A program made the translations under genes and the position numbers. Source: Balneolaceae bacterium (GTDB taxonomy: Bacteria; Bacteroidota; Rhodothermia; Balneolales; Balneolaceae). From it: a DNA stretch of 64,000 bases. Numbering within the stretch: position 1 is the stretch's first letter; every line of letters begins with the position of its first letter. Under the pieces are notes generated by a model that was not told the origin of the DNA, did not search any database, and was given only the letters and a program-made list of their open reading frames with translations. Positions 1 to 64,000 of the stretch are shown piece by piece. The stretch is from positions 1-64,000 of the forward strand of contig JAFIFB010000092.1 of assembly GCA_020832285.1 (NCBI GenBank), given 5' to 3'.

Positions 1-2
1 AC

Positions 3-141
3 TACTGTTATGTCAAAGATAAAACGTCGGGTTAAGTCATCTGACGAGTTTTTCAAAAATATACCAATGTAGATGATTGGGATGATCCCGGAACGACTCG
101 TCTGATGACTCTCTCACACTTTTACAGTTGACACGACACTA
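3..141 (+). mobile_element. MITE copy 1 (TA-flanked, ~135 bp)
   Basis: This is a copy of a short element seen three times in the window. It is bounded by TA at 3-4 and 140-141 and has imperfect terminal inverted repeats of about 44 bp. The left end reads TGTTATGTCAA after one mismatch, and the right end reads TTGACACGACAC before TA. Relative to the other copies it has lost one A in the run near 55-60, which frameshifts the internal 40-codon frame (ATG at 10-12) into an early stop. The first base after the left TA is C instead of G. No transposase is encoded. The sequence from 142 to 283 shows no recognisable feature. Confidence 0.85.
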
Positions 142-283
142 CGTTCTAACCCGGTTTTCGCTTCATGGGAATCGCTTTGCCCGGTGCTCACAGTAAATAT
201 AATAATCAAAGTGAAGATTATTGATACATAGAGGCTATGTTATTTCGCCCCATTAAAGGATCGGGATGTCCGACTTACAGGGC

Positions 284-1501
284 TCAGTCTTCCTGATTTT
301 TAAGAATTGTAAAAAAGAATGTACTCCCCTTTCCCGGCTCTGACTCCACCCAAATCTTTCCCTTGTGCTCTTCCACAATTTTTTTACTGATCGCCAGCCC
401 CATTCCGGTACCAGTTGTTAATTTGTCATCCACTTTTCTGAAGAGATCAAAGATCACCGAGTGGTATTCGGGGTCTATTCCCTTTCCATTGTCAGCTACC
501 GAAAAAAGCCATTCATCTTCTCTCTCTTCAGCATTTATAATAATTTCGGGTGAAATACCCTCTTTCCTGAATTTTAGACTATTAGATATCAAATTATTAA
601 ATAGCTGCTGTATAGGAGTTTTGTAACAAGTAATTTCAGGCATTTCGGACCAGCTTATATTTCCGCCAGCTTCCTCTAATTGTGATTGACATAACTTTTC
701 AACTTCAACAAGCAGTTCATTGAGATCTGTCTTTTCAAATTGATTGTTGATTCTGCCGATTTTTGAATACTCCAGAAGATCATTAATTAATTGATCCATT
801 CGTTCAGCACCGTCAACAGCATAATAAATATACTGCCTTGCCTTATCATCCAGCGTATCTCCATATTTCTGGTCTAACCGTTTCATGAAGGATCTGACCA
901 TCCGCAGGGGCTCTTTTAAATCGTGAGATACTGAATACGAAAAATGCTCAAGCTCATTGTTTTTATTCTTTAGTTGTTTGTTAAGGCGCAATATCTCCTG
1001 ATTCTGTTTTGCCAATTTACGCTGAGCGTTCATTAATTCATTGTTCATTTCCGAAATCTCATCATACATATCAAGAGTTGACTCACCGTCGTTGTCATTG
1101 ATTTGACTCAGTTTTTTTTCCGCACTTCGTATCTGATTTTGCTGTTCATTATTTATGAACATCATCTCATTCAGCATTTTCTGCAAAACTTTATTACCTG
1201 ATACTGCAATAACCCAAACCTGGTTCTGAATACAGCTTCCGGTAAACTTCATAGGCATCGGTTCCTTTCCTTCTCTCTTTACATACAATTCACAATTAAA
1301 AACGAAATCGTTATCTAAAATCTCTTTCCAGAATTCTGCTGCTTTTTTGATACTCTCTTTATCAACAATATCACCAAATTGAATTGGGAGCCGTTCTATA
1401 GAAATCAAACCAAGATCATCAAGCAGTACATCATTGATTTGCCCCGCCCGGTTACAAACAAAACACAACCCATTCGATATATCTTTATCCACATTCATCA
1501 T
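284..1501 (-). CDS. Soluble PAS-like sensor histidine kinase
   Basis: This is a 405-residue cytoplasmic histidine kinase with no membrane segment. Residues about 8-105 resemble a PAS fold, and about 115-187 form a long Gln/Asn/Lys-rich coiled coil. The HisKA box is SVSHDLKEPLRM with the phospho-acceptor His at 193, and the C-terminal HATPase has an N box (LFNNLISNSLKF), a G1 box (DNGKGI) and a G2 box (GTGMGLAISKK). The HDLxEPLR core is shared with four other kinases in this cluster. It starts one base after the stop of the B12-binding gene, so the two are almost certainly co-translated. That makes it the best candidate partner of the cobalamin protein. The function is clear at family level; the signal is not known. 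Confidence 0.93.
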   Translation of the reverse strand: MMNVDKDISNGLCFVCNRAGQINDVLLDDLGLISIERLPIQFGDIVDKESIKKAAEFWKEILDNDFVFNCELYVKREGKEPMPMKFTGSCIQNQVWVIAVSGNKVLQKMLNEMMFINNEQQNQIRSAEKKLSQINDNDGESTLDMYDEISEMNNELMNAQRKLAKQNQEILRLNKQLKNKNNELEHFSYSVSHDLKEPLRMVRSFMKRLDQKYGDTLDDKARQYIYYAVDGAERMDQLINDLLEYSKIGRINNQFEKTDLNELLVEVEKLCQSQLEEAGGNISWSEMPEITCYKTPIQQLFNNLISNSLKFRKEGISPEIIINAEEREDEWLFSVADNGKGIDPEYHSVIFDLFRKVDDKLTTGTGMGLAISKKIVEEHKGKIWVESEPGKGSTFFFTILKNQED

Positions 1502-1502
1502 T

Positions 1503-2561
1503 TTAGTTCATCATAGCCTTTGCTTTTAATATCGCCTGGCGAGCATTCAAAGCAGTAGCATCGGCCCCCAACTTTTCTGTCAGTTCGGGAATGATACCAA
1601 AAGGATAGCCTCCTGTCATTATTTTCAGATCTTTGAAATCGGGATTATCACGAATGTTTCGGATGATGGATTCTGCCCTGTTGATGTGAACAGGAAGCGT
1701 TACAGAAATCGCTAACAGATTTGCATCGTGCTCCCGCAGTGAATGAATAAGATGTTCTTCAGGTAAATTACTACCCATGTAGTAGGTGTCCCAGCCGTCC
1801 ATTTCAAAAAAATCTGATACCATTCGAATTCCAATTTCATGCAATTCTCTGGCTACAGTACACGCAATCAATTTCAGCCCGTTTTTTTTACCGGAAAATA
1901 TAATAGGATACAATCGCGACATAATTAACTGTGTAGCCGCAGTGCAGTAATGCTCGAGAGCTACGGTTATCTTATTTTTCTGCCAGAGTGCCCCAACTTC
2001 ATATTGTGTAGCTTGAAATATGTGCTCGTAGATATCCTCAACTGCCACGCCCTTTTCCACAAGCTGATCGATTAATAACGCGGCCTGATCGCGTTTACCT
2101 CTCAGCAAGTGATTTAAATATTGCTCTGCTTCGTCAACAAGCGGATTTCCGGGAACCAGAAACGTTTCTTCTTCAGGATCAAGGTTTTCCAGATGCTCCG
2201 CTCCTTTTTCCAAAAATAATTCTGCCATGGCAGATTCATCAGCAGAAAAATTCCGGGATATCACTTCCTTTATATATTGAATATTGTGCACCAGGTCATC
2301 GATCGGGATATTCCGGGCTTCCAGCATATTAAAGGCCCATTCAAGGTAGTGATTAAAGAGTTCCTGGCTGTCTATCTGTAACGCTTCAATTAAATAATTT
2401 AGATGATATATGGCATCTTCACGGCACTTTTCCCTGCCTTTTTCTCCATACTTTTTATCCAGCTCCGGGTGGTTTTTAAAGTGAAGGCTTGTGATTTTTT
2501 CAGCAAATTCTCTTTTTTTTGCTGTTAACTGCCGGATTATTAATTCATTTTGATTATTCAT
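1503..2561 (-). CDS. Stand-alone cobalamin-binding protein, CarH-like photoreceptor module
   Basis: This 352-residue protein has an uncharacterised helical N-terminal region (about 1-135), then a B12-binding four-helix cap (about 140-222) and a Rossmann-type B12-binding domain (about 228-350). In the cap, W193 is followed after exactly nine residues by E203-H204, which is the Wx9EH motif of adenosylcobalamin photoreceptors of the CarH family. The lower cobalt ligand motif is E239-L-H241-E-I-G244, the E/DxHxxG form. SVTLP (286-290) and GG at 317-318 match the nucleotide-loop strands. There is no MerR-type helix-turn-helix, so it is not a CarH repressor as such. Its place between histidine kinases suggests that it signals by protein contact. 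The photoreceptor role is inferred. A redox, heme or plain B12-sensing role is also possible. Confidence 0.85.
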   Translation of the reverse strand: MNNQNELIIRQLTAKKREFAEKITSLHFKNHPELDKKYGEKGREKCREDAIYHLNYLIEALQIDSQELFNHYLEWAFNMLEARNIPIDDLVHNIQYIKEVISRNFSADESAMAELFLEKGAEHLENLDPEEETFLVPGNPLVDEAEQYLNHLLRGKRDQAALLIDQLVEKGVAVEDIYEHIFQATQYEVGALWQKNKITVALEHYCTAATQLIMSRLYPIIFSGKKNGLKLIACTVARELHEIGIRMVSDFFEMDGWDTYYMGSNLPEEHLIHSLREHDANLLAISVTLPVHINRAESIIRNIRDNPDFKDLKIMTGGYPFGIIPELTEKLGADATALNARQAILKAKAMMN

Positions 2562-2627
2562 GATTCAAATGGTATTTACTTAAGGTAATATACTTGAAGT
2601 AAAGGTAGATTGCTGTAAACGCCATAA

Positions 2628-4229
2628 TTAATCAGATTTTAGAATTGTAAAATAAAAGGCACTCCCTTTACCTTCTTCTGACTCCACCCATATTCTGCCT
2701 CCATGCTCTTCAACAATTTTCTTGCAGGCTGCCAAACCAATTCCAGTACCACTGTACTCCTCATTCCTGTGTAAGCGCTGAAAAATGTCGAAAATTTTCT
2801 CATGATATTCTGATGGTATTCCAATACCATTATCTTTAACATAAAATATCCAGTGGCTTTCAGATTCTTCAGCCCCTATTTTTATTTTCGGCTTCACAGA
2901 TTCTGCATGGTAAATAAGTGCATTCTGTATTAGATTTCGAAATAATTGATGCATGGGTGATTTGGCAGCATAAACCTCAGGCAAACTCCCTGTGATTATT
3001 TCAGCCCCTTTCTCTTGAATCAGTTTTCTGTTTAGCGCAAGAGTGTTCTCTAATACTTCTTGCATATTCACCAGTTTCAGTTCTTCACTTGCAGAGTCAA
3101 TACGTGAGTATTCAAACAAATCCAGAATTACCTGTTTCATGCGCCGTGCGCCATCGGTTGCATAATAAATGTATTGCTTTCCCTTGTCATCAAGCAGATC
3201 ACCATATTTTTTTTCAAGCAGAGAAAGGAAGCTGGTAATCATTCGTAATGGTTCCTGCAAGTCGTGCGAGGTCACATATGCAAACTGCTCCAGTTCATTA
3301 TTCGATTGCAATAATTGTTTTGAGTACTCTTCCAGCTTCCTGTTTGAACTTTCCAATTCACTGGTTTTTTGGTCAACCAGCTTCTGAAGCCGTCTGGGTA
3401 CATTTGCCATATACCATAAAAAAAGACCCAAAATTAACGACAGTATAAGCCCGGTGGCAGAAAAGAGCAGTCCCGTTTGTAAATGAACCGGCGCATTTAG
3501 TAATACCTGTATTTCCCAGTTCCCAAGAGGCACAAAGGCTGTTGCATATACCCCGCGGTTAAAAAGATTTCTCTCCTCAAAAAAAACAATTGGCAAATCA
3601 ATATCAGATACTTTTGAAATTTGATACGTATAGGTTTCATTTGATCCCGAGCTATCTGTCCCTAACGCATTAATTATCGTTTCGTACCTAATTACAACTG
3701 CTGAAAATCCCCAATATTCATCATCTATCACGATAGGATAACGCCCAACCACGCCGCGGCCTCCCTGTATCAAATCAAACGGGCCTTCAAAGTAGAGATC
3801 GCCCCTTTCAAGTGCGAGCATAGCTTCCCGTCGGTGTGTTGAATTCTCAAGTACGGCGTACCCAATGGTTGGTTCATGGCCTTCCAGAGGATATGTACTT
3901 ATGATTGTATTTCCCTGCACATATTGAATCGCATCAATAAAGTCATTCAGTTCAAGGAGTTCTCTGGCAATTTCATCAAAATGGTTACCGAGAAGATCAT
4001 TTCTAATCAGATAAGCAAGCATTTTAGTAGCCGTGACACTGTGGTTTAAAGACTCTTCAAGCTGATTTTTTAAACCTATAACTTCCTGTTCAACCTGTAA
4101 AACTTCTTTCTCTTTTTGTGCCTGATATATCAGGTATGCAATGTATTGAGTAATAAATAGTGACAGCAAAAAAACCAATACCGGTAGTTTTTGTTGGATA
4201 GTCCATGATCTGATTTTTATCTTTTTCAT
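2628..4229 (-). CDS. CHASE-domain transmembrane histidine kinase
   Basis: This is a 533-residue inner-membrane sensor kinase. TM1 lies near residues 15-36. An extracytoplasmic CHASE-like domain (about 50-245) shows the pattern STYPLEGHEPTIGY, FEGPFDLIQGG and a following RYPIV segment. TM2 is at about 252-273, followed by a coiled coil, HisKA with VTSHDLQEPLRM (His322) and a HATPase with DNGIGI and GTGIGLAACKK. CHASE domains bind small extracellular ligands in other proteins; the ligand here is unknown. The ATG overlaps the stop of the upstream kinase by 4 bp (ATGA type), so the genes are translationally coupled. A 66-bp gap separates it from the B12-binding gene. Confidence 0.93.
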   Translation of the reverse strand: MKKIKIRSWTIQQKLPVLVFLLSLFITQYIAYLIYQAQKEKEVLQVEQEVIGLKNQLEESLNHSVTATKMLAYLIRNDLLGNHFDEIARELLELNDFIDAIQYVQGNTIISTYPLEGHEPTIGYAVLENSTHRREAMLALERGDLYFEGPFDLIQGGRGVVGRYPIVIDDEYWGFSAVVIRYETIINALGTDSSGSNETYTYQISKVSDIDLPIVFFEERNLFNRGVYATAFVPLGNWEIQVLLNAPVHLQTGLLFSATGLILSLILGLFLWYMANVPRRLQKLVDQKTSELESSNRKLEEYSKQLLQSNNELEQFAYVTSHDLQEPLRMITSFLSLLEKKYGDLLDDKGKQYIYYATDGARRMKQVILDLFEYSRIDSASEELKLVNMQEVLENTLALNRKLIQEKGAEIITGSLPEVYAAKSPMHQLFRNLIQNALIYHAESVKPKIKIGAEESESHWIFYVKDNGIGIPSEYHEKIFDIFQRLHRNEEYSGTGIGLAACKKIVEEHGGRIWVESEEGKGSAFYFTILKSD

Positions 4230-5581
4230 CTTCTCGTCTTAGGGAGTGTAAATTTAAATACCGAGCCTTTATTCACTTCTGATTCTACCCAGATCTTGCC
4301 GCCATGTTCTTCCACTATTTTCTTGCAAATCGCCAGACCCATCCCGGTTCCCGGATACTCCTCTTTTGTGTGCAATCTATTGAATAGCATAAAGATTTTA
4401 TCAAAGAATTTTTTTTCTATTCCAATTCCATTATCGATTACAGCAAAATCCCAATAATTCTGGTCTTCCATTGAAGTTATTTTAATTTCAGGATCCTTTT
4501 TACCATCTTGATATTTCAGAGCGTTTGAAATCAGGTTTCTAAATAGCATGTTAATGGAAACAGGTACCGCATTAATTACAGGAAGGCTATTAAACTGAAT
4601 GATTTCTGTTGAATCTCCTGAATGAGCTATTTCATTTTTTATAAGTTCATTCAACATTTCATTCAGGTCAATATTTTCTATATTTGTATGTATTCGCCCT
4701 ACTCTTGAATATTCAAGCAAATCATCTATTAATGTACCTAATCTTTTAGCACCGTCTACAGAAAAATGTATATATTTCCGGGCACGTTCATCGAGTTTTC
4801 CCTGATACCTTTTCTCCAACAGATTTAAAAATCCCTGAATCATACGCAGCGGCTCTTTCAAATCATGTGAAGCAGCATAAGCGAATTGCTCAAGCTCTTT
4901 GCTTTTCTCTTCAAGCAAAGCAAGAGACTCCTCAAGTTCCTTTTTACTCTTATTTAACTCAATCTCAGCTTCAGTTCTTTTTTTAAAGGCTGACTGTAAC
5001 CCATCAAATAATCGCGGAATCAATACAACCGAAACAGCCGATAAAAAAATTAAATTTAACGAAACAGCAATCCAGCTATCCAGCCCGTATTGAGAAACTA
5101 TCGGGCTTCTGCCGAAATCATAGTAGATAAACAGAGCGAAGAGAGTACAAACTATACTATTTATAATCAGGCTTATAACACCGTATTTAAACTCAAAAAT
5201 TAGTGAGATAAATACAGTTAAGGCAAGCAGGTATAATAAACCGGGGCCAAACGAACCCAAATCATAGAGCAGTACAATGGATACAAAGTAGAGACTTGCA
5301 CATAACAGTTTCTTTCTGAAATTTAGTGTTAGAATTGAGCTGAATGCAATAAATCCCAAACTGAGTACCACAACAAAATCGGCAAACAACAGCAAATAAA
5401 ATTCTGTAGTAATTGCCATATATACTCCCGGTATAATAGCAATAACACTAAGCGGAACGATAAAGAGTACTGTGGCTGCAAAAAGCTGATTTCTCCAATA
5501 GGCCAGTTCTGTATCTGCCAAATTTGGGTCAGTACAATTGCGTTTCACAAGTCGCTTATATTTTCGCCAAAAAAATATCAT
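4226..5581 (-). CDS. Multi-TM membrane histidine kinase
   Basis: This is a 451-residue kinase whose N-terminal half (about 30-190) is a hydrophobic domain with roughly six membrane helices and no sizeable extracytoplasmic loop. That layout resembles the integral-membrane sensor modules of the MASE/7TM type, but I do not recognise a named one. A coiled coil at about 196-232 leads to HisKA, AASHDLKEPLRM (His239), and a HATPase with FRNLISNALKY, DNGIGI and GTGMGLAICKK. It sits 8 bp downstream of the giant PAS kinase and overlaps the CHASE kinase by 4 bp, so it is part of one transcription unit. Confidence 0.92.
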   Translation of the reverse strand: MIFFWRKYKRLVKRNCTDPNLADTELAYWRNQLFAATVLFIVPLSVIAIIPGVYMAITTEFYLLLFADFVVVLSLGFIAFSSILTLNFRKKLLCASLYFVSIVLLYDLGSFGPGLLYLLALTVFISLIFEFKYGVISLIINSIVCTLFALFIYYDFGRSPIVSQYGLDSWIAVSLNLIFLSAVSVVLIPRLFDGLQSAFKKRTEAEIELNKSKKELEESLALLEEKSKELEQFAYAASHDLKEPLRMIQGFLNLLEKRYQGKLDERARKYIHFSVDGAKRLGTLIDDLLEYSRVGRIHTNIENIDLNEMLNELIKNEIAHSGDSTEIIQFNSLPVINAVPVSINMLFRNLISNALKYQDGKKDPEIKITSMEDQNYWDFAVIDNGIGIEKKFFDKIFMLFNRLHTKEEYPGTGMGLAICKKIVEEHGGKIWVESEVNKGSVFKFTLPKTRR

Positions 5582-5589
5582 TTAAAATC

Positions 5590-8500
5590 TTATTCCGTTG
5601 ACTTGGCAATTGTAAAATAAAACGTACTCCCCTTCCCTTCTTCCGACTCCAGCCATATCTCACCCCCGTGCATCTCTACAATTTTTTTGCAGATAGCCAG
5701 CCCTACACCAGTCCCGCTGTATTCATCTTTATGGTGCAGCCTTTGAAAAATATTAAAAATTTTCTCTTTGTACTCTTCTTTGATCCCGATTCCGTTGTCT
5801 TTTACCGAAAACCCCCAGTGAGTTTCGGTTTCTATACTTGAAATTTTAACATTGGGCATATGATCATTTTCATGATATTTCAGCGCATTGTTCATAAGGT
5901 TCTGAAACAGTTGCTGCAACGGTCCCCTGGCCGCAAATACTACAGGCATGTTCTCCCAGGTTACAGTTGCGCCTTTCTCTTCAATTAATTTATGATGAAG
6001 TGATTTTATGTTTTCCAGAATTTCATTGATATCCACTTCGCTTTTTTCCATATCAATCCGGCCAACCCGCGAAAATTCGAGCAGATCCAGAATAATCTGC
6101 CTCATTCGCCGGGCTCCGTCTGTTGCAAAATAGATATACTTTTTCCCTTTCTCATCCAGCACATCCTCATACTTTCGTTCAAGCTGGGCAAGAAAACTGG
6201 TTATCATCCGAAGCGGCTCCTGCAAGTCGTGCGAAGCGACAAAAGCAAACTGCTCCAGTTCTTCGTTCGAACGGGCCAGTTCCTTTGCCTGTACTTTCAA
6301 AGATTGGTTCAGATCTTTCAGCTTCTCTTCTGCCTGTTTTCTTTCGGTAATATCTTTGAAAAACACTGAAATTCCATTTTGGGATGGATACACATTCACA
6401 TCAAACCACCTGCCAATGGGTTTATAATAGTCCTCAAACTTCAGTGGTATTCGTTCTTTAAGTGCCTTGTTGTATTGTTGATAAGATTTTTGTGCAAGAT
6501 TTTTATCGAATACATCCCATAAGTACTGGTTCAACACCTTCTCTTTTGTAGTGAGAAGAAGCTCTTCTGCCTGGTTATTCCAGTATTCAACAATTAAATT
6601 ATTATCAACAGCAAAAAAACCATCCCCGATACTTTCCAGAATTCTGTTTTTCTCATTCAGAAGTTTCTTGCGATCGTTCTCTATATGATTTCTTTCAATG
6701 GCAACTGCAAGATTAGAAGTGATGGTTTTTAGCGTACGAATCTCTTCTTCACTCCACTTTGTCTCCTCCGTACAGTTGTCAAATCCTACAAATCCGTAAA
6801 AAACTCCCTGTACATTCACCGGTATAGCGAGAAAGGTTTTAATATCCTGATCTTCCATCACATACCGTGTAGTGGTACCCTCATCTACCTTGCTTAATGA
6901 TGTCATACTTTGATGACCATTTATCATTGGATCAACAAGTTCTGGCACCTCTTTGAACGGAATTTCTTCAAGATCGGGGTTATTCATTTGCGGAGTGATT
7001 CCCTCTCTGCACCACTCCAGTTTCTGAGTGGTATATCCCTCCCCTGTTACCGGATCAAACCGGTTTTCAAAATAGTAAACTCTGTCTGACCGAACCGCTT
7101 CACCGATCATTTCAAGATGATTTTTCAACGCTTCAAACCAATCTGAATAGTCCAGCAGTGATGCATTCAGGCTTGCAATTACATTGATATGCCTGTTTCT
7201 TTCTTCGAGTTCTAATTCAGTAACTTTTCTGAGATGAATATCCTGGAAACTGCCATAAATCCGTACGCATTTTCCGTCAACCATTTCAGACTGCCCGATA
7301 CAGCGTATCCACTTTTCATTTCCTTTTGCCGTATTGGATAAAAGCTCAAGGTCATATGGTTCTCCATCATTGATTGCTTTCTCTACGGCATTCTGGATCA
7401 GCACTTTACTTTCGGGAGTGTAAAATTCAAATCCGCCGGTCAGTGCAGGATTGTAGTCCTCGCCCACCTCAAGAATTTCTTTGGTCATGTCCGACCAGTA
7501 CATTTCGTTGTCATTCTTTCGAAGATCCAGTTCCCAGCTGCCTATTTTTGCTAATCGATTAGCCTGGTCAAGTAGTTCTTCCAGCTCTTTTTGTTCTGTT
7601 ATATCTTTTGCTACGCTGTATGCAACTGCTTCTTCAAAAAATACTTTGTACGACCAGGATAACCAGATCACTTGCCCTGATTTTTTTATAAATCTGTTTT
7701 CAAAATATGATTTATATTCTCCACTGTTTGCGCTCTCATACTCCTGTATCGTTCTCTCACGGTCTTCAGGGTGAACAAATTCAATAAATGGCGTGGTAAG
7801 TAACTCTTCTTTTGAATACCCTAAAATTTCACAAAAAGCCGGATTCAATTTCTTCAAATAACCATCAAATCCTGCTACTATAATCCCGTCAGGGGCTGAA
7901 TCAAATATCCTTGAAAGCTCTTCTTCCAGTTGTTTCCGGTTTATCTCTGACACAAGCTGAACAGCCAACTCCCTGAAAATAGGTGAATAATAGGGCTCTG
8001 TTTTCAGATCCTCCTTTACTGCAAGAACCAGCACTCCTGTTACATCTTTACCATCGATTACAGGATATGAAAATCCCGTTTTTAACCCGGAGTTTTTGGC
8101 CAGTTTATTTCGGAGGAAGGTTTTCCGATTATCCAGGTTTCTCCAAAATAACGGCTTATTCTTTTTCCAGGTATTGCCTGGTAATCCCATACCTTTATTA
8201 AATACTAAAGCTTCCCCTGGATCTGTGTGAAATTCTTCAGATACACCGGGTGAATAATGATTTGCAAGTAGTTGTAACTGTTTCTTGTCCCGATCTGTCA
8301 TCCAAAATTCAGCAAGATCGAATTTTTTCAATTCAATGATATGATTGATTGTCTTCTGTAATGCACCTTTCAGATCATCGGCCTCATTAAATGCAAAACT
8401 AACATTAGCGGCCAATGATTTTTGATACTCTCTGATTTTTTGGTCTGTAATATCCTCCATAGCACCGATCACCCGGGCAGGTTTCCCGGAATCATCACGT

Positions 8501-10677
8501 ATAACGATCGCTTTATCTTTTACAAACGCATAGCTTCCGTTCTCTTTTTTGAACCTGTACTCCTGATCCCAGGAATTCTCCGGGCCATTCATCAACTTTT
8601 CTACAGCGGGCCCGATTTTTTCCAGATCTTCCGGATGGATTTTATTCATCCATTTATCCATCCCCGGCTCAAGCTGTTCTATATCGTACCCAAAAAGAGT
8701 TTTGAAACCTTCTCCCCAGAAGAGTTTACCAGTTGCTGGTACAAAATCCCAAACCGCGTCGGAGGTGGCCTTTGTTACATATTCATACCGGGTGTTACTT
8801 TCCTTTAAATTTTCCCTGGCCTCAACCTGATGTGTTACATCCATTCCAAAAGCAAGAATTCCCTCAATTTTACCATCAACATCGCGATTTGGTATATAAA
8901 CAAAATCATAAAATCTTCGTACCGGGCCTTGTCCTTTTGATACTTCAACATAAACCTCCATTTCCTTTATCTCAAAAGGCTTGCCCGTCTTGTATACGTC
9001 ATCCAGTATCTCTATAAAGCCCTGCTCCACAAGTTCCGGGAAAGCTTCTTTAGCTTTTTTACCACGTAATTCATCCTCTGACCGCCCCGTCACCTGGCAA
9101 AAAACAGGATTAGCCAAAATATTACGATGTTCTGGCCCCTCCATCATCGAAACAAATGCCGGCATTTTTTTGAATAGCCTTTCATAGCGCTTTCTTTCAC
9201 CAGTAATAATTTCCTCTGTCTTAATTCTCTCTGTTGCATCTTTCGCCACACAATACATCAGTTTGTCATCTTTATCCCAGCGGGCCGACCAGATGATCGG
9301 CACAACAGAACCATCTTTTCTCCGGTATCGATTTTCAAAATTGGTAACATTCACACCACTCATTATCTCTTCAGCAATCTTATTGGTCTTCTCAATATCA
9401 TCAGGATGTACGAGATCGAAGTAGGCTTTTCCTTCAAGCTCTTCCGGCTCATATCCCCAAATCTTTGAAGATGCTTTACTGACTTTTACGAATTTGCCCT
9501 CATTATCTATTGTACAAATGACGTCAAGTGATTGATCAAGCACCCTGATCAATTCATTTTCGGCTGCTATCCTTTCTGATATATCACTTATGGAACCGAC
9601 AAGCTGATAACATATACCTTCTTCGTCAAAAAGTGGTGTAACACTTACAATACCCGTTTTCGTACCGTTTTTTAAATGAATGGTTTCTTCCCAACGCAGA
9701 TTTTTGCCTGAGGCAACCGCTTCACTGTATTTACTCTTTACGAAAGAAATATTTTCCGGGGGAACAACATCCTCCAGTTTTTTTCCGATTACCTCATCTT
9801 GTTGTTTACCAAGGTTTTTGAGAAATTGATTATTAACCCTCAAAAACCGGTACGCTTCATTTTTTTCAATTGAGAGTGTAAAAATAGCATCACTGATGGT
9901 GTCGAAAATCAGAGTCAACTCCTTTTCATTCTTGTGTTGAAGTGTTTCAGCTTTCTTTTCTGCTGTAATATCAATCACAATGGTATCCCAAACCACTCGT
10001 CCGTTTTTGTTGCTTATCGGGTTACCCATTCCTCTCAGCCAGCGCATTGTACCATCCGGATGGTGATACCGGTATTCAGATACCCATTTTGTGTTTTTTT
10101 CAGAAGACTCTTTCATAGACTGAACCACATCCTCTACATCATCCTCGTGAATATTCTTCCATCCAAGGCTCCCATCTTCAAAAATCTCATCTGGATTGAA
10201 ACCCAAAACCTGCTTCACTCCACCACTAACGTACTGCATTTTTTCAAATCCGTCGTAATCTGTTACATATCGATATAACACACCGGGTACATTGTTCATC
10301 ACTCCTTTCAGGTTCTCTTGCCCGTCCTTAGTCTCAAATATATCAATCAGCACCATACTGGCCATTTTACTGCCGTCAGGACCTTCAAAAACTGAGGTTG
10401 AAAACTCGCACCAAAATTTCTCACCATTTTTTCGCACTCCAATCAATTCACCGGAGGCGCTGCCTTTTTCATCTCTCTCCATCAATTTTTCCGACAACCC
10501 CGGTGAATACCGATCGATAATACCCTGTCTCCCAATCTTTCTAAGCTCCTCTTCGGAATAACCGAACATTCGGCATGCGGCTCTGTTTGCTTCCAGAATG
10601 GTTCCATCTGGACGAGTAATGAAAAACGCCGTAATAGAGTTTTCAAACAATGCCTGATATTTTTTAGTTATTGCCAT
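5590..10677 (-). CDS. Giant multi-PAS/GAF histidine kinase (1695 aa)
   Basis: This very large cytoplasmic kinase has, by my reading, six PAS domains (about 1-780), a GAF-like domain (about 785-945), two PAS domains (about 950-1190), a second GAF (about 1195-1375), a ninth PAS (about 1380-1455), then HisKA VASHDLQEPLRM (His1483) and a HATPase ending the protein (DNGIGI, GTGVGLAICKK). PAS 8, starting AKIGSWELDLRK, is closely similar to the second PAS of the kinase at 11791-13707 (ARVGSWEVDLQK), so modules have been exchanged or duplicated. The ATG is preceded by GAAGG at a suitable distance and overlaps the end of the CheB remnant. It may once have been the C-terminal part of a CheB-CheR-PAS kinase fusion. 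The number of PAS copies is a visual estimate. Confidence 0.92.
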   Translation of the reverse strand: MAITKKYQALFENSITAFFITRPDGTILEANRAACRMFGYSEEELRKIGRQGIIDRYSPGLSEKLMERDEKGSASGELIGVRKNGEKFWCEFSTSVFEGPDGSKMASMVLIDIFETKDGQENLKGVMNNVPGVLYRYVTDYDGFEKMQYVSGGVKQVLGFNPDEIFEDGSLGWKNIHEDDVEDVVQSMKESSEKNTKWVSEYRYHHPDGTMRWLRGMGNPISNKNGRVVWDTIVIDITAEKKAETLQHKNEKELTLIFDTISDAIFTLSIEKNEAYRFLRVNNQFLKNLGKQQDEVIGKKLEDVVPPENISFVKSKYSEAVASGKNLRWEETIHLKNGTKTGIVSVTPLFDEEGICYQLVGSISDISERIAAENELIRVLDQSLDVICTIDNEGKFVKVSKASSKIWGYEPEELEGKAYFDLVHPDDIEKTNKIAEEIMSGVNVTNFENRYRRKDGSVVPIIWSARWDKDDKLMYCVAKDATERIKTEEIITGERKRYERLFKKMPAFVSMMEGPEHRNILANPVFCQVTGRSEDELRGKKAKEAFPELVEQGFIEILDDVYKTGKPFEIKEMEVYVEVSKGQGPVRRFYDFVYIPNRDVDGKIEGILAFGMDVTHQVEARENLKESNTRYEYVTKATSDAVWDFVPATGKLFWGEGFKTLFGYDIEQLEPGMDKWMNKIHPEDLEKIGPAVEKLMNGPENSWDQEYRFKKENGSYAFVKDKAIVIRDDSGKPARVIGAMEDITDQKIREYQKSLAANVSFAFNEADDLKGALQKTINHIIELKKFDLAEFWMTDRDKKQLQLLANHYSPGVSEEFHTDPGEALVFNKGMGLPGNTWKKNKPLFWRNLDNRKTFLRNKLAKNSGLKTGFSYPVIDGKDVTGVLVLAVKEDLKTEPYYSPIFRELAVQLVSEINRKQLEEELSRIFDSAPDGIIVAGFDGYLKKLNPAFCEILGYSKEELLTTPFIEFVHPEDRERTIQEYESANSGEYKSYFENRFIKKSGQVIWLSWSYKVFFEEAVAYSVAKDITEQKELEELLDQANRLAKIGSWELDLRKNDNEMYWSDMTKEILEVGEDYNPALTGGFEFYTPESKVLIQNAVEKAINDGEPYDLELLSNTAKGNEKWIRCIGQSEMVDGKCVRIYGSFQDIHLRKVTELELEERNRHINVIASLNASLLDYSDWFEALKNHLEMIGEAVRSDRVYYFENRFDPVTGEGYTTQKLEWCREGITPQMNNPDLEEIPFKEVPELVDPMINGHQSMTSLSKVDEGTTTRYVMEDQDIKTFLAIPVNVQGVFYGFVGFDNCTEETKWSEEEIRTLKTITSNLAVAIERNHIENDRKKLLNEKNRILESIGDGFFAVDNNLIVEYWNNQAEELLLTTKEKVLNQYLWDVFDKNLAQKSYQQYNKALKERIPLKFEDYYKPIGRWFDVNVYPSQNGISVFFKDITERKQAEEKLKDLNQSLKVQAKELARSNEELEQFAFVASHDLQEPLRMITSFLAQLERKYEDVLDEKGKKYIYFATDGARRMRQIILDLLEFSRVGRIDMEKSEVDINEILENIKSLHHKLIEEKGATVTWENMPVVFAARGPLQQLFQNLMNNALKYHENDHMPNVKISSIETETHWGFSVKDNGIGIKEEYKEKIFNIFQRLHHKDEYSGTGVGLAICKKIVEMHGGEIWLESEEGKGSTFYFTIAKSTE

Positions 10678-11005
10678 TTACAGTTGCCTTCATCTTATGT
10701 TTATTTACAATAACCCCTGACTGAGGCCGCACGAACACGATACAAAATCTGAACATCAATGTTTGCAGGACGTTTTGGCTGGATGGGTTTCGATGCTGGA
10801 TAACAATAATCGAAAAATCACTCAACTCATCAGGCAGATGGGACAGAAATTCCTGAAGTGCTTTAAGGCCACCGGCAGACGCTCCTATGACAATAAAATG
10901 CGAAGGCTTCTCATCTTTTTTTCCAGATATTGAATCTTCTTGCCCCGACATTTTCTTTTCTAAAGACATATACTGCAGTAATTGAACTTTCTGAAATTTA
11001 TGCAT
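10664..11005 (-). pseudogene. Truncated CheB-type methylesterase remnant
   Basis: This 113-codon frame contains only the first part of a CheB methylesterase domain. HFIVIGASAGGLKALQEFL carries the nucleophile-bearing GASAGG turn, and VIQH is the strand with the catalytic His. Homology appears to stop near residue 82, and the last 30 residues look unrelated. A full CheB catalytic domain is about 190 residues and would also need a distal catalytic Asp, so this is not a working enzyme. The frame runs 14 bp into the start of the PAS kinase. The simplest reading is an internal deletion of a CheB-CheR-PAS-kinase fusion gene that removed the rest of CheB and all of CheR. A short expressed peptide cannot be excluded. 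Confidence 0.65.
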
Positions 11006-11342
11006 AGAGATCCCACTGAAAGAGTTAAACCATCCACATTTTTCCCCGTTGTATGTAGAAAAGAACGTAAAATTTCTGCCAAAATAAAAGATTTTCAGAC
11101 AGAGACATCTGCAATGTATTTTTAAGTAAATTCAATATTTACCTGTAAACCATTATCAGAGATACCGTTAATAATGACTAGAATCGTAAATTGAGGTATG
11201 TTTTTAGAAAAACCTGGTAATTGGAAGGCGACTTCGAATAATTTTTTAGGAAGGAATGACAAGTTTTCAGTCCGGTAACCACTCATCAGCAGATAAATTA
11301 CCGGTAATTTTTCCACATTATTTTATGGGTATAAATTGTTTT
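11006..11342. other. Gap between CheB remnant and response regulator
   Basis: This 337-bp stretch holds no gene that I can support. A 64-codon minus-strand frame at 11122-11316 has no recognisable domain and no clear ribosome-binding site. The gap is the only sizeable break in the kinase cluster, so a promoter for the downstream genes (10.7 kb down to 0.3 kb) may lie here, or the region may be debris of the rearrangement that truncated CheB. Confidence 0.5.
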
Positions 11343-11777
11343 TTATGCTGTGGGCAGCTCAGAAAGTTTCATCCAAAATTCTTCAATCATTTGCACGGCC
11401 TCAAAAAAAGAATCCGCATCATCGGGTTTGGTTATGTAACAGTTTGCATGATTTTTATAGCAGGTTACAATGTCTTGATGTGATGAAGACGTACTGAACA
11501 TGATCACGGGTATGTGTGAGTAATTCTGGTCAGATTTAATATCTTTCAGCACTTCAAACCCATTTTTTTTAGGAATGTTGATGTCGAGTATTATCAGGTC
11601 CGGATTTTCTGTTTCGATAAATTCACCCTCTTTCTCCAAAAACCGAACGGCTTTTTCTCCATCTCTCACCACACTGATTTTAGCAGATATACTGGTATCT
11701 TCTAAAGCTTCTTTCATCAAAAGAATGTCCCCTTCATTGTCTTCGACCAATAAAATGTGAACGTTGTTTACTTCCAT
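11343..11777 (-). CDS. Single-domain response regulator, Rcp1-like
   Basis: This is a 144-residue receiver domain with no output domain. Acidic pocket residues are E12 and D13 (LLVEDNEGD), the phospho-acceptor is D65 (LIILDINIPKKNG), the switch Ser is at 95 (MFSTS) and the conserved Lys is at 117 (ITKPDD). The VEDNEGDILLMKEAL start and the SVVRDGEKAVRFLEKEG segment are typical of the Rcp1 group, the receivers partnered with cyanobacterial phytochromes and related kinases. It lies 13 bp downstream of the PAS/GAF kinase. As the only receiver in the cluster it is the likely shared phosphate acceptor for several kinases, which is an inference. Confidence 0.95.
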   Translation of the reverse strand: MEVNNVHILLVEDNEGDILLMKEALEDTSISAKISVVRDGEKAVRFLEKEGEFIETENPDLIILDINIPKKNGFEVLKDIKSDQNYSHIPVIMFSTSSSHQDIVTCYKNHANCYITKPDDADSFFEAVQMIEEFWMKLSELPTA

Positions 11778-11790
11778 ATTAACAATTAAC

Positions 11791-13707
11791 CTATTTTGGT
11801 ATTGTAAAATAAAATGTGCTTCCTATACCCGGCTGCGATTCAATCCAGATCTCGCCTCCGTGCCGCTGCACCGCTTTCTTGCAAATAGCTAACCCAATAC
11901 CTGTTCCTTCAAACTCTTCGAAATTGTGCAGGCGCTGAAATATTTCAAAAATTTTTTCGTGGTAGGCAGGATCTATTCCAATACCATTATCCCGAACTGA
12001 AAATAACCATTGTTTATCAGTTTCTTCAGCAGATAAATTAATTTTGGGAGGCTGCCCTTCCTGATGATACTTCAATGCATTAACAATCAGGTTCCTGAAC
12101 AATTGCCTGATTGATGGCTTATAACCTTGTATTACAGGTAATTCGTTTACATTTATCACAGCATATAACTCTTCAACCATTCGTCTGTTCTGTGAAAGTA
12201 CCTCATTTACAATTTCGTTTAAATCAATGGTCGTTTTTTTATTCTCATCAGCTCCCATCTTCGAGAACTCAAGAAGATCCAGAATTACCTGTCTCATTCG
12301 TTTTGCGCCACTTTTCGCATAATAAATGTACCGGCGGGCTTTTTCATCCAACTGTTCGCCGTACTTTTTTTCGAGCTGTGTTAAAAAGCTCGTAATCATA
12401 CGAAGCGGCTCCTGCAGGTCGTGTGAGGTTACAAAAGCAAACTGCTCCAGCTCATTATTTGAACGTGTCAGCTCTGCTGTCCGCTTTTGAAGACTGGTAT
12501 TGAGCTCCTCCAGTTTTTTTAAATTTTCAATTCGCTCTGTCGCAAGTACAAGGTTTGAGATTATCGACTCCAGCAGCAATTTTTCTTCCTTCAGAAAAGG
12601 GCCGATATCTAATTTAGGTTTCGGTTTAGTGTAGCTTACCGTTATGCTGAGGCTGTGTTTGTCTGATACATCTTTTTTACAACGAAGAGTCCAGTCGGTT
12701 TCAACAAATCCTTTGGTTTGCCAGATTTTGTCACCGTATTTAATAGACGCTACAGTAATATCCGGGTATTGCCATCCTTCTGGAATAATTTCAACGGCCC
12801 TGGCAAGAAGATCATCTGTTTCAGTTTTTAAATTACACAGTTTTGAAATCTCATAAAGACACTGTTGCTCTTTTACACGTTCATGAAAATTTTTCAATAC
12901 TCTCATGCTCTCCAGTTCGGTCATTTTTTTCTTATGAATATCCTGTGTAGCCCCGAAAATCCGAATAGTGGCACCATCTTTCATTTTTGATTTCCCGGTT
13001 ACACGAACCCAGCGTTTATTTCCCTTTTCAGTAATTATCTGAAGCTCAACATCAAAAGCCTCACCGGTATTAATGGCATTTTGTACTACTTCTCTGATTT
13101 TCTCCCGGTCTTCACCTTCTTTATAAAACAGAATAGCTGACTCCAGGTCGGGTTCATAATCCGGTGAAACTTCATGTATCTCTTTAATCATATCTGACCA
13201 GTAGAAAGTGTTTTTTTGCAAGTCCACTTCCCAGCTTCCTACTCTGGCAATCTTTTGTGTTTCATCCCGCAGTCTTTCCAGTTTTTTGTTCTGTTCATAA
13301 GTACTTCCTTGTTTATCTCTGGAAAGATCTTCATAGAAGGTTAGTAAAGTCAATCTGCTGCTTTTAGAATCATTAATGGGGGTCAGAATCACCTTAAAAG
13401 TTTTTTCACCAAACCACTCTGAATTTCGATCCTGGAAAATATATCTCCGGGAAGAAACCTGAACCTCCTTTCCCTTCTGAAATACATTTTTCAATGCATT
13501 AAGTAGATCGGATAACCCATTTTTACCGGATTCAGAAATATGGTCCGATAATGATTCACCGATAACTTCATCAACTTTTTTACCGGTTATCTTCAAAAAA
13601 GCTTCATTGGCAAATATCAGCTCGAAATCCGACCTGCTTCCTCTTACAAGAATTGCAGGAAATGGCAATGACCAAATAATTTTCTGTGTAAATTTAACCT
13701 CATTCAT
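11791..13707 (-). CDS. PAS-PAS-GAF histidine kinase
   Basis: This is a 638-residue cytoplasmic kinase. A divergent PAS lies at about 5-130, and a PAS_3-type domain at about 150-262 (RVGSWEVDLQK, ending in IFGATQDIHKK). A GAF-like region follows at about 270-395 (EQQCLYEISKL..., SIISNLVLATERIENL), then a coiled coil, HisKA VTSHDLQEPLRM (His429) and a HATPase with FRNLIVNALKYH, DNGIGI and GTGIGLAICKK. It is the first gene of the signalling island. The 527 bp upstream contain no other minus-strand gene, so the operon promoter should be there. Confidence 0.94.
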   Translation of the reverse strand: MNEVKFTQKIIWSLPFPAILVRGSRSDFELIFANEAFLKITGKKVDEVIGESLSDHISESGKNGLSDLLNALKNVFQKGKEVQVSSRRYIFQDRNSEWFGEKTFKVILTPINDSKSSRLTLLTFYEDLSRDKQGSTYEQNKKLERLRDETQKIARVGSWEVDLQKNTFYWSDMIKEIHEVSPDYEPDLESAILFYKEGEDREKIREVVQNAINTGEAFDVELQIITEKGNKRWVRVTGKSKMKDGATIRIFGATQDIHKKKMTELESMRVLKNFHERVKEQQCLYEISKLCNLKTETDDLLARAVEIIPEGWQYPDITVASIKYGDKIWQTKGFVETDWTLRCKKDVSDKHSLSITVSYTKPKPKLDIGPFLKEEKLLLESIISNLVLATERIENLKKLEELNTSLQKRTAELTRSNNELEQFAFVTSHDLQEPLRMITSFLTQLEKKYGEQLDEKARRYIYYAKSGAKRMRQVILDLLEFSKMGADENKKTTIDLNEIVNEVLSQNRRMVEELYAVINVNELPVIQGYKPSIRQLFRNLIVNALKYHQEGQPPKINLSAEETDKQWLFSVRDNGIGIDPAYHEKIFEIFQRLHNFEEFEGTGIGLAICKKAVQRHGGEIWIESQPGIGSTFYFTIPK

Positions 13708-14234
13708 GTAAAAAAATCATCAATAGATAGTACGCCATTAAATTGATTATAAAGTTAATACAGATAAACAACAATGAGTTGATTAGTTTTAACTATATAT
13801 ACATCAAAAGAACCATCAAAAAATGATGTAAAATTTACTCAACGCATTGTCAAAAAGTTTACTCCAAGTGTTATTCACTACCACACAGTACTCGATTTGA
13901 AACTTATCTGTGGCTTGTGTTGTCCCGAAAATGGTTCTGCTACGTTAATAAATGCAAAGAATTATCTTGCTTAATTTGCCCACCCTTACAAAGATGCCGC
14001 AGATTGATAGCCCGGCTTGTAATTTCCAGAAAATACTTTTTCTGATCTATAGTATATCTCTCAAAAAAAATTTAATCAGCAAAGTACTGATTTGCTAAAG
14101 GTTTGTAGTTCAATCACCTGCATGATATTCTCTCACAACAATTTGATAACAATTTAATCACCTATTGGTAATACCACCGATACGTTTTGATAATAAAAAC
14201 AGCGTTTATTGGATAAAAACATCATCTGCATAAC
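13708..14234. other. Divergent intergenic region, AT-rich
   Basis: This 527-bp region separates the signalling island (minus) from the phosphoesterase gene (plus). It should contain both promoters. I see no gene, repeat or strong hairpin, and I could not assign a promoter match with confidence. Confidence 0.5.
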
Positions 14235-15047
14235 ATGATAAAAAGACCTGTTGATATTGTTGTCATATCCGATGTCCACCTCGGCACTGTTGGTTGCCAT
14301 GCGCTTGAACTGCTACAGTACCTCAACTCCATCGATCCCAAAATCATTATCCTGAATGGCGACTTTGTGGATGTATGGAATTTTAAAAAGTACTACTGGC
14401 CGGAAGCTCACATGATGGTACTCCGTACTCTTCTTACCATGATGACCAACGGCACCGACATCTACTACCTAACCGGAAACCACGACGAAGTACTTCGCAA
14501 AGTTTCCAGCCTTCAGCTTGGCCCGCTTTTCATCAGAGATAAACTGGTACTGGAACTGAACGGAGAAAAGGTCTGGATTTTCCACGGAGATATTTTCGAT
14601 ATCACCATGAAGCACAGCAAATGGATAGCTAAAATCGGAAGCCAGGGATATGAAATGCTCATACTGCTCAACCGAGTAATCAACCGGCTTTCAGTTAAGA
14701 TGGGGAAAGGCAAAATATCGCTTTCAAAGAAAATTAAAGAGAGTGTTAAAAAAGCAGTGAAATTTATTGATGATTTTGAAACAACTGCAATGGAGATCGC
14801 CATCGATCAGAGTTACCAATATGTGATATGCGGTCATATACATCAACCCAAAATACGCGGTTTTGAAAATGAGAAAGGCTCAGTCATTTACATGAATTCG
14901 GGAGACTGGGTTGAAAACCTGACAGCCCTTGAGTATAACGAAGGCGAGTGGAACATGTTTAAATATCGCGAGGAAGATTTTGTCGATAGAAAACGACCTG
15001 AAAAATTGATACGCAACAAAACCAAAACCGAAGTAACTATCAAATGA
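14235..15047 (+). CDS. Calcineurin-like metallophosphoesterase, LpxH-like
   Basis: This 270-residue hydrolase has all the metallophosphoesterase motifs in order: ISDVHLG (D-x-H), NGDFVDVW (GD), LTGNHDE (GNHD/E), a FHGD His and CGHIHQPK (GHxH). The DVHLG/NGDFVDVW/GHIHQP set resembles UDP-2,3-diacylglucosamine diphosphatases (LpxH family, lipid A synthesis), which is the usual annotation for such proteins. The substrate is not proven by sequence, and the central lysine-rich helical insertion (about 155-185) is typical of the wider family. The stop overlaps the start of the next gene by 4 bp, so a lipid or envelope role shared with the glycosyltransferase is likely. Confidence 0.85.
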   Translation: MIKRPVDIVVISDVHLGTVGCHALELLQYLNSIDPKIIILNGDFVDVWNFKKYYWPEAHMMVLRTLLTMMTNGTDIYYLTGNHDEVLRKVSSLQLGPLFIRDKLVLELNGEKVWIFHGDIFDITMKHSKWIAKIGSQGYEMLILLNRVINRLSVKMGKGKISLSKKIKESVKKAVKFIDDFETTAMEIAIDQSYQYVICGHIHQPKIRGFENEKGSVIYMNSGDWVENLTALEYNEGEWNMFKYREEDFVDRKRPEKLIRNKTKTEVTIK

Positions 15048-16078
15048 AAATCTTATACGGAATCCAGGGAACCGGCCATGGGCATATCAGCCGGGCAAGG
15101 GAGATACTGCCGCTTTTGGCTGAGAAAGCCGATGTGGATGTGTTGATCAGCGGGTACAACTGCCGCATGAATCTTGATGGAGTAAAGGTAAATCACAAAC
15201 GTGGAATCAGTCTTGCGTACGATTCAAACGGAAGTGTTTCGTACCTCAAAACAGCACTTTCTATCAAGCCGGTTACATTTTTACAGGATGTTCACTCACT
15301 GGATGTTAAATCATATGATCTCGTTGTATCCGATTATGAACCAGTTTCAGCATGGGCATCAGCCGGAAGCCGGGTCCCTTCTATAGCTCTCAGCCATCAG
15401 GCATCTTTTCTGTCAAACCGCACCCCCCGGCCGAAACACAAATCACTGCTTGCGGAACAGATCCTGAAGAATTTTGCCCCGTGCAGTCATTCCGTCGGTT
15501 TTCATTTCCGGCGTTATGATTCTTTTATCCAACCTCCGATTGTACGTCAAGAGGTTTTAGATATGGAGTCTGGCATCGGCAGCCATGTCACTGTATACCT
15601 GCCTGCATTTGACCATGAACAACTGGTTTCGCACTTTATGAAACTATCCAAAACAGAATGGCATATTTTTTCTCCAAGTTGCACCGAAGTGTATGTAGAA
15701 AAAAATATTATTGTAAATCCGGTTGCTAACCTTCCTTTTCTTAAAAGCCTGAAAACAAGTAAGGGAGTGATCACAAGTGCCGGATTTGAAACCTGTGCAG
15801 AAGCCATGTTTCTTGGAAAAAAACTAATGGTCATACCTATTCGCAATCAGTATGAACAGCTTTGTAATGCAGCTGCACTCAAACAACTTGGCATACACGT
15901 AATCAAAAAACTTGACGGTTCATTTGATTATCAGGTCCGGGATTGGATAGAAAATGCATCGGTTGTACACCTGCCGGAGGTTGCTGATACCGACCGGCTG
16001 ACTACAAAAATTGTTCGCTTCGCCCGAAAACTAAGAAAAAAAGAGACCCAGTTTGTAAATACTGCTGCTAATTTCTGA
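15044..16078 (+). CDS. Glycosyltransferase, MJ1255/VC2487-type (GT-B fold)
   Basis: This 344-residue protein opens with YGIQGTGHGHISRAREI, the glycine-rich donor-side start of MurG/UDP-glycosyltransferase-like GT-B enzymes. It ends with a C-terminal nucleotide-sugar region, ITSAGFETCAEAMFLGKKLMVIP, followed by NQYEQ. This combination matches the MJ1255-type glycosyltransferase family, whose substrates are mostly unknown. The ATGA overlap with the phosphoesterase indicates translational coupling and probably a joint role in making an envelope glycolipid. No signal peptide or membrane helix is seen. Confidence 0.8.
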   Translation: MKILYGIQGTGHGHISRAREILPLLAEKADVDVLISGYNCRMNLDGVKVNHKRGISLAYDSNGSVSYLKTALSIKPVTFLQDVHSLDVKSYDLVVSDYEPVSAWASAGSRVPSIALSHQASFLSNRTPRPKHKSLLAEQILKNFAPCSHSVGFHFRRYDSFIQPPIVRQEVLDMESGIGSHVTVYLPAFDHEQLVSHFMKLSKTEWHIFSPSCTEVYVEKNIIVNPVANLPFLKSLKTSKGVITSAGFETCAEAMFLGKKLMVIPIRNQYEQLCNAAALKQLGIHVIKKLDGSFDYQVRDWIENASVVHLPEVADTDRLTTKIVRFARKLRKKETQFVNTAANF

Positions 16079-16081
16079 GCC

Positions 16082-16600
16082 TCATTCTAAGGCTGGTAAA
16101 TATTTTTCTTCAAGGATTTTAAGATGATGGATTTCGTGCCCGGCAATGATGTATCCAAGAGCACGAACTGTAAAATTGACTTCGTTCACGATTCCATTTT
16201 TCAGCATTTCTGCCATGGTGAAGCTTCTAAACAGTGAGAGTGTGGCTGTTCGTGTTGCCTGGTAGTGCTCTTTCAGTACGTTAACTGAGTATCTTTTAAA
16301 TTCTGCAGTTTTCACATAAGCGTCATGATCGTATCCCGGCAAAGGATTTCTCTCTCCTCTCGCCAAAGCCAATGTACGGTAACAGAAAATTCGCTCCGTG
16401 TCAGTAATATGGCCAATTACATCCTTAACCGACCATTTCCCATCGCTATAGCTGTATTCCGCCTGATCTTCGGTGAGAGTACCCATCAAAAGCAACATCT
16501 CATTTTCATTCGTTTTCAAAAGATCAAAAAGATCCTTCCCATTGCTGTAACGAATGTATCCTTCGTAAAAGCTGCCATATTCACTTTTTTCAATAGTCAT
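16082..16600 (-). CDS. DinB-family metalloprotein
   Basis: This 172-residue four-helix DinB/YfiT-like protein has the expected metal-site histidines: WSVKDVIGHITDTERIF (helix 2) and IIAGHEIHHLKILEEKYL near the C-terminus. Members include thiol-dependent transferases and many proteins of unknown function; the substrate here cannot be assigned. It converges with the glycosyltransferase gene, 3 bp from its stop. Confidence 0.9.
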   Translation of the reverse strand: MTIEKSEYGSFYEGYIRYSNGKDLFDLLKTNENEMLLLMGTLTEDQAEYSYSDGKWSVKDVIGHITDTERIFCYRTLALARGERNPLPGYDHDAYVKTAEFKRYSVNVLKEHYQATRTATLSLFRSFTMAEMLKNGIVNEVNFTVRALGYIIAGHEIHHLKILEEKYLPALE

Positions 16601-16793
16601 CTGATAAACGATAAATTATCCTTAATAGTAAAAAAAGACTTTGAAATTATCAGTTCGTGTTTTGCGAATAAATAAACGTCACTTCTATCCCCTGATTTTT
16701 CCCAAAAACCCAGCCCTTCGGAGTTTTCCTGATCTTCGAAGCTTTAGCGCAGTAGATAACGTAGTGGGCAGCGCAGCAGGTAACTTAGTAGAG

Positions 16794-17190
16794 CAGGGCA
16801 ACACTATTTCAGAAGTGACAGTTGTCCACTTTTATATAGAGTTATTATTTCGATCATTGCGGACCCTCCCTAAATCCCTCCCTATTCCACTGGAAAAGCA
16901 CCATCGGAACAAGGAGGGACTTTTTAATCTAGTGTTATGTCAAAGATAAAACGTCGGATTAAGTCATCTGACGAGTTTGTCAAAAAATATACCAATGTAG
17001 ATGATTGGGATGATCCCGGATCGACTCGTCTGATGACTCTCTCACACTTTTACAGTTGACACGACACTAGTAAATGGTCCATAAACCCTGCAAAAAGTCA
17101 CCCCTTCCTTGTGCCGTGCATTTGCGGCATAGGGAAGGGGCCGGGGGATGGGTCCGAGTGAATAAGGCTAAAACAATCTGTCACTGGCAT
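16794..17190. repeat. Degenerate intergenic repeat, copy A (contains MITE copy 2)
   Basis: Blocks of this region recur at about 25304-25540. The shared segments are GGCAACACT...TTTCAGAAGTGACAG, TCCACTTTTATATAGAGTT, TTTCGATCATT-CGGACCC, AAATCCCTCCCTATTCC and, after an interruption, GTCACCCCTTCC then TGTGCCGTGCATTTGCGGC and GGGGCCGGGGGATGGGTCC. GGACCC near 16860 and GGGTCC near 17150 make the block roughly palindromic. Copy A carries about 60 bp absent from copy B in addition to MITE copy 2. The surrounding 16601-17286 region has no supportable gene. Confidence 0.7.
16930..17069 (+). mobile_element. MITE copy 2 (TA-flanked, 136 bp, intact mini-ORF)
   Basis: TA lies at 16930-16931 and 17068-17069 and encloses 136 bp. 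The left end GTGTTATGTCAAAGATAAAA and the reverse complement of the right end GTGTCGTGTCAACTGTAAAA align over about 44 bp, with a second block of near identity (AGTCATCTGACGAGT versus AGTCATCAGACGAGT). The whole element can therefore fold into one long hairpin. A 40-codon frame runs from ATG 16937 to TGA 17057-17059 (MSKIKRR at the start, LSHFYS at the end). No transposase is present, so mobility would need a partner elsewhere in the genome. Confidence 0.85.
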
Positions 17191-17286
17191 GGACAGAGTG
17201 GCAACGAAGGAACGAATCCGAGAACGGTTTTTTAAAATAGCATCCCAAATTCATTCGTCCTTGTTCCGCATTTCTAATCAAGAGAT

Positions 17287-19353
17287 TTATTCAACGGAGT
17301 GTGATTTCACAGTCGTTTCCGAGACTTTTTTATCGTTAGAGTAAGAAGTTGATTTGTATGGCATCATCACACCATCCTGTTCCGTCCACTCTTCAGACAC
17401 CAGTTTTACTGTTACACGCTCACCCTGCTGCGGATCGAACTGACGATACGTGGTAATTGCAGGAAGTGCTGTATCGGGATCAAGATAGAGGTTCAGTGTG
17501 ATTTCATCTACGATCCTCACATGAGCATAGGTTTCACCGTCGATCTCTTCCATTCCGGTAAATTCAGCCTGAAGGCCTTCCCGGTTCAGAGAAAGGTAAA
17601 CGTGGTTGCGATAATATTCGGCCATCACCTGTTCTTTCTGTTCAGCAGGCATCGGCATTTCGTTACCCCCCATCATCATTTTGCCTTCGCCATCCACCAG
17701 TTCCATTGTAATCTCTCCCATCGGTGCATTCACAACAGAAATCAATTTCTCCTCATCGAAGTTGATGGTCTGCTTCAGGCCAAGCACCATTTCTCCCTGC
17801 GGGGTTTGAACCGTGTTATCGGCCTCAAAAATCAGATCTCCCGAAATGCCACCACCAGGAAGTACGGCAGCAGCCATTCTGTCGAGCCATTCTCGGCCAG
17901 CTTCTGCATCCCCTGCCACCTCTTCTTCATCATCGGGTTCCGGAATGGAAATATCGATTTCATTCACTTCGCCAAACTGCTCGAGCTGATCCCCAATCTC
18001 TCCTCCGTGGCCCACAACAAGAATCTGAAGGGCATCGGGCCGCAGGTACCTCTGAGCCACTTCCTGCACATCTTCCACGGTAACAGCCTGAATTTCTTCC
18101 ACAAGGCGGTCGAAAGAATCGGGATCAAGCCCGGCGTAATCAAGACTCATTCGTTCATTTAGGACACTTGCACGGCTGTCATACTCAAAAACCAGGGAGT
18201 TCAGAAACCGGTCGATTGTATCATTCAACTCCTGTTGTGAAACCATTTCATCCTGCAGGCGTCTCACCTGTTCCAGGATTGCGTTTATAGACTCTGCAGT
18301 TGTTTCACTGGCGGTTCGCACACCGGTGTAGAACATTCCCGGGAAAAAATTCCCGCTGCCATACTGGCCAAATACGCTGTATGCCAGGCCCATCTGGCTG
18401 CGGACAATCCGCATCAGCCGCCCGGAAAATCCATCACTAAGTACGCGGTTCATGACCTGAATTTTGGCATAATCGGGATTGTCCCTCGTCCCGCCAATGT
18501 GTCCCATCATCACAAAGCTCTGGTTCACATCGCGTTTGTCTACAAAATTGATGGTATGTGCAAATTCATAATCCACCTCAGGAAATTCAAGTTCAATTCG
18601 CTCACCTGCGGGTATTTCACTGAAGGCATCTATCAGTTTTTGTTTGATCTCATGCGTATCAAAATCTCCAACCAGGCCCACCATCATATTCTGGCCTACG
18701 AAAGACTTTTCATGAAGATCCACAATGTCTTCACGTGTGATGTTATCAACCGTTGCATACTCTGTATTTCGGGCATACACCGATTCAGCTCCATAAATCA
18801 GCTTCTGAAACTCCCGAATTCCCACCTGGAATGTATCGTCATTGCGACGGCTGATGCTGCTTTTCAGCTGAGTTTTGGCAAGATTGATCCGGTTTTCCGG
18901 GAATGCCGGATTTTTCAGCAGATCTATAAAGATCGGGAGCAGCTCATCGAAGTCATCTTTCAGCACACTCATAGTTGCAGAACCCGATGTCAGGCCGATG
19001 CTGGTTTCCATACGAGCCGCAAGATCCTCAAGCAGTTCGTTCAGATCGTCGCCGGAAATAGATGTAGTGCCGCCAGTTCTCATCACAGTTCCTGTTACAG
19101 AATTGAGGCCTGCTTTTTCATTAGGAACGAGAAAACCTCCCGTTCGCACCTGAACCCTCAGGTTGATCAGCGGCAGTTCGTCATCTTCCACCAAATAAAA
19201 TTTGATGCCGTTATCCAGTTCAAACATTTCTATGTCCGGCCGGTCGAAGCTGTTCAGCGGCGGATACTCGATTTCATCCCAGCTTCGCTGGGCATCAGCA
19301 ATTTGAATAAATGATAGTGACAAAAACAGGAATAGGGTTATTATCTTTTTCAT
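17287..19353 (-). CDS. M16-family peptidase-like subunit with C-terminal LolA-like domain
   Basis: This 688-residue exported protein has a signal peptide (about 1-21, ending ADAQ), then two M16 half-domains (about 35-265 and 265-460). The zinc motif HxxEH is absent: the matching helix reads LNSVTGTVMRTGG, so this is the non-catalytic partner type. The extra region (about 485-688), starting near EWLDRMAAAVLPGG, looks like a lipoprotein-sorting (LolA/LolB-like) beta fold and is unusual for M16 proteins. It lies 20 bp downstream of the active M16 gene, and the two probably form a heterodimeric periplasmic protease. Confidence 0.88.
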   Translation of the reverse strand: MKKIITLFLFLSLSFIQIADAQRSWDEIEYPPLNSFDRPDIEMFELDNGIKFYLVEDDELPLINLRVQVRTGGFLVPNEKAGLNSVTGTVMRTGGTTSISGDDLNELLEDLAARMETSIGLTSGSATMSVLKDDFDELLPIFIDLLKNPAFPENRINLAKTQLKSSISRRNDDTFQVGIREFQKLIYGAESVYARNTEYATVDNITREDIVDLHEKSFVGQNMMVGLVGDFDTHEIKQKLIDAFSEIPAGERIELEFPEVDYEFAHTINFVDKRDVNQSFVMMGHIGGTRDNPDYAKIQVMNRVLSDGFSGRLMRIVRSQMGLAYSVFGQYGSGNFFPGMFYTGVRTASETTAESINAILEQVRRLQDEMVSQQELNDTIDRFLNSLVFEYDSRASVLNERMSLDYAGLDPDSFDRLVEEIQAVTVEDVQEVAQRYLRPDALQILVVGHGGEIGDQLEQFGEVNEIDISIPEPDDEEEVAGDAEAGREWLDRMAAAVLPGGGISGDLIFEADNTVQTPQGEMVLGLKQTINFDEEKLISVVNAPMGEITMELVDGEGKMMMGGNEMPMPAEQKEQVMAEYYRNHVYLSLNREGLQAEFTGMEEIDGETYAHVRIVDEITLNLYLDPDTALPAITTYRQFDPQQGERVTVKLVSEEWTEQDGVMMPYKSTSYSNDKKVSETTVKSHSVE

Positions 19354-19373
19354 GATGATTCTATTTTAATTTC

Positions 19374-20897
19374 TTAATGAGCTTCGCTTACCTCATCATC
19401 CGCATCTACATTTACAATTTTTCCGACGGTACGTCTTTCTTTCACAAGATATTGCTCCGCAACCCGCTGCAGGTCTTCCAGTGTTACATTTTGAAGTTCA
19501 TCAATATAAGTAAACAGACGTCTCCAGTCGCCCTGTTGACCCTGGATCCGGGCCAGCCGCATAGCAAGGCCCATATTGGAATTAAGACTTCGCACCAGAC
19601 TCGCTCTTGCATTTGTAATAGCCCGGTCGAGTTCCTGCTGTGTGATGTCTCCTTCTTTTACTTTTTCAAACTCTTCGTAGATCGCCTCTTCTATTTCATC
19701 CAGCCCTATTCCCTGATTCGGCAGCGCAAATGTAATAAAAAGGGAAGGATATTTTGAACCCGGAAATCCTGTTGCTGTTTGTACAGCAAGGGCCTTTTCC
19801 TCATCTTGTACAAGCCTTCGGTACATTCGGGAGGTTCGGCCATCGGACAAAATAGATGATAGAAGTTCGAGAGCGGGCCAGTCTTCGTGTGTCTGGCTTT
19901 CGGTATGGTAGCCAAGCATCAGAATGGGCTGGGTTTCTTCTTCAATGACAAACCTTCGCTCCCCTCTTTGCCCCGGTTCAATGGTTTTAACCGTAGGTGC
20001 CTCATGAGTTGATTCGATTCCGCCAAAATAAATTTCTGCAAGTTCTCGCATTTCATCCGGGTCCACATCCCCAACGATGGCGAAGGTGAAATTTTCGTTT
20101 GTGTAGTAGGTTTCGAAAAAATTACGGGTATCTTCGATGGTGGTCGCTGTAATATCGGATGGCCAGCCAATCAAACTTCTGCCGTATGGATGAGCGGTAA
20201 ATGCAATACTTAAAAACTCTTCCCTGAGTCTGCCGAAGGGATCCGAGTCCACACCGGATCGCCTCTCTTCGCGGATTACATCTTTCTCTTCATAAAATTC
20301 GCGAAAAACGGGATTCTGAAACCGGTCTGATTCCAGGCTGAACCATAACTCGGCCTTATTCTGAGGGAGACTGTAGAAATAATCGGTAAAATCATATCCG
20401 GTCCTTGCATTCAGGCCGGTGGCTCCCTCCCGGCTGATAATTTCATCAAACTCGTTTGTTACCACATATTCGCTGGCTTTCTCCTTATATCTCTCAAAAT
20501 CTTCCCAGTGTTGCTCCATTTTATCCTCATCGGGCTGGGGGCGGTACTTTTCGTTCAGCCAGGCACGGTAGGCCTCATCCATACGGTCGATGTATTCCTG
20601 CTCCTCTTCCCAATTAGTGGTACCTACGGTTTTAGAACCTTTGAAAACCATGTGCTCAAAAATGTGGGCTATTCCAGTATGTCCGGCTGGTTCATCCACA
20701 CCACCCACATTTACAAACGTCACAAAGCTGGCTACAGGAGCAACTGTTCTCTCTACGATAATAAAATGCAATCCATTGTCGAGAGTGAATTCAGTAACAT
20801 TCTCTTCGAAAGCTTCAAGATTTTGAGAAAAGATTGCCACAGGAAGTAAAAGCAGTGCAATCAATATCCCCAAAACCGGTTTCTTGCTGAACTTCAT
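19374..20897 (-). CDS. Zinc M16-family peptidase, catalytic subunit
   Basis: This 507-residue exported peptidase has a signal peptide (about 1-24, ending IFSQ). The inverted zinc motif is H78-I-F-E81-H82, and the third ligand is probably E189 in SLESDRF. The roughly 40-residue insertion at about 100-145 (charged, WEEEQEYIDR onward) lengthens the usual spacing between motif and third ligand. The C-terminal half (about 265-500) is the second M16 domain. It belongs to the bacterial two-gene M16 systems in which one chain has the metal site and the other lacks it, as seen here with the gene downstream. Confidence 0.93.
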   Translation of the reverse strand: MKFSKKPVLGILIALLLLPVAIFSQNLEAFEENVTEFTLDNGLHFIIVERTVAPVASFVTFVNVGGVDEPAGHTGIAHIFEHMVFKGSKTVGTTNWEEEQEYIDRMDEAYRAWLNEKYRPQPDEDKMEQHWEDFERYKEKASEYVVTNEFDEIISREGATGLNARTGYDFTDYFYSLPQNKAELWFSLESDRFQNPVFREFYEEKDVIREERRSGVDSDPFGRLREEFLSIAFTAHPYGRSLIGWPSDITATTIEDTRNFFETYYTNENFTFAIVGDVDPDEMRELAEIYFGGIESTHEAPTVKTIEPGQRGERRFVIEEETQPILMLGYHTESQTHEDWPALELLSSILSDGRTSRMYRRLVQDEEKALAVQTATGFPGSKYPSLFITFALPNQGIGLDEIEEAIYEEFEKVKEGDITQQELDRAITNARASLVRSLNSNMGLAMRLARIQGQQGDWRRLFTYIDELQNVTLEDLQRVAEQYLVKERRTVGKIVNVDADDEVSEAH

Positions 20898-21077
20898 ATT
20901 GAGTGAATTAGTGGTTTTGGTTTACAGTTTTGTGTTTACGTGCTGGGTTTGTATAAGATTCACAAAACTTTCGCTTGGTTTTATCCAACGAAACTTCAGG
21001 GGTGGATAATGCAATCTTCCTTAAAAAAATACAAGTCTGATTCATATTGCTTTCCAAAATATTTTCAACAAGTTGGC

Positions 21078-21111
21078 AAAAAAATACCCCGGTTTGCGGG
21101 GTATTTTTTTG
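21078..21111 (-). terminator. Strong bidirectional intrinsic terminator
   Basis: AAAATACCCCG pairs with CGGGGTATTTT around a short loop, with T-runs on both strands. It lies just beyond the 3' end of the universal stress protein gene (minus). It also insulates the M16 promoter region at 20898-21080 from upstream transcription. Confidence 0.88.
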
Positions 21112-21156
21112 TATTTATTTAATTATCCGAAAGAGTATTGGTTTTACAATCACCCT

Positions 21157-22161
21157 TTACTTTACTTCGAATTCTTCTTCTTCCGGCCGGATGGTGATTA
21201 CCGGTTTTTTCACGTACTGTGCTACTTTTTCAGCGGTTGAACCGAGAATCAAATGCGCGAAACCGCTATGGCCATGTGTGGCCATGATCACTATGTCTGC
21301 ATGTTCTGATGCATACTCTTCGATTTCGTAATGAGCCGAAACACCCTTCTCGATTTTCGTGAACAATTGAACCGAACGGCTATTCTCTCCATCAGTGATG
21401 GTCACTTCATCTTCAAACGTTACACCGGTTCTTACAACATGCATATTTTCAATTTTTCGTTTATCCAGATACCTGTTCACCCGCTCAATGAGCCCTTCAT
21501 AAATTGAGACGGCTTCTCCTTTTGCAGGATTCCTCGGAATTTCTTCGGAGATACTTCCATACAGCTCTATTACGTGGAATAAGGTAATATCAGCCCCGAA
21601 AGCGTCTGCCAGGGAAACGGTAAGAGGAAATGCACTAAGTGACAGTTCGGACGTATCGGTGGTCATCATTATGTTTTTTACCTTGTTCTTGTCAAACCGG
21701 CTGTCCACTGAAAACACAGGCACCCTGGATTTTCGAATCACTCTCTCGGTGGTACTGCCACGTATAAATTTCGATTCATCTTTGCCTCTGGCTCCCATTA
21801 AAATCAGATCGTAATCATTTTTTGAGGCATACTCAACAATAGCTTCAGCAGGCCTGCGGTCGATTTTCACCTTATAACTTCCCTTGTTAATATCCTTGAG
21901 ATACTGATCCATCGCCTTTTTTAGTTTCAGCTCAGACTCATCGATAATTTTGGGATAGATATCTTTGTTCATATCAAGAGGAACACCCAGTTTTTTGATG
22001 CTCTCATTAAGATAAGTAAGGGTGGGAATTACATGTATAAAGTCAATAACACCTCCGAAGGTATCGGCAATACTTTGAGCAACAGAATATGAAACTTCGG
22101 CTCCCTTTGAGAAATCTGTCGGTACTAATATTTTCTTAAGTTTAATCATGATCGTATTCAC
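21157..22161 (-). CDS. Tandem universal stress protein (UspA-type)
   Basis: This 334-residue cytoplasmic protein has two Usp domains (about 5-155 and 160-330). Each carries an ATP-type loop: GARGKDESKFIRGSTTE in the first and ATHGHSGFAHLILGSTAE in the second, which fit the Gx2Gx9G(S/T) pattern. Both halves may therefore bind nucleotide. The true start may be the Met at residue 5 (MIKLKKILVPTDFS) rather than the first ATG. It is a single-gene unit with a strong terminator. Confidence 0.92.
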   Translation of the reverse strand: MNTIMIKLKKILVPTDFSKGAEVSYSVAQSIADTFGGVIDFIHVIPTLTYLNESIKKLGVPLDMNKDIYPKIIDESELKLKKAMDQYLKDINKGSYKVKIDRRPAEAIVEYASKNDYDLILMGARGKDESKFIRGSTTERVIRKSRVPVFSVDSRFDKNKVKNIMMTTDTSELSLSAFPLTVSLADAFGADITLFHVIELYGSISEEIPRNPAKGEAVSIYEGLIERVNRYLDKRKIENMHVVRTGVTFEDEVTITDGENSRSVQLFTKIEKGVSAHYEIEEYASEHADIVIMATHGHSGFAHLILGSTAEKVAQYVKKPVITIRPEEEEFEVK

Positions 22162-22400
22162 CCTTTTTAGATTAATGGTTCTACTTCATTATACGGAAAT
22201 TGCAGAGATTTCTTGAATCTTTTGGTACAACAATTGTTAATTCTTTTTTTCAATTGAACAGTGAAATTGTCATACATTTCACTCTTTGGTGGCTTTTTGA
22301 GCTGCTCTTCTGAGTCTGTCATACGGCCTGAAGAATTGAAACCAGGGCAGTTTTTATGAATTTTTAGCCAGAAAAGGTCTGAAATAATCACCTTATGGTT

Positions 22401-23543
22401 TTATGATTTTTTCCGCAAATAAGAGATGCCTATAATCATCAATAAACCAATAATCATACCTGTAATCCCCCCCCTTGTGTTGGCCTCCCGTTCTTCTCCC
22501 GCCGGTTCAAGCCAAGGAATAAATGGCTCACTCGAAATAATGTTTCTGGACACAGCTTCAACCTGAACATGATCTGCTCCGGAACCTTCTACCTCAATAT
22601 ATCCGCTGATTCGCTTAAATCGGGGTGCGTTGGGAGCCTCTTCCTGTTCCATTAACCCCTGTACGACAGGATCATCAGCAGACAATACCTGCACATCTCT
22701 TACCGTATCTTCATACTGCCTTTCCTGGAATGGCCAGATAACGTAGAGTGAACCTGCAAGAAAGCCGACCAGTACGACAATGGTAATAGTGTGAAAATTC
22801 TTCAGCAGCCAGGATAAAACTCTCGAAAACAGCGCCAGTCCAAAAACTGCCCCGATTGCAAATGGAATAATGTTTATAATCGCCTCAAATGTGTGTGCTG
22901 ATCCGATGAGGCCAAGCTGAGTCAGAATGTAATCGTATTTTCCAAGAATCAGCAAAATGTACGATCCCGAAATTCCCGGCAAAATCATGGCTGTTATGGC
23001 GATGGAACCAGTCAGCATTACAAACCAGAAGTTTTGGGGAGTATCAGCCGGGACCAATGTTACCACCCAAAAACCAAAGAGTGTTCCCGCAAGCAGGGGT
23101 ATGATCAGTTTCCGGCTTCTGTTCTGAGGTTCGATTTCAGCCATCAACAATACAATGGAGCCCAGAATTAATCCAAAAAACAGCCCGTATACGATTTCGG
23201 GATGAGTAAACATGTAAACCTGAAGCGGGACCACTCTTGTAAAAAACATGATAGCCAGAGCTATCCCAGATACAAGCAGAAGTATAAATTTCCAGTGAAC
23301 ATAGCTGAAAAGATCTTTCAGCCTGAAGGTAAACACGCTTACTATTGCCCTGGAATTTACACTCTTGATGGCAAAAATAAGACGGTCATAAATACCGGTG
23401 ATGAGGGCCATCGTACCGCCGCTTACACCCGGTACAATATCGGCTGAACCCATCAAAAATCCCTTAATCATCAGATAGGGAGCTTCACGCCACTGGGTAA
23501 TGTCTCCGTTTAACTCTTCGGGTATTTTATTTTTTTCAGACAA
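22401..23543 (-). CDS. popT: DUF368 membrane protein, polyprenyl-phosphate transporter PopT family
   Basis: This 380-residue polytopic membrane protein has the DUF368 signature near the N-terminus (KGFLMGSADIVPGVSGGTMA) and its internal repeat, ITAMILPGISGSYILLILG, with eight or more membrane helices. DUF368 proteins are undecaprenyl-phosphate flippases that recycle the lipid carrier for cell-wall and envelope glycan synthesis. A hydrophilic stretch at about 285-355, before the last helix, is longer than I would expect. A 74-codon frame downstream at 22167-22391 was not accepted as a gene. Confidence 0.88.
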   Translation of the reverse strand: MSEKNKIPEELNGDITQWREAPYLMIKGFLMGSADIVPGVSGGTMALITGIYDRLIFAIKSVNSRAIVSVFTFRLKDLFSYVHWKFILLLVSGIALAIMFFTRVVPLQVYMFTHPEIVYGLFFGLILGSIVLLMAEIEPQNRSRKLIIPLLAGTLFGFWVVTLVPADTPQNFWFVMLTGSIAITAMILPGISGSYILLILGKYDYILTQLGLIGSAHTFEAIINIIPFAIGAVFGLALFSRVLSWLLKNFHTITIVVLVGFLAGSLYVIWPFQERQYEDTVRDVQVLSADDPVVQGLMEQEEAPNAPRFKRISGYIEVEGSGADHVQVEAVSRNIISSEPFIPWLEPAGEEREANTRGGITGMIIGLLMIIGISYLRKKS

Positions 23544-23709
23544 AGCCTTTGATTAACGATTTATCCGGAAGATTTACACCTGAACTATTAAAAATTACTA
23601 TTGAATAAATTATAAAGTAAATAATAACAATTGTTTATATTAAATTATAATCTAAATTTAATTTCAAGAATTCTTAACTGCGATATTTTTTCGAATAATT
23701 CAGGTACAA

Positions 23710-24954
23710 TCAAACTCCGGATTGATTATAACTGGTAACTGCATCCTGAGGATACGATTTTACAGCCTGTAAAAATGAGTAAGTTGCGATTGAACTGCAA
23801 ACCAAAATGATGGTAATTATCGCTTGGGAAACCGCATAATTACCCGAAAAAACAGAGTCTGTCAGCCAGCCCGTCAGAGGCGGACCCAAACCAAATCCGG
23901 CGATACTAATTACAAAAAGATAAACTCCACCTGCCAATGCACGCTGATGAGATTGCACGAAATATTGAATAAGCGCAGCACCCACTCCGTTGTAAGAAGA
24001 TGAAATCAAAACACCCGTTCCGATCAAAAGAAATGCAGTTTCCACATTTTGACTGAAAAGTCCGGCCAGAAAAAACGGAATGCCGCCCAAAGCTGCTATA
24101 ATACCCATCCAGAAACGATTTGCAGGATTTTTCCGGGCAAGCAGGTCAGCAATGCGTCCCGACAATATAACAGTCCCCGCAACACCAAACATGAACCATC
24201 CAAACCGGGAAATGTATTCCGGGGAACTAAAAACATCATTAAAAACATTTCCAACAAATGCCAGGATTGTGTATCCGGTACAGGCAAGGCAGGAAAATCC
24301 GATCAGGTGCCACCGGATTGTCGGTTTTTTGATCATCAGCCGGATCTCATCGAACATATTTGGCTGGACCTGATCCTTTTTCTTTTTCCGTTCCGGTTCC
24401 CGCAGGTACCACCACGCTAATGGCGCCAGCAGCATACCGGGAAGCCCGACTGTCACCATCGCAATTCGCCAGTCGTAAAGCTGAGATACCGTTCCCCCAA
24501 CAAGAAACGAAATTCCGATACCTATAAATATTCCGCTGGCATAAAAGGAAAAAATGGTAGCTCTTTTTTTCGGGGAAAACTGATCGGCCAGATAAGAGTA
24601 GACCGCAGGACTTAGCATCGCCTGGCTCAACCCAACAAACAGACGTGCGGTTACAAGAAATGTGAAAGACGCCGCAAATCCACTGATCAGTGTCATAAAA
24701 CTCCAGGTAAACAGACCCAGACAGATCATCAGTTTTCGGGATGTACGGTCGGCAAGACGGCCCATTGGGATTCCTGCAAGTGCATAGATGAACGAAAACG
24801 CCGGTCCGTAGAGCAGACCAATCTGAAAATTGCTCAGCAACAGAGAGTCACGGATTTGTGTACCCAGTACAGCAACAATTTGCCTGTCAACAAAACTGAG
24901 AATGTAGATCAGAGTAAATAAAAATACTGTTCCGTATGCCAGCTTTTTATTCAT
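23710..24954 (-). CDS. MFS transporter, spinster-like
   Basis: This 414-residue protein has about 12 membrane helices. It starts with LIYILSFVDRQIVAVLG, the TM1 pattern of the spinster-like MFS branch. Motif A is present after TM2 (GIPMGRLADRTSRK). Substrates of this branch vary (sugars, sphingoid lipids, organic acids), so none can be assigned. It has no close operon partner: about 166 bp to popT on one side and about 680 bp of non-coding DNA on the other. Confidence 0.87.
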   Translation of the reverse strand: MNKKLAYGTVFLFTLIYILSFVDRQIVAVLGTQIRDSLLLSNFQIGLLYGPAFSFIYALAGIPMGRLADRTSRKLMICLGLFTWSFMTLISGFAASFTFLVTARLFVGLSQAMLSPAVYSYLADQFSPKKRATIFSFYASGIFIGIGISFLVGGTVSQLYDWRIAMVTVGLPGMLLAPLAWWYLREPERKKKKDQVQPNMFDEIRLMIKKPTIRWHLIGFSCLACTGYTILAFVGNVFNDVFSSPEYISRFGWFMFGVAGTVILSGRIADLLARKNPANRFWMGIIAALGGIPFFLAGLFSQNVETAFLLIGTGVLISSSYNGVGAALIQYFVQSHQRALAGGVYLFVISIAGFGLGPPLTGWLTDSVFSGNYAVSQAIITIILVCSSIATYSFLQAVKSYPQDAVTSYNQSGV

Positions 24955-25639
24955 ATGAGGTGATGAAATGTTTCTTCCTCGTTTTTTGCTTTTTCTGGCC
25001 GTTTAAAAAGAGTGATCATAATTTACTGATTTGAGGCAATCATAACGTAGCAGACTATCTGTACTGCTAATTGATACTTGCAGTATCGTTAGTGGTTAAT
25101 TGGTTTAATCATTACTCGTTATTCGTTCAAGAAAATGCTTTTTTACTGATCTGAAGTTTAACGAACAATGAATAACCAATCTCTTAACCTCCACTATTCA
25201 CCATGACTCTCTTTTATCCCGCGAAGGTACAATCTTGACTGGTATAATAACTGTGTGACTCTGCAAAACAATAATGACCTTTCCCTAATTTTGTCCAAAA
25301 AGTAAGGCAACACTTTTTCAGAAGTGACAGAAATCCACTTTTATATAGAGTTGTAATTTCGATCATTACGGACCCACCCTTGCCAAAGGCATCCCGTTGG
25401 GGAAATCCCTCCCTATTCCGCTGGAAAACGTCACCCCTTCCATGTGCCGTGCATTTGCGGCATAGGAGCCTGTCCGGCTGCCGACGGAAAGGGGCCGGGG
25501 GATGGGTCCGAGTGGATAGCGCTAAAACCATCTGTCAACGGTAGCCCGTAATCTTGCCCAAAAAAGCAGGGCAAAATTAGCGGCTCGAACTGACGGTTAT
25601 TTTGTCGGCTAAACACGCTCTTTTTTAATAATAATTAAA
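24955..25639. other. Non-coding region with repeat copy B
   Basis: This 685-bp stretch between the MFS gene and the M23 gene has no supportable gene. Two minus-strand frames of 105 and 61 codons at 25214-25616 lie entirely on or beside the repeat and have no recognisable domain. The portion at 24955-25303 holds no visible feature. Confidence 0.6.
25304..25540. repeat. Degenerate intergenic repeat, copy B
   Basis: This is the uninterrupted counterpart of the repeat at 16794-17190 and shares the same ordered blocks. GGACCC at about 25370 and GGGTCC at about 25505 form inverted ends, and CTTTCC/GGAAAG blocks inside add pairing. It has a small insertion after GCGGCATAG (25460-25485, containing CCTGTCCGGCTGCCGAC). 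It looks like a decaying palindromic intergenic repeat rather than a gene. Confidence 0.7.
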
Positions 25640-26911
25640 TCAATACAAGCCAGCCAGTGGTCTCGAAGAGTCCAGAAGACCGTCGAGCATTTCATCCAGT
25701 CGCTTCACTTCAGCTCTGTATTCATCCATAAACTCATCCCCAAGGCCTTCATCAGGCGGAAAGTCGTAGGTAACAGAATTTATTGGAGTGTTATTTTTAT
25801 AAAGCCTGTAACAGAGGTGAGGCCCGGTGGCAAGTCCGGTCTGTCCGACATAACCGATTACCTGGCCCTGTTGTACACGAACACCGGGCCGGATACCGGA
25901 AGCGAAACGGCTCATGTGCAGATATGCGGTTCGATACACACTATTGTGGCGTATTTGTACAATATTCCCATTTCCGCCGCGATGTTGTGCTTCTGTTACA
26001 ACACCATCACCTGCAGCGAGAATCGGTGTGCCTGTTGGGGCAGCATAATCGGTTCCGTAGTGTGGGCGTCGCTGGTTCAAGATGGGGTGCATTCTGTTGT
26101 GGGAAAAACCGGAACTGATACGAGGGTTATATTCAAACGGTACTCTCATCATCGCCCGCCGCATACTGTTGCCTTCTTCATCATAGTACCCGCCTTGTTC
26201 GCCATTATGGAAGAAATAGGCACGAAGTACATTTCCGCGATGTTCAAACTCGGCAGCTTTAATCTGCCCGATACCAATATATTCGTCGTTCACATAGCGA
26301 TTTTCATAAACAGCCCTGAACTGGTCTCCTGACCTGAGCCCATAAAAATCAACTGTCCAGGCATATATATTTGCGAGTTCAACCACAAGCCGCTGCGAAA
26401 CTCCCTGGCTGCTGATCGCATTAGCCAAAGAACTGCGGATGGTGCCTGAAACTGTGGCAATTTGAGTATCAACCGGAATAGTCCCGTTTTCAACGGTAAT
26501 TTCATCACCCCAGGTAATGGTAGTGTATTCTTGTGCCGACCGGTGCCATATAAATGCCGAAGCTCCGTTTTCGTCTTTATACACCCGGTATTTTTGCCCG
26601 GGCCGCATCCTGTTGAGGCTTACTTTTCCGCTTGCCTCCTGCTGGATATAGTGAATGGTTTCGCGTGTAACACCGTGCCTGCTGAGAATTATATAGAGCG
26701 ATTCATTTCGCTGTATCCGTTCTTCAACAACATCATATTCGTCCAGAACCATGCCGTACGTATCCACTGCAGGGAGAGCGGGAATTTCGTAAAATTCATC
26801 AATCGTAACCAAGTTGGTTTCAGAAATTTTGACTTGTTGATTACCGGAAGTTATAATGAGGACAGCAATTACAGTTAGTAGGATAGCAAAGGCAATCAGT
26901 TTTTTGAGCAT
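25640..26911 (-). CDS. M23 metallopeptidase with H-to-C zinc-motif variant
   Basis: This 423-residue envelope protein has an N-terminal membrane anchor or signal (about 4-22), an OapA/LysM-like middle region (about 60-240) and a C-terminal LytM (M23) domain (about 275-385). The first ligands are seen in PHYGTDYAAPTGTP and the HLHM-type strand AYLHMSRF, but the final motif reads GPHLCYRL instead of GPHLHYE. I recall similar HxC forms in FCB-group M23 proteins, so it may be a lineage variant with a Cys ligand or a loss of catalysis. The likely role is peptidoglycan cross-link cleavage or activation of a hydrolase. Confidence 0.9.
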   Translation of the reverse strand: MLKKLIAFAILLTVIAVLIITSGNQQVKISETNLVTIDEFYEIPALPAVDTYGMVLDEYDVVEERIQRNESLYIILSRHGVTRETIHYIQQEASGKVSLNRMRPGQKYRVYKDENGASAFIWHRSAQEYTTITWGDEITVENGTIPVDTQIATVSGTIRSSLANAISSQGVSQRLVVELANIYAWTVDFYGLRSGDQFRAVYENRYVNDEYIGIGQIKAAEFEHRGNVLRAYFFHNGEQGGYYDEEGNSMRRAMMRVPFEYNPRISSGFSHNRMHPILNQRRPHYGTDYAAPTGTPILAAGDGVVTEAQHRGGNGNIVQIRHNSVYRTAYLHMSRFASGIRPGVRVQQGQVIGYVGQTGLATGPHLCYRLYKNNTPINSVTYDFPPDEGLGDEFMDEYRAEVKRLDEMLDGLLDSSRPLAGLY

Positions 26912-27188
26912 CTGATGTTAAATGGTTAGTAAGTTATAGCCTGTATCTGCTTATAGAGCAATGTAGATGATGCGAAAAAATAAAACAAAACATCATTATA
27001 TCATAATCAAACAAAAGATTTTTTACAAGAAAACCGGTTAAGAATTCGTTTTTGCTTTTCTTATCTTACAAAACTTGTTTTAAAACTTATACTACTGCTG
27101 CAATATTCACCAGTCACCAGAAAATTTGGTTGTGTGCAAACGATACATCCAATCAACTATTAAGGGTGAAAAATGCAGGCTATAACCA

Positions 27189-28220
27189 ATGCAACAGACA
27201 GGCAATATCAGATATCCCGGATTGAAGTTTTTTAAACATTTCACTTGTACTTTATTTTTCATTATTACGGCGCTGTCTTCGAATATCTCTGCTCAGAGTA
27301 TTCACACTTATGTTGACAGAGACTCACTTCAGGTTGGAGATCGGTTTACCTACACGATTGTTTTTGATGGAGTGTACGATGCCATCAGTTTTCCTGTTGA
27401 GGATGACTTCGAAAACGAATTTGACATGATTTCCCGGGAGAGGTATCAGGTAACAGAGCGCCGCGACAGCCTGGTTTACACGCTTCAGTTTTTCGGCGTT
27501 GAAAATTCAACTATCGGCCGAAAAGAAATTCATCTTGAACACGAGGGTACCGATACTACACTTTACACAACACCGGTACCACTTTTCTTCAAAACCATAC
27601 TTGCTGAAGGAGATGAGGAATTTCGCCCCCTGAAACCGATTTTCGACTTTGCCAGAAACTGGTGGCCTTACATTCTTGCTGCTTTGCTTTTTGCTGTAGC
27701 CGCCTTTCTTTTCTACCGGTGGTACACAAGACGAGAACCTGAACCAGAAACCGAACCAGCCCCATTACCAGATCCTTTCCGCAACCCTCTGGATGATCTC
27801 AAAAAAGAGATTGAAAAACTTGCTGATGTACAATCTCTGCATACAGAAGAGGAGTTTGAAACGTTTTATGTTCGTTTAGGTGATGCAATTCGACTCTACC
27901 TGAAACGTATTTATGAATTCCCCGCCCTGGAAATGACCACCAGGGAAATCAACGAGGAACTTCAAAAGGAACTGGCTCCGTCTGAAATTATAACAATTAC
28001 AAGAAAGGTTCTGAATGAAGCCGATATTGTGAAATTTGCCAATTTCCACCCCGGAACAGAAGAAGCTGCTTCTGTTTATAAACGGGCAAAACAATTTATT
28101 GAAACTGCCGAGGTTGTGAACTACGAACAGATTAAATATATGAAGTACAGGTATGAAGTAGATCACGGTATCATCAAAGACAACACTATAACTGAAACCT
28201 CAAAAAAAGAGAACGTTTAA
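27189..28220 (+). CDS. BatD-like membrane protein
   Basis: This 343-residue protein has a signal peptide (about 14-35, ending ISAQ), a beta-rich extracytoplasmic domain (about 36-140, YVDRDSLQVGDRFTYTI...) resembling the first domain of BatD/oxygen-tolerance proteins, a single TM (about 158-178) and a Pro/Glu linker. The cytoplasmic helical region (about 195-310) resembles the soluble tail of DUF4381-type proteins. It ends 1 bp before the VWA gene. In Bacteroidota and related groups, bat genes encode membrane VWA complexes often linked to MoxR ATPases; none is seen here. Family placement is by layout and moderate pattern similarity. Confidence 0.65.
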   Translation: MQQTGNIRYPGLKFFKHFTCTLFFIITALSSNISAQSIHTYVDRDSLQVGDRFTYTIVFDGVYDAISFPVEDDFENEFDMISRERYQVTERRDSLVYTLQFFGVENSTIGRKEIHLEHEGTDTTLYTTPVPLFFKTILAEGDEEFRPLKPIFDFARNWWPYILAALLFAVAAFLFYRWYTRREPEPETEPAPLPDPFRNPLDDLKKEIEKLADVQSLHTEEEFETFYVRLGDAIRLYLKRIYEFPALEMTTREINEELQKELAPSEIITITRKVLNEADIVKFANFHPGTEEAASVYKRAKQFIETAEVVNYEQIKYMKYRYEVDHGIIKDNTITETSKKENV

Positions 28221-28221
28221 G

Positions 28222-29214
28222 ATGACTTGGGCGAATCCGGAATTTTTCTGGCTTCTTATACTGATACCGCTGTTTATCGCATATCGGTTCTGGATCTATT
28301 TTTCCCGTAAAAATGCGGCTCTCACATTTTCTTCTGTCATGCCCCTGAAAAACCTTCCGGGTAACTACAGGGCCATTTTGGTTTGGGCTACACCTCTTTT
28401 CTATATTGCTGCATATGTTTTCATGATTGTGGCCATGGCCCGACCTCAACTGCAAAATACATCAGTAGAGCGTAATGCCGAAGGGATCGACATCATGATC
28501 AGCATCGATATCTCTTCTTCTATGCTGGCCGAAGATATTGAACCCAATCGCCTGATTGCCGCCAAAGAAGTGGCTTCCGAATTCATTAAACAAAGAGAAA
28601 CCGACCGGATCGGAATTAATGTATTTGCCCGGGAAAGTTTTACCGTGGTTCCGCCCACGCTCGATCATACCCTCGTTCAAAACATGCTCGCAACAGTTGA
28701 TCTGGGCATGGTACGTGACGGAACTGCAATCGGAATGGGAATTGCAACATCAATCAACCGGCTCCGGGACAGTAATGCCGATAGCAAAGTCATCATTCTG
28801 CTGACTGACGGAATGAACAACGCTGGTGAAATTGACCCGATTACTGCTGGTGAAATGGCCGCCACAATGGGAATACGTGTATATACTCTCGGAATTGGAT
28901 CAAGGGGAACGGCCCCCTATCCTGTTGACGATCCCATTTTTGGACGCCGCTATCAAAACGTTCAGGTTCATATAGATGAAGATATGCTGATCCAGATAGC
29001 TGAACAGACCGGAGGCCAGTACTGGCGTGCAACTGATCTTGAAGAACTGATCGAAGTATATCAGGAAATCGACCGCCTTGAACAGACTGAAATCGAAGAA
29101 ATTATTTACGTGGATTACCAGGACCGATACCCCGCGTATCTTCTTACGGGGCTGGGTTTTTTGGCACTGGCCTTCCTGAATGAACGCATTTTTACACGGT
29201 CACCGCTTTTTTAA
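28222..29214 (+). CDS. batA: BatA-type VWA membrane protein
   Basis: This 330-residue protein has two N-terminal membrane helices (about 7-25 and 57-75), a von Willebrand A domain (about 90-275) and a C-terminal helix (about 305-323). The MIDAS metal site is complete: D-I-S-S-S (DISSSM), a Thr in RDGTAIG and LLTDGMNN with its Asp. This is the standard BatA/BatB layout. It is coupled to the BatD-like gene 1 bp upstream. Neither moxR nor a DUF58 gene, the usual companions, is found next to it. Confidence 0.9.
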   Translation: MTWANPEFFWLLILIPLFIAYRFWIYFSRKNAALTFSSVMPLKNLPGNYRAILVWATPLFYIAAYVFMIVAMARPQLQNTSVERNAEGIDIMISIDISSSMLAEDIEPNRLIAAKEVASEFIKQRETDRIGINVFARESFTVVPPTLDHTLVQNMLATVDLGMVRDGTAIGMGIATSINRLRDSNADSKVIILLTDGMNNAGEIDPITAGEMAATMGIRVYTLGIGSRGTAPYPVDDPIFGRRYQNVQVHIDEDMLIQIAEQTGGQYWRATDLEELIEVYQEIDRLEQTEIEEIIYVDYQDRYPAYLLTGLGFLALAFLNERIFTRSPLF

Positions 29215-29354
29215 ACCTGTGTCATTCACAAAAAAGAATTAACTGGCTTTATTACATTGATCATCAATAATTTACATCAAATAAATTTTGTGATGAATAA
29301 TGCAGTTCAAGCCTTACATAAACATCTTTCCTGACTAGATATCACTCATTTTTT

Positions 29355-32300
29355 ATGCTTACTGACATTTCATCGGCTATTCTCAAGCAAATTCCTGCAC
29401 ATGAGCTTCTGGCCCTGCTTGATAGCAAAAAAAATATCCATCTGAAAGGACTGACCGGTTCTTCACCATTTTTTTTGCTCGCTGACCTCTACTCCAGGGG
29501 AACCACGCTCCTCTACGTAGCTAAAGACTTTGAACGCGCGGCATCTGTCGCTTCCGATTTTGAACAGCTTGGAACTGCCGAAGTGTACCTTTTTCCACCT
29601 ACCCGACGTAAACCTTACGATAGTGAGAAAGTTGTGGATATGTCGGTCATGGTTCAGCGTTCAGAAGTACTGGAAAAGCTGAACGACGGCAAAGCATCTG
29701 TCATCGTTGCATCAGTCGATGCCATCACCGAAAAACTGATTCCCGCCGATAAATTTCATCAATCTTCTATTGAACTGAAGCGGAACGATCAGATTCCTCC
29801 AAAGAAGCTTGCTGAAAAGTTAACTGATCAGGGCTACACCTCCACCAAATTTGTGGACGAACCGGGGGAATTTGCCATCCGGGGTGGTATTTTTGATGTG
29901 TTCCCATTTTCTGGTGAATACCCTGTACGGATTGAATTTTTTGGTGATGAAATCGAATCGATACGGGAATTTGATCCCGATTCCCAGCGCTCTATCGCTT
30001 TTCTGGATGAGACGCGCCTGGTGCCCAATGCAGGATTTTCCGAAAACGGGCACAAAGAGCCCATCACATCTTACATTCCTCAAGATACTTTGATGGTACT
30101 CGAAAACGCTGATTTACTCAGTGAAGAGATCGGACAGTTTTATCAAAAGGCAGAAGAGTATTTTCAGGAACGGAAAAAAGAGGAAATTGCACCGCCATCA
30201 TTTCACTTTCTTTCACCGGATGAATGGTCCGCTTCCCTTGAAAGGTATCGGTTAATCACCCTCGGCAGCTTCAATTCATCCGTTCAGCATGATGCAGATT
30301 ATTCGGCGACCACCTCTCCTCATCCCTCTTTCAACGGAAGTTTTAAGCTGCTGCGTGAATTTATCAAGACTGAGACGGCCAAAGGAAAAAGAACGTTCAT
30401 CCTCACAGATCATGAAACGCAAAAAGAAAGGTTTGAAGAGTTGCTGGGTGAACCATCCGATCTATTCGACTATTTTGTGATCATCCAGAACCTGCACGAA
30501 GGATTTTTGCTTCCGGATCAGAATATCAATGTGCTAACCGACCACCAGATCTTCAACCGCTACCACCGGCCTCGAATCAAACGGAAGCGGGTTCGCGGAG
30601 GCATCTCCTTCAAAGAACTGAAAGACCTGAATATCGGCGATTACGTAGTTCACGTGGATTACGGTATCGGGAAATTTGCCGGGTTCAAAAAAATTGAAGT
30701 GCGCAACAGCGTTCAGGAAGCTGCCGTTATCAAATATCAGGGCGACTCTATTTTGTACGTGAATGTTACCAGCCTTCACAAACTGCAAAAATATTCTGGC
30801 AAAGAGGGTAAACAGCCACGCATCACAAAGCTCGGCTCGGGCGAGTGGGCACGGAAAAAGGCATCGACCAAGAAAAAAGTTAAAGATATTGCCAAAGACC
30901 TGATTGAGCTCTATGCCAGGCGAAAAGCACAAAAAGCGTTTGAGTTCGACCCCGATAATTCCTGGCAGACCGAAATGGAAGCCCGGTTTGAATTTGAAGA
31001 GACACCCGATCAGATGTCGGCTATCCGGTCAGTCAAAAGCGATATGGAATCCCACCAGCCCATGGACCGGCTTATATGTGGAGATGTAGGTTTTGGGAAA
31101 ACCGAGGTAGCAGTCCGCGCTGCATTCAAGGCAGTGATGAACCAAAAACAGGTGGCCGTCCTGGTACCCACAACCATCCTGGCCGACCAGCACTTTAAAA
31201 CCTTCAGCGAACGAATGAAAGATTTCCCCGTTGAAGTGGATGTGATCTCCCGGTTCCGTTCCAAAGCCGAGCAGACAAAAATTCTCGAAAACCTGGCTGA
31301 AGGTAAAACCGATATTTTAATCGGTACACATCGAATTATCTCGAAAGATGTGAAGTTTAAAGATCTTGGCCTGCTGGTAATAGACGAGGAACAGCGCTTT
31401 GGCGTGACTATGAAAGAGAAATTAAAAGGATTTCGTGCCACACTGGATGTACTCACACTAACCGCGACACCGATCCCGCGAACCCTTCAGTTTTCACTAA
31501 TGGGAGCCCGTGATCTCAGCATTATTAACACACCCCCGCCTAACCGGCAGCCGGTATACACCGAAATTCACAGTTTTGATTCGGAGCTGATTCGAGATGC
31601 GATAATCCAGGAAACTTCGCGTGGAGGACAGGTTTTTTTCATCCACAACCGAGTAAAAAACATTGAAGAGATCAGCGGCATGATTCATGACCTGGTGCCC
31701 GACACCCGGGTGCGGCATGCTCACGGCCAGATGCCTGCATCACAACTCGGAAAAATTATACGCGATTTTTACACTAACAAGTTTGATGTACTTGTATCCA
31801 CCAATATCGTGGAAAACGGTATCGATATTTCAAATGCAAACACCATCATCATCAACAACGCTAATAATTTTGGGCTTTCCGAACTTCATCAGCTCCGCGG
31901 ACGTGTGGGCCGTTCAAACCGAAAAGCGTTCTGTTATCTGATCACATCCCCCGTCAACACACTCTCACCCGAAGCCCGGAAAAGACTTACCGCGCTTGAA
32001 GAATTTTCCGATCTCGGCTCCGGATTTAATATAGCCATGCGCGACCTCGATATCCGGGGGGCTGGAGATATTCTGGGCGCAGAACAGAGTGGTTACATCT
32101 CCGACATCGGGTTTGAATTGTACACTAAAATCCTGGATGATGCTGTACGTGAGCTGAAAGAGACAGAATACAAGTCGATGTTCAAAAACGAACCAAAAGA
32201 GGTCGACTTCCCGGAAACCAAAGTAGAATTTGATCACTCTGCCTACCTCGACAACAATTATGTACAGGACAGCGTGGAGAGACTGAATCTTTACCGCAAG

Positions 32301-32702
32301 CTTTCTGAAGCCAATTCGCCGCAACAGATTGAAGAGTGGCGCGAAGAACTCACCGACCGCTTCGGTGAACTGCCGGAGAGCGGCATGAACCTCTTAAAAG
32401 CAGCTCTGTTGAAATATTTTGGTTCCCGGCTCTTTCTGAAAAAGATTACAGTGCGTGCCGACCGGATGTGGCTTGCCTGCCCTGAAAATAACACTAAAAC
32501 CGGTACCCACTTTTATGATGAAGGCCTCTTCCAGCAGCTTCTGAACCGCATTCAATCTAACGCCAGCTTTCCTTATCAGGTGGTTCAGAAAAATGATGCT
32601 GTTACGTTTGTCATTAATAATATTGCTGGAGTGGATGATGCGATCCGATACGTTCGTGAAATACAGGCCGAAACGGTTGAGAAAGCAGAGACCCTTGCAT
32701 GA
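29355..32702 (+). CDS. mfd: Transcription-repair coupling factor Mfd
   Basis: This 1115-residue DNA translocase frees stalled RNA polymerase and recruits UvrA. The N-terminal UvrB-like module (about 1-330), an RNA polymerase-interacting domain starting near DLNIGDYVVHVDYGIGKFAG (about 430-500), the RecG-like helicase with Walker A GDVGFGKTE (about 575), DEEQRFG in motif II and QLRGRVGRS in motif VI, and the C-terminal TRCF domain are all present in the normal order. The length is usual. The stop overlaps the next start by 4 bp. Confidence 0.98.
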   Translation: MLTDISSAILKQIPAHELLALLDSKKNIHLKGLTGSSPFFLLADLYSRGTTLLYVAKDFERAASVASDFEQLGTAEVYLFPPTRRKPYDSEKVVDMSVMVQRSEVLEKLNDGKASVIVASVDAITEKLIPADKFHQSSIELKRNDQIPPKKLAEKLTDQGYTSTKFVDEPGEFAIRGGIFDVFPFSGEYPVRIEFFGDEIESIREFDPDSQRSIAFLDETRLVPNAGFSENGHKEPITSYIPQDTLMVLENADLLSEEIGQFYQKAEEYFQERKKEEIAPPSFHFLSPDEWSASLERYRLITLGSFNSSVQHDADYSATTSPHPSFNGSFKLLREFIKTETAKGKRTFILTDHETQKERFEELLGEPSDLFDYFVIIQNLHEGFLLPDQNINVLTDHQIFNRYHRPRIKRKRVRGGISFKELKDLNIGDYVVHVDYGIGKFAGFKKIEVRNSVQEAAVIKYQGDSILYVNVTSLHKLQKYSGKEGKQPRITKLGSGEWARKKASTKKKVKDIAKDLIELYARRKAQKAFEFDPDNSWQTEMEARFEFEETPDQMSAIRSVKSDMESHQPMDRLICGDVGFGKTEVAVRAAFKAVMNQKQVAVLVPTTILADQHFKTFSERMKDFPVEVDVISRFRSKAEQTKILENLAEGKTDILIGTHRIISKDVKFKDLGLLVIDEEQRFGVTMKEKLKGFRATLDVLTLTATPIPRTLQFSLMGARDLSIINTPPPNRQPVYTEIHSFDSELIRDAIIQETSRGGQVFFIHNRVKNIEEISGMIHDLVPDTRVRHAHGQMPASQLGKIIRDFYTNKFDVLVSTNIVENGIDISNANTIIINNANNFGLSELHQLRGRVGRSNRKAFCYLITSPVNTLSPEARKRLTALEEFSDLGSGFNIAMRDLDIRGAGDILGAEQSGYISDIGFELYTKILDDAVRELKETEYKSMFKNEPKEVDFPETKVEFDHSAYLDNNYVQDSVERLNLYRKLSEANSPQQIEEWREELTDRFGELPESGMNLLKAALLKYFGSRLFLKKITVRADRMWLACPENNTKTGTHFYDEGLFQQLLNRIQSNASFPYQVVQKNDAVTFVINNIAGVDDAIRYVREIQAETVEKAETLA

Positions 32703-33637
32703 AACAGTCGTTTCAAAAAGCCGTTGAGCTGATTCGTGCAGGCAATGTAGTTGCCGTGCCTACAGAAACCGTTTATGGCCTGGCAGCAGATGCATTCAAC
32801 ATCACTGCTGTTAAAAAAACGTTTGAGATAAAAGGCCGTCCGCCCGATAATCCGCTGATTGTACACATCAGCCACATCTCTCAGCTCGAAATGCTTGCTG
32901 AAGAAATTCCCGAAACAGCACTCAAACTTGCCAATGCATTCTGGCCGGGGCCGCTGACTATCGTTTTGAAAAAAAAGCCAATCGTGCCAGACATCGTAAC
33001 CGGCGGGCTTAACACCGTAGCTGTAAGAATACCCGATCACCCGCTCACACAAAAACTGATTGAAAAAACCGGCCCGCTCACGGCACCCAGCGCCAACCGG
33101 TCTGGCCGCCCCAGTCCCACAAGGCCAGAACACATTCGCGAAGATTTTGGTGAAGAGATACACATTTTGGACGGGGGAAATTCAAAAATCGGGCTGGAAT
33201 CCACTGTACTGGACCTTAGTGGTGACCATCCCACCATCCTCAGGCCGGGTTCGGTATCGGTAAAAATGATATCGGAAGTACTCGGTTTCACGATTTCACC
33301 TGAATCTACAGACCTTCCTTTAAAAAGAAAAAGTCCCGGCACTCACTACACTCATTATAAACCAGCAGCTTCAATCAGCTGGATGCCATCCGGCGTTCGT
33401 GAATTCTCACCAGATATCTACTATATCTTTCACTCAGAAATTTCAACTCCCGAAGCAGCACACATTCACTCCTATCAAAAAAACTTTGAAGGGCTTGCCC
33501 GCGACTTGTACGATCACTATCGCACGGCCGATCACCTCTCCTGCTCTCAAATTTTGATCGAATCATTACCTCCCTCCGAAAATCACCCTCTGATTTCACC
33601 TCTTAAAGACAGAATTAATCGTTCCATCGGCAGTTAA
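32699..33637 (+). CDS. tsaC: Threonylcarbamoyl-AMP synthase, Sua5 type
   Basis: This 312-residue enzyme makes threonylcarbamoyl-AMP from threonine, bicarbonate and ATP, for the t6A37 modification of tRNA. The YrdC domain (about 1-200) shows PTETVYGLAADA, KGRPPDNPLIVHI, VAVRIPDHP and APSANRSGRPSPT. It continues with STVLDL and RPGSV and a linker, SPGTHYTHYKP, into the Sua5 C-terminal domain (about 225-312), so it is the long Sua5 form. The ATGA overlap with mfd indicates coupled translation. Confidence 0.95.
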   Translation: MKQSFQKAVELIRAGNVVAVPTETVYGLAADAFNITAVKKTFEIKGRPPDNPLIVHISHISQLEMLAEEIPETALKLANAFWPGPLTIVLKKKPIVPDIVTGGLNTVAVRIPDHPLTQKLIEKTGPLTAPSANRSGRPSPTRPEHIREDFGEEIHILDGGNSKIGLESTVLDLSGDHPTILRPGSVSVKMISEVLGFTISPESTDLPLKRKSPGTHYTHYKPAASISWMPSGVREFSPDIYYIFHSEISTPEAAHIHSYQKNFEGLARDLYDHYRTADHLSCSQILIESLPPSENHPLISPLKDRINRSIGS

Positions 33638-33789
33638 AATCACTGCTCAGAGACTGTTTTCAACTTTTTTTGTTACTTCTTAAAAAATTTTCGGAATCTG
33701 CAAACGATTTTTGAATTCTTTAATGTTTAATCATCAGGATTTAGATAAATCTAAATCGTCAGAACTTAACCCCAATTTAATTTTCAGTC

Positions 33790-35559
33790 ATGAAATCTAT
33801 AAATCTTACTAAATATCTAGCACTACTGCTCGCGGCATTTTTGTCATTCGGCATGCTTACCGCTTGTAGTGATGATGACAATGGTGTTGTTGATCCAGGT
33901 CCGGATCCCCAACCCGAAGAACCCAATCTTGCTGAAGTTGCACAAAGCGACGATAATTTCAGCATTCTTGTTAGCATTCTCGTTGATCTTGACCTCGTTG
34001 GAGCTCTTGAAGGAGAGGATGATCTGACAGTCTTCGCACCCACTAATGCAGCTTTTGATGAAATCGAAGACGCAGTAGGTGCACTTTCTGATGAGGATCT
34101 TCAAGAAATTGTTCTGTACCACATTACAGCAGGAGCGATACTGTCAAACCAGCTTGAGGCAAGCCAGGATGTAGAAATGGTGCAGGGTGAGCGCACGCTT
34201 ATTCAGTCAAACAGTTCAGGTGTTACCATTAATGGCTACTCCAGTGTTGTAGAAGCAGATATTCAGGCTTCCAACGGAGTTATTCACGCTATTGATCAGG
34301 TATTACTCCCAACTGAGTATCGCGTTGCACTGATGGGACCCAGCATCGTTGAGGTTGCACAGGATGCAGGCGGATTTGAAACTCTGCTGACCCTCGCCGA
34401 ACAGGCCGGACTTGTTACCACACTTCAGTTCCTGGGGCCTTTTACCACATTCGCACCAACAGATAATGCTTTTGAAAACCTCTTTCAAAATGTAGATCCT
34501 GCCACCCTCAGTGACGAACAGATCACAAATGTGTTGCTGTATCATGTATTATCCGGTGAAACATTTTCTACAGATCTTGGCCCAGAGCAGATGGTTGAAA
34601 CCGTAGCAGGTGAGGAAATTTATATCACTGCAGAAAACGGCTCTGTGGCTGTTAACGGAACCTCGAATGTAGTTACAGCAGATATTGATGCTCCAACAAA
34701 CGGTGTAATTCACGTTGTGGATGAAGTACTTTTACCGAATGCATTTACTCCGGTAACTGGTGTAGTTCAAAAGAACTATGAACTTGCCACACTTCTTTCA
34801 CTTGTTGCAGATCGCCCGGATATCCTCGAGATGCTGAGTAATCCAAACGATGACTTCACAATATTTGCACCCAATAATGACGCTTTTTCAGATGTACTTG
34901 CTGAAAATCCCGATCTCAGTGAAAGTCAGGTTACACAGGTACTGGCCTATCACGTGCTTGCGGCCGAAGTTCTTTCAGGTAACCTGGAAGAAACTCAAAC
35001 CGTTGAAACTCTTGGCGGTGAAGATATCTATGTAACCGTTGAAAATGGCAGTGTTATGATTAACAATTCTGCCAGTGTGGTTACTGCCGACCTTCAGGGC
35101 AATAATGGTGCTGTACACATTATCGATGGTGTGCTTCTGCCTAATGCTTTTACCCCGATAACCGGAATTGTAGCAAAAAACTATAATCTGTCAACTCTCC
35201 TCAGCCTGGTAGCCGATCGTCCCGATATACTTGACGCACTTTCAGGTGATGGTGAATTTACAGTATTTGCACCAACTAATGAAGCTTTCGAAGCAGCACT
35301 TGAAGCCTTCCCTGATCTTACTGATGAACAGATTACTGAAATTCTGACCTATCATGTTCTCGCAGCGGAAGTGTTATCTACCGATCTCACCGACGGCCAG
35401 ACTGCCGAAACACTTCAGGGTGAAGAAATCACAGTAAGCATTAATGATGATGGTGTTCAGATCAATAACGCTAATGTAATAACTGTTGATCTTGCAGGAA
35501 CAAATGGTGTGGTTCACATCATCGATGCGGTTATTCTTCCTCCAAGTTACACTGATTAA
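33790..35559 (+). CDS. Lipoprotein with four fasciclin (FAS1) domains
   Basis: This 589-residue exported lipoprotein has a signal peptide with lipobox LTAC (Cys at about 26) and an acidic/proline linker. Four FAS1 repeats follow (about 40-175, 178-315, 320-455, 457-589), each with the FAPTNAAF/FAPNNDAF block and a closing NGVIHVVDEVLLP/NGAVHIIDGVLLP block. Repeats 3 and 4 are alike even at DNA level, pointing to a fairly recent internal duplication. FAS1 proteins mediate adhesion or matrix contacts at the cell surface. Acidic composition fits a marine or halophilic host. It is followed by a good terminator. Confidence 0.95.
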   Translation: MKSINLTKYLALLLAAFLSFGMLTACSDDDNGVVDPGPDPQPEEPNLAEVAQSDDNFSILVSILVDLDLVGALEGEDDLTVFAPTNAAFDEIEDAVGALSDEDLQEIVLYHITAGAILSNQLEASQDVEMVQGERTLIQSNSSGVTINGYSSVVEADIQASNGVIHAIDQVLLPTEYRVALMGPSIVEVAQDAGGFETLLTLAEQAGLVTTLQFLGPFTTFAPTDNAFENLFQNVDPATLSDEQITNVLLYHVLSGETFSTDLGPEQMVETVAGEEIYITAENGSVAVNGTSNVVTADIDAPTNGVIHVVDEVLLPNAFTPVTGVVQKNYELATLLSLVADRPDILEMLSNPNDDFTIFAPNNDAFSDVLAENPDLSESQVTQVLAYHVLAAEVLSGNLEETQTVETLGGEDIYVTVENGSVMINNSASVVTADLQGNNGAVHIIDGVLLPNAFTPITGIVAKNYNLSTLLSLVADRPDILDALSGDGEFTVFAPTNEAFEAALEAFPDLTDEQITEILTYHVLAAEVLSTDLTDGQTAETLQGEEITVSINDDGVQINNANVITVDLAGTNGVVHIIDAVILPPSYTD

Positions 35560-35588
35560 TAGTCCCGTAAGTAACTGAAAAACAGACT

Positions 35589-35623
35589 GAAAGGCAGCTA
35601 ATTTAGCTGCCTTTCTTTTTTTT
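35589..35623 (+). terminator. Intrinsic terminator after the FAS1 gene
   Basis: GAAAGGCAGCTAA pairs perfectly with TTAGCTGCCTTTC and is followed by TTTTTTTT. It lies 30 bp after the FAS1 stop codon. Confidence 0.93.
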
Positions 35624-35687
35624 AAAATTAAAAAATCACCTGACACGTTTATCTAAAACATGTTTAAAAAATGAAATCACCAGATAG

Positions 35688-35903
35688 ATGGCTAAAAAAA
35701 GATTCTTACTTCACAATATAATATCAGCAGGTTTTATAGCTTGTTTATTAGTTTTTACAGCTTGTGAAAAAGATGAGGATGACATCACCCGCGACAAACA
35801 CATCCCAGACACTGTAATTTCCACAGTCCATCCTCCAGATACCGATCTTCTGCTAACAGAGTTAGTTCTTTTTTCTGAATTTGAAGATAATAGTATTACC
35901 TGA
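35688..35903 (+). CDS. Small hypothetical lipoprotein (71 aa)
   Basis: The short frame begins MAKKRFLLHN and has a hydrophobic signal segment ending in the lipobox VFTAC (Cys at about 27). An acidic, charged tail of 45 residues follows with no known domain. The lipobox, the Lys/Arg-rich start and the position after a terminator support a real gene. The tail is short and stops 2 bp before the convergent CrtC-like gene, so it may be a truncated lipoprotein. Confidence 0.6.
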   Translation: MAKKRFLLHNIISAGFIACLLVFTACEKDEDDITRDKHIPDTVISTVHPPDTDLLLTELVLFSEFEDNSIT

Positions 35904-35905
35904 TT

Positions 35906-36973
35906 TTACCACGTCCACCTGTAAAGCCTGGGATTTTTTTGAACCCAGTGTGCCTTTCCCGGATATTTAATTCTCATATCAACAAGCGGCCAGAATAACC
36001 GATTATATATTCTTGCCGGCCGGATATATTCCGAAATTCCCGAAGCCTTAATAATCTCATCTCCCCTTTTAATCACCATTTCGCCCTCATACCGCCTGTA
36101 AAATGGCCCGTCATCAAGAACTGTACTTTTCTGCAGTACGGCAGACATATCATCCCCTTTAAATTCAATTTTTCTTGAGGCAGAAAGGCCAAACTTAGAA
36201 AGTTCAAGCGCTCCTTGCTCAATATTTTGGTCAGCATGTAATACCTCACCATTTTTCTCAATCAGCCAGGCACGTTTTTCCCAAGAACCGTTTTCACACA
36301 TCAGGTAATAAACAAAAGAAGCACCGCTGGTATGATAGCGCCCCCAGTACCATTCATCAAAACTGTTTTTCATCGGTTCATTGCCTGTATTATGATCGTG
36401 ATAGCCTATACCTGAAAATTCAATTTTTTCGTTTTGATATCCTGAAATTTCCAGGTTTCCTCTGACCTCACAAAACGGTAAAATCAGATTCCAGGTATGT
36501 TTGCTGACATTATCTGCTGTATCATTCCCTAAAGCTGAAAGATTCTTCTCCGCTCCGGAAAATGTAAGAGTTCCTTTGATGTTGTCACCATTCGGCACGG
36601 TTTGATTCAATCGTACAACATATCGAAGCTTTCCATCATTTTTTTCTCCTGAAAAAGAGTTTTTCCCTGCATAACCAGCCGGCTTTTTCTCCGAAAACTC
36701 GGCATTTTCCGCTTGGAACTCTTCAAATGAATAAAATACCGGTTCCCCTTTTTTATATACCGAAATACTGATGGCAGGAAATTTACCGGCTGCAACATTA
36801 CCTTTTGAATACAGCTCCTTAATATATTTTCGTGAAAACGGATTCCCGTCATAAAAAATAATTACAATACTGTACCCGTCGGCTGAGATAGCATCAAAGT
36901 ACCACCATTCGTAGCTTCCGGGCTTTGTTTTGGCAGTTCGGATGTCTTGAGAAAAATCAGAGATAATGTTCAT
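35906..36973 (-). CDS. Carotenoid 1,2-hydratase-like protein (CrtC family)
   Basis: This 355-residue protein has the CrtC/AttH lipocalin-type signature: GSYEWWYFDAISADGYSIV near the start, GIGYHDHNTGNEP in the middle (about 195-208) and DEWYWGRYHT. CrtC adds water to the 1,2 double bond of acyclic carotenoid ends, giving the hydroxyl used for glycosylation. It is divergent from a GT2 glycosyltransferase 64 bp away that resembles CruC, which transfers sugar to such hydroxyls in green sulfur bacteria. The pair therefore suggests carotenoid glycoside synthesis. It could also be a related lipid hydratase. Confidence 0.8.
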   Translation of the reverse strand: MNIISDFSQDIRTAKTKPGSYEWWYFDAISADGYSIVIIFYDGNPFSRKYIKELYSKGNVAAGKFPAISISVYKKGEPVFYSFEEFQAENAEFSEKKPAGYAGKNSFSGEKNDGKLRYVVRLNQTVPNGDNIKGTLTFSGAEKNLSALGNDTADNVSKHTWNLILPFCEVRGNLEISGYQNEKIEFSGIGYHDHNTGNEPMKNSFDEWYWGRYHTSGASFVYYLMCENGSWEKRAWLIEKNGEVLHADQNIEQGALELSKFGLSASRKIEFKGDDMSAVLQKSTVLDDGPFYRRYEGEMVIKRGDEIIKASGISEYIRPARIYNRLFWPLVDMRIKYPGKAHWVQKNPRLYRWTW

Positions 36974-37037
36974 CTGCTAACTGAATGGAAGTGAGAGGGA
37001 TATCGTTTTATTTAATACTAACTGAAAATTTTACAGG

Positions 37038-38219
37038 ATGATTTCCATTTTAACGTGGCTACTTTTTTTTGCTCTGTTTTACTTACTTGCAACGTCCATT
37101 ATCCTTTTGCGGAACCGGATAGACCTGACTCCGCTTCCCGTAAATTCAGAAGGTATTCAAGATACAAAAAAACCATCTGTTTCAGTTTGCATTCCGGCAC
37201 GTAATGAAGCACATAATATTGGCACGCTTCTTGAATCCCTGCGATTTCAAAACTACCATCATTTTGATGTGCATGTTCTGGATGATCACTCCGAAGATCA
37301 AACGGCCTGGATTGTACAGTCGTTCCGTGAAGAATTTTCTGTAAAACTACACCTTCACCAGGGAAAGGAACAACCTGAAGGATGGCTCGGTAAACCCTGG
37401 GCCTGCCATCAGCTTGGGAATAATGCTGATGGAGACATTCTCCTTTTTCTTGATGCTGATACAGAGCTTAAGCCCGGTTCACTTGAAGGAATAACATCGG
37501 CATTTGAACACTATCAAACGGATATGATTACGGTTTGGCCATACCAAAAAACAGAAACATTCTGGGAAAAAGCTGTGATCCCGCTCATCTACTACGCCCT
37601 TGTTACTTTGCTCCCGGCTATTTACGTATACCGTGATCCCCGGTGGATGCCTTCCTTTCTGAAAAAAAAATTCCGTCCTTTGTTTGCCGCAGCCTGCGGT
37701 CAATGTATCGCCTTCAAAAAAGAAGTTTACAATAAAATAAATGGCCATGAAGCTGTGAAAAACCAGATTGTAGAAGATGTTGAGCTGGCAAAAATAACCA
37801 GGCGTTCCGGTTTCAGGATGCGCATGTTTCATGGCGTCGGGTCGATTTCCTGCAGAATGTACCTCAACCAGAAAGAGATGTTTGAAGGCTTTCGAAAGAA
37901 TTTTTTTGCAGGATTTAATCACTCACTTGCACTTTTCACCCTTGCAATGGTTTTACACCTGATAGTTTTTATTCTGCCGTTTATCACCGTTTTCTATGCG
38001 ATTTTTGCAGGCCTGCCCACAATTTTCTTTCTGTCTGCCGCCTGCATTGGACTGGTTCTTCTTCACCGGCTTATTCTGGCAATGTGGTTTCGCTGGGATC
38101 CTCTGTACTCATTTGTTCACCCATTAGGAGTGTTGTGGTTCCAGCGGCTTGGCCTTATAAAAGTTGCTGATTATTTCACCCGGAGAAAAGTGTTATGGAA
38201 AGGCAGAAAAGTTTCATAA
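37038..38219 (+). CDS. Family 2 glycosyltransferase, CruC-like
   Basis: This 393-residue membrane glycosyltransferase has an N-terminal helix (about 3-22), the GT2 donor site (VSVCIPARNEAHNIG; VHVLDDHSEDQT), the DxD-type LFLDADTEL, and an acceptor-side region with NQIVEDVELAKITRR (EDxxL). Two or three C-terminal helices lie at about 290-355. The layout fits carotenoid glycosyltransferases of the CruC type, and the divergent CrtC-like hydratase supports this. A role in another membrane glycolipid remains possible. Confidence 0.75.
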   Translation: MISILTWLLFFALFYLLATSIILLRNRIDLTPLPVNSEGIQDTKKPSVSVCIPARNEAHNIGTLLESLRFQNYHHFDVHVLDDHSEDQTAWIVQSFREEFSVKLHLHQGKEQPEGWLGKPWACHQLGNNADGDILLFLDADTELKPGSLEGITSAFEHYQTDMITVWPYQKTETFWEKAVIPLIYYALVTLLPAIYVYRDPRWMPSFLKKKFRPLFAAACGQCIAFKKEVYNKINGHEAVKNQIVEDVELAKITRRSGFRMRMFHGVGSISCRMYLNQKEMFEGFRKNFFAGFNHSLALFTLAMVLHLIVFILPFITVFYAIFAGLPTIFFLSAACIGLVLLHRLILAMWFRWDPLYSFVHPLGVLWFQRLGLIKVADYFTRRKVLWKGRKVS

Positions 38220-38269
38220 ATCGAAAGAATACGTTTTTTTTTAATCATAGAGATTGCATATTGCAGTAG

Positions 38270-39187
38270 ATGAAAGAGTTGATTTCAACATACCTGCGCT
38301 ACCTGAAAGTAGAAAGAAACGCATCAGTCCACACCATTGAATCTTATAAAAATGATTTGATGCAACTACTTGAATTTTCAGCCAGCCAGTTCGATATTGT
38401 CCCGGACTCGGTCCCGGCAGAAAAAATTAACCGTATGATCATCCGTTTGTGGCTTGGTGAACTTTCAGAGAAAAAAATGGCCCGAAACTCCATTGCACGT
38501 AAAGTAGCTTGTGTTCGCTCGTTCTTTAAATTTTGTTACAAACGCGGTTATGTTGAAAAAAATCCGGCTCACCTGCTCATTATCCCCAAAAAAGAGGCAC
38601 GTCTGCCAAAAACTGTCCGTGTTCAGGAAATTGAAAGGATGATGGAGATCGCCTCGGAAAATACTCCTGAAATTTTACAGGAACGGGCTATACTGGAACT
38701 TTTTTATTCTACCGGGATTCGAGTCAGTGAACTGACGAATTTGAACATTACCGATCTTGATTTGAAACATAAACAGATCTCTGTTTTTGGCAAGGGTAAT
38801 AAACAGCGAGTGGTTCCTCTTGGTGAAAAGGCAATAATTGCCTGTAAAAATCATTTAGATAGCAGGGGATCGTTACTCACATCAAAAAGCAAATATGAAG
38901 ACCGGAAAGCATTATTTATTGCACCAAAAGGTGGCCGTATCTACCCCCGGAAGGTTCAGCGTATCATTGAAAGTTATCTCATGAAAGTCAGTGAAATTAC
39001 TCAAAAAAGCCCCCATGTATTGCGCCACAGTTTTGCAACTCATATGCTCGATGCAGGTGCTGATATCCGGCTGATCAAAGAATTTTTAGGACATTCCAAT
39101 CTTTCTTCTACTCAGGTATATACTCATACAAGTGTAGAACGATTGAAAAAAGTTTACAGTAAAGCCCATCCAAGGGCAGAAAATTAA
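38270..39187 (+). CDS. xerD: Tyrosine recombinase XerC/XerD
   Basis: This 305-residue recombinase has an N-terminal SAM-like domain (about 1-100) and a catalytic domain (about 115-300) with the complete set R151 (STGIRVSELTNL), K175 (GKGNK), H249-x-x-R252 (HVLRHSFATHML), H275 (GHSNLSSTQ) and nucleophile Y284 (VYTH). The size and motifs are those of housekeeping chromosome-dimer recombinases. Whether it is the XerC or XerD counterpart cannot be told from one sequence. It is 16 bp upstream of hpf and probably shares its transcript. Confidence 0.93.
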   Translation: MKELISTYLRYLKVERNASVHTIESYKNDLMQLLEFSASQFDIVPDSVPAEKINRMIIRLWLGELSEKKMARNSIARKVACVRSFFKFCYKRGYVEKNPAHLLIIPKKEARLPKTVRVQEIERMMEIASENTPEILQERAILELFYSTGIRVSELTNLNITDLDLKHKQISVFGKGNKQRVVPLGEKAIIACKNHLDSRGSLLTSKSKYEDRKALFIAPKGGRIYPRKVQRIIESYLMKVSEITQKSPHVLRHSFATHMLDAGADIRLIKEFLGHSNLSSTQVYTHTSVERLKKVYSKAHPRAEN

Positions 39188-39203
39188 TAGATAAGGAGGA
39201 AAC

Positions 39204-39503
39204 ATGAAAACCACATTCACCGCAAGACATTTCCAATCAAGCCCGGAGCTCAAAGAGTTCAGCTTGAGTGCAGTAGAAAAACTCAGTCAATTTTTTGACA
39301 AAATTATCGTCTGCGACATTGTTTTGAGACCGGGCCAGGATGATGAGAACCCATCCATTGCAGAGTTGAATGTAAAAGTTCCCAAAACACTGATAAACGT
39401 TTCTGAAGAAGCACCCACTTATGAACAGGCAATTGGCACGGCAGTTGATAACGCCATTCGGCAGTTGCGTAAATATAAAACCAAACATTACGAGTACCAC
39501 TAA
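39204..39503 (+). CDS. hpf: Short ribosome hibernation-promoting factor
   Basis: This is a 99-residue HPF/RaiA-type protein (TARHFQSSPELKEFSLSAVEKL..., VKVPKTLINVSEEAPTYEQAIGTAVDNAIRQLRKYK) without the C-terminal dimer domain of long HPFs. It binds the 30S decoding region and stores ribosomes as inactive dimers when growth stops. A strong Shine-Dalgarno (AAGGAGG, 6 bp before ATG) makes it stand out from its neighbours, consistent with high expression on demand. Confidence 0.93.
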   Translation: MKTTFTARHFQSSPELKEFSLSAVEKLSQFFDKIIVCDIVLRPGQDDENPSIAELNVKVPKTLINVSEEAPTYEQAIGTAVDNAIRQLRKYKTKHYEYH

Positions 39504-39529
39504 CAAATAATATTCATGAATGAGTTATT

Positions 39530-39585
39530 CCCTGCTCGGCTTTTTTTACTCAAAATAGAATTGGCCGAGCGGGGGTTTATATTAT
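39530..39585 (+). terminator. Hairpin between hpf and hprK, possible weak terminator
   Basis: CCCTGCTCGGC (39530-39540) pairs with GCCGAGCGGGG (39564-39574), with one G-U pair, a 23-nt loop and a T/A-rich downstream run. It could end or partly attenuate the xer-hpf transcript before hprK. Confidence 0.5.
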
Positions 39586-39609
39586 AAATTTCATCCTTGG
39601 GGCCTGATC

Positions 39610-40638
39610 ATGCCTATAAAAAACCAGGAAGCCATACCTATTCGGGAACATATTGAGGTATCCCATTTAATTGAACGCCTTAAGGAACGTCTGCAAATAG
39701 ACCTTAAACCGCTGGCGGCTCCCGGCAGTGTTAAAGACAAAAAAGTTACAGAGGCGGATTTGCACCGTCCCGGGCTTGCACTGGCCGGATATGTAGAGCT
39801 TTTTACCCATCAGCGAATTCAGATAATCGGCAATACCGAAAGCAACTTTTTAAACAATCTCGACAAAGAAAAACGGCTCGAAACCTTTACCACCCTCGTC
39901 TCATTCGAAATTCCTGTAATTTTTCTGACCAACAACAATACGCTTGAAAAAGAGCTGCTGAAAAAAGCGGAGGAGAGAAAAATACCAATATTCACAACCG
40001 AACTCGAAACTACAAAATTCATGTACCTTCTCAGGGATTTCCTGGAAGATTATTTTGCTCTTCAAACGATGTTACATGGAACAATGGTTGATGTTTACGG
40101 AATTGGCATTCTGATAAGCGGCAAATCGGGACTTGGCAAAAGTGAAGTGGCTCTCGACCTGATTAAACGCGGTCACCGGCTGGTTTCAGACGATGTGGTA
40201 ATGCTCACGAGAAAGCGTAACGTACTTATCTCTTCTGCCACAGAAATGAACAAACATTTTATGGAAATCCGCGGCCTTGGCATTATTGATATTATGTCGA
40301 TGTTCGGAATCAGGGCCATACGTTATCAAAAACGGCTTGAAGTTGTTCTTGAGCTATCTCTTTGGGAAGACACGGAAAATATCAACCGGACGGGTCTCGA
40401 TCATGACACTGTTGAGATTCTGGGTACAAACATTCCAATGATTCACCTGCCGATTACACCCGGTAAGAATATTACAGTTATCGCAGAAGTGATTGCAATG
40501 AATTACCTTCTCAAGCATTATGGCTACGATGCTGCAGAAGCATTTCAGGAAAAAATTAAAACACATATTGCTCAGAAAAAGAATCACAGTGATATGCCAA
40601 GAAGAGCTATCGAATATTTTGAGGGGGATTTTGAGTAA
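39610..40638 (+). CDS. hprK: HPr kinase/phosphorylase
   Basis: This 342-residue bifunctional kinase/phosphorylase acts on HPr of the phosphotransferase system. It has the HprK N-terminal domain (about 1-135), the HGTMVD segment with catalytic His156, P-loop GKSGLGKS (171-178), SDDVV (Asp194/195) and the family signature EIRGLGIIDI, followed by a C-terminal helical region. No ptsH gene is near; HPr-like partners would be elsewhere. Its position beside hpf echoes gene neighbourhoods of nitrogen-PTS systems, but no other PTS component is seen. Confidence 0.95.
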   Translation: MPIKNQEAIPIREHIEVSHLIERLKERLQIDLKPLAAPGSVKDKKVTEADLHRPGLALAGYVELFTHQRIQIIGNTESNFLNNLDKEKRLETFTTLVSFEIPVIFLTNNNTLEKELLKKAEERKIPIFTTELETTKFMYLLRDFLEDYFALQTMLHGTMVDVYGIGILISGKSGLGKSEVALDLIKRGHRLVSDDVVMLTRKRNVLISSATEMNKHFMEIRGLGIIDIMSMFGIRAIRYQKRLEVVLELSLWEDTENINRTGLDHDTVEILGTNIPMIHLPITPGKNITVIAEVIAMNYLLKHYGYDAAEAFQEKIKTHIAQKKNHSDMPRRAIEYFEGDFE

Positions 40639-40727
40639 AGTAAAATTATTACATTTTTTGATTTTCAATTTTGAGCTGGAAAACCTAACTTAAGCCTGCT
40701 GTAGATACCTGCTCATATAAATTTTCT

Positions 40728-41714
40728 ATGCCTGAGAAAAACCATTATTATTACGACGCTGACCAGTGTGAATTTGTACCCGTATTATACGATACCAAAA
40801 AGAAATTAGTTCATTCCCTGTCATTTTGGTTAATAAATGGTATTGTATTAGGTTGTATAGCTTTTTCCCTTCTTACCAAAAGTGTAGGTTCACCTGCTGA
40901 AATTGCTCTCAAAGATGAAAACAGAGCACTAATAGAGCAATTGAGAAATGCAGAGGTTTCCATCACAGACATTGAAACTAAACTTGATGAAATTTCTGAA
41001 CTGGACAATGAGATGTATCGTTCAATTTTGGGATTAGATCATGTATCTGATGACCTCAGGCGGGTAGGCGTTGGTGGTGCAGATATCTATTCAGAATTTG
41101 ATCATCACAGCCGTGAAGTTTCTGAAATTCTTCGAAGTACAGCCTCCAAATTAGACCGCCTGGAACGAAAAATAAATGTCCAAAAGATCTCCTTTAATGA
41201 AATTAAAAGCCACTATAATACCAATAAGGAAAGGCTGAGAAATGTACCCGCTATCAAACCTGTAAACGGAATTATTTTAAGTGGTTATGGCATGAGGCAA
41301 CATCCTGTTCTCGGCTACAGGCGTATGCATGAAGGTGTAGACTTCCGGGCTGAAATCAATACTGAAGTATTTTCCACAGGTGACGGAGTTGTTAAGTTCG
41401 CAGGTCGAAGGGGAACATACGGTAATCTGCTGGAAATAGATCACGGCTTTGGCATCGTTACCCGCTATGCTCATTTATCGAGGTTTGAAGATGGAATTCG
41501 ACCCGGTAAAAAAGTAAGCAGAGGTGATATTGTAGCATATACCGGAAATTCGGGATTGACTCAGGGACCACACCTTCATTACGAAGTTATGGTGGATGGC
41601 AAACATTCTAATCCTATCAACTACCTTATTGCTGATATAACACCAGAAGAATACCTGATGTTTAAAGAGTTTGAACAAGTTGATAATAGATTCAATCTCT
41701 CTTCATCCGAGTAG
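40728..41714 (+). CDS. M23 metallopeptidase, membrane-anchored
   Basis: This 328-residue protein has a cytoplasmic start, one TM helix (about 30-48), an extracytoplasmic coiled coil (about 55-165) and a LytM domain (about 190-300) with the full zinc set: MHEGVDFRA (H, D), RYAHLSRF and the canonical GPHLHYEV. It is thus an intact endopeptidase or EnvC-like activator, unlike the HxC variant at 25640-26911. The coiled coil suggests a role in division or cell-wall hydrolase control. It probably forms its own transcription unit. Confidence 0.93.
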   Translation: MPEKNHYYYDADQCEFVPVLYDTKKKLVHSLSFWLINGIVLGCIAFSLLTKSVGSPAEIALKDENRALIEQLRNAEVSITDIETKLDEISELDNEMYRSILGLDHVSDDLRRVGVGGADIYSEFDHHSREVSEILRSTASKLDRLERKINVQKISFNEIKSHYNTNKERLRNVPAIKPVNGIILSGYGMRQHPVLGYRRMHEGVDFRAEINTEVFSTGDGVVKFAGRRGTYGNLLEIDHGFGIVTRYAHLSRFEDGIRPGKKVSRGDIVAYTGNSGLTQGPHLHYEVMVDGKHSNPINYLIADITPEEYLMFKEFEQVDNRFNLSSSE

Positions 41715-41853
41715 ATCAGTATAAAACTTCTTTACTTTACTTACACCATACACCGTCCAACTAAACTTATGACATAAAGTTTGGGGGATGTATCAGCTGA
41801 AAAACGTTACCACTTCTCAATAAAAAGCTTATCTATTCAGCAGCGGTTCATGA

Positions 41854-42561
41854 TCACGTTTTTTCTTCAGTTTCGCTGCATACTATTTTAAAACCTTTCT
41901 TTCGTACAGTTCGTATATATGAAAAATCGGAATGAACCCTGATTTTTTTACGCAAATAGCTGATGTACACGTTGATGTAATTTGTCTGAGTATTAAAACC
42001 AATTCCCCAAACGTTCTTTGCAAGTTCCTCCTGTGATATAATTCTGCCCTTATTTTTTATAAGATATGCAAGCAGATTAAATTCGCTGTTAGTAAGATCT
42101 ACCTCACTACCACTCACATATGCCTGGCGTTCGATAAGGTCCAGTCTGATTTGCATGCATGTGAGTTCACTCTCTTCACTCGAAGAGCTTCGTCGTAAAA
42201 TTGCTTCGATGCGTGCCAGTAACTCATCAATACTAAACGGTTTTGTAAGGTAATCATCTGCACCAGCATTCAGGTTTTTTACTTTCACATCAGTTTCCTG
42301 TTCTGCTGAAAGTATCAGAACCGGAGTTTTGATACCATTACTGCGAATTCCTTCACAAACATCATATCCGTTTCCATCTGGCAAACGCAAATCTAAAATG
42401 ATCATATCGAAATCCTCGTTCGATGCACGCCTGCTGCCAGACTCAGCCGTATCTGCAACCTCAATATTTCCCCCATGGTGCTCAAGTGCTTTTTTTACCA
42501 AAAGCCTGACTGTCGGATCATCTTCGATAACAAGTATATCTAACCCTTCTAATTTAGCCAT
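41854..42561 (-). CDS. OmpR/PhoB-type response regulator
   Basis: This 235-residue regulator has a receiver domain (about 7-120; acidic residues E13, D14 and D15 in VIEDDP, phospho-acceptor D57 in IILDLRLPDG, conserved Lys in YLTKPFS). It is followed by a winged-helix DNA-binding domain (about 130-228: LTNSEFNLLAYLIKNKGRIISQEELAKNVWG is split across its first helices). No histidine kinase is adjacent, so it is an orphan in this window. It is the only DNA-binding receiver here and therefore a candidate output for kinases encoded elsewhere. Confidence 0.95.
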   Translation of the reverse strand: MAKLEGLDILVIEDDPTVRLLVKKALEHHGGNIEVADTAESGSRRASNEDFDMIILDLRLPDGNGYDVCEGIRSNGIKTPVLILSAEQETDVKVKNLNAGADDYLTKPFSIDELLARIEAILRRSSSSEESELTCMQIRLDLIERQAYVSGSEVDLTNSEFNLLAYLIKNKGRIISQEELAKNVWGIGFNTQTNYINVYISYLRKKIRVHSDFSYIRTVRKKGFKIVCSETEEKT

Positions 42562-42644
42562 ATATTATTTTAAGTATTTTATTGGATATGGAATCAAATA
42601 GTATTTTTATTTAGAGTTTATGTTTTGATAAACAGTAACTTCTA

Positions 42645-43373
42645 TTAAATCTCTACATATCCGTTGGTTTTCATCCAGCTCTTTACGTTTTGTATATAAC
42701 TTAAGTCCATTAAATGGCCTCCGTTCATTAACCTGAACTCAGCCGAAATGTCGTAATCCCGAAAACGTTCTATCTCTTTTTGCTGATTTCTGTAATCTAC
42801 TTTTTCATCCAGTTCTCCGTGCAAAGCAAGAATATTCAAATGCCGAAGATTTTTCCAGTCTTGTTCCTGCAATATTTCGGTTTTTATTCTTGCACCAATT
42901 ATAACAAGATCATTTACATGCTTCCATCGGGTGAGTCCAAAATAACCTGCTACGTATCCACCCATCGAATACCCCAGGACACAAACCCTGCTTACATCAA
43001 TGAAATTGATGAGTTTATCCAAAATGTCCTGTATAAACTCAGATGTCAATTCAAGTGATTTAACAAATTGTTTTCGTTTACCGTCATACAGATACCATGC
43101 ATATCCCCAGTTCGAAACCGTATTCTTCCGCCCATGGTCGTACAATGCATAAGGCCCCTGAATAAACAGGTGGTAAGCCTGTAATTCCAGAAATGGTTCA
43201 CATCTCTTCATAAATTTTTTAATATTTGAACCGTAACCGTGCAAGTAAACAATAAGCGCTTTATTTACATTTTTCTTTCCCGTTTCTATGAGACGGTATG
43301 GCACTTCAATTTTAAAAGAAGTCTTGCCGGAAATTAATACATCCGGTTTCATTTGATCAAATTGCATGAACAA
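42645..43373 (-). CDS. Alpha/beta hydrolase, carboxylesterase/phospholipase-like
   Basis: This 242-residue cytoplasmic hydrolase has the oxyanion-type HGYGSN, nucleophile elbow GYSMGG, an acidic strand LALHGELDEKVDY and the catalytic His in NGGHLMD. This gives a complete Ser-Asp-His triad of the YpfH/EstB-type carboxylesterases. The substrate is unknown. It lies in tandem with the response regulator gene (83 bp) on the same strand. Confidence 0.85.
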   Translation of the reverse strand: MFMQFDQMKPDVLISGKTSFKIEVPYRLIETGKKNVNKALIVYLHGYGSNIKKFMKRCEPFLELQAYHLFIQGPYALYDHGRKNTVSNWGYAWYLYDGKRKQFVKSLELTSEFIQDILDKLINFIDVSRVCVLGYSMGGYVAGYFGLTRWKHVNDLVIIGARIKTEILQEQDWKNLRHLNILALHGELDEKVDYRNQQKEIERFRDYDISAEFRLMNGGHLMDLSYIQNVKSWMKTNGYVEI

Positions 43374-44530
43374 CTAATAAATCCATTAGACAAATGCGTT
43401 TATATACATTTAATAAAAATATTTTAATATTCAACATTCTGCAAACAAAACTTTAACCTTAAAAGAAATTACTTAATAAATGTAATTTTACTTAACAAAA
43501 GATCACCTCACACTGTAAAACAGTACAGATAAATTCCATTATTAAGATTTGAAACATCAAAAAAGCACTTTTTGCACACCTGCTTAAGCAATTCCTTCAA
43601 CCAATATAGCATCAAAACGTCCTGTCACTTCAATCAGTTCAAGTCTACAATAGCCGGTTCAGGAAGTTTATTTGAAAGTTGAATGGCAGAGTTTAAAGGA
43701 TGCAGATAATTCTGATTGAGCGAGATACCGTTCATTTTTTATGAAAATTTCAAATCTTCATTCTTTGCAATTAAACCGAATCTGTTTTGCCCCACCAGTT
43801 ATAGCTGCTTTGCTTCTTGCCAATAGTAAACTCATTCAAAGATCTCGTTGCTTCACATTTTAGTTAGAATTTTTTAATATTCAAAACCTAAGTCTGTCAA
43901 AATAGTCGTATTTGCTTCCCCGTCTGCAAAGAATAAAAAATTGAAGAAGATTGGTATTAAAAAATATATTATCTAAAAGTGCCAGAGTTCTTTAACGGTT
44001 GTTTGTAAAACCGCCAAAACTCTGCAATTATCAGTCGAAGCAGGAAAATGAGGAATATCAAAAATTGTTTTAACCTCAGTTCGATTCATAATCAATTTTA
44101 TTTATTCAGTATGAATTATCCCCTAAAAAATCCTGTCCCAACCCTCGGAAGAGTGAAATAGAGGTGTGCCCATCCAGTTTTTAATATTTTGATTAACATC
44201 CCCCTTAATCCCACTTTCTAAGGGGGTCTTTTAAAGGCATCATTTAAGAATCAAACTCAGGTTTTTACATTCGTCTTTTTGAGTTAATAAATAAAGATAA
44301 TGATTTTAAAGAGATTTCCAATCAATCTCAAGAAACCATCATCAGGGGTACTCCCCATTTTTTAACAGATTTTTTCTCTGTGAAATATCTGATAGACGGT
44401 CTATGTTATCGTTTGAGTCAATTTAAAATTATTATTTACAAAATAAACTGTTTTTTGTTCAACTATACGAACCCATAACTATTTAACTAAACTTACATTT
44501 ATTTAGTTAAGAAAACAGTGACGTACAAGA
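43374..44530. other. 1.16-kb AT-rich region without genes
   Basis: No coding frame here has a recognisable domain. It holds several hairpin-forming blocks. CAGAGTT...CGGTT at 43983-44000 pairs with AACCG...AACTCTG at 44009-44024. CCCCCTTA at 44200-44207 pairs with TAAGGGGG at 44219-44226 and is followed by TCTTTT. TTAACTAAA at 44483-44491 pairs with TTTAGTTAA at 44502-44510, just beyond the 3' end of the DUF5683 gene. It may be a decayed gene or a regulatory/sRNA region; I cannot tell which. Confidence 0.5.
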
Positions 44531-45184
44531 TTAAAAACGGATTGAAACCGTAGCCACTAACCCATTCTCTCCCTGATGAAGTGATGCCGGTAATAACGTT
44601 AATGTGTGCCCGTTAGATTCATTTCTTGCCCGGTTATAGGCGCTGATAGCACTGACTACACGGTTCACGACCATTAACCCTGCAATAGCAGGTAATTGAT
44701 TCCTGGAACGGTCTCTGTCAGAACGGAGGCGATTATATTCTTTACGATTTTTCTCATCTGCCCAATCCCACTGGTTTTCGGAAGTTTCATCCAGAAGACG
44801 GTGCCAGTTCCGACTTCGAAGCTGAAAATCATTATATTCATAAAGGTTGACATAATCACCAACTGCCAACCGGAATGAACGGCTTTTTTCAGTAATATCC
44901 ACTCCCGCTTTTAATGATGCTAATGTTATGTATTGTTTTTCGAGATTGGAAATACGTAAATGAACACCAACAAATGAAGCGATCAGAGCGGCTTCTGCCC
45001 CGAGATGAACTTTACCACGCCCCCAGTTTTCCGAATCTGTGTAATAATGTCCCCACCCGGGGATAGCCAGCGACCGGAAGAACGCCCCCCTTAGGTCGCT
45101 GCTCTGTTGAGCTGCAACAGGAGCCTGGAAACCCACAAAACAGATTATAATAACAATAACCGGTATGATTATTTGAAATCTCAT
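44531..45184 (-). CDS. DUF5683-like exported protein
   Basis: This 217-residue protein (start chosen at 45184, MRFQIIIPVIVIII) has a signal peptide ending PVAAQ and the motif RSLAIPGWGHYYTDSENWGRG, typical of DUF5683 proteins (small envelope proteins of the FCB group, function unknown). One or two further hydrophobic helices follow (ALIASFVG...; AIAGLMVVNRVVSAI). An upstream ATG at 45277 would place the frame across the pnp terminator hairpin, so the inner start with its signal peptide is preferred. The role is unknown. Confidence 0.78.
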   Translation of the reverse strand: MRFQIIIPVIVIIICFVGFQAPVAAQQSSDLRGAFFRSLAIPGWGHYYTDSENWGRGKVHLGAEAALIASFVGVHLRISNLEKQYITLASLKAGVDITEKSRSFRLAVGDYVNLYEYNDFQLRSRNWHRLLDETSENQWDWADEKNRKEYNRLRSDRDRSRNQLPAIAGLMVVNRVVSAISAYNRARNESNGHTLTLLPASLHQGENGLVATVSIRF

Positions 45185-45240
45185 TCTGTAAATGTACAAA
45201 AGAATCGCTGAGATAAGCAGAAGTTTTACTATATCCTCAA

Positions 45241-45275
45241 AAAAAAAGCGGCCCCAATAAATCAGAGCCGCTTTC
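45241..45275 (-). terminator. Intrinsic terminator of the pnp operon
   Basis: On the minus strand GAAAGCGGC pairs with GCCGCTTT and is followed by a run of seven or more T. It sits 30 bp after the pnp stop codon and ends the rimP-to-pnp operon. Confidence 0.9.
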
Positions 45276-45305
45276 AAGAAAATTGACCAAAAAGTAATTT
45301 ACCTG

Positions 45306-47420
45306 TTATTCATCTTCTTTTGGAAGAAGTGCTTTCCTGGATAAGCGCAGTTTTCCGCCATGTTCAACTTTCAGGAGTTTCACGTCTATTTCATCACCTA
45401 CGGAAAGAACGTCTTCCACCCGCTTCACATGACCGTGATTGATCTCGGAAATATGGAGAAGCCCCTCTTTTCCAGGAACAATTTCCACAAACGCACCATA
45501 TTCCTTAATGGCTTTCACTATGCCTTTGTAAGTTGTACCTTCATCGAGCTGACCGGCAATCGCCTGGACTCTTTTTTTCGCATTTTCAGCTTTTTCGAGG
45601 CTGTCGGCAGAAATGGTGATCTGACCTTTTCCTTGATCATCCTCTTCAATCCAGATTTCGGTGTCGGTCTCTTTCTGTAATGTCTGAATTACTTTTCCAC
45701 CCGGGCCAATCACCGCGCCAATACTGTCACCGTCAATTGTCATCCGGACAAATTGCGGAGCATATTTGGAGAGTGTTTCCCGTGAAGTAGAAATAGTTTC
45801 TGCCATTTTCTCCAGGATGTGCAATCTGCCTTTATGGGCTTGCTCGAGAGCCTCCTCAATAATTTCGAAACTGATTCCCTGAACTTTCATGTCCATCTGT
45901 GTTGCTGTTATTCCATCGGCAGTACCGGCCGTTTTAAAATCCATGTCTCCCATAAAATCTTCTTCGCCCTGGATATCGGAAAGTACCACGGAATTGTTTT
46001 CCCCAACAATCATCCCCATTGCAATACCGGCAACCGGCTTTGGAAGCGGAACCCCGGCATCCATCAGTGCCATCGAGCCACCACAAACAGAGGCCATCGA
46101 AGAGGATCCGTTTGATTCGGTGATATCTGATCTTACCCGGATCACATATCCGAACTCTTCAAAATCAGGCATCACCATTTTTAATGCACGCTGTGCCAGA
46201 TACCCGTGGCCAATTTCTCGCCGTCCGGGCCCACGCATAAAACCGGCTTCTCCCACACAGTATGGAGGGAAATTATAATGCAGCATAAAGGTTTGGTCCT
46301 CTTCATAAAAGAGTGTATCAATACTCTGTGCATCGCGTTTTGTACCAAGCGCTACGGAAACAAGTGCCTGAGTTTCACCCCTTGAAAAAATTGCAGAACC
46401 GTGTGCTCTTGGCAGATATCCGACTTGAGTCCAGATGTCACGGATATCTTCCGGAGACCGTCCATCAATACGCTTTTTGTTTTTCAGAATATTATTTCGG
46501 ACAGCATCCTTCACCATATTACCGAATATGGAAGCTATCTCACCACTGGTTTCTTCGTAACCTTCTTCTTCGGTAATCGTTTCGATGATTTCTTTCTTCA
46601 ATTCGCTTGTTGCACTGCCAAACTCTTCTTTACTGAGCCCCTGGCTAAGTATTTCCTCCAGGCGGTTGCCTGCCTGTGCAGAAACTTTGTCTTCCAGATC
46701 GGAATTTTTTTCCACAGGAGTAAATTCACGTTTTTCAACACCAAATTCTTTTCTGAGTTCTTCCTGAAATTCACAAAGTTTAGCGATGGCTTTGTGGCCT
46801 TCCTTGACGGCTTCAAGCACCTCTTTCTCGCTGATCTCCTTCATCTCTCCTTCAATCATAATCACGCTGTCGGCAGTACCTGCAACAATGATATCAATAT
46901 CGCTTTTTTCAAGCTCATCGATGGTTGGATTAATGACAAAATCGCCGTCAATACGTCCTACCTTTACCTGAGACATAGGGCCGTCGAAGGGAATGGCAGA
47001 TATGTGTGTTGCTGCCGATGCGCCAAAAGCACCCAGGACATCCGCTTCATGCTGCCCGTCTGAGGAATAAACCTGGCATATATATTGAGTCTCATTATAA
47101 TATCCCTGTGGGAAAAGGGGGCGTAAACTGCGGTCAATCAACCGGCTGGCAAGAGTTTCGCCATCAGATGGACGGCCTTCCCTTTTCATAAATCCGCCGG
47201 GAAACTTACCGGCAGCCGTAAAACTTTCTCTCAAATCAACAACCATCGGGAAAAAATCCTGGCCCGGTTTTGCTTCTTTTGCACTTACTACTGTGCAAAG
47301 TACCATTGTATCACCCATTCGTACCATCACTGCACCATCGGCTAATTTGGCCAGACGGCCTGTTTCAACTGAAATGGTTTTACCGGGTGCAAATTCTACA
47401 CTTCTAAAATCTTCTTTCAT
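45306..47420 (-). CDS. pnp: Polyribonucleotide nucleotidyltransferase (PNPase)
   Basis: This 704-residue 3'-5' phosphorolytic exoribonuclease of the RNA degradosome type has two RNase PH domains (about 10-225 and 300-545; FMKREGRPSDGE and FPPYCVGEAGFMRGPGRREIGHG), then KH (MTIDGDSIGAVIGPGGKVIQ) and S1 (EGTTYKGIVKAIKEYGAFVE). The order and length are normal. It lies 130 bp after rpsO with a terminator between them, as in many bacteria where pnp is cut or attenuated from the rpsO transcript. Confidence 0.98.
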   Translation of the reverse strand: MKEDFRSVEFAPGKTISVETGRLAKLADGAVMVRMGDTMVLCTVVSAKEAKPGQDFFPMVVDLRESFTAAGKFPGGFMKREGRPSDGETLASRLIDRSLRPLFPQGYYNETQYICQVYSSDGQHEADVLGAFGASAATHISAIPFDGPMSQVKVGRIDGDFVINPTIDELEKSDIDIIVAGTADSVIMIEGEMKEISEKEVLEAVKEGHKAIAKLCEFQEELRKEFGVEKREFTPVEKNSDLEDKVSAQAGNRLEEILSQGLSKEEFGSATSELKKEIIETITEEEGYEETSGEIASIFGNMVKDAVRNNILKNKKRIDGRSPEDIRDIWTQVGYLPRAHGSAIFSRGETQALVSVALGTKRDAQSIDTLFYEEDQTFMLHYNFPPYCVGEAGFMRGPGRREIGHGYLAQRALKMVMPDFEEFGYVIRVRSDITESNGSSSMASVCGGSMALMDAGVPLPKPVAGIAMGMIVGENNSVVLSDIQGEEDFMGDMDFKTAGTADGITATQMDMKVQGISFEIIEEALEQAHKGRLHILEKMAETISTSRETLSKYAPQFVRMTIDGDSIGAVIGPGGKVIQTLQKETDTEIWIEEDDQGKGQITISADSLEKAENAKKRVQAIAGQLDEGTTYKGIVKAIKEYGAFVEIVPGKEGLLHISEINHGHVKRVEDVLSVGDEIDVKLLKVEHGGKLRLSRKALLPKEDE

Positions 47421-47515
47421 AAATATTATCTGTCTTCTTTTGTCTGCTTGTGTCTTCTAATTATTGCTTTTGAAACATCCGGTGATTAGCATGATGGATG
47501 TTTCGGATAAAAAAA

Positions 47516-47540
47516 AGGCACGTAATTAACTACGTGCCAA
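47516..47540 (-). terminator. Terminator between rpsO and pnp
   Basis: GGCACGTA pairs perfectly with TACGTGCC around ATTAAC, followed on the minus strand by a run of eight T. It would release most rpsO transcripts and let a fraction read into pnp. Confidence 0.9.
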
Positions 47541-47550
47541 AAGGAAATGC

Positions 47551-47820
47551 TTATTTTCTGATACCAAGATCCTTAATCAGTTCCCGGTATTTTACAATAT
47601 CATTATCTCTGAGGTAGTTTAGAAGTCGTCTTCGTTTACCTACCATCTTCAAAAGCCCCCGACGTGATGAGTGATCTTTCTTATTATCACCCAAATGACC
47701 GGTCAAATCGTTAATCCGGGCCGTTAGTATAGCGATCTGTGCTTCAACGGAGCCTGAGTTCTCACCGGAGCCACCGTACTTTTCAATAAGTTCTTGTTTT
47801 TGTTCTTTTGTTATGCTCAT
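47551..47820 (-). CDS. rpsO: 30S ribosomal protein S15
   Basis: This is an 89-residue S15 with the full family pattern: [59 protein letters not shown]. It binds 16S rRNA helices 20-22 and is needed early in 30S assembly. It is 55 bp after ribF and followed by a terminator. Confidence 0.98.
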
Positions 47821-47875
47821 TTCAAATTAATAAATATTCTGACTTTTTAAACTATTATAGCAAGCTAAAATACAC

Positions 47876-48838
47876 TTATTTAGAGTGTTTTGCAATATTG
47901 GCAGAATGGTTGTTTAGAACATCCCGCGCTTTCTCTTCATCCCGGCTCAGTTGCTCTGTGAGCTGATCTATTCCGGAAAATGATTTTTCATCCCTCAGCC
48001 GGCTCACAAACTGAACCTGTACATCTTTTCCATAAATATCTCTTTCAAAATCAAACAGGTGTACTTCCATACGGTTTTCGTCCCCTTCAAAGGTTGGGCG
48101 ATTACCAATATTCATCATTCCGCCGTGATACCCGCCATTTACCCTTACCCAAACGGCATAAACACCTTTTTTCGGGATTATCTTTTTTTGGTTATCGGGC
48201 TGAATGTTTGCAGTTGGATAACCTATTTTTTTTCCACGTTTGTCACCATGAATCACGGTTCCATTGAGCAGATAGTGACGTTCCAAAAAAATTGAGGCTG
48301 TTTCCATATCGCCGTCACGCTGAATGGCATTCCGAATAGCCGTACTGCTCACTGTTTTCTCACCTACCTCCTGCTTCGATACAACAAGCGAAGAAAATCT
48401 GAGTTCTCTTCCAAGTTTCTGCACGGTTTCTATAGTCCCTTCGCGATTGCGGCCAAACTGATGATCGTATCCGATCACAAAATCGCAAACTCCTATTTTT
48501 TCCCATACAACCTGATTCACAAACTCTTCGGATGAGAGGAGAGAAAAATCCCGGTCAAAAGGGATAACCACCATCTCATCAATGCCCAGATCAGCCAGTA
48601 TTTCACTTCTCTCTTCAAGCGAACTAAGCAATTTAATACCCGCTTTACCCGGATTGATTATTTCACGAGGATGCGGATCAAAAGTCACAACTACGCTCCT
48701 TGCGTTTTTCTCTTTTGCAATTTTCAGTACAATATTTATCAGCACTTTATGACCAGCATGCACTCCGTCGAAGGTGCCCACAGTCAGCACGGTGTTCAGG
48801 TCCCTTTTAACATCTTTCAGAAAAACAATATCAGCCAT
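47876..48838 (-). CDS. ribF: Riboflavin kinase/FAD synthetase
   Basis: This 320-residue bifunctional enzyme converts riboflavin to FMN and then FAD. The FAD synthetase domain (about 15-180) shows VGTFDGVHAGHK, VTFDPHPRE and GYDHQFGRNREG. The riboflavin kinase domain (about 185-310) shows GTVIHGDKRGKKIGYPTANI, GVYAVWV and MMNIGNRPTF. It overlaps truB by 8 bp, and this tight junction indicates coupling. Confidence 0.97.
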   Translation of the reverse strand: MADIVFLKDVKRDLNTVLTVGTFDGVHAGHKVLINIVLKIAKEKNARSVVVTFDPHPREIINPGKAGIKLLSSLEERSEILADLGIDEMVVIPFDRDFSLLSSEEFVNQVVWEKIGVCDFVIGYDHQFGRNREGTIETVQKLGRELRFSSLVVSKQEVGEKTVSSTAIRNAIQRDGDMETASIFLERHYLLNGTVIHGDKRGKKIGYPTANIQPDNQKKIIPKKGVYAVWVRVNGGYHGGMMNIGNRPTFEGDENRMEVHLFDFERDIYGKDVQVQFVSRLRDEKSFSGIDQLTEQLSRDEEKARDVLNNHSANIAKHSK

Positions 48839-49580
48839 CTTTGTTTCCTTTTATTAGATGATGAAATTCATCGGTTGTCATGGCACTATTAACATGAAAA
48901 GGGCCCGTTTCAGTTCGCCTCAAACCGGTTAAATAAGCAAGGCTTCCCAGTGCCTTACCCAGATCGTGTGCAAATGAACGGATATAAGTTCCCTTTCCGC
49001 ACTTTATTTCGGCAGTTATGTATGGCAGTGAAACATCAAGAATTTTCACCTGGTGAATGGTTACCTCTCTCGGGTCCACTTTCACTTTTTCGCCTTTTCT
49101 GGCATAATTGTAAAGCCTTTTGCCGCCAACACGTTTTGCCGAATAAACAGGTGGTACCTGCATAATTGTACCGGAAAATTTATCATCAACAACACGCTCA
49201 ATCTCTTCTTGGGTTATATGCTGCCATTCTCCGGTTTGATCCGGCTCGGTTTCCGCATCAAAACTTGGTGTAGATGCTCCAAAACGGATTTTTGCCTCAT
49301 AGGTTTTGGGCAGATCCTGAAAATTGGAAATTTTTTTGGTCGCACGCCCTGCGCAGAGAATCAACAGGCCGGTTGCAAGGGGGTCGAGTGTTCCGGCATG
49401 TCCCACTTTTTTAGAAGGGATCCGGCTTCGTATATATTTAACCACGTCAAAACTGGTCCATTTCAGAGGTTTATCAACAAGAATTGCGCATCCGGTTTGA
49501 TAAATTGTCTCATATGCCGGCAACCCCGATTGCTTGTCGATTACAGGCAGCAGGTTCAATGAATCAATTGGGTCTGTCAT
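48831..49580 (-). CDS. truB: tRNA pseudouridine-55 synthase
   Basis: This 249-residue enzyme makes pseudouridine 55 in the T-loop of tRNAs. Catalytic Asp lies in GHAGTLDPLATG. KTYEAKIRFG, QVPPVYSAKRVGGKRLYNYAR and KCGKGTYIRSFAHDLG are present. It lacks the extended PUA tail of the longest family members. The N-terminal 20 residues are an extension before the usual VDKPLKWTSFDVV start. Confidence 0.97.
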   Translation of the reverse strand: MTDPIDSLNLLPVIDKQSGLPAYETIYQTGCAILVDKPLKWTSFDVVKYIRSRIPSKKVGHAGTLDPLATGLLILCAGRATKKISNFQDLPKTYEAKIRFGASTPSFDAETEPDQTGEWQHITQEEIERVVDDKFSGTIMQVPPVYSAKRVGGKRLYNYARKGEKVKVDPREVTIHQVKILDVSLPYITAEIKCGKGTYIRSFAHDLGKALGSLAYLTGLRRTETGPFHVNSAMTTDEFHHLIKGNKDG

Positions 49581-49604
49581 CAGCCTATAAACTCTTCCGG
49601 ATTT

Positions 49605-49994
49605 TCAGGATTTATCTGAACCATCTTCATCTGATGATTCCGACCCGGGCTCCTCTTCCCTTACTTTGGAAAAAAGATTCTCTATTTTATTTACATATTC
49701 AGCTGTATCGTCCTGGAAAAAAAGCAGTTCAGGAATCCTTCTGACCTGATTTTTAATTTTTGATGCAAGCTGATACCGTATTTCATTCTGGTGATCATCA
49801 ATGTACTTGTAAATAGGATCCGTTTCACGTCCGGGTGAAAAAACACTCAGGTACACTTTGGCAATGGAAAGATCGTCGGTTACCCGCACCTGTGTTACAG
49901 TTATGAAAGCTCCGGACGGCTGGTAATTTCTCTGTAGAATTTCGCCGATATCTCTTTTTATAACAGAGGCAAGTTTTTCTGTTCGAATACCCAT
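49605..49994 (-). CDS. rbfA: Ribosome-binding factor A
   Basis: A start at 49994 gives 129 residues, MGIRTEKLASVIKRDIGEIL onward, the usual RbfA length. An upstream ATG at 50066 would add 24 residues with no family match. The KH-type core shows VTQVRVTDDLSIAKVYLSVF. The tail beyond residue 105 is acidic and Ser/Asp/Glu-rich. It binds the 30S neck for late 16S maturation and cold adaptation. It lies between infB and truB as in most bacteria. Confidence 0.94.
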   Translation of the reverse strand: MGIRTEKLASVIKRDIGEILQRNYQPSGAFITVTQVRVTDDLSIAKVYLSVFSPGRETDPIYKYIDDHQNEIRYQLASKIKNQVRRIPELLFFQDDTAEYVNKIENLFSKVREEEPGSESSDEDGSDKS

Positions 49995-50094
49995 AATAAA
50001 GAACTCTATTTGAATTATGCGTTTAGCAGTTGAACCGAGGGATTTAGCCCAAAATGTATACCACATGGAATAAAAGTGGCGGATTCTGCGCTAA

Positions 50095-53016
50095 TTACTT
50101 TGCGTCTTCGAGTTTTCTCTTCTGCTCGACCACCTCGTAACTTTCAAATTCATCACCTACTTTAATATCATTGAAATTCACCACGCTGATACCGCATTCG
50201 TAGCCCGATTGTACTTCTTTCACATCGTCCTTAAAGCGTTTCAAAGAATCGACCTCACCTTCATAAATCACCACACCATCACGGATAATGCGGATAGGAT
50301 TATTTCGGTTAATTCTGCCTTCAGTAACATAACAGCCTGCAATAGTTCCAACTTTCGAGATTCTGAACACTTCGCGAACTGTTACAAGTCCCTTCATCTC
50401 TTCTCTGATTTCCGGGCTAAGCAGGCCTTCAAGTGCATCGTGAACTTCATCTACAGCATCATAAATCACGCTAAACAGACGTATATCGATACTTTCATTT
50501 TCAGCAAGTTTACGTGCATTGGATGTTGGACGCACCTGGAAACCAATTATAATAGCATCAGAAGCAGAGGCAAGGAGAACATCGGACTCAGTAATAGCAC
50601 CTGAGCCGGTATGAATAATTCTTACAGATACTTCCTCAGTACTGAGTTTTTGCAAAGCACCGGAGAGTGCTTCAATCGAACCGTCCACATCGGCTTTAAT
50701 AATGATATTCAGCTCGGAAACTTCGCCAAGAGCCATTCGCCTGGAAAGATCATCCAGAGTAAGATGTTTCACTTTACGCAATGACTGTTCCCTGCGGATC
50801 TGCTGGCGCTGGTTGGCAATATCTTTTGCAGTTTTCTCATCCTGGGCAACAATCAGTTTATCGCCAGCCTGGGGAGTGTTCGTAAAACCGGTTAGCTGAA
50901 CCGGGTGTGATGGCCCTGCCTCTTCAAGTCTGTGGCCATGTTCATTTTCCATAGCCCTAACACGTCCGAAAACAGAACCGGCCACAAATGGATCGCCAAT
51001 TTTCAAAGTACCGTTCTGTACCAGAACATTTGCCACTGTTCCTTTTCCTTTATCTACGCGCGATTCAAGCACAATTGCCTGTGCAAGCCTGTCTGGATTC
51101 GCTTTTAGCTCCATCAGTTCTGCTTCAATCAAAACTTTATCGAGCAGTTCATCAATTCCATTTCCTGTATGGGCAGAAACTTCGGCCACCTGGTTGGTAC
51201 CGCCAAACTCTTCAACAATTACCCCATGCTCAGATAGCTGCTGTTTGATCTTGTTTGCATTCGCTCCTGCTTTATCCATTTTATTAATGGCCACAACAAT
51301 AGGCACATCAGCCGCTTTCGCGTGGTTAATCGCTTCTATGGTCTGCGGCATCACCGAGTCATCGGCCGCTACGACCAAAATCACAATATCGGTTGCCTGA
51401 GCACCCCGGCTCCTCATTGCTGTAAATGCTTCGTGGCCAGGAGTATCAAGGAAAGTTATCGCCTTGCCCGATTCGGTTTTCACTTCGTAAGCACCTACGT
51501 GTTGAGTAATTCCTCCGGCTTCGCCTGCAGCTACTTTTGTTTTTCGTATATAATCCAGCAGTGAAGTTTTTCCATGATCTACGTGACCCATTACCGTAAT
51601 AATCGGCGAGCGTGGCTCCAGGTCTTCGGGATCATCCTCTTCAATTTCAAACTCTTCCTCGATCATCTCATCGGCATCAACAAACTTCACTTCATAGTCA
51701 AATTCTGCTGCAACGAGTTCAATAGTGGATGCATCCAGCCTCTGGTTGATGGATACCATCATCCCGATATTCATGCAGGTTGTGATCACATCTGTTGGTT
51801 TCACATCCAGGAGTTCGGCAAGATCACTTACCGTAATAAATTCGGTTACTTCAATAATCGGATCTTCGAGCTGTTCCAGCTCTTCCTGCATAGCGCGCTC
51901 TTCATCCCTCTCTTCTTTACGCTGCCTTCTTCGCTTCTGACGTCTGCTGCCAACTGTTTCGCCACCCTGCATTTTCTGAAGGGTTTCGCGCATTTTCTTT
52001 TCAACATCCTCCTCGTCAACCCGGCTGCTGCGTTTTGTTTTTTTCTTCTTGCTGGTCTTTTTGGCCGGAGCTTCTTCTTTTTTAGGCTTGCTCTGTTGGC
52101 GATCTTTTCTGGATATCGATTCATCCGGCTCGGGACGATCTTTACGACGCTTACGTGTTTTCCGTTTTTTCTTGGTTTCTCTGGAAAATTCTACCTTACC
52201 CAGTACTTTGGTGCCACTTAATTTATTAGCCCGTCCCCTGACAATTTCTTCCTCTTCTTTAGTGTCTTCTTTTTTCTTTTTTTCTTTGGCTTTTTCAGGT
52301 TTGGATTCGGCAGGTTTGGGTTGTTTTTCTTCTTCCGGTTCCTTGGGTTCTTCAGACTTTTCAGCTTTTACCTCTTCCTTCTCTGCCGGTTCCGGCTCTT
52401 CAACTTCAGCAACTTCTTTAGATTCCGCTATTTTAGCAGTTTCCTCGGCAGGTTCCGGTGCCTTTTCCTCTTTTGGCTTTTCAGCTACCTCTTCGGTTTC
52501 GGCAACAGTCTCTTCCTCTACTTTTTTCTCCGGTTTTTTATCCTCTTCAGCTTTTGTTTCATCTTCACTTTCTACTTCAGTTTCAGTTTCACTATCTGCT
52601 TCAGCTTCAGATTCTTTGATTGCCTCCGGTTCCTCCTCTTTTTCCCTGGTTTCGGGAATTTCCTCAACCGGTTCCAGAGAACTTTCGGGTTCTTTGGCTG
52701 GTTTTTCCTCCGGCTCAAGCGGAAGATCGTCTAAAGGTTCCAGGAAACTGTCTATCGTAACACTTTCGTTACGGCTTGACATAATCTGGCTCCGGCGGCT
52801 TTCGTACTCCTCCCTGGCTTTTTCGTGCTCCCTGCTTTTTTCTTTATCGTCTCCATATACACCATCCAATACATCATACATTTCGTGAGTGATGTTCGAA
52901 TTCGGTCGGTTTGCTACATCAAATCCATGTTCGCCCAGTGTATCAACGATAGATTGGGTGGCAACATTAAATTCTGATGCGACCTTAAAGAGCTTTTTCG
53001 GTTTTTGTTTGGTCAT
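50095..53016 (-). CDS. infB: Translation initiation factor IF-2
   Basis: This is a 973-residue GTPase that brings initiator tRNA to the ribosome. The N-terminal IF2_N helix bundle (about 5-55) is followed by a long Glu/Lys/Pro/Ala-rich acidic stretch (about 100-260), a basic KRRK-rich segment (about 265-385), a second IF2_N module (about 395-440), and the G domain with [17 protein letters not shown] and NKMDKAG. Domains II-IV follow, with an RxGxIAGCYV-type end ([15 protein letters not shown]). The low-complexity linker is long and gives rise to spurious Ser-rich frames on the opposite strand. Confidence 0.98.
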
Positions 53017-53082
53017 ATATGTTTTTACGTCGTTTAAATCAAAAAAATTGTACTAAGCACTTCCAGTGCCCGAAAGGTACGA

Positions 53083-54342
53083 TCAATCTTCCTCGTCCTC
53101 AAATTCATATGCAATGATATCGATGATTCTTTCGGCTTCTTCCCGGCTTATTTTTCCATCGGTACGGCGCACAATCTCATCTTCATCGAGTTCAAGTACA
53201 GCTCTTGCGCTGTCACATCCGATCTCGCGAAGTATTTCGATAGTATCTGGGCCGAAATCTACTTCGAACTCGGCAATATCGATATCATCTTCCTCTTCCA
53301 CTTCTCTGAACACATCAATTTCACATTCCACCAGTTTCGAGGCCAGCCGGATATTAACCCCGCCCTTGCCGATAGCTTTGGAGACTTCATCAGCGGGTAC
53401 AAGCACACTGGCACGGGTGCCGTCTTCGCTGAGCTCTACTTTAAGCACCTTTGCCGGCTGTAATGCTCGTTTGATGAATTCAACATTGTCGTCACTATAA
53501 TTGATGACATCGATATTTTCGTTCTGAAGTTCACGAACCACAGCGTGAATCCGGATTCCCTTCATTCCTACGCATGCACCAACGGGGTCTACTCGCTCAT
53601 CATGAGAAATAACAGCTACTTTAGAGCGGTCTCCCGGCTCTCTGGCAATACGCTTCAACTCAATAATACCATCGAACACCTCAGGAATTTCATTTTCGAA
53701 CAACCTTTCCAGAAACAGCGGGGATGTTCGCGAAATAATCACAGTCGGGTTTCCCCCCTGTCGTTTCACTTCAACAACTACTGCGCGGATGGTGTCTCCT
53801 TTACGGTAGCGGTCTTTGTAGATCTGTTCGTTTTTTGGCAACAGCAGTTCAACGCCATTGTGGTTCACAAGAATGTCTTTGTTATTTCGCACCTGATAAA
53901 CATCACCGAGAACAATTTCACCGATTCGGTCGGAGTAATCTTCAAAAACATTGTCCTTCTCTATCTCACGTATTCGCTGTGCAAGCTGCTGCCGTGCCAT
54001 CGTTACAGCGCGACGGCCAAAATCAGTAATTGAGATCTCCTGGGCAAATTCATCGTAAAGTTCAAGGTCAGGATCATGCTTTTGCGCATCTTCCAGTGAT
54101 ATTTCCATAACCGGATCAGTCAGCTCATCGGCTGGAACCACTTCACGGATATGGAGAATCTGAATCTCGCCGCGATCAGCATTCAGAATCACTTCAAAAG
54201 CTTCATCCGAATCATATTTTTTACGAATCATGGTGCGAAATACATCCTCAAGAATGGACAGCAGCAGGTCTTTATCGATACCTTTGTCCTTGGCTATTTC
54301 AGCAAATGACTGAATAATGAGTTTTGAAATATCGTTTTGCAT
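53083..54342 (-). CDS. nusA: Transcription factor NusA
   Basis: This 419-residue factor controls pausing, termination and antitermination. The N-terminal RNA polymerase-binding domain (about 1-130), S1 (about 140-205; GEIVLGDVYQVRNNKDILVN), KH1 (about 235-300; DPVGACVGMKGIRI) and KH2 (about 305-375; ISKAIGKGGVNIRLASKL) are all present. A short acidic C-terminal helix-hairpin region (about 380-419) replaces the longer tandem AR repeats of E. coli NusA. Confidence 0.97.
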   Translation of the reverse strand: MQNDISKLIIQSFAEIAKDKGIDKDLLLSILEDVFRTMIRKKYDSDEAFEVILNADRGEIQILHIREVVPADELTDPVMEISLEDAQKHDPDLELYDEFAQEISITDFGRRAVTMARQQLAQRIREIEKDNVFEDYSDRIGEIVLGDVYQVRNNKDILVNHNGVELLLPKNEQIYKDRYRKGDTIRAVVVEVKRQGGNPTVIISRTSPLFLERLFENEIPEVFDGIIELKRIAREPGDRSKVAVISHDERVDPVGACVGMKGIRIHAVVRELQNENIDVINYSDDNVEFIKRALQPAKVLKVELSEDGTRASVLVPADEVSKAIGKGGVNIRLASKLVECEIDVFREVEEEDDIDIAEFEVDFGPDTIEILREIGCDSARAVLELDEDEIVRRTDGKISREEAERIIDIIAYEFEDEED

Positions 54343-54374
54343 CAGAAATTTTCCTGTTTTGAAATTATTTTCAT

Positions 54375-54833
54375 CTAAATTTTCGGGATGATTTTTGTTT
54401 CGACAATACTGTCAAATGAGATCTTTCTTTGCTTCTTATCATTCTCCAGTATTGTGATGCTGCTATCATCAACTTCATCAATCACCCCTTCTGCAGAGTG
54501 ATAATTTTCACTTTCTTTGAATTTTATTTTTGCGGACCGTCCGCGATTTTTCCTGTATTGACGTTTGTCACTCAGCGGCCTCGACAGGCCGGGTGACGAT
54601 ACATTCAGTCTGTATGCACCTCCAAATAATTCTTGCTCATCCAGTAAACTGCTTATTTCACGACTGACCCTTGAGCACGCCTCCAGGCTTACGCCTTCTC
54701 GCTCGGTATCCACCAAAATCCAATACTCCGGTATTTTTTGATGCTTTACTTCTACATCCACAAGAAACATGTTTTCTTGCTCAATAACAGGTTCGGCGAT
54801 TGTTTTCAGGGTATTTATTTTGTCGTTGTTCAT
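54375..54833 (-). CDS. rimP: Ribosome maturation factor RimP
   Basis: This 152-residue protein (start at 54833, MNNDKINTLKTIAEPVI) is required for 30S subunit maturation. It has VDVEVKHQKIPEYWILVDTERE, SLEACSRVSREISSLLDEQ and the signature YRLNVSSPGLSRPL, then a C-terminal Sm-like barrel (AEGVIDEVDDSSITI). The alternative ATG at 54857 would lie in the T-run of the upstream hairpin and is unlikely. It is the first gene of the rimP-nusA-infB operon. Confidence 0.95.
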   Translation of the reverse strand: MNNDKINTLKTIAEPVIEQENMFLVDVEVKHQKIPEYWILVDTEREGVSLEACSRVSREISSLLDEQELFGGAYRLNVSSPGLSRPLSDKRQYRKNRGRSAKIKFKESENYHSAEGVIDEVDDSSITILENDKKQRKISFDSIVETKIIPKI

Positions 54834-54855
54834 TCGTTTCTTTAACAGTAAGTAC

Positions 54856-54889
54856 AAAAAAAAGTGAGAACCTTCCCGGCGCTCACTTT
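54856..54889 (-). terminator. Terminator-like hairpin in the rimP operon leader (possible attenuator)
   Basis: On the minus strand AAAGTGAG (reading 54889 to 54882) pairs with CTCACTTT, ending in a run of eight T (54863-54856) about 20 bp before the rimP start. No minus-strand gene lies upstream within this interval that it could terminate, since the DUF192 gene runs on the plus strand. It is therefore either a leader attenuator for rimP-nusA-infB or the end of an unseen small RNA. Confidence 0.7.
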
Positions 54890-55026
54890 TCAGACTTCTA
54901 AAAATAACCTAAATTGCCGAAAATTACAACCTTTCTGAGTTGTTTAGAGCCAGCCCTGCAAGCATGATTCCATTTTTTATTTCGTTGCAGATAAATTGTT
55001 AACTCTCATTTTTATAAACATACTTT

Positions 55027-55524
55027 ATGCTTCGCACAACTTGTATTGTTATCCTCTTACTTTTCATTGGCTGCTCCGGTAACGGAGAACGAACCGATAC
55101 CGCTCAAGAAACCGAAAGGCCAGCAAGAGAGCTCGCCTACACATCAGAAGTGGCATTTTTACAGGCAGATAATGAAGCTGTCACAACAATCAAAGTCTCT
55201 GTAGCTGATGATGATGCTTCAAGAAGCGAAGGCCTGATGGACGTGCATGATTTGCCATCAGATGCCGGTATGCTTTTTATTTTTGATGAAGATGAACCCC
55301 GCAGCTTCTGGATGGCCGGAACCCCGCTTTCACTCGATATTATTTTTATTAATGGCGATTATGAAATTGTGAGAATTCACCGCAACACCCCACCTTACTC
55401 CCACGACAGTATACCATCTGAAGAACCGGCAAAATATGTGGTTGAAGTGAATGCTGGTTTCACCATGCGCCATGATATTACCGAAGGAATGAAAATTCAG
55501 ATAGAAGAACTTGGACAAGACTAG
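55027..55524 (+). CDS. DUF192 lipoprotein; stop codon supplied by MITE
   Basis: This 165-residue protein has a lipoprotein signal (FIGC, Cys at about 16), a Glu/Thr-rich linker and a DUF192 domain (about 55-155; ARSEGLMDVHDLPSDAGMLF is the nearest core pattern, then SFWMAGTPLSLDIIFIN). The function of DUF192 is unknown; homologues are small exported or membrane-tethered proteins. The stop TAG (55522-55524) is made from the TA flank and the first base of MITE copy 3. The original C-terminus has therefore been replaced, although the core domain looks complete. Confidence 0.9.
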   Translation: MLRTTCIVILLLFIGCSGNGERTDTAQETERPARELAYTSEVAFLQADNEAVTTIKVSVADDDASRSEGLMDVHDLPSDAGMLFIFDEDEPRSFWMAGTPLSLDIIFINGDYEIVRIHRNTPPYSHDSIPSEEPAKYVVEVNAGFTMRHDITEGMKIQIEELGQD

Positions 55525-55661
55525 TGTCGTGTCAACTGTAAAAGTGTGAGAGAGTCATCAGACGAGTCGATCCGGGATCATCCCAATCATCTACATTGGT
55601 ATATTTTTTGAAAAACTCGTCAGATGACTTAACCCGACGTTTTATCTTTGACATAACACTA
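55522..55661 (-). mobile_element. MITE copy 3 (TA-flanked, 136 bp, intact mini-ORF)
   Basis: TA at 55522-55523 and 55660-55661 encloses 136 bp that match copy 2 in reverse orientation with only a few differences. The 40-codon frame is open (55654 down to 55532), with Val for Ile and Phe for Val relative to copy 2. Directly after the right TA, GTGTTAAGTCAAA repeats the terminal motif once more with one mismatch. The region to 55929 has no other feature. Confidence 0.87.
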
Positions 55662-55929
55662 GTGTTAAGTCAAATATGAACCATTGCTTGAAACCTGTCA
55701 GCACCCACCGGATCTGACAGCGTTGGATTATGTGCGAAATAGCCTTAACTCATTTTCCGAAAAACTTTAAAAATCGACCTCAATCGCTTGTAAGAAACGA
55801 TTTGTAGTGCTACATCGATAATAATATTCTTAGATAATTGAAAAATTATTAATCGAACTGAGATCTTCAGTAAAACGATAAGAGACATTCGGGTCACCCT
55901 GCACTTCTATCAGAAAACCGGGTTTGTCG

Positions 55930-56943
55930 CTACTGATCATGAATCTTTAAAAAAGAGAGTACAGTTTTTACGTTTTGGGCTGAACCGATGAAAATCGGGG
56001 ATTGCTGATGAATATCATCCGGTTCAACTTCCATGATGCGCTTTTGTCCGTTTACGGAGATCCCTCCTGCCTCTTCGATGATAAAACTCATCGGGTTGCA
56101 TTCGTAGAGCATCCGCACTTTGCCCGATGGGTATTCATCTGTTCGGGGATAGATAAAAATTCCTCCTTCAAGTAAAATTCTGTGGATATCCGCCACCATC
56201 GCCCCGCAATAGCGGCTCAGGTAAGGCCTTCCGGTTGCCGGATCTCCTTCCTGACAATAACGGATGTAGTTTTTCACTCCTTCGGTAAACGTCTCTACTC
56301 CGCCTTCATTTATGCTGTATACCGTACCATGCTCCGGTATTTTGCAATTTTCGCGGAAAAGAATAAATCTGCCGGTATCCGAATCAAGGATAAACTGATG
56401 TACCCCTGAACCGGCAGTAAAGCAGAATACCAGGGCCGGGCCATATAAAAAATATCCTGCCACAACCTGTACATCCCCCGTCTGAAGCGCTTCTTCCTCA
56501 TCTGGCTTTTCACCAGTTTTACTTTGTCTCTTTGAGATGGAAAAAATGGTTCCTGTAGAAAGGTTTGTATCAATATTGGCTGAACCGTCAATCGGGTCGA
56601 AAGAAACAATATAGTTTCCGTTTTCACTGTTCAGGTGAATCATTTCCTCAGTCTCTTCGCTTACAGCCATACAGACTGATGTTGCACGACTCAAAGCAGA
56701 AATCATCTCTTCTTCGGCAATAAGATCTAATTTTTTCACTTTATCACCGTGCTGGTTTACCGATCCGTCGGTACCTGTCAGCCCGCTGATTGGAGCCCTT
56801 CCTGATATAGATGAAATCGATTGTCCTGCCTGTAAAATCTCTTTTAACAAGGCAATCAGTTCTCTATCCACACCGGGATTCAGTTTTTTATCTCTCTTGA
56901 TGAACTCTTCAAAAGTTATCCGTTTATTATTTTCGTCTGACAT
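55930..56943 (-). CDS. fbp: Fructose-1,6-bisphosphatase, class I
   Basis: This 337-residue gluconeogenic enzyme hydrolyses fructose-1,6-bisphosphate to fructose-6-phosphate. The metal-site Glu pair is in VSEETEE and the active-site DPIDGSANIDTN replaces the common DPLDGSSN. YSINEGG, RYCGAMVADIHRILLEGGIFIYP, SGKVRMLYECNPMSFIIEEAGG all match, and the length is typical of class I enzymes. It is monocistronic as seen here. Confidence 0.97.
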   Translation of the reverse strand: MSDENNKRITFEEFIKRDKKLNPGVDRELIALLKEILQAGQSISSISGRAPISGLTGTDGSVNQHGDKVKKLDLIAEEEMISALSRATSVCMAVSEETEEMIHLNSENGNYIVSFDPIDGSANIDTNLSTGTIFSISKRQSKTGEKPDEEEALQTGDVQVVAGYFLYGPALVFCFTAGSGVHQFILDSDTGRFILFRENCKIPEHGTVYSINEGGVETFTEGVKNYIRYCQEGDPATGRPYLSRYCGAMVADIHRILLEGGIFIYPRTDEYPSGKVRMLYECNPMSFIIEEAGGISVNGQKRIMEVEPDDIHQQSPIFIGSAQNVKTVLSFLKIHDQ

Positions 56944-57077
56944 AGATTAATGATATTAAAAAATTTACCGGATAAACAATTTAAGATAACAAGAAAGGCA
57001 GAGTCTCAGAACTCAAGCTATCAGCAGACAAGAAGTATGAGCCGGGCATGATTTTGAACAAAACAGATAAAACAACA

Positions 57078-57674
57078 TTAATGAGACTGTATCACTTTCT
57101 GGTACAGTTCAGCCGCTTTGATTTTTAATTGTTCGAGTGATCCGTTGTTATCGATGGTATAATCAGCAAGATGCATAAGCTGGTCAAATTCGGGTTGTTT
57201 TTCCATTCTGGATTGCACTTCTTCGTGCGCAACACCATCTCGATGAACCACCCGGTCTATCCGGTTTTCACGGTCGCTTAGCACAATCACAACAACATCC
57301 AGATCATCGGGACGCCCCTTACGTAGGAGCAGTGCGGCTTCTTTTACGATCAGGTTTTTTCCCTCTTCCGCAACCTCTTTACTTTTTTTTTGAAAAGCTC
57401 TTCCCACCTCAGGATGTACAATAGCGTTGAGTTCTTCTACCCGCCCTTTTTTAAAAGCTTCATCTATCAGATGATCTTTATTCAGGGACCCGTCGGCTTT
57501 ATAGGTTTGCGGACCAAATGCATCAGTTAGCTTTTGCCGTACAGACGACTCTGTCACCATCAATTCTTTGGCCACATCATCGGCGTAGAAAACAATCGCG
57601 CCGAGCTTTTCCCACTCTTTGCATACGGTTGATTTTCCCGATCCGATTCCGCCTGTAATACCAACTTTTATCAT
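57078..57674 (-). CDS. coaE: Dephospho-CoA kinase
   Basis: This 198-residue enzyme catalyses the last step of coenzyme A synthesis. The P-loop is GITGGIGSGKST, followed by VFYADDVAKELM, AIVHPEVGRAF and EAALLLRKG. The lid region carries ENRIDRVVHRDG. It overlaps prfB by 4 bp (ATGA), so translation is coupled to the release factor gene. Confidence 0.96.
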   Translation of the reverse strand: MIKVGITGGIGSGKSTVCKEWEKLGAIVFYADDVAKELMVTESSVRQKLTDAFGPQTYKADGSLNKDHLIDEAFKKGRVEELNAIVHPEVGRAFQKKSKEVAEEGKNLIVKEAALLLRKGRPDDLDVVVIVLSDRENRIDRVVHRDGVAHEEVQSRMEKQPEFDQLMHLADYTIDNNGSLEQLKIKAAELYQKVIQSH

Positions 57675-58796
57675 GCAGATTCTGGTGTGGCGTTCATCAT
57701 GAGATAAGCCTTCATGAATTCATCCAGCTCTCCATCCATGACTCCCTGCACGTCTGCTGTTTCGTGATCATTGCGATGGTCTTTCACCATATTATATGGG
57801 TGAAACACATAAGATCGGATTTGTGACCCCCATTCGTTACTGCCCTTGCTGTCTTCCAGCTTCTGTTTTTCCCTCTCTTTTATACTCTTCTCCAGTTCAT
57901 AGACCTTTGATTTAAGCATTACTAAAGCTTTTTCACGGTTCTGAAGCTGTGAACGTTCCTGCTGGCATTCTGCCACCACGCGCTCTTCGGTACCGTCGCT
58001 CAGTTTCCCGGTCCAGATCAGTCGAACACCGGTTTCCACCTTGTTCACATTCTGGCCGCCCGCACCGCTTGCATGAAATCTTTGTAATTCTATATCCGAA
58101 TCATTCAGGTCAATTTCAATAGTATCATCGATAATGGGTGAAACAAACACGGAACAAAAGGAAGTGTGCCTCCGCGAATTGCTGTCGAATGGAGAGATTC
58201 TTACCAGCCGGTGAACTCCACTTTCCGACTTTAGATAGCCGTAGGCATCTTGTCCGCACACTTCAATGGTAGCACTTTTTAGTCCGGCTACATCACCATC
58301 CTGGTATTCCGCAACTGAGACTTTATAACCGCGCTTCTCGGCCCACCGGGTATACATCCTGAAAAGCATTTCACCCCAGTCCTGGCTTTCCGTTCCTCCC
58401 GCACCGGGATTGAATGTAACAATAGCATCCCTGTGATCATCGGGATCACTAAGCATATTCTGCAGCTCGAGATCTTTCAATAATTCTGTGAAGCGGGTGA
58501 CTTCACCCTTAAGCTCTTCCTCCACATCTTCACCTTCTTCAAGAAACTGGCGATATACATTAATGCTTTCCCTCAGTTCATCAAGATGATCCCATTTTTC
58601 AACAATAGTTTTTTCATTGTCCAGTTCACGCATAACTCCCTGTGCTTTGGAAGGGTCGTTCCAAAACTCCGGATCCTGCGTCTGCTCCTGGAGCTCTATA
58701 ATTCGTACTTTTCTTCTGTCGTAGTCAAAGATACCTCCTGAGCGCATTGAGGCGCTCAAAGAGGTTACTCAGTTTATCTGGTTGAATGCTGCTCAT
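57671..58796 (-). CDS. prfB: Peptide chain release factor 2 (programmed +1 frameshift)
   Basis: RF2 recognises UAA and UGA stop codons. The catalytic GGQ is in HASGAGGQNVNKVE, and the stop-codon recognition region and domain 3 (CQQERSQLQNREKAL) are present. The correct start is the ATG at 58796 (MSSIQPDKLS). After 23 codons the frame meets UGA at 58727-58725, and a +1 shift on CUU-UGA joins the main frame (LDYDRRKV), giving about 374 residues. The in-frame TTG at 58759 is not the real start. A DUF883-like gene lies just upstream. Confidence 0.97.
58720..58741 (-). promoter_or_regulatory. RF2 programmed frameshift signal
   Basis: On the minus strand CAGGAGGTATCTTTGAC contains the internal Shine-Dalgarno AGGAGG three bases before the slippery CUU UGA C. 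This is the same arrangement as in the well-known autoregulatory prfB sites: low RF2 slows termination at UGA and favours the shift. Confidence 0.95.
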
Positions 58797-58802
58797 AAAA
58801 AA

Positions 58803-59054
58803 TTATCTGTTCAATAGTTTAGCAAGAGCAAATCCGATCAGCAGGCCGCCAGCAAGAGCAATTCCCACTCCAGTTTCGGGATGCTGCTTTACATATTTTT
58901 TTGCCTGATCGTACTCTTTCTGGATATCACCCTGAAGTCTGTCGCTTTCAGACTTCAATCGTTTTCTGATGTCTTCGTATGTATTTTTGAGTTCTTCCTT
59001 CTCTTTTTGAAGAGCCTCTTTTAGTTCTTTTTCTTTTGCTTTCAGATCTGCCAT
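58803..59054 (-). CDS. DUF883/ElaB-like membrane-tethered coiled coil
   Basis: This 83-residue protein has a charged helical coiled coil (about 1-58) followed by YVKQHPETGVGIALAGGLLIGFALAKLLNR split as a short Gly-rich C-terminal membrane helix. This matches the DUF883/ElaB/YqjD family, small C-tail-anchored proteins that in enterobacteria dock ribosomes to the membrane in stationary phase. The function here is inferred at most. It lies 6 bp upstream of the real prfB start. Confidence 0.75.
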   Translation of the reverse strand: MADLKAKEKELKEALQKEKEELKNTYEDIRKRLKSESDRLQGDIQKEYDQAKKYVKQHPETGVGIALAGGLLIGFALAKLLNR

Positions 59055-59109
59055 GTTATTTACTCCTTAGTTAGTGTTTTAATGTATAATTGACGTTCAG
59101 TCTGTGGGA

Positions 59110-60885
59110 TTATGATCCCACGACCTGTTCTTTGTATTGTAACTCATAGAGCTTTCGATAAATTCCACCTTCTTTCTCGATCAGTTCTTGATGAGGGCCG
59201 GTTTCTCTAATTTCTCCTTTGTGCATAACCAGGATTCTATCAGCTCCCTGAATCGTCGAAAGCCTGTGCGCAATCACAATGGAGGTTCTCCCCTTCATCA
59301 TCCGCTCACAAGCTTTTGCTACAAGCTCTTCGGTTTCCGAATCCACACTTGATGTGGCTTCATCTAAAATTAAAATTTTTGGATCATAAACCATAGCCCT
59401 TACGAAACAAATTAATTGCCTCTGTCCCATTGACAACGAAGCACCGCGCTCCCGCAAAATATAATCGTAGCTTCCGGGAAGCTTTTTAATAAAATGATGC
59501 GCTTCCACCTCTTTTGAGGCTTTAATTACCTGTTCCCTGGTAATGTTATCGTTGCCGAGGGTAATATTGTCGTGAACAGTACCTGAAAATAGTGCATTAT
59601 CCTGTAATACCAGTCCAAAGTTCGATCTCAGCTCTTTTAACGAAAGATCTTTAATATTGATCCCATCTAATAAAATTTCTCCTTTCCGGATATCGTAATA
59701 ACGCAATAACAGATTGATAAGTGTGGATTTTCCTGCACCGGTCGCTCCCACAACAGCAAGCAGTTCACCGGATTCGGCTGTAAATGATACATTTTTAATG
59801 ATCTGTTCCTGATCTTCGTTGTAGCGAAAATCAACATTCCTGAACTCTATTCTGCCGGATATTTTTCCAGGGGATACCGGATTCTTGGTTTCAATGACTT
59901 TATTTGGGGTATCCAGTACGTTAAATATCCGTTCGGAAGATGCCAGGGCAGATTGCAGGGTATTATATTTTTCTGAGAGCCCTCGAATAGGGTTAAAAAA
60001 CTGGCGCACATATTGTATAAATGCCAGAAGAACACCAAAGGTCACCTGGTCCATCAGTGCGCGTGCGCCCCCATACCAAACCACAAGGGCCATTGCAAGA
60101 CTGGCCAGTACTTCCACCAGCGGCCAGAATATTGAAAAGTAAAAGATTGTTTTCAGATGGGCATTGCGATGATCGGCATTAATGGATTCAAAACGTTCTT
60201 TCTGTTTTTCTTCCCTGTTAAAGAGCTGTACAATGGCCATGCCGCTGATGTGTTCCTGCACAAACGAGTTTAATCTTGCAATCTGATCCCGGACATTCAA
60301 AAAAGCCACTCTCACCTTTCCCTTGAACCAGAATGTGGCATAAAACAGTAAGGGAAGCACCAGAATGGCAATAATGGTCAGTTCCCAGCTCATCACAAGC
60401 ATAAAGTAGAGAATGAAAAATATCCTGAACAGATCGCCGATCATGTTAACGATACCATCAGACAGCAGCTCGCTCAGTGCTTCAATATCACTTGTGGTCC
60501 TCGTGATAAGCCGTCCGATGGGATTTTTATCAAAAAACTGGACGTGAAGAGACTGTATTTTTTCAAAAACAGAATTTCGCAGGCTAAATAGCACACCCTG
60601 ACCAAACCACCGCGTGATGTAGGTATTCAGAATTAGTATTACAAACTCACCGAGCAGTGCAAAGCCAAGCAAGAAAATAATCCAGATAAGCCCGTCAACA
60701 TCGCCAATGGCAATGTAATCGTCCACAGCCACCTGTGTGAGCTTGGGCCTCACCGTTCCGAGGAAAGCGGCAGCGAGGGTAAGTATGATGGCAAAAACCG
60801 CCCACCAACGATAAGGTTTAAAGAAGTAATAAAGCCGCCGAATCAGTACAGAATCGGCGGCTTCAGTTTTTTTTTGTTGACTCAA
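59110..60885 (-). CDS. ABC half-exporter, subunit with intact Walker B
   Basis: This 591-residue type IV ABC exporter half has a six-helix TM domain (about 30-320) and an NBD (about 345-585). Walker A is GATGAGKST, Walker B ILILDE with Glu509, and the H-loop is IVIAHR. The signature is LSMGQ (484-488), so the second Gly of LSGGQ is Met. The intact Walker B and altered signature complement the partner at 62189-63988. The C-terminus is normal. Confidence 0.95.
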   Translation of the reverse strand: MSQQKKTEAADSVLIRRLYYFFKPYRWWAVFAIILTLAAAFLGTVRPKLTQVAVDDYIAIGDVDGLIWIIFLLGFALLGEFVILILNTYITRWFGQGVLFSLRNSVFEKIQSLHVQFFDKNPIGRLITRTTSDIEALSELLSDGIVNMIGDLFRIFFILYFMLVMSWELTIIAILVLPLLFYATFWFKGKVRVAFLNVRDQIARLNSFVQEHISGMAIVQLFNREEKQKERFESINADHRNAHLKTIFYFSIFWPLVEVLASLAMALVVWYGGARALMDQVTFGVLLAFIQYVRQFFNPIRGLSEKYNTLQSALASSERIFNVLDTPNKVIETKNPVSPGKISGRIEFRNVDFRYNEDQEQIIKNVSFTAESGELLAVVGATGAGKSTLINLLLRYYDIRKGEILLDGINIKDLSLKELRSNFGLVLQDNALFSGTVHDNITLGNDNITREQVIKASKEVEAHHFIKKLPGSYDYILRERGASLSMGQRQLICFVRAMVYDPKILILDEATSSVDSETEELVAKACERMMKGRTSIVIAHRLSTIQGADRILVMHKGEIRETGPHQELIEKEGGIYRKLYELQYKEQVVGS

Positions 60886-60912
60886 CTGATCCTTCGTTTA
60901 ATCCGACCGGTT

Positions 60913-62121
60913 TTAAAAACGGTCGAAGTTATCGAAAGGAGTTCTTGGGGTAATATGTTTTGGAGCCCTTGAACTTCCTCTGTTATCGTTGTTGTCATTA
61001 TTTCTTCGTTCAGGCCGTTTTCTTCTGCGTTCACCGGAATCATCACGGCTTCGGCTTCTTCGTTCAGGAGAACTCTTTCTTTTCCTGAAGCGTTTACCGC
61101 TGCTCTTATCGGATTTCCTTCGTTTGGGCTTACTCGATGAAGAAGACTTATTGTCATCCACCTCCTTAATAAACACTTTCTGCTGAACTATGCCTTTTTC
61201 CTGCGACGGATTGGTATATATTGGGCGAAGTTCCGTGGCAAGCCATGCGGGGAAAAACTTGGCCCTTGCCTCCCGCAGTAACACAAACGGGTTGGTGTAT
61301 CGCGCAGAAAAATGGCCTATCACCAGAAGTTTTGTCTGTGCTTCATTGGCAACCCGCGCTGCATCGCCCGATGTGGAGTGTCCTGTTTCGGCAGCTTTCT
61401 CGGCCAGAGACTCACTAAATGTAGCTTCGTGATACAGGATATTGGTGTTCATTGCCAGTTTTACTGCATTGGGACAATACTTTGTATCCGTAATGTAGGC
61501 AAAACTGTCGCCGGGACGGGGATGTCCTACGATATCGTATGATTTTACTATAGTTCCGTCTTCAAGTTCAAGATCTTCACCAGCTTTGAGAGCTTTAAAC
61601 TGCTCATCTTCGGTAATGCCAAGCGATTGAGCTTTATCGGCATCTACCTTACCCGGTTTATCTTTTTCCTGGAAACGGAAACCCATACAAAATGAAGTAT
61701 GGTTCAGCGGACGCGCTTCCACATAATATTCTTCTTCATCCACCACCTTTTGAGACTCAAAATCTTCTTTGACTTCAACAAATTTAAGGTCGAAATTCAG
61801 ATCGATATTCGCGAAATTAAGATTCCATTCCACGAATTTTTTAATTCCTTTCGGTCCCACGATTGTAAGTGCTTTCTCCCGTCTTTGTAATTGAAGGGTT
61901 GAAATAAGTCCCAACAAGCCTGAAAAATGATCAACATCAAAATGGCTGATGAAGATATTTTCTATTTTAGAGCGTTTTAAGCCGGCCTGTAACATCCGCA
62001 TTTGAGCATTTTCACCGCAATCGAAAAGGTGAACATCACCTTCCCGCCAAAGTGCAACGGATGGTAAATGTCTGACTGCTGTTGGTGTTGCTGATGCAAC
62101 ACCCAAGGGTACAATAATCAT
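60913..62121 (-). CDS. rnz: RNase Z-like protein with HxDxDH motif and basic tail
   Basis: This 402-residue metallo-beta-lactamase-fold protein has the RNase Z order of motifs: DCGENAQMRMLQAGLK, the metal loop, LNHTSFCMGFRF, TDTKYCPNAVKLA, HEATF and GHFSARYTNP. The metal loop reads SH60-F-D62-V-D64-H65-FSGL, with Asp where tRNase Z enzymes have the second His (HLHGDH). The final 80 or so residues (about 321-402) are a Ser/Arg/Lys/Asp-rich tail (KRRKSDK..., RKRKSSPERRSRSR) of RNA-binding character. Processing of tRNA 3' ends is expected. It lies between two ABC exporter genes. Confidence 0.88.
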   Translation of the reverse strand: MIIVPLGVASATPTAVRHLPSVALWREGDVHLFDCGENAQMRMLQAGLKRSKIENIFISHFDVDHFSGLLGLISTLQLQRREKALTIVGPKGIKKFVEWNLNFANIDLNFDLKFVEVKEDFESQKVVDEEEYYVEARPLNHTSFCMGFRFQEKDKPGKVDADKAQSLGITEDEQFKALKAGEDLELEDGTIVKSYDIVGHPRPGDSFAYITDTKYCPNAVKLAMNTNILYHEATFSESLAEKAAETGHSTSGDAARVANEAQTKLLVIGHFSARYTNPFVLLREARAKFFPAWLATELRPIYTNPSQEKGIVQQKVFIKEVDDNKSSSSSKPKRRKSDKSSGKRFRKRKSSPERRSRSRDDSGERRRKRPERRNNDNNDNRGSSRAPKHITPRTPFDNFDRF

Positions 62122-62188
62122 TGTTTTCTCCCGGTTGTGTTTTTATGGGCTTTTGCCGTTCAAACAAAAGGTCCCCGTGTTTTTGTTT

Positions 62189-63988
62189 TTATATTTGAGC
62201 CAATTCTTGTTCGAGTAATTGTTTACGATACATGTCGGTGTAACGTCCTTTACCTTCGATTAATTCGTTATGAGTTCCTTCCTCTACTATGCAACCATTT
62301 TCAATATAAAAAATTGTATCGGCGTTCTTAACCGTAGAAATTCTGTGCGAAATCATGATTGCGGTTTTATGAGCCAGCTTTACACGTAAATGTTCTAAAA
62401 TGGCATCTTCAGTTTTTGTATCAACCGCACTTAAAGAATCATCGAAAATAACGATTGAGGGCTCTTTTATCATTGCCCTGGCAATGGCCGTTCGTTGTTT
62501 TTGTCCACCTGAGAGAGTAATGCCTCTTTCACCTACAAGTGTCTCAAATTTTTTCTCAAAATCCAAAATATTCTCTAAAACCTGGGCATTTTCTGCAGCT
62601 TCTTCAATCTCTTCTATAGAGGGTTCCTCACGCCCAAAGGCGATGTTCTCTTTAATCGTGGTTGAAAACAAAAATGTTTCCTGCGGAACATAGCCTATCG
62701 ATCTCCTTAGATGAGTCAAATTCCACTCTTTTATATTTTTCCCGTCAATCAGTACTTCCCCTTCAGTTGAATCAAAAAGCCGGGGTATCAGATTCACCAG
62801 TGTGGTTTTACCCGACCCGGTTCGTCCAACAAATGCAATGTTACTCCCTGCCTTAATTTTAAAACTTACATTTTTTAATGCATATTCATCTGAACCGGGA
62901 TATTTAAAGCTCACATTTCTGAATTCGATATCTCCTTTAATATGCGGCAGCCCGGAAACTTCCGGATCTTTGTCTTCAATTTCCAATGGTTCGTTCAGCA
63001 TCGAATCAATCCTTTCCCAGGAAGCCAGTGATTTTTGAAGTGTGTTTACCGTATAACCCAGTGATGCCACCGGCCAGGTAAGATAAGCGACATAAATTAC
63101 AAACTCTGCAATGTTTCCAACCGTAATCAGTCCGTCAATAACCATAATACCACCACGCCATACAACAATAACTACTGATATACCGATCAACAGATTCAGT
63201 GTGGGATGAAAAAGAGATTCAACGAGGTCTAATCTGAGCTTTTTATTCCGGTATTCGTCACTTTCTTTCTCGAACCTTTTCTGCTCGTAATCGGTGCGAT
63301 TATAAGCTTTGATCAGGCGAATACTGCTAAATGTTTCCTGTGCCCTGCCAGCAATCCTGGAATACTGTTCCTGGATAATCAGCTGATATTTATTGATGAA
63401 ACCACTGACCCAATAGGCAAATGCAGAGAGGAACGGAAGTGGCAGCAGTGCCCAGAAGGTGAGTACCGGATTTACGATTAGCATCATTGTAATAATAAAA
63501 CCTGCTCTTGTGAAAGTGTTCACGGTATACATCAATACTGGCCCAAAATACTCCCGCACACGGGCAACATCTTCGGTGGCACGAACATAAATTTCCCCTG
63601 TCCGGTTTTCCGCAAAATAACGCTGCGGAAGACGGAGCAGTTTATCCATGATTTTGTTCCGGATATCGAACTCAATTTTACGAGAGCTAACAATCAGCGT
63701 CTGCCGGGTTGCAAACAACAACACCCCGTAAAGTACTACCGTACCAATAAGCAGAAATGAGTTCCAGGCGAGAATCGCACCGGCCTCACTATGGAACAAT
63801 ATATTGAAAAGTGAATCGAATTCTCCCTGGTACTGCTCACCGAGATTCTCAACCTGGTCCATCGTATCACGAATCAAAACAGGTATCCATATCAAAAAGA
63901 AGTTGGCTCCTGTCAGGAACAAAGCCCCCAGAAGGATGATCCCTTTGTATTTTCGTAAATACTTATTTAACTCTTTTATGGAGTCCAC
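62189..63988 (-). CDS. ABC half-exporter, subunit with degenerate Walker B (5' end uncertain)
   Basis: This 599-residue half-exporter has a TM domain (about 15-320) and an NBD (about 345-590). Walker A is GRTGSGKTT, the signature is a normal LSGGQ, the H-loop is IMISHR, and Walker B reads IVIFDD, with Asp517 in place of the catalytic Glu. The listed start is a GTG. The same frame stays open upstream to the window edge, so an ATG beyond position 64000 is quite possible. The motif pattern predicts heterodimerisation with the half-exporter at 59110-60885. Confidence 0.92.
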   Translation of the reverse strand: MDSIKELNKYLRKYKGIILLGALFLTGANFFLIWIPVLIRDTMDQVENLGEQYQGEFDSLFNILFHSEAGAILAWNSFLLIGTVVLYGVLLFATRQTLIVSSRKIEFDIRNKIMDKLLRLPQRYFAENRTGEIYVRATEDVARVREYFGPVLMYTVNTFTRAGFIITMMLIVNPVLTFWALLPLPFLSAFAYWVSGFINKYQLIIQEQYSRIAGRAQETFSSIRLIKAYNRTDYEQKRFEKESDEYRNKKLRLDLVESLFHPTLNLLIGISVVIVVWRGGIMVIDGLITVGNIAEFVIYVAYLTWPVASLGYTVNTLQKSLASWERIDSMLNEPLEIEDKDPEVSGLPHIKGDIEFRNVSFKYPGSDEYALKNVSFKIKAGSNIAFVGRTGSGKTTLVNLIPRLFDSTEGEVLIDGKNIKEWNLTHLRRSIGYVPQETFLFSTTIKENIAFGREEPSIEEIEEAAENAQVLENILDFEKKFETLVGERGITLSGGQKQRTAIARAMIKEPSIVIFDDSLSAVDTKTEDAILEHLRVKLAHKTAIMISHRISTVKNADTIFYIENGCIVEEGTHNELIEGKGRYTDMYRKQLLEQELAQI

Positions 63989-64000
63989 ATCAATGGATGA

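Follow-up and report, generated by a model that had tools for sequence, protein, structure and literature searches.

Every RNase Z sequence that we aligned from the order Balneolales carries an aspartate in place of the second histidine of the HxHxDH metal motif. Position 62 is Asp in 96/96 non-redundant Balneolales sequences, drawn from five families, and His in all 73 sequences retrieved from elsewhere in the class and phylum (alignment, n=169). We consider it probable that Balneolales rely on this one ortholog as their RNase Z and that the enzyme is active, with an Asp metal-1 site that brings a manganese-type shift in metal preference, a basic linker and a tip that docks on a partner. A metal ligand of a probably essential, single-copy tRNA enzyme has changed once and has then been fixed through an order. 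As sister families keep the old His state at the same locus, this would offer a clean natural experiment on metal change in a two-metal nuclease, open to probing at a single residue (D62H, or the reverse exchange in a sister enzyme). The conserved tip, in turn, might serve as a specific handle on a partner of bacterial RNase Z. The order-wide occurrence of HxDxDH, the accompanying G38N exchange and the conserved tip were all missed in the initial annotation of the window, by which we mean the whole stretch of 64,000 nucleotides analysed.

Identity of the rnz gene

The gene and the two parts of its catalytic region are located as follows.

60913–62121, minus strand: rnz gene, RNase Z, 402 amino acids, ATG start
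61171–62121, minus strand: catalytic domain, residues 1–317
61507–61665, minus strand: flexible tRNA-binding arm (exosite), residues 153–205, conserved and aligned to the arm of Bacillus subtilis RNase Z

The protein encoded by this Balneolaceae ORF (IFISHFDVDHFSG) scored 308 bits against TIGR02651 (RNase_Z), above the curated equivalog cut-off of 293, and its nearest solved structures by sequence are the RNase Z enzymes of B. subtilis and Escherichia coli (1y44, 2fk6 and 2cbn). The ComEC family was absent from its NCBIfam and Pfam matches. An AlphaFold2 model, calculated as a metal-free monomer from 36 sequences of one order, was well ordered except for residues 9–16 and those beyond approximately residue 309. 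The predicted fold, flexible arm included, matched that of the B. subtilis RNase Z–tRNA complex (4gcw) with a Z score of 35.8 and an rmsd of 2.3 over 300 residues, at 35% identity. These data confirm that the ORF is a genuine RNase Z.

Fold, domain length, arm, HEAT and HST motifs and the remaining metal ligands are all held in common with the short bacterial RNase Z enzymes (TIGR02651; B. subtilis Rnz, 1y44, 2fk6 and 4gcw; E. coli RNase BN/ZipD, 2cbn). These, however, have HxHxDH and neither tail nor conserved tip, whereas the Balneolales enzyme has HxDxDH together with both. Loss of the Gly-Pro block of the exosite was considered as a further special trait and was discarded, as this block also varies among the sister families. 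A viral origin of rnz was likewise set aside, a scan of viral contigs having given no relative.

An aspartate in the metal motif and its accompanying change

Two positions separate the Balneolales enzymes from those of the other families.

61927–61944, minus strand: metal motif H60-F-D62-V-D64-H65 (HxDxDH, not HxHxDH)
62008–62010, minus strand: N38 after DCGE, the second order-specific switch (Gly or Ala elsewhere)

Within Balneolales the loop occurs as HFDVDH, HFDTDH, HFDMDH, HFDIDH, HLDGDH or HMDGDH, and the Asp is constant throughout, so that the canonical HxHxDH of RNase Z is replaced by HxDxDH in all 96 sequences. No reversion of D62 was seen among them, though one base change would suffice. 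Residues H60, D64, H65, H141, D212, H270, H231 and H248 are invariant in the alignment, and all seven ligand positions of the Balneolales enzymes are still occupied by metal-capable residues. Outside the metal loop the DCGE, H141, D212, HEATF, GHST and GHFSARY blocks are present, and the initial annotation was right to describe the other RNase Z motifs as intact. The exchange of Gly38 for Asn accompanies D62, being found in 95/96 Balneolales sequences and in 0/73 of the others, which have Gly (71) or Ala (2) at this position.

Given that D62 is common to 96/96 homologues and that the terminal 13 residues are nearly invariant, a one-off mutation, chance or a sequencing error can be dismissed. 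The motif had been called unusual for RNase Z, and this is borne out by its occurrence in 0/73 relatives outside Balneolales in a survey confined to Bacteroidota. The possibility had also been raised that it is universal in its lineage and already described. The first half of this is correct (96/96), but we found no published description of HxDxDH in RNase Z in the literature searched, where most subscription papers were missing.

Gene order and single origin of the Asp form

In a tree of 122 rows, built by a quick method and with the motif column itself included, the Asp-form rnz sequences formed one clade (support 100; branch length 0.56 changes per column), and the Asp/His pattern is explained by a single change. 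The gene lies between two ABC exporter genes, both of which are also its neighbours at other Balneolales loci and in sister families.

62189–63988, minus strand: upstream ABC exporter gene
59110–60885, minus strand: downstream ABC exporter gene

Both exporter genes flank rnz in the 80 Balneolales loci compared, except at contig ends, although on some short contigs the second ABC match is merely cross-similarity to the other exporter. The same ABC–rnz–ABC order surrounds the HxHxDH rnz of the sister families f6, f7 and f12 and that of f20, but is absent around rnz of the f29 type. This shared position indicates that the Balneolales gene is an ortholog and that it was altered in place rather than replaced; together with the tree, it rules out horizontal replacement or paralogy. 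Its locus is orthologous and its score exceeds the TIGR02651 cut-off, and we therefore count the protein, despite its HxDxDH motif, among the RNase Z enzymes, though as a variant rather than a canonical one. The flanking of rnz by ABC exporters is an old conserved gene order, the reason for which is not obvious.

Comparison with the ComEC nuclease and the proposed change in metal use

In B. subtilis RNase Z, His65 binds metal 1, and we take position 62 of the Balneolales enzyme to be its equivalent. Asp at the second motif position is a feature of the β-lactamase-like nuclease of ComEC, as the initial annotation had pointed out, and H60, D62, D64 and H65 match H598, D600, D602 and H603 of the Moorella protein, which binds two Mn2+ ions (PDB 9IC4) and is Mn2+-dependent (PMC12455585). 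The likeness is one of motif, not of family or architecture: ComEC is a DNA nuclease within a membrane protein and forms a separate family, to which the Balneolales RNase Z does not belong. The D600A variant of ComEC was only approx. 5-fold slower, whereas most other ligand mutants were virtually inactive (PMC12455585), and the H65A variant of B. subtilis RNase Z is reported, as cited in PMC12663964, to have residual activity. Taken together, these two mutants make this position look like the most permissive of the ligands.

On this basis, we propose that in the stem of Balneolales the second His of HxHxDH, a metal-1 ligand, became Asp through one base change, and that Gly38 was exchanged for Asn together with it. 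D62 would then act as a carboxylate ligand of metal 1, as has been proposed for D600 of the ComEC nuclease, and would move the metal preference away from Zn2+ and towards a harder ion, for example Mn2+. D64 would still serve as general base for the cut behind the discriminator base, which would also still use the conserved arm and the HEAT and HST elements. A changed metal use, as the initial annotation suggested, is plausible in this light; the preference for Mn2+ is proposed by analogy with ComEC, one relative in which Asp at this position accompanies Mn2+ use. The ComEC protein of the same genome, encoded elsewhere (L004:1234-3273, contig C7), has the loop SHPHADH, i.e. HxHxDH. Motif and family are thus not strictly coupled, and we treat the link between motif and metal as a hypothesis. 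The pairing of motifs in this genome is the reverse of that formed by Moorella ComEC and canonical RNase Z.

It is also possible, if rather unlikely, that Asp replaced His neutrally, without any change in metal or function, and that the tail merely adds RNA affinity to an otherwise ordinary RNase Z. The intact state of all the remaining motifs would fit such a swap, as would the presence of both residues at this place in the superfamily, with Asp in Moorella ComEC (PMC12455585) and His in the ComEC of this genome. Against it stand the lack of a single reversion in 96 sequences, although one base change would be enough, the joint switch at residue 38 and the strong protein-level constraint on the tip.

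The C-terminal tail and its conserved tip

The region following the catalytic domain consists of a variable tail and a short terminal segment.

60916–61170, minus strand: disordered R/S/K/D/N-rich tail, residues 318–402
60916–60954, minus strand: conserved C-terminal tip ITPRTPFDNFDRF, residues 390–402

The tail of the 402-residue protein comprises 85 amino acids, with 19 Arg, 15 Ser and 11 Lys, in good agreement with the Ser/Arg/Lys-rich extension of approx. 80 residues first noted. Beyond approximately residue 317, Balneolales enzymes have 75–231 amino acids (median 103) and other RNase Z proteins 14 or fewer. The Balneolales tails are rich in Arg, Ser, Gly, Asp, Lys and Asn with a positive net charge. 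In the model the tail had pLDDT values of 33–39, and the tip (approx. 35–39) was unplaced in the monomer.

Despite the variable length, the tails end in a 13-residue consensus, ITPRTPFDDFDRF-COOH. Column entropy, still 2.5 bits at position −14, drops below 1.35 bits at −13, where it is 0.43, and is 0 at both Arg −10 and Arg −2. Fixed residues of the tip show synonymous codon variation, with, for example, all six Arg codons at −2, which indicates selection on the peptide and makes it unlikely that overlapping DNA signals account for the conservation. Counted by a DNA pattern of the last seven residues plus stop, the tip was found in 78/85 Balneolales genomes and in 0/80 other genomes of the class. 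The seven misses all fall in one genus (g11), and the Balneola sequences read have an altered tip, SSYRDQDRF. Two proteins (L087 and L119), from short contigs or truncated frames, end without it. No other protein of the window's genome carried the tip at up to two mismatches, and the idea of a tag shared with other proteins of this genome was dropped. In one genome a further end of this kind, FADFDRF-stop, lies away from rnz (G137:C34:18576-18599); it has one mismatch to the tip pattern and may be either chance or a second tip-bearing protein.

The combination of linker lengths, entropy and pLDDT values resembles the design of the C-terminal tail of SSB, in which a variable disordered linker is followed by a short conserved acidic tip, DFDDDIPF, which ends in Phe and docks into partner pockets (PMC10164576). 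SSB is an unrelated protein, and the RNase Z tip, which likewise closes with Phe, ends in DRF, with an ITPR block upstream. By this analogy the tip looks like a protein-docking motif. We propose that the stem of Balneolales also gained the disordered basic tail with its 13-residue acidic-aromatic tip, that the tip would recruit RNase Z to a partner protein in the manner of the SSB tip, and that the basic linker would bind RNA weakly and tether the tip. Changed RNA partners, as put forward in the initial annotation, would cover just half of what the tail shows, the conserved part being a C-terminal tip that resembles a protein-docking motif. A more far-reaching version, in which the essential tRNA 3′ endonuclease of Balneolales would now be a Mn (or Fe) enzyme as a result of the His-to-Asp swap and would dock by its tip into a multi-enzyme tRNA-processing complex, we consider unlikely.

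The main alternative to partner docking is self-contact in a dimer, the tail or tip acting on the enzyme itself, for example as an autoinhibitor or a substrate gate. RNase Z works as a dimer, whereas our model is a monomer. A precedent is given by the tip of SSB, which also binds its own OB domain (PMC10164576). The monomer model, however, gave no ordered placement of the tip, and we regard a self-acting tip, which concerns the tip only and is compatible with the proposed metal site, as unlikely.

Uniqueness of rnz and tRNA 3′ processing

A check for a second, canonical rnz had been advised, and none was found near the TIGR02651 cut-off in this 99% complete genome. The runner-up was an MBL hydrolase with 56 bits (next-best MBL proteins 42–56, against a cut-off of 293), and the metallo-β-lactamase matches examined as possible second copies scored best as MBL hydrolase, PRK00685 hydrolase, ComEC or lactonases. 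CCA was not encoded in 28/30 distinct tRNA genes sampled, one candidate CCA-adding enzyme is present, and no RNase PH above its cut-off was found in the genome. A weak RNase PH match in the window (46758–47357, minus strand) lies within an open frame of 716 codons, probably that of PNPase.

With a sole rnz, tRNA genes lacking CCA, a CCA-adding candidate and no RNase PH over its cut-off, the tRNA 3′ ends most likely rely on RNase Z. The Balneolales protein very probably works as an active tRNase Z, cleavage 3′ of the discriminator base having indirect support in the CCA-less tRNA genes, and the single-copy gene is probably essential. The change in substrate range put forward in the initial annotation is not indicated: the arm that binds tRNA is retained, as are HEAT and HST, and with these tRNA genes the cell requires a tRNase Z.

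That tRNase activity has been lost in favour of another phosphodiester substrate (e.g. deAMPylation), with another enzyme making the tRNA 3′ ends, would be in keeping with a second activity of this kind described for RNase Z in PMC12663964 and with the other route that exists in the class (see below), but is very improbable in view of the single rnz, the CCA-less tRNA genes, the lack of RNase PH over cut-off, the conservation of the arm and of the HEAT and HST motifs, and the low scores of the next-best MBL proteins.

Five families of the class (f8, f10, f15, f18 and f19; e.g. G047, G057, G077, G105 and G109) had no match to TIGR02651 at E≤1e-30. Even so, CCA is absent from most of the tRNA genes sampled in them as well, and a different enzyme must therefore serve there.
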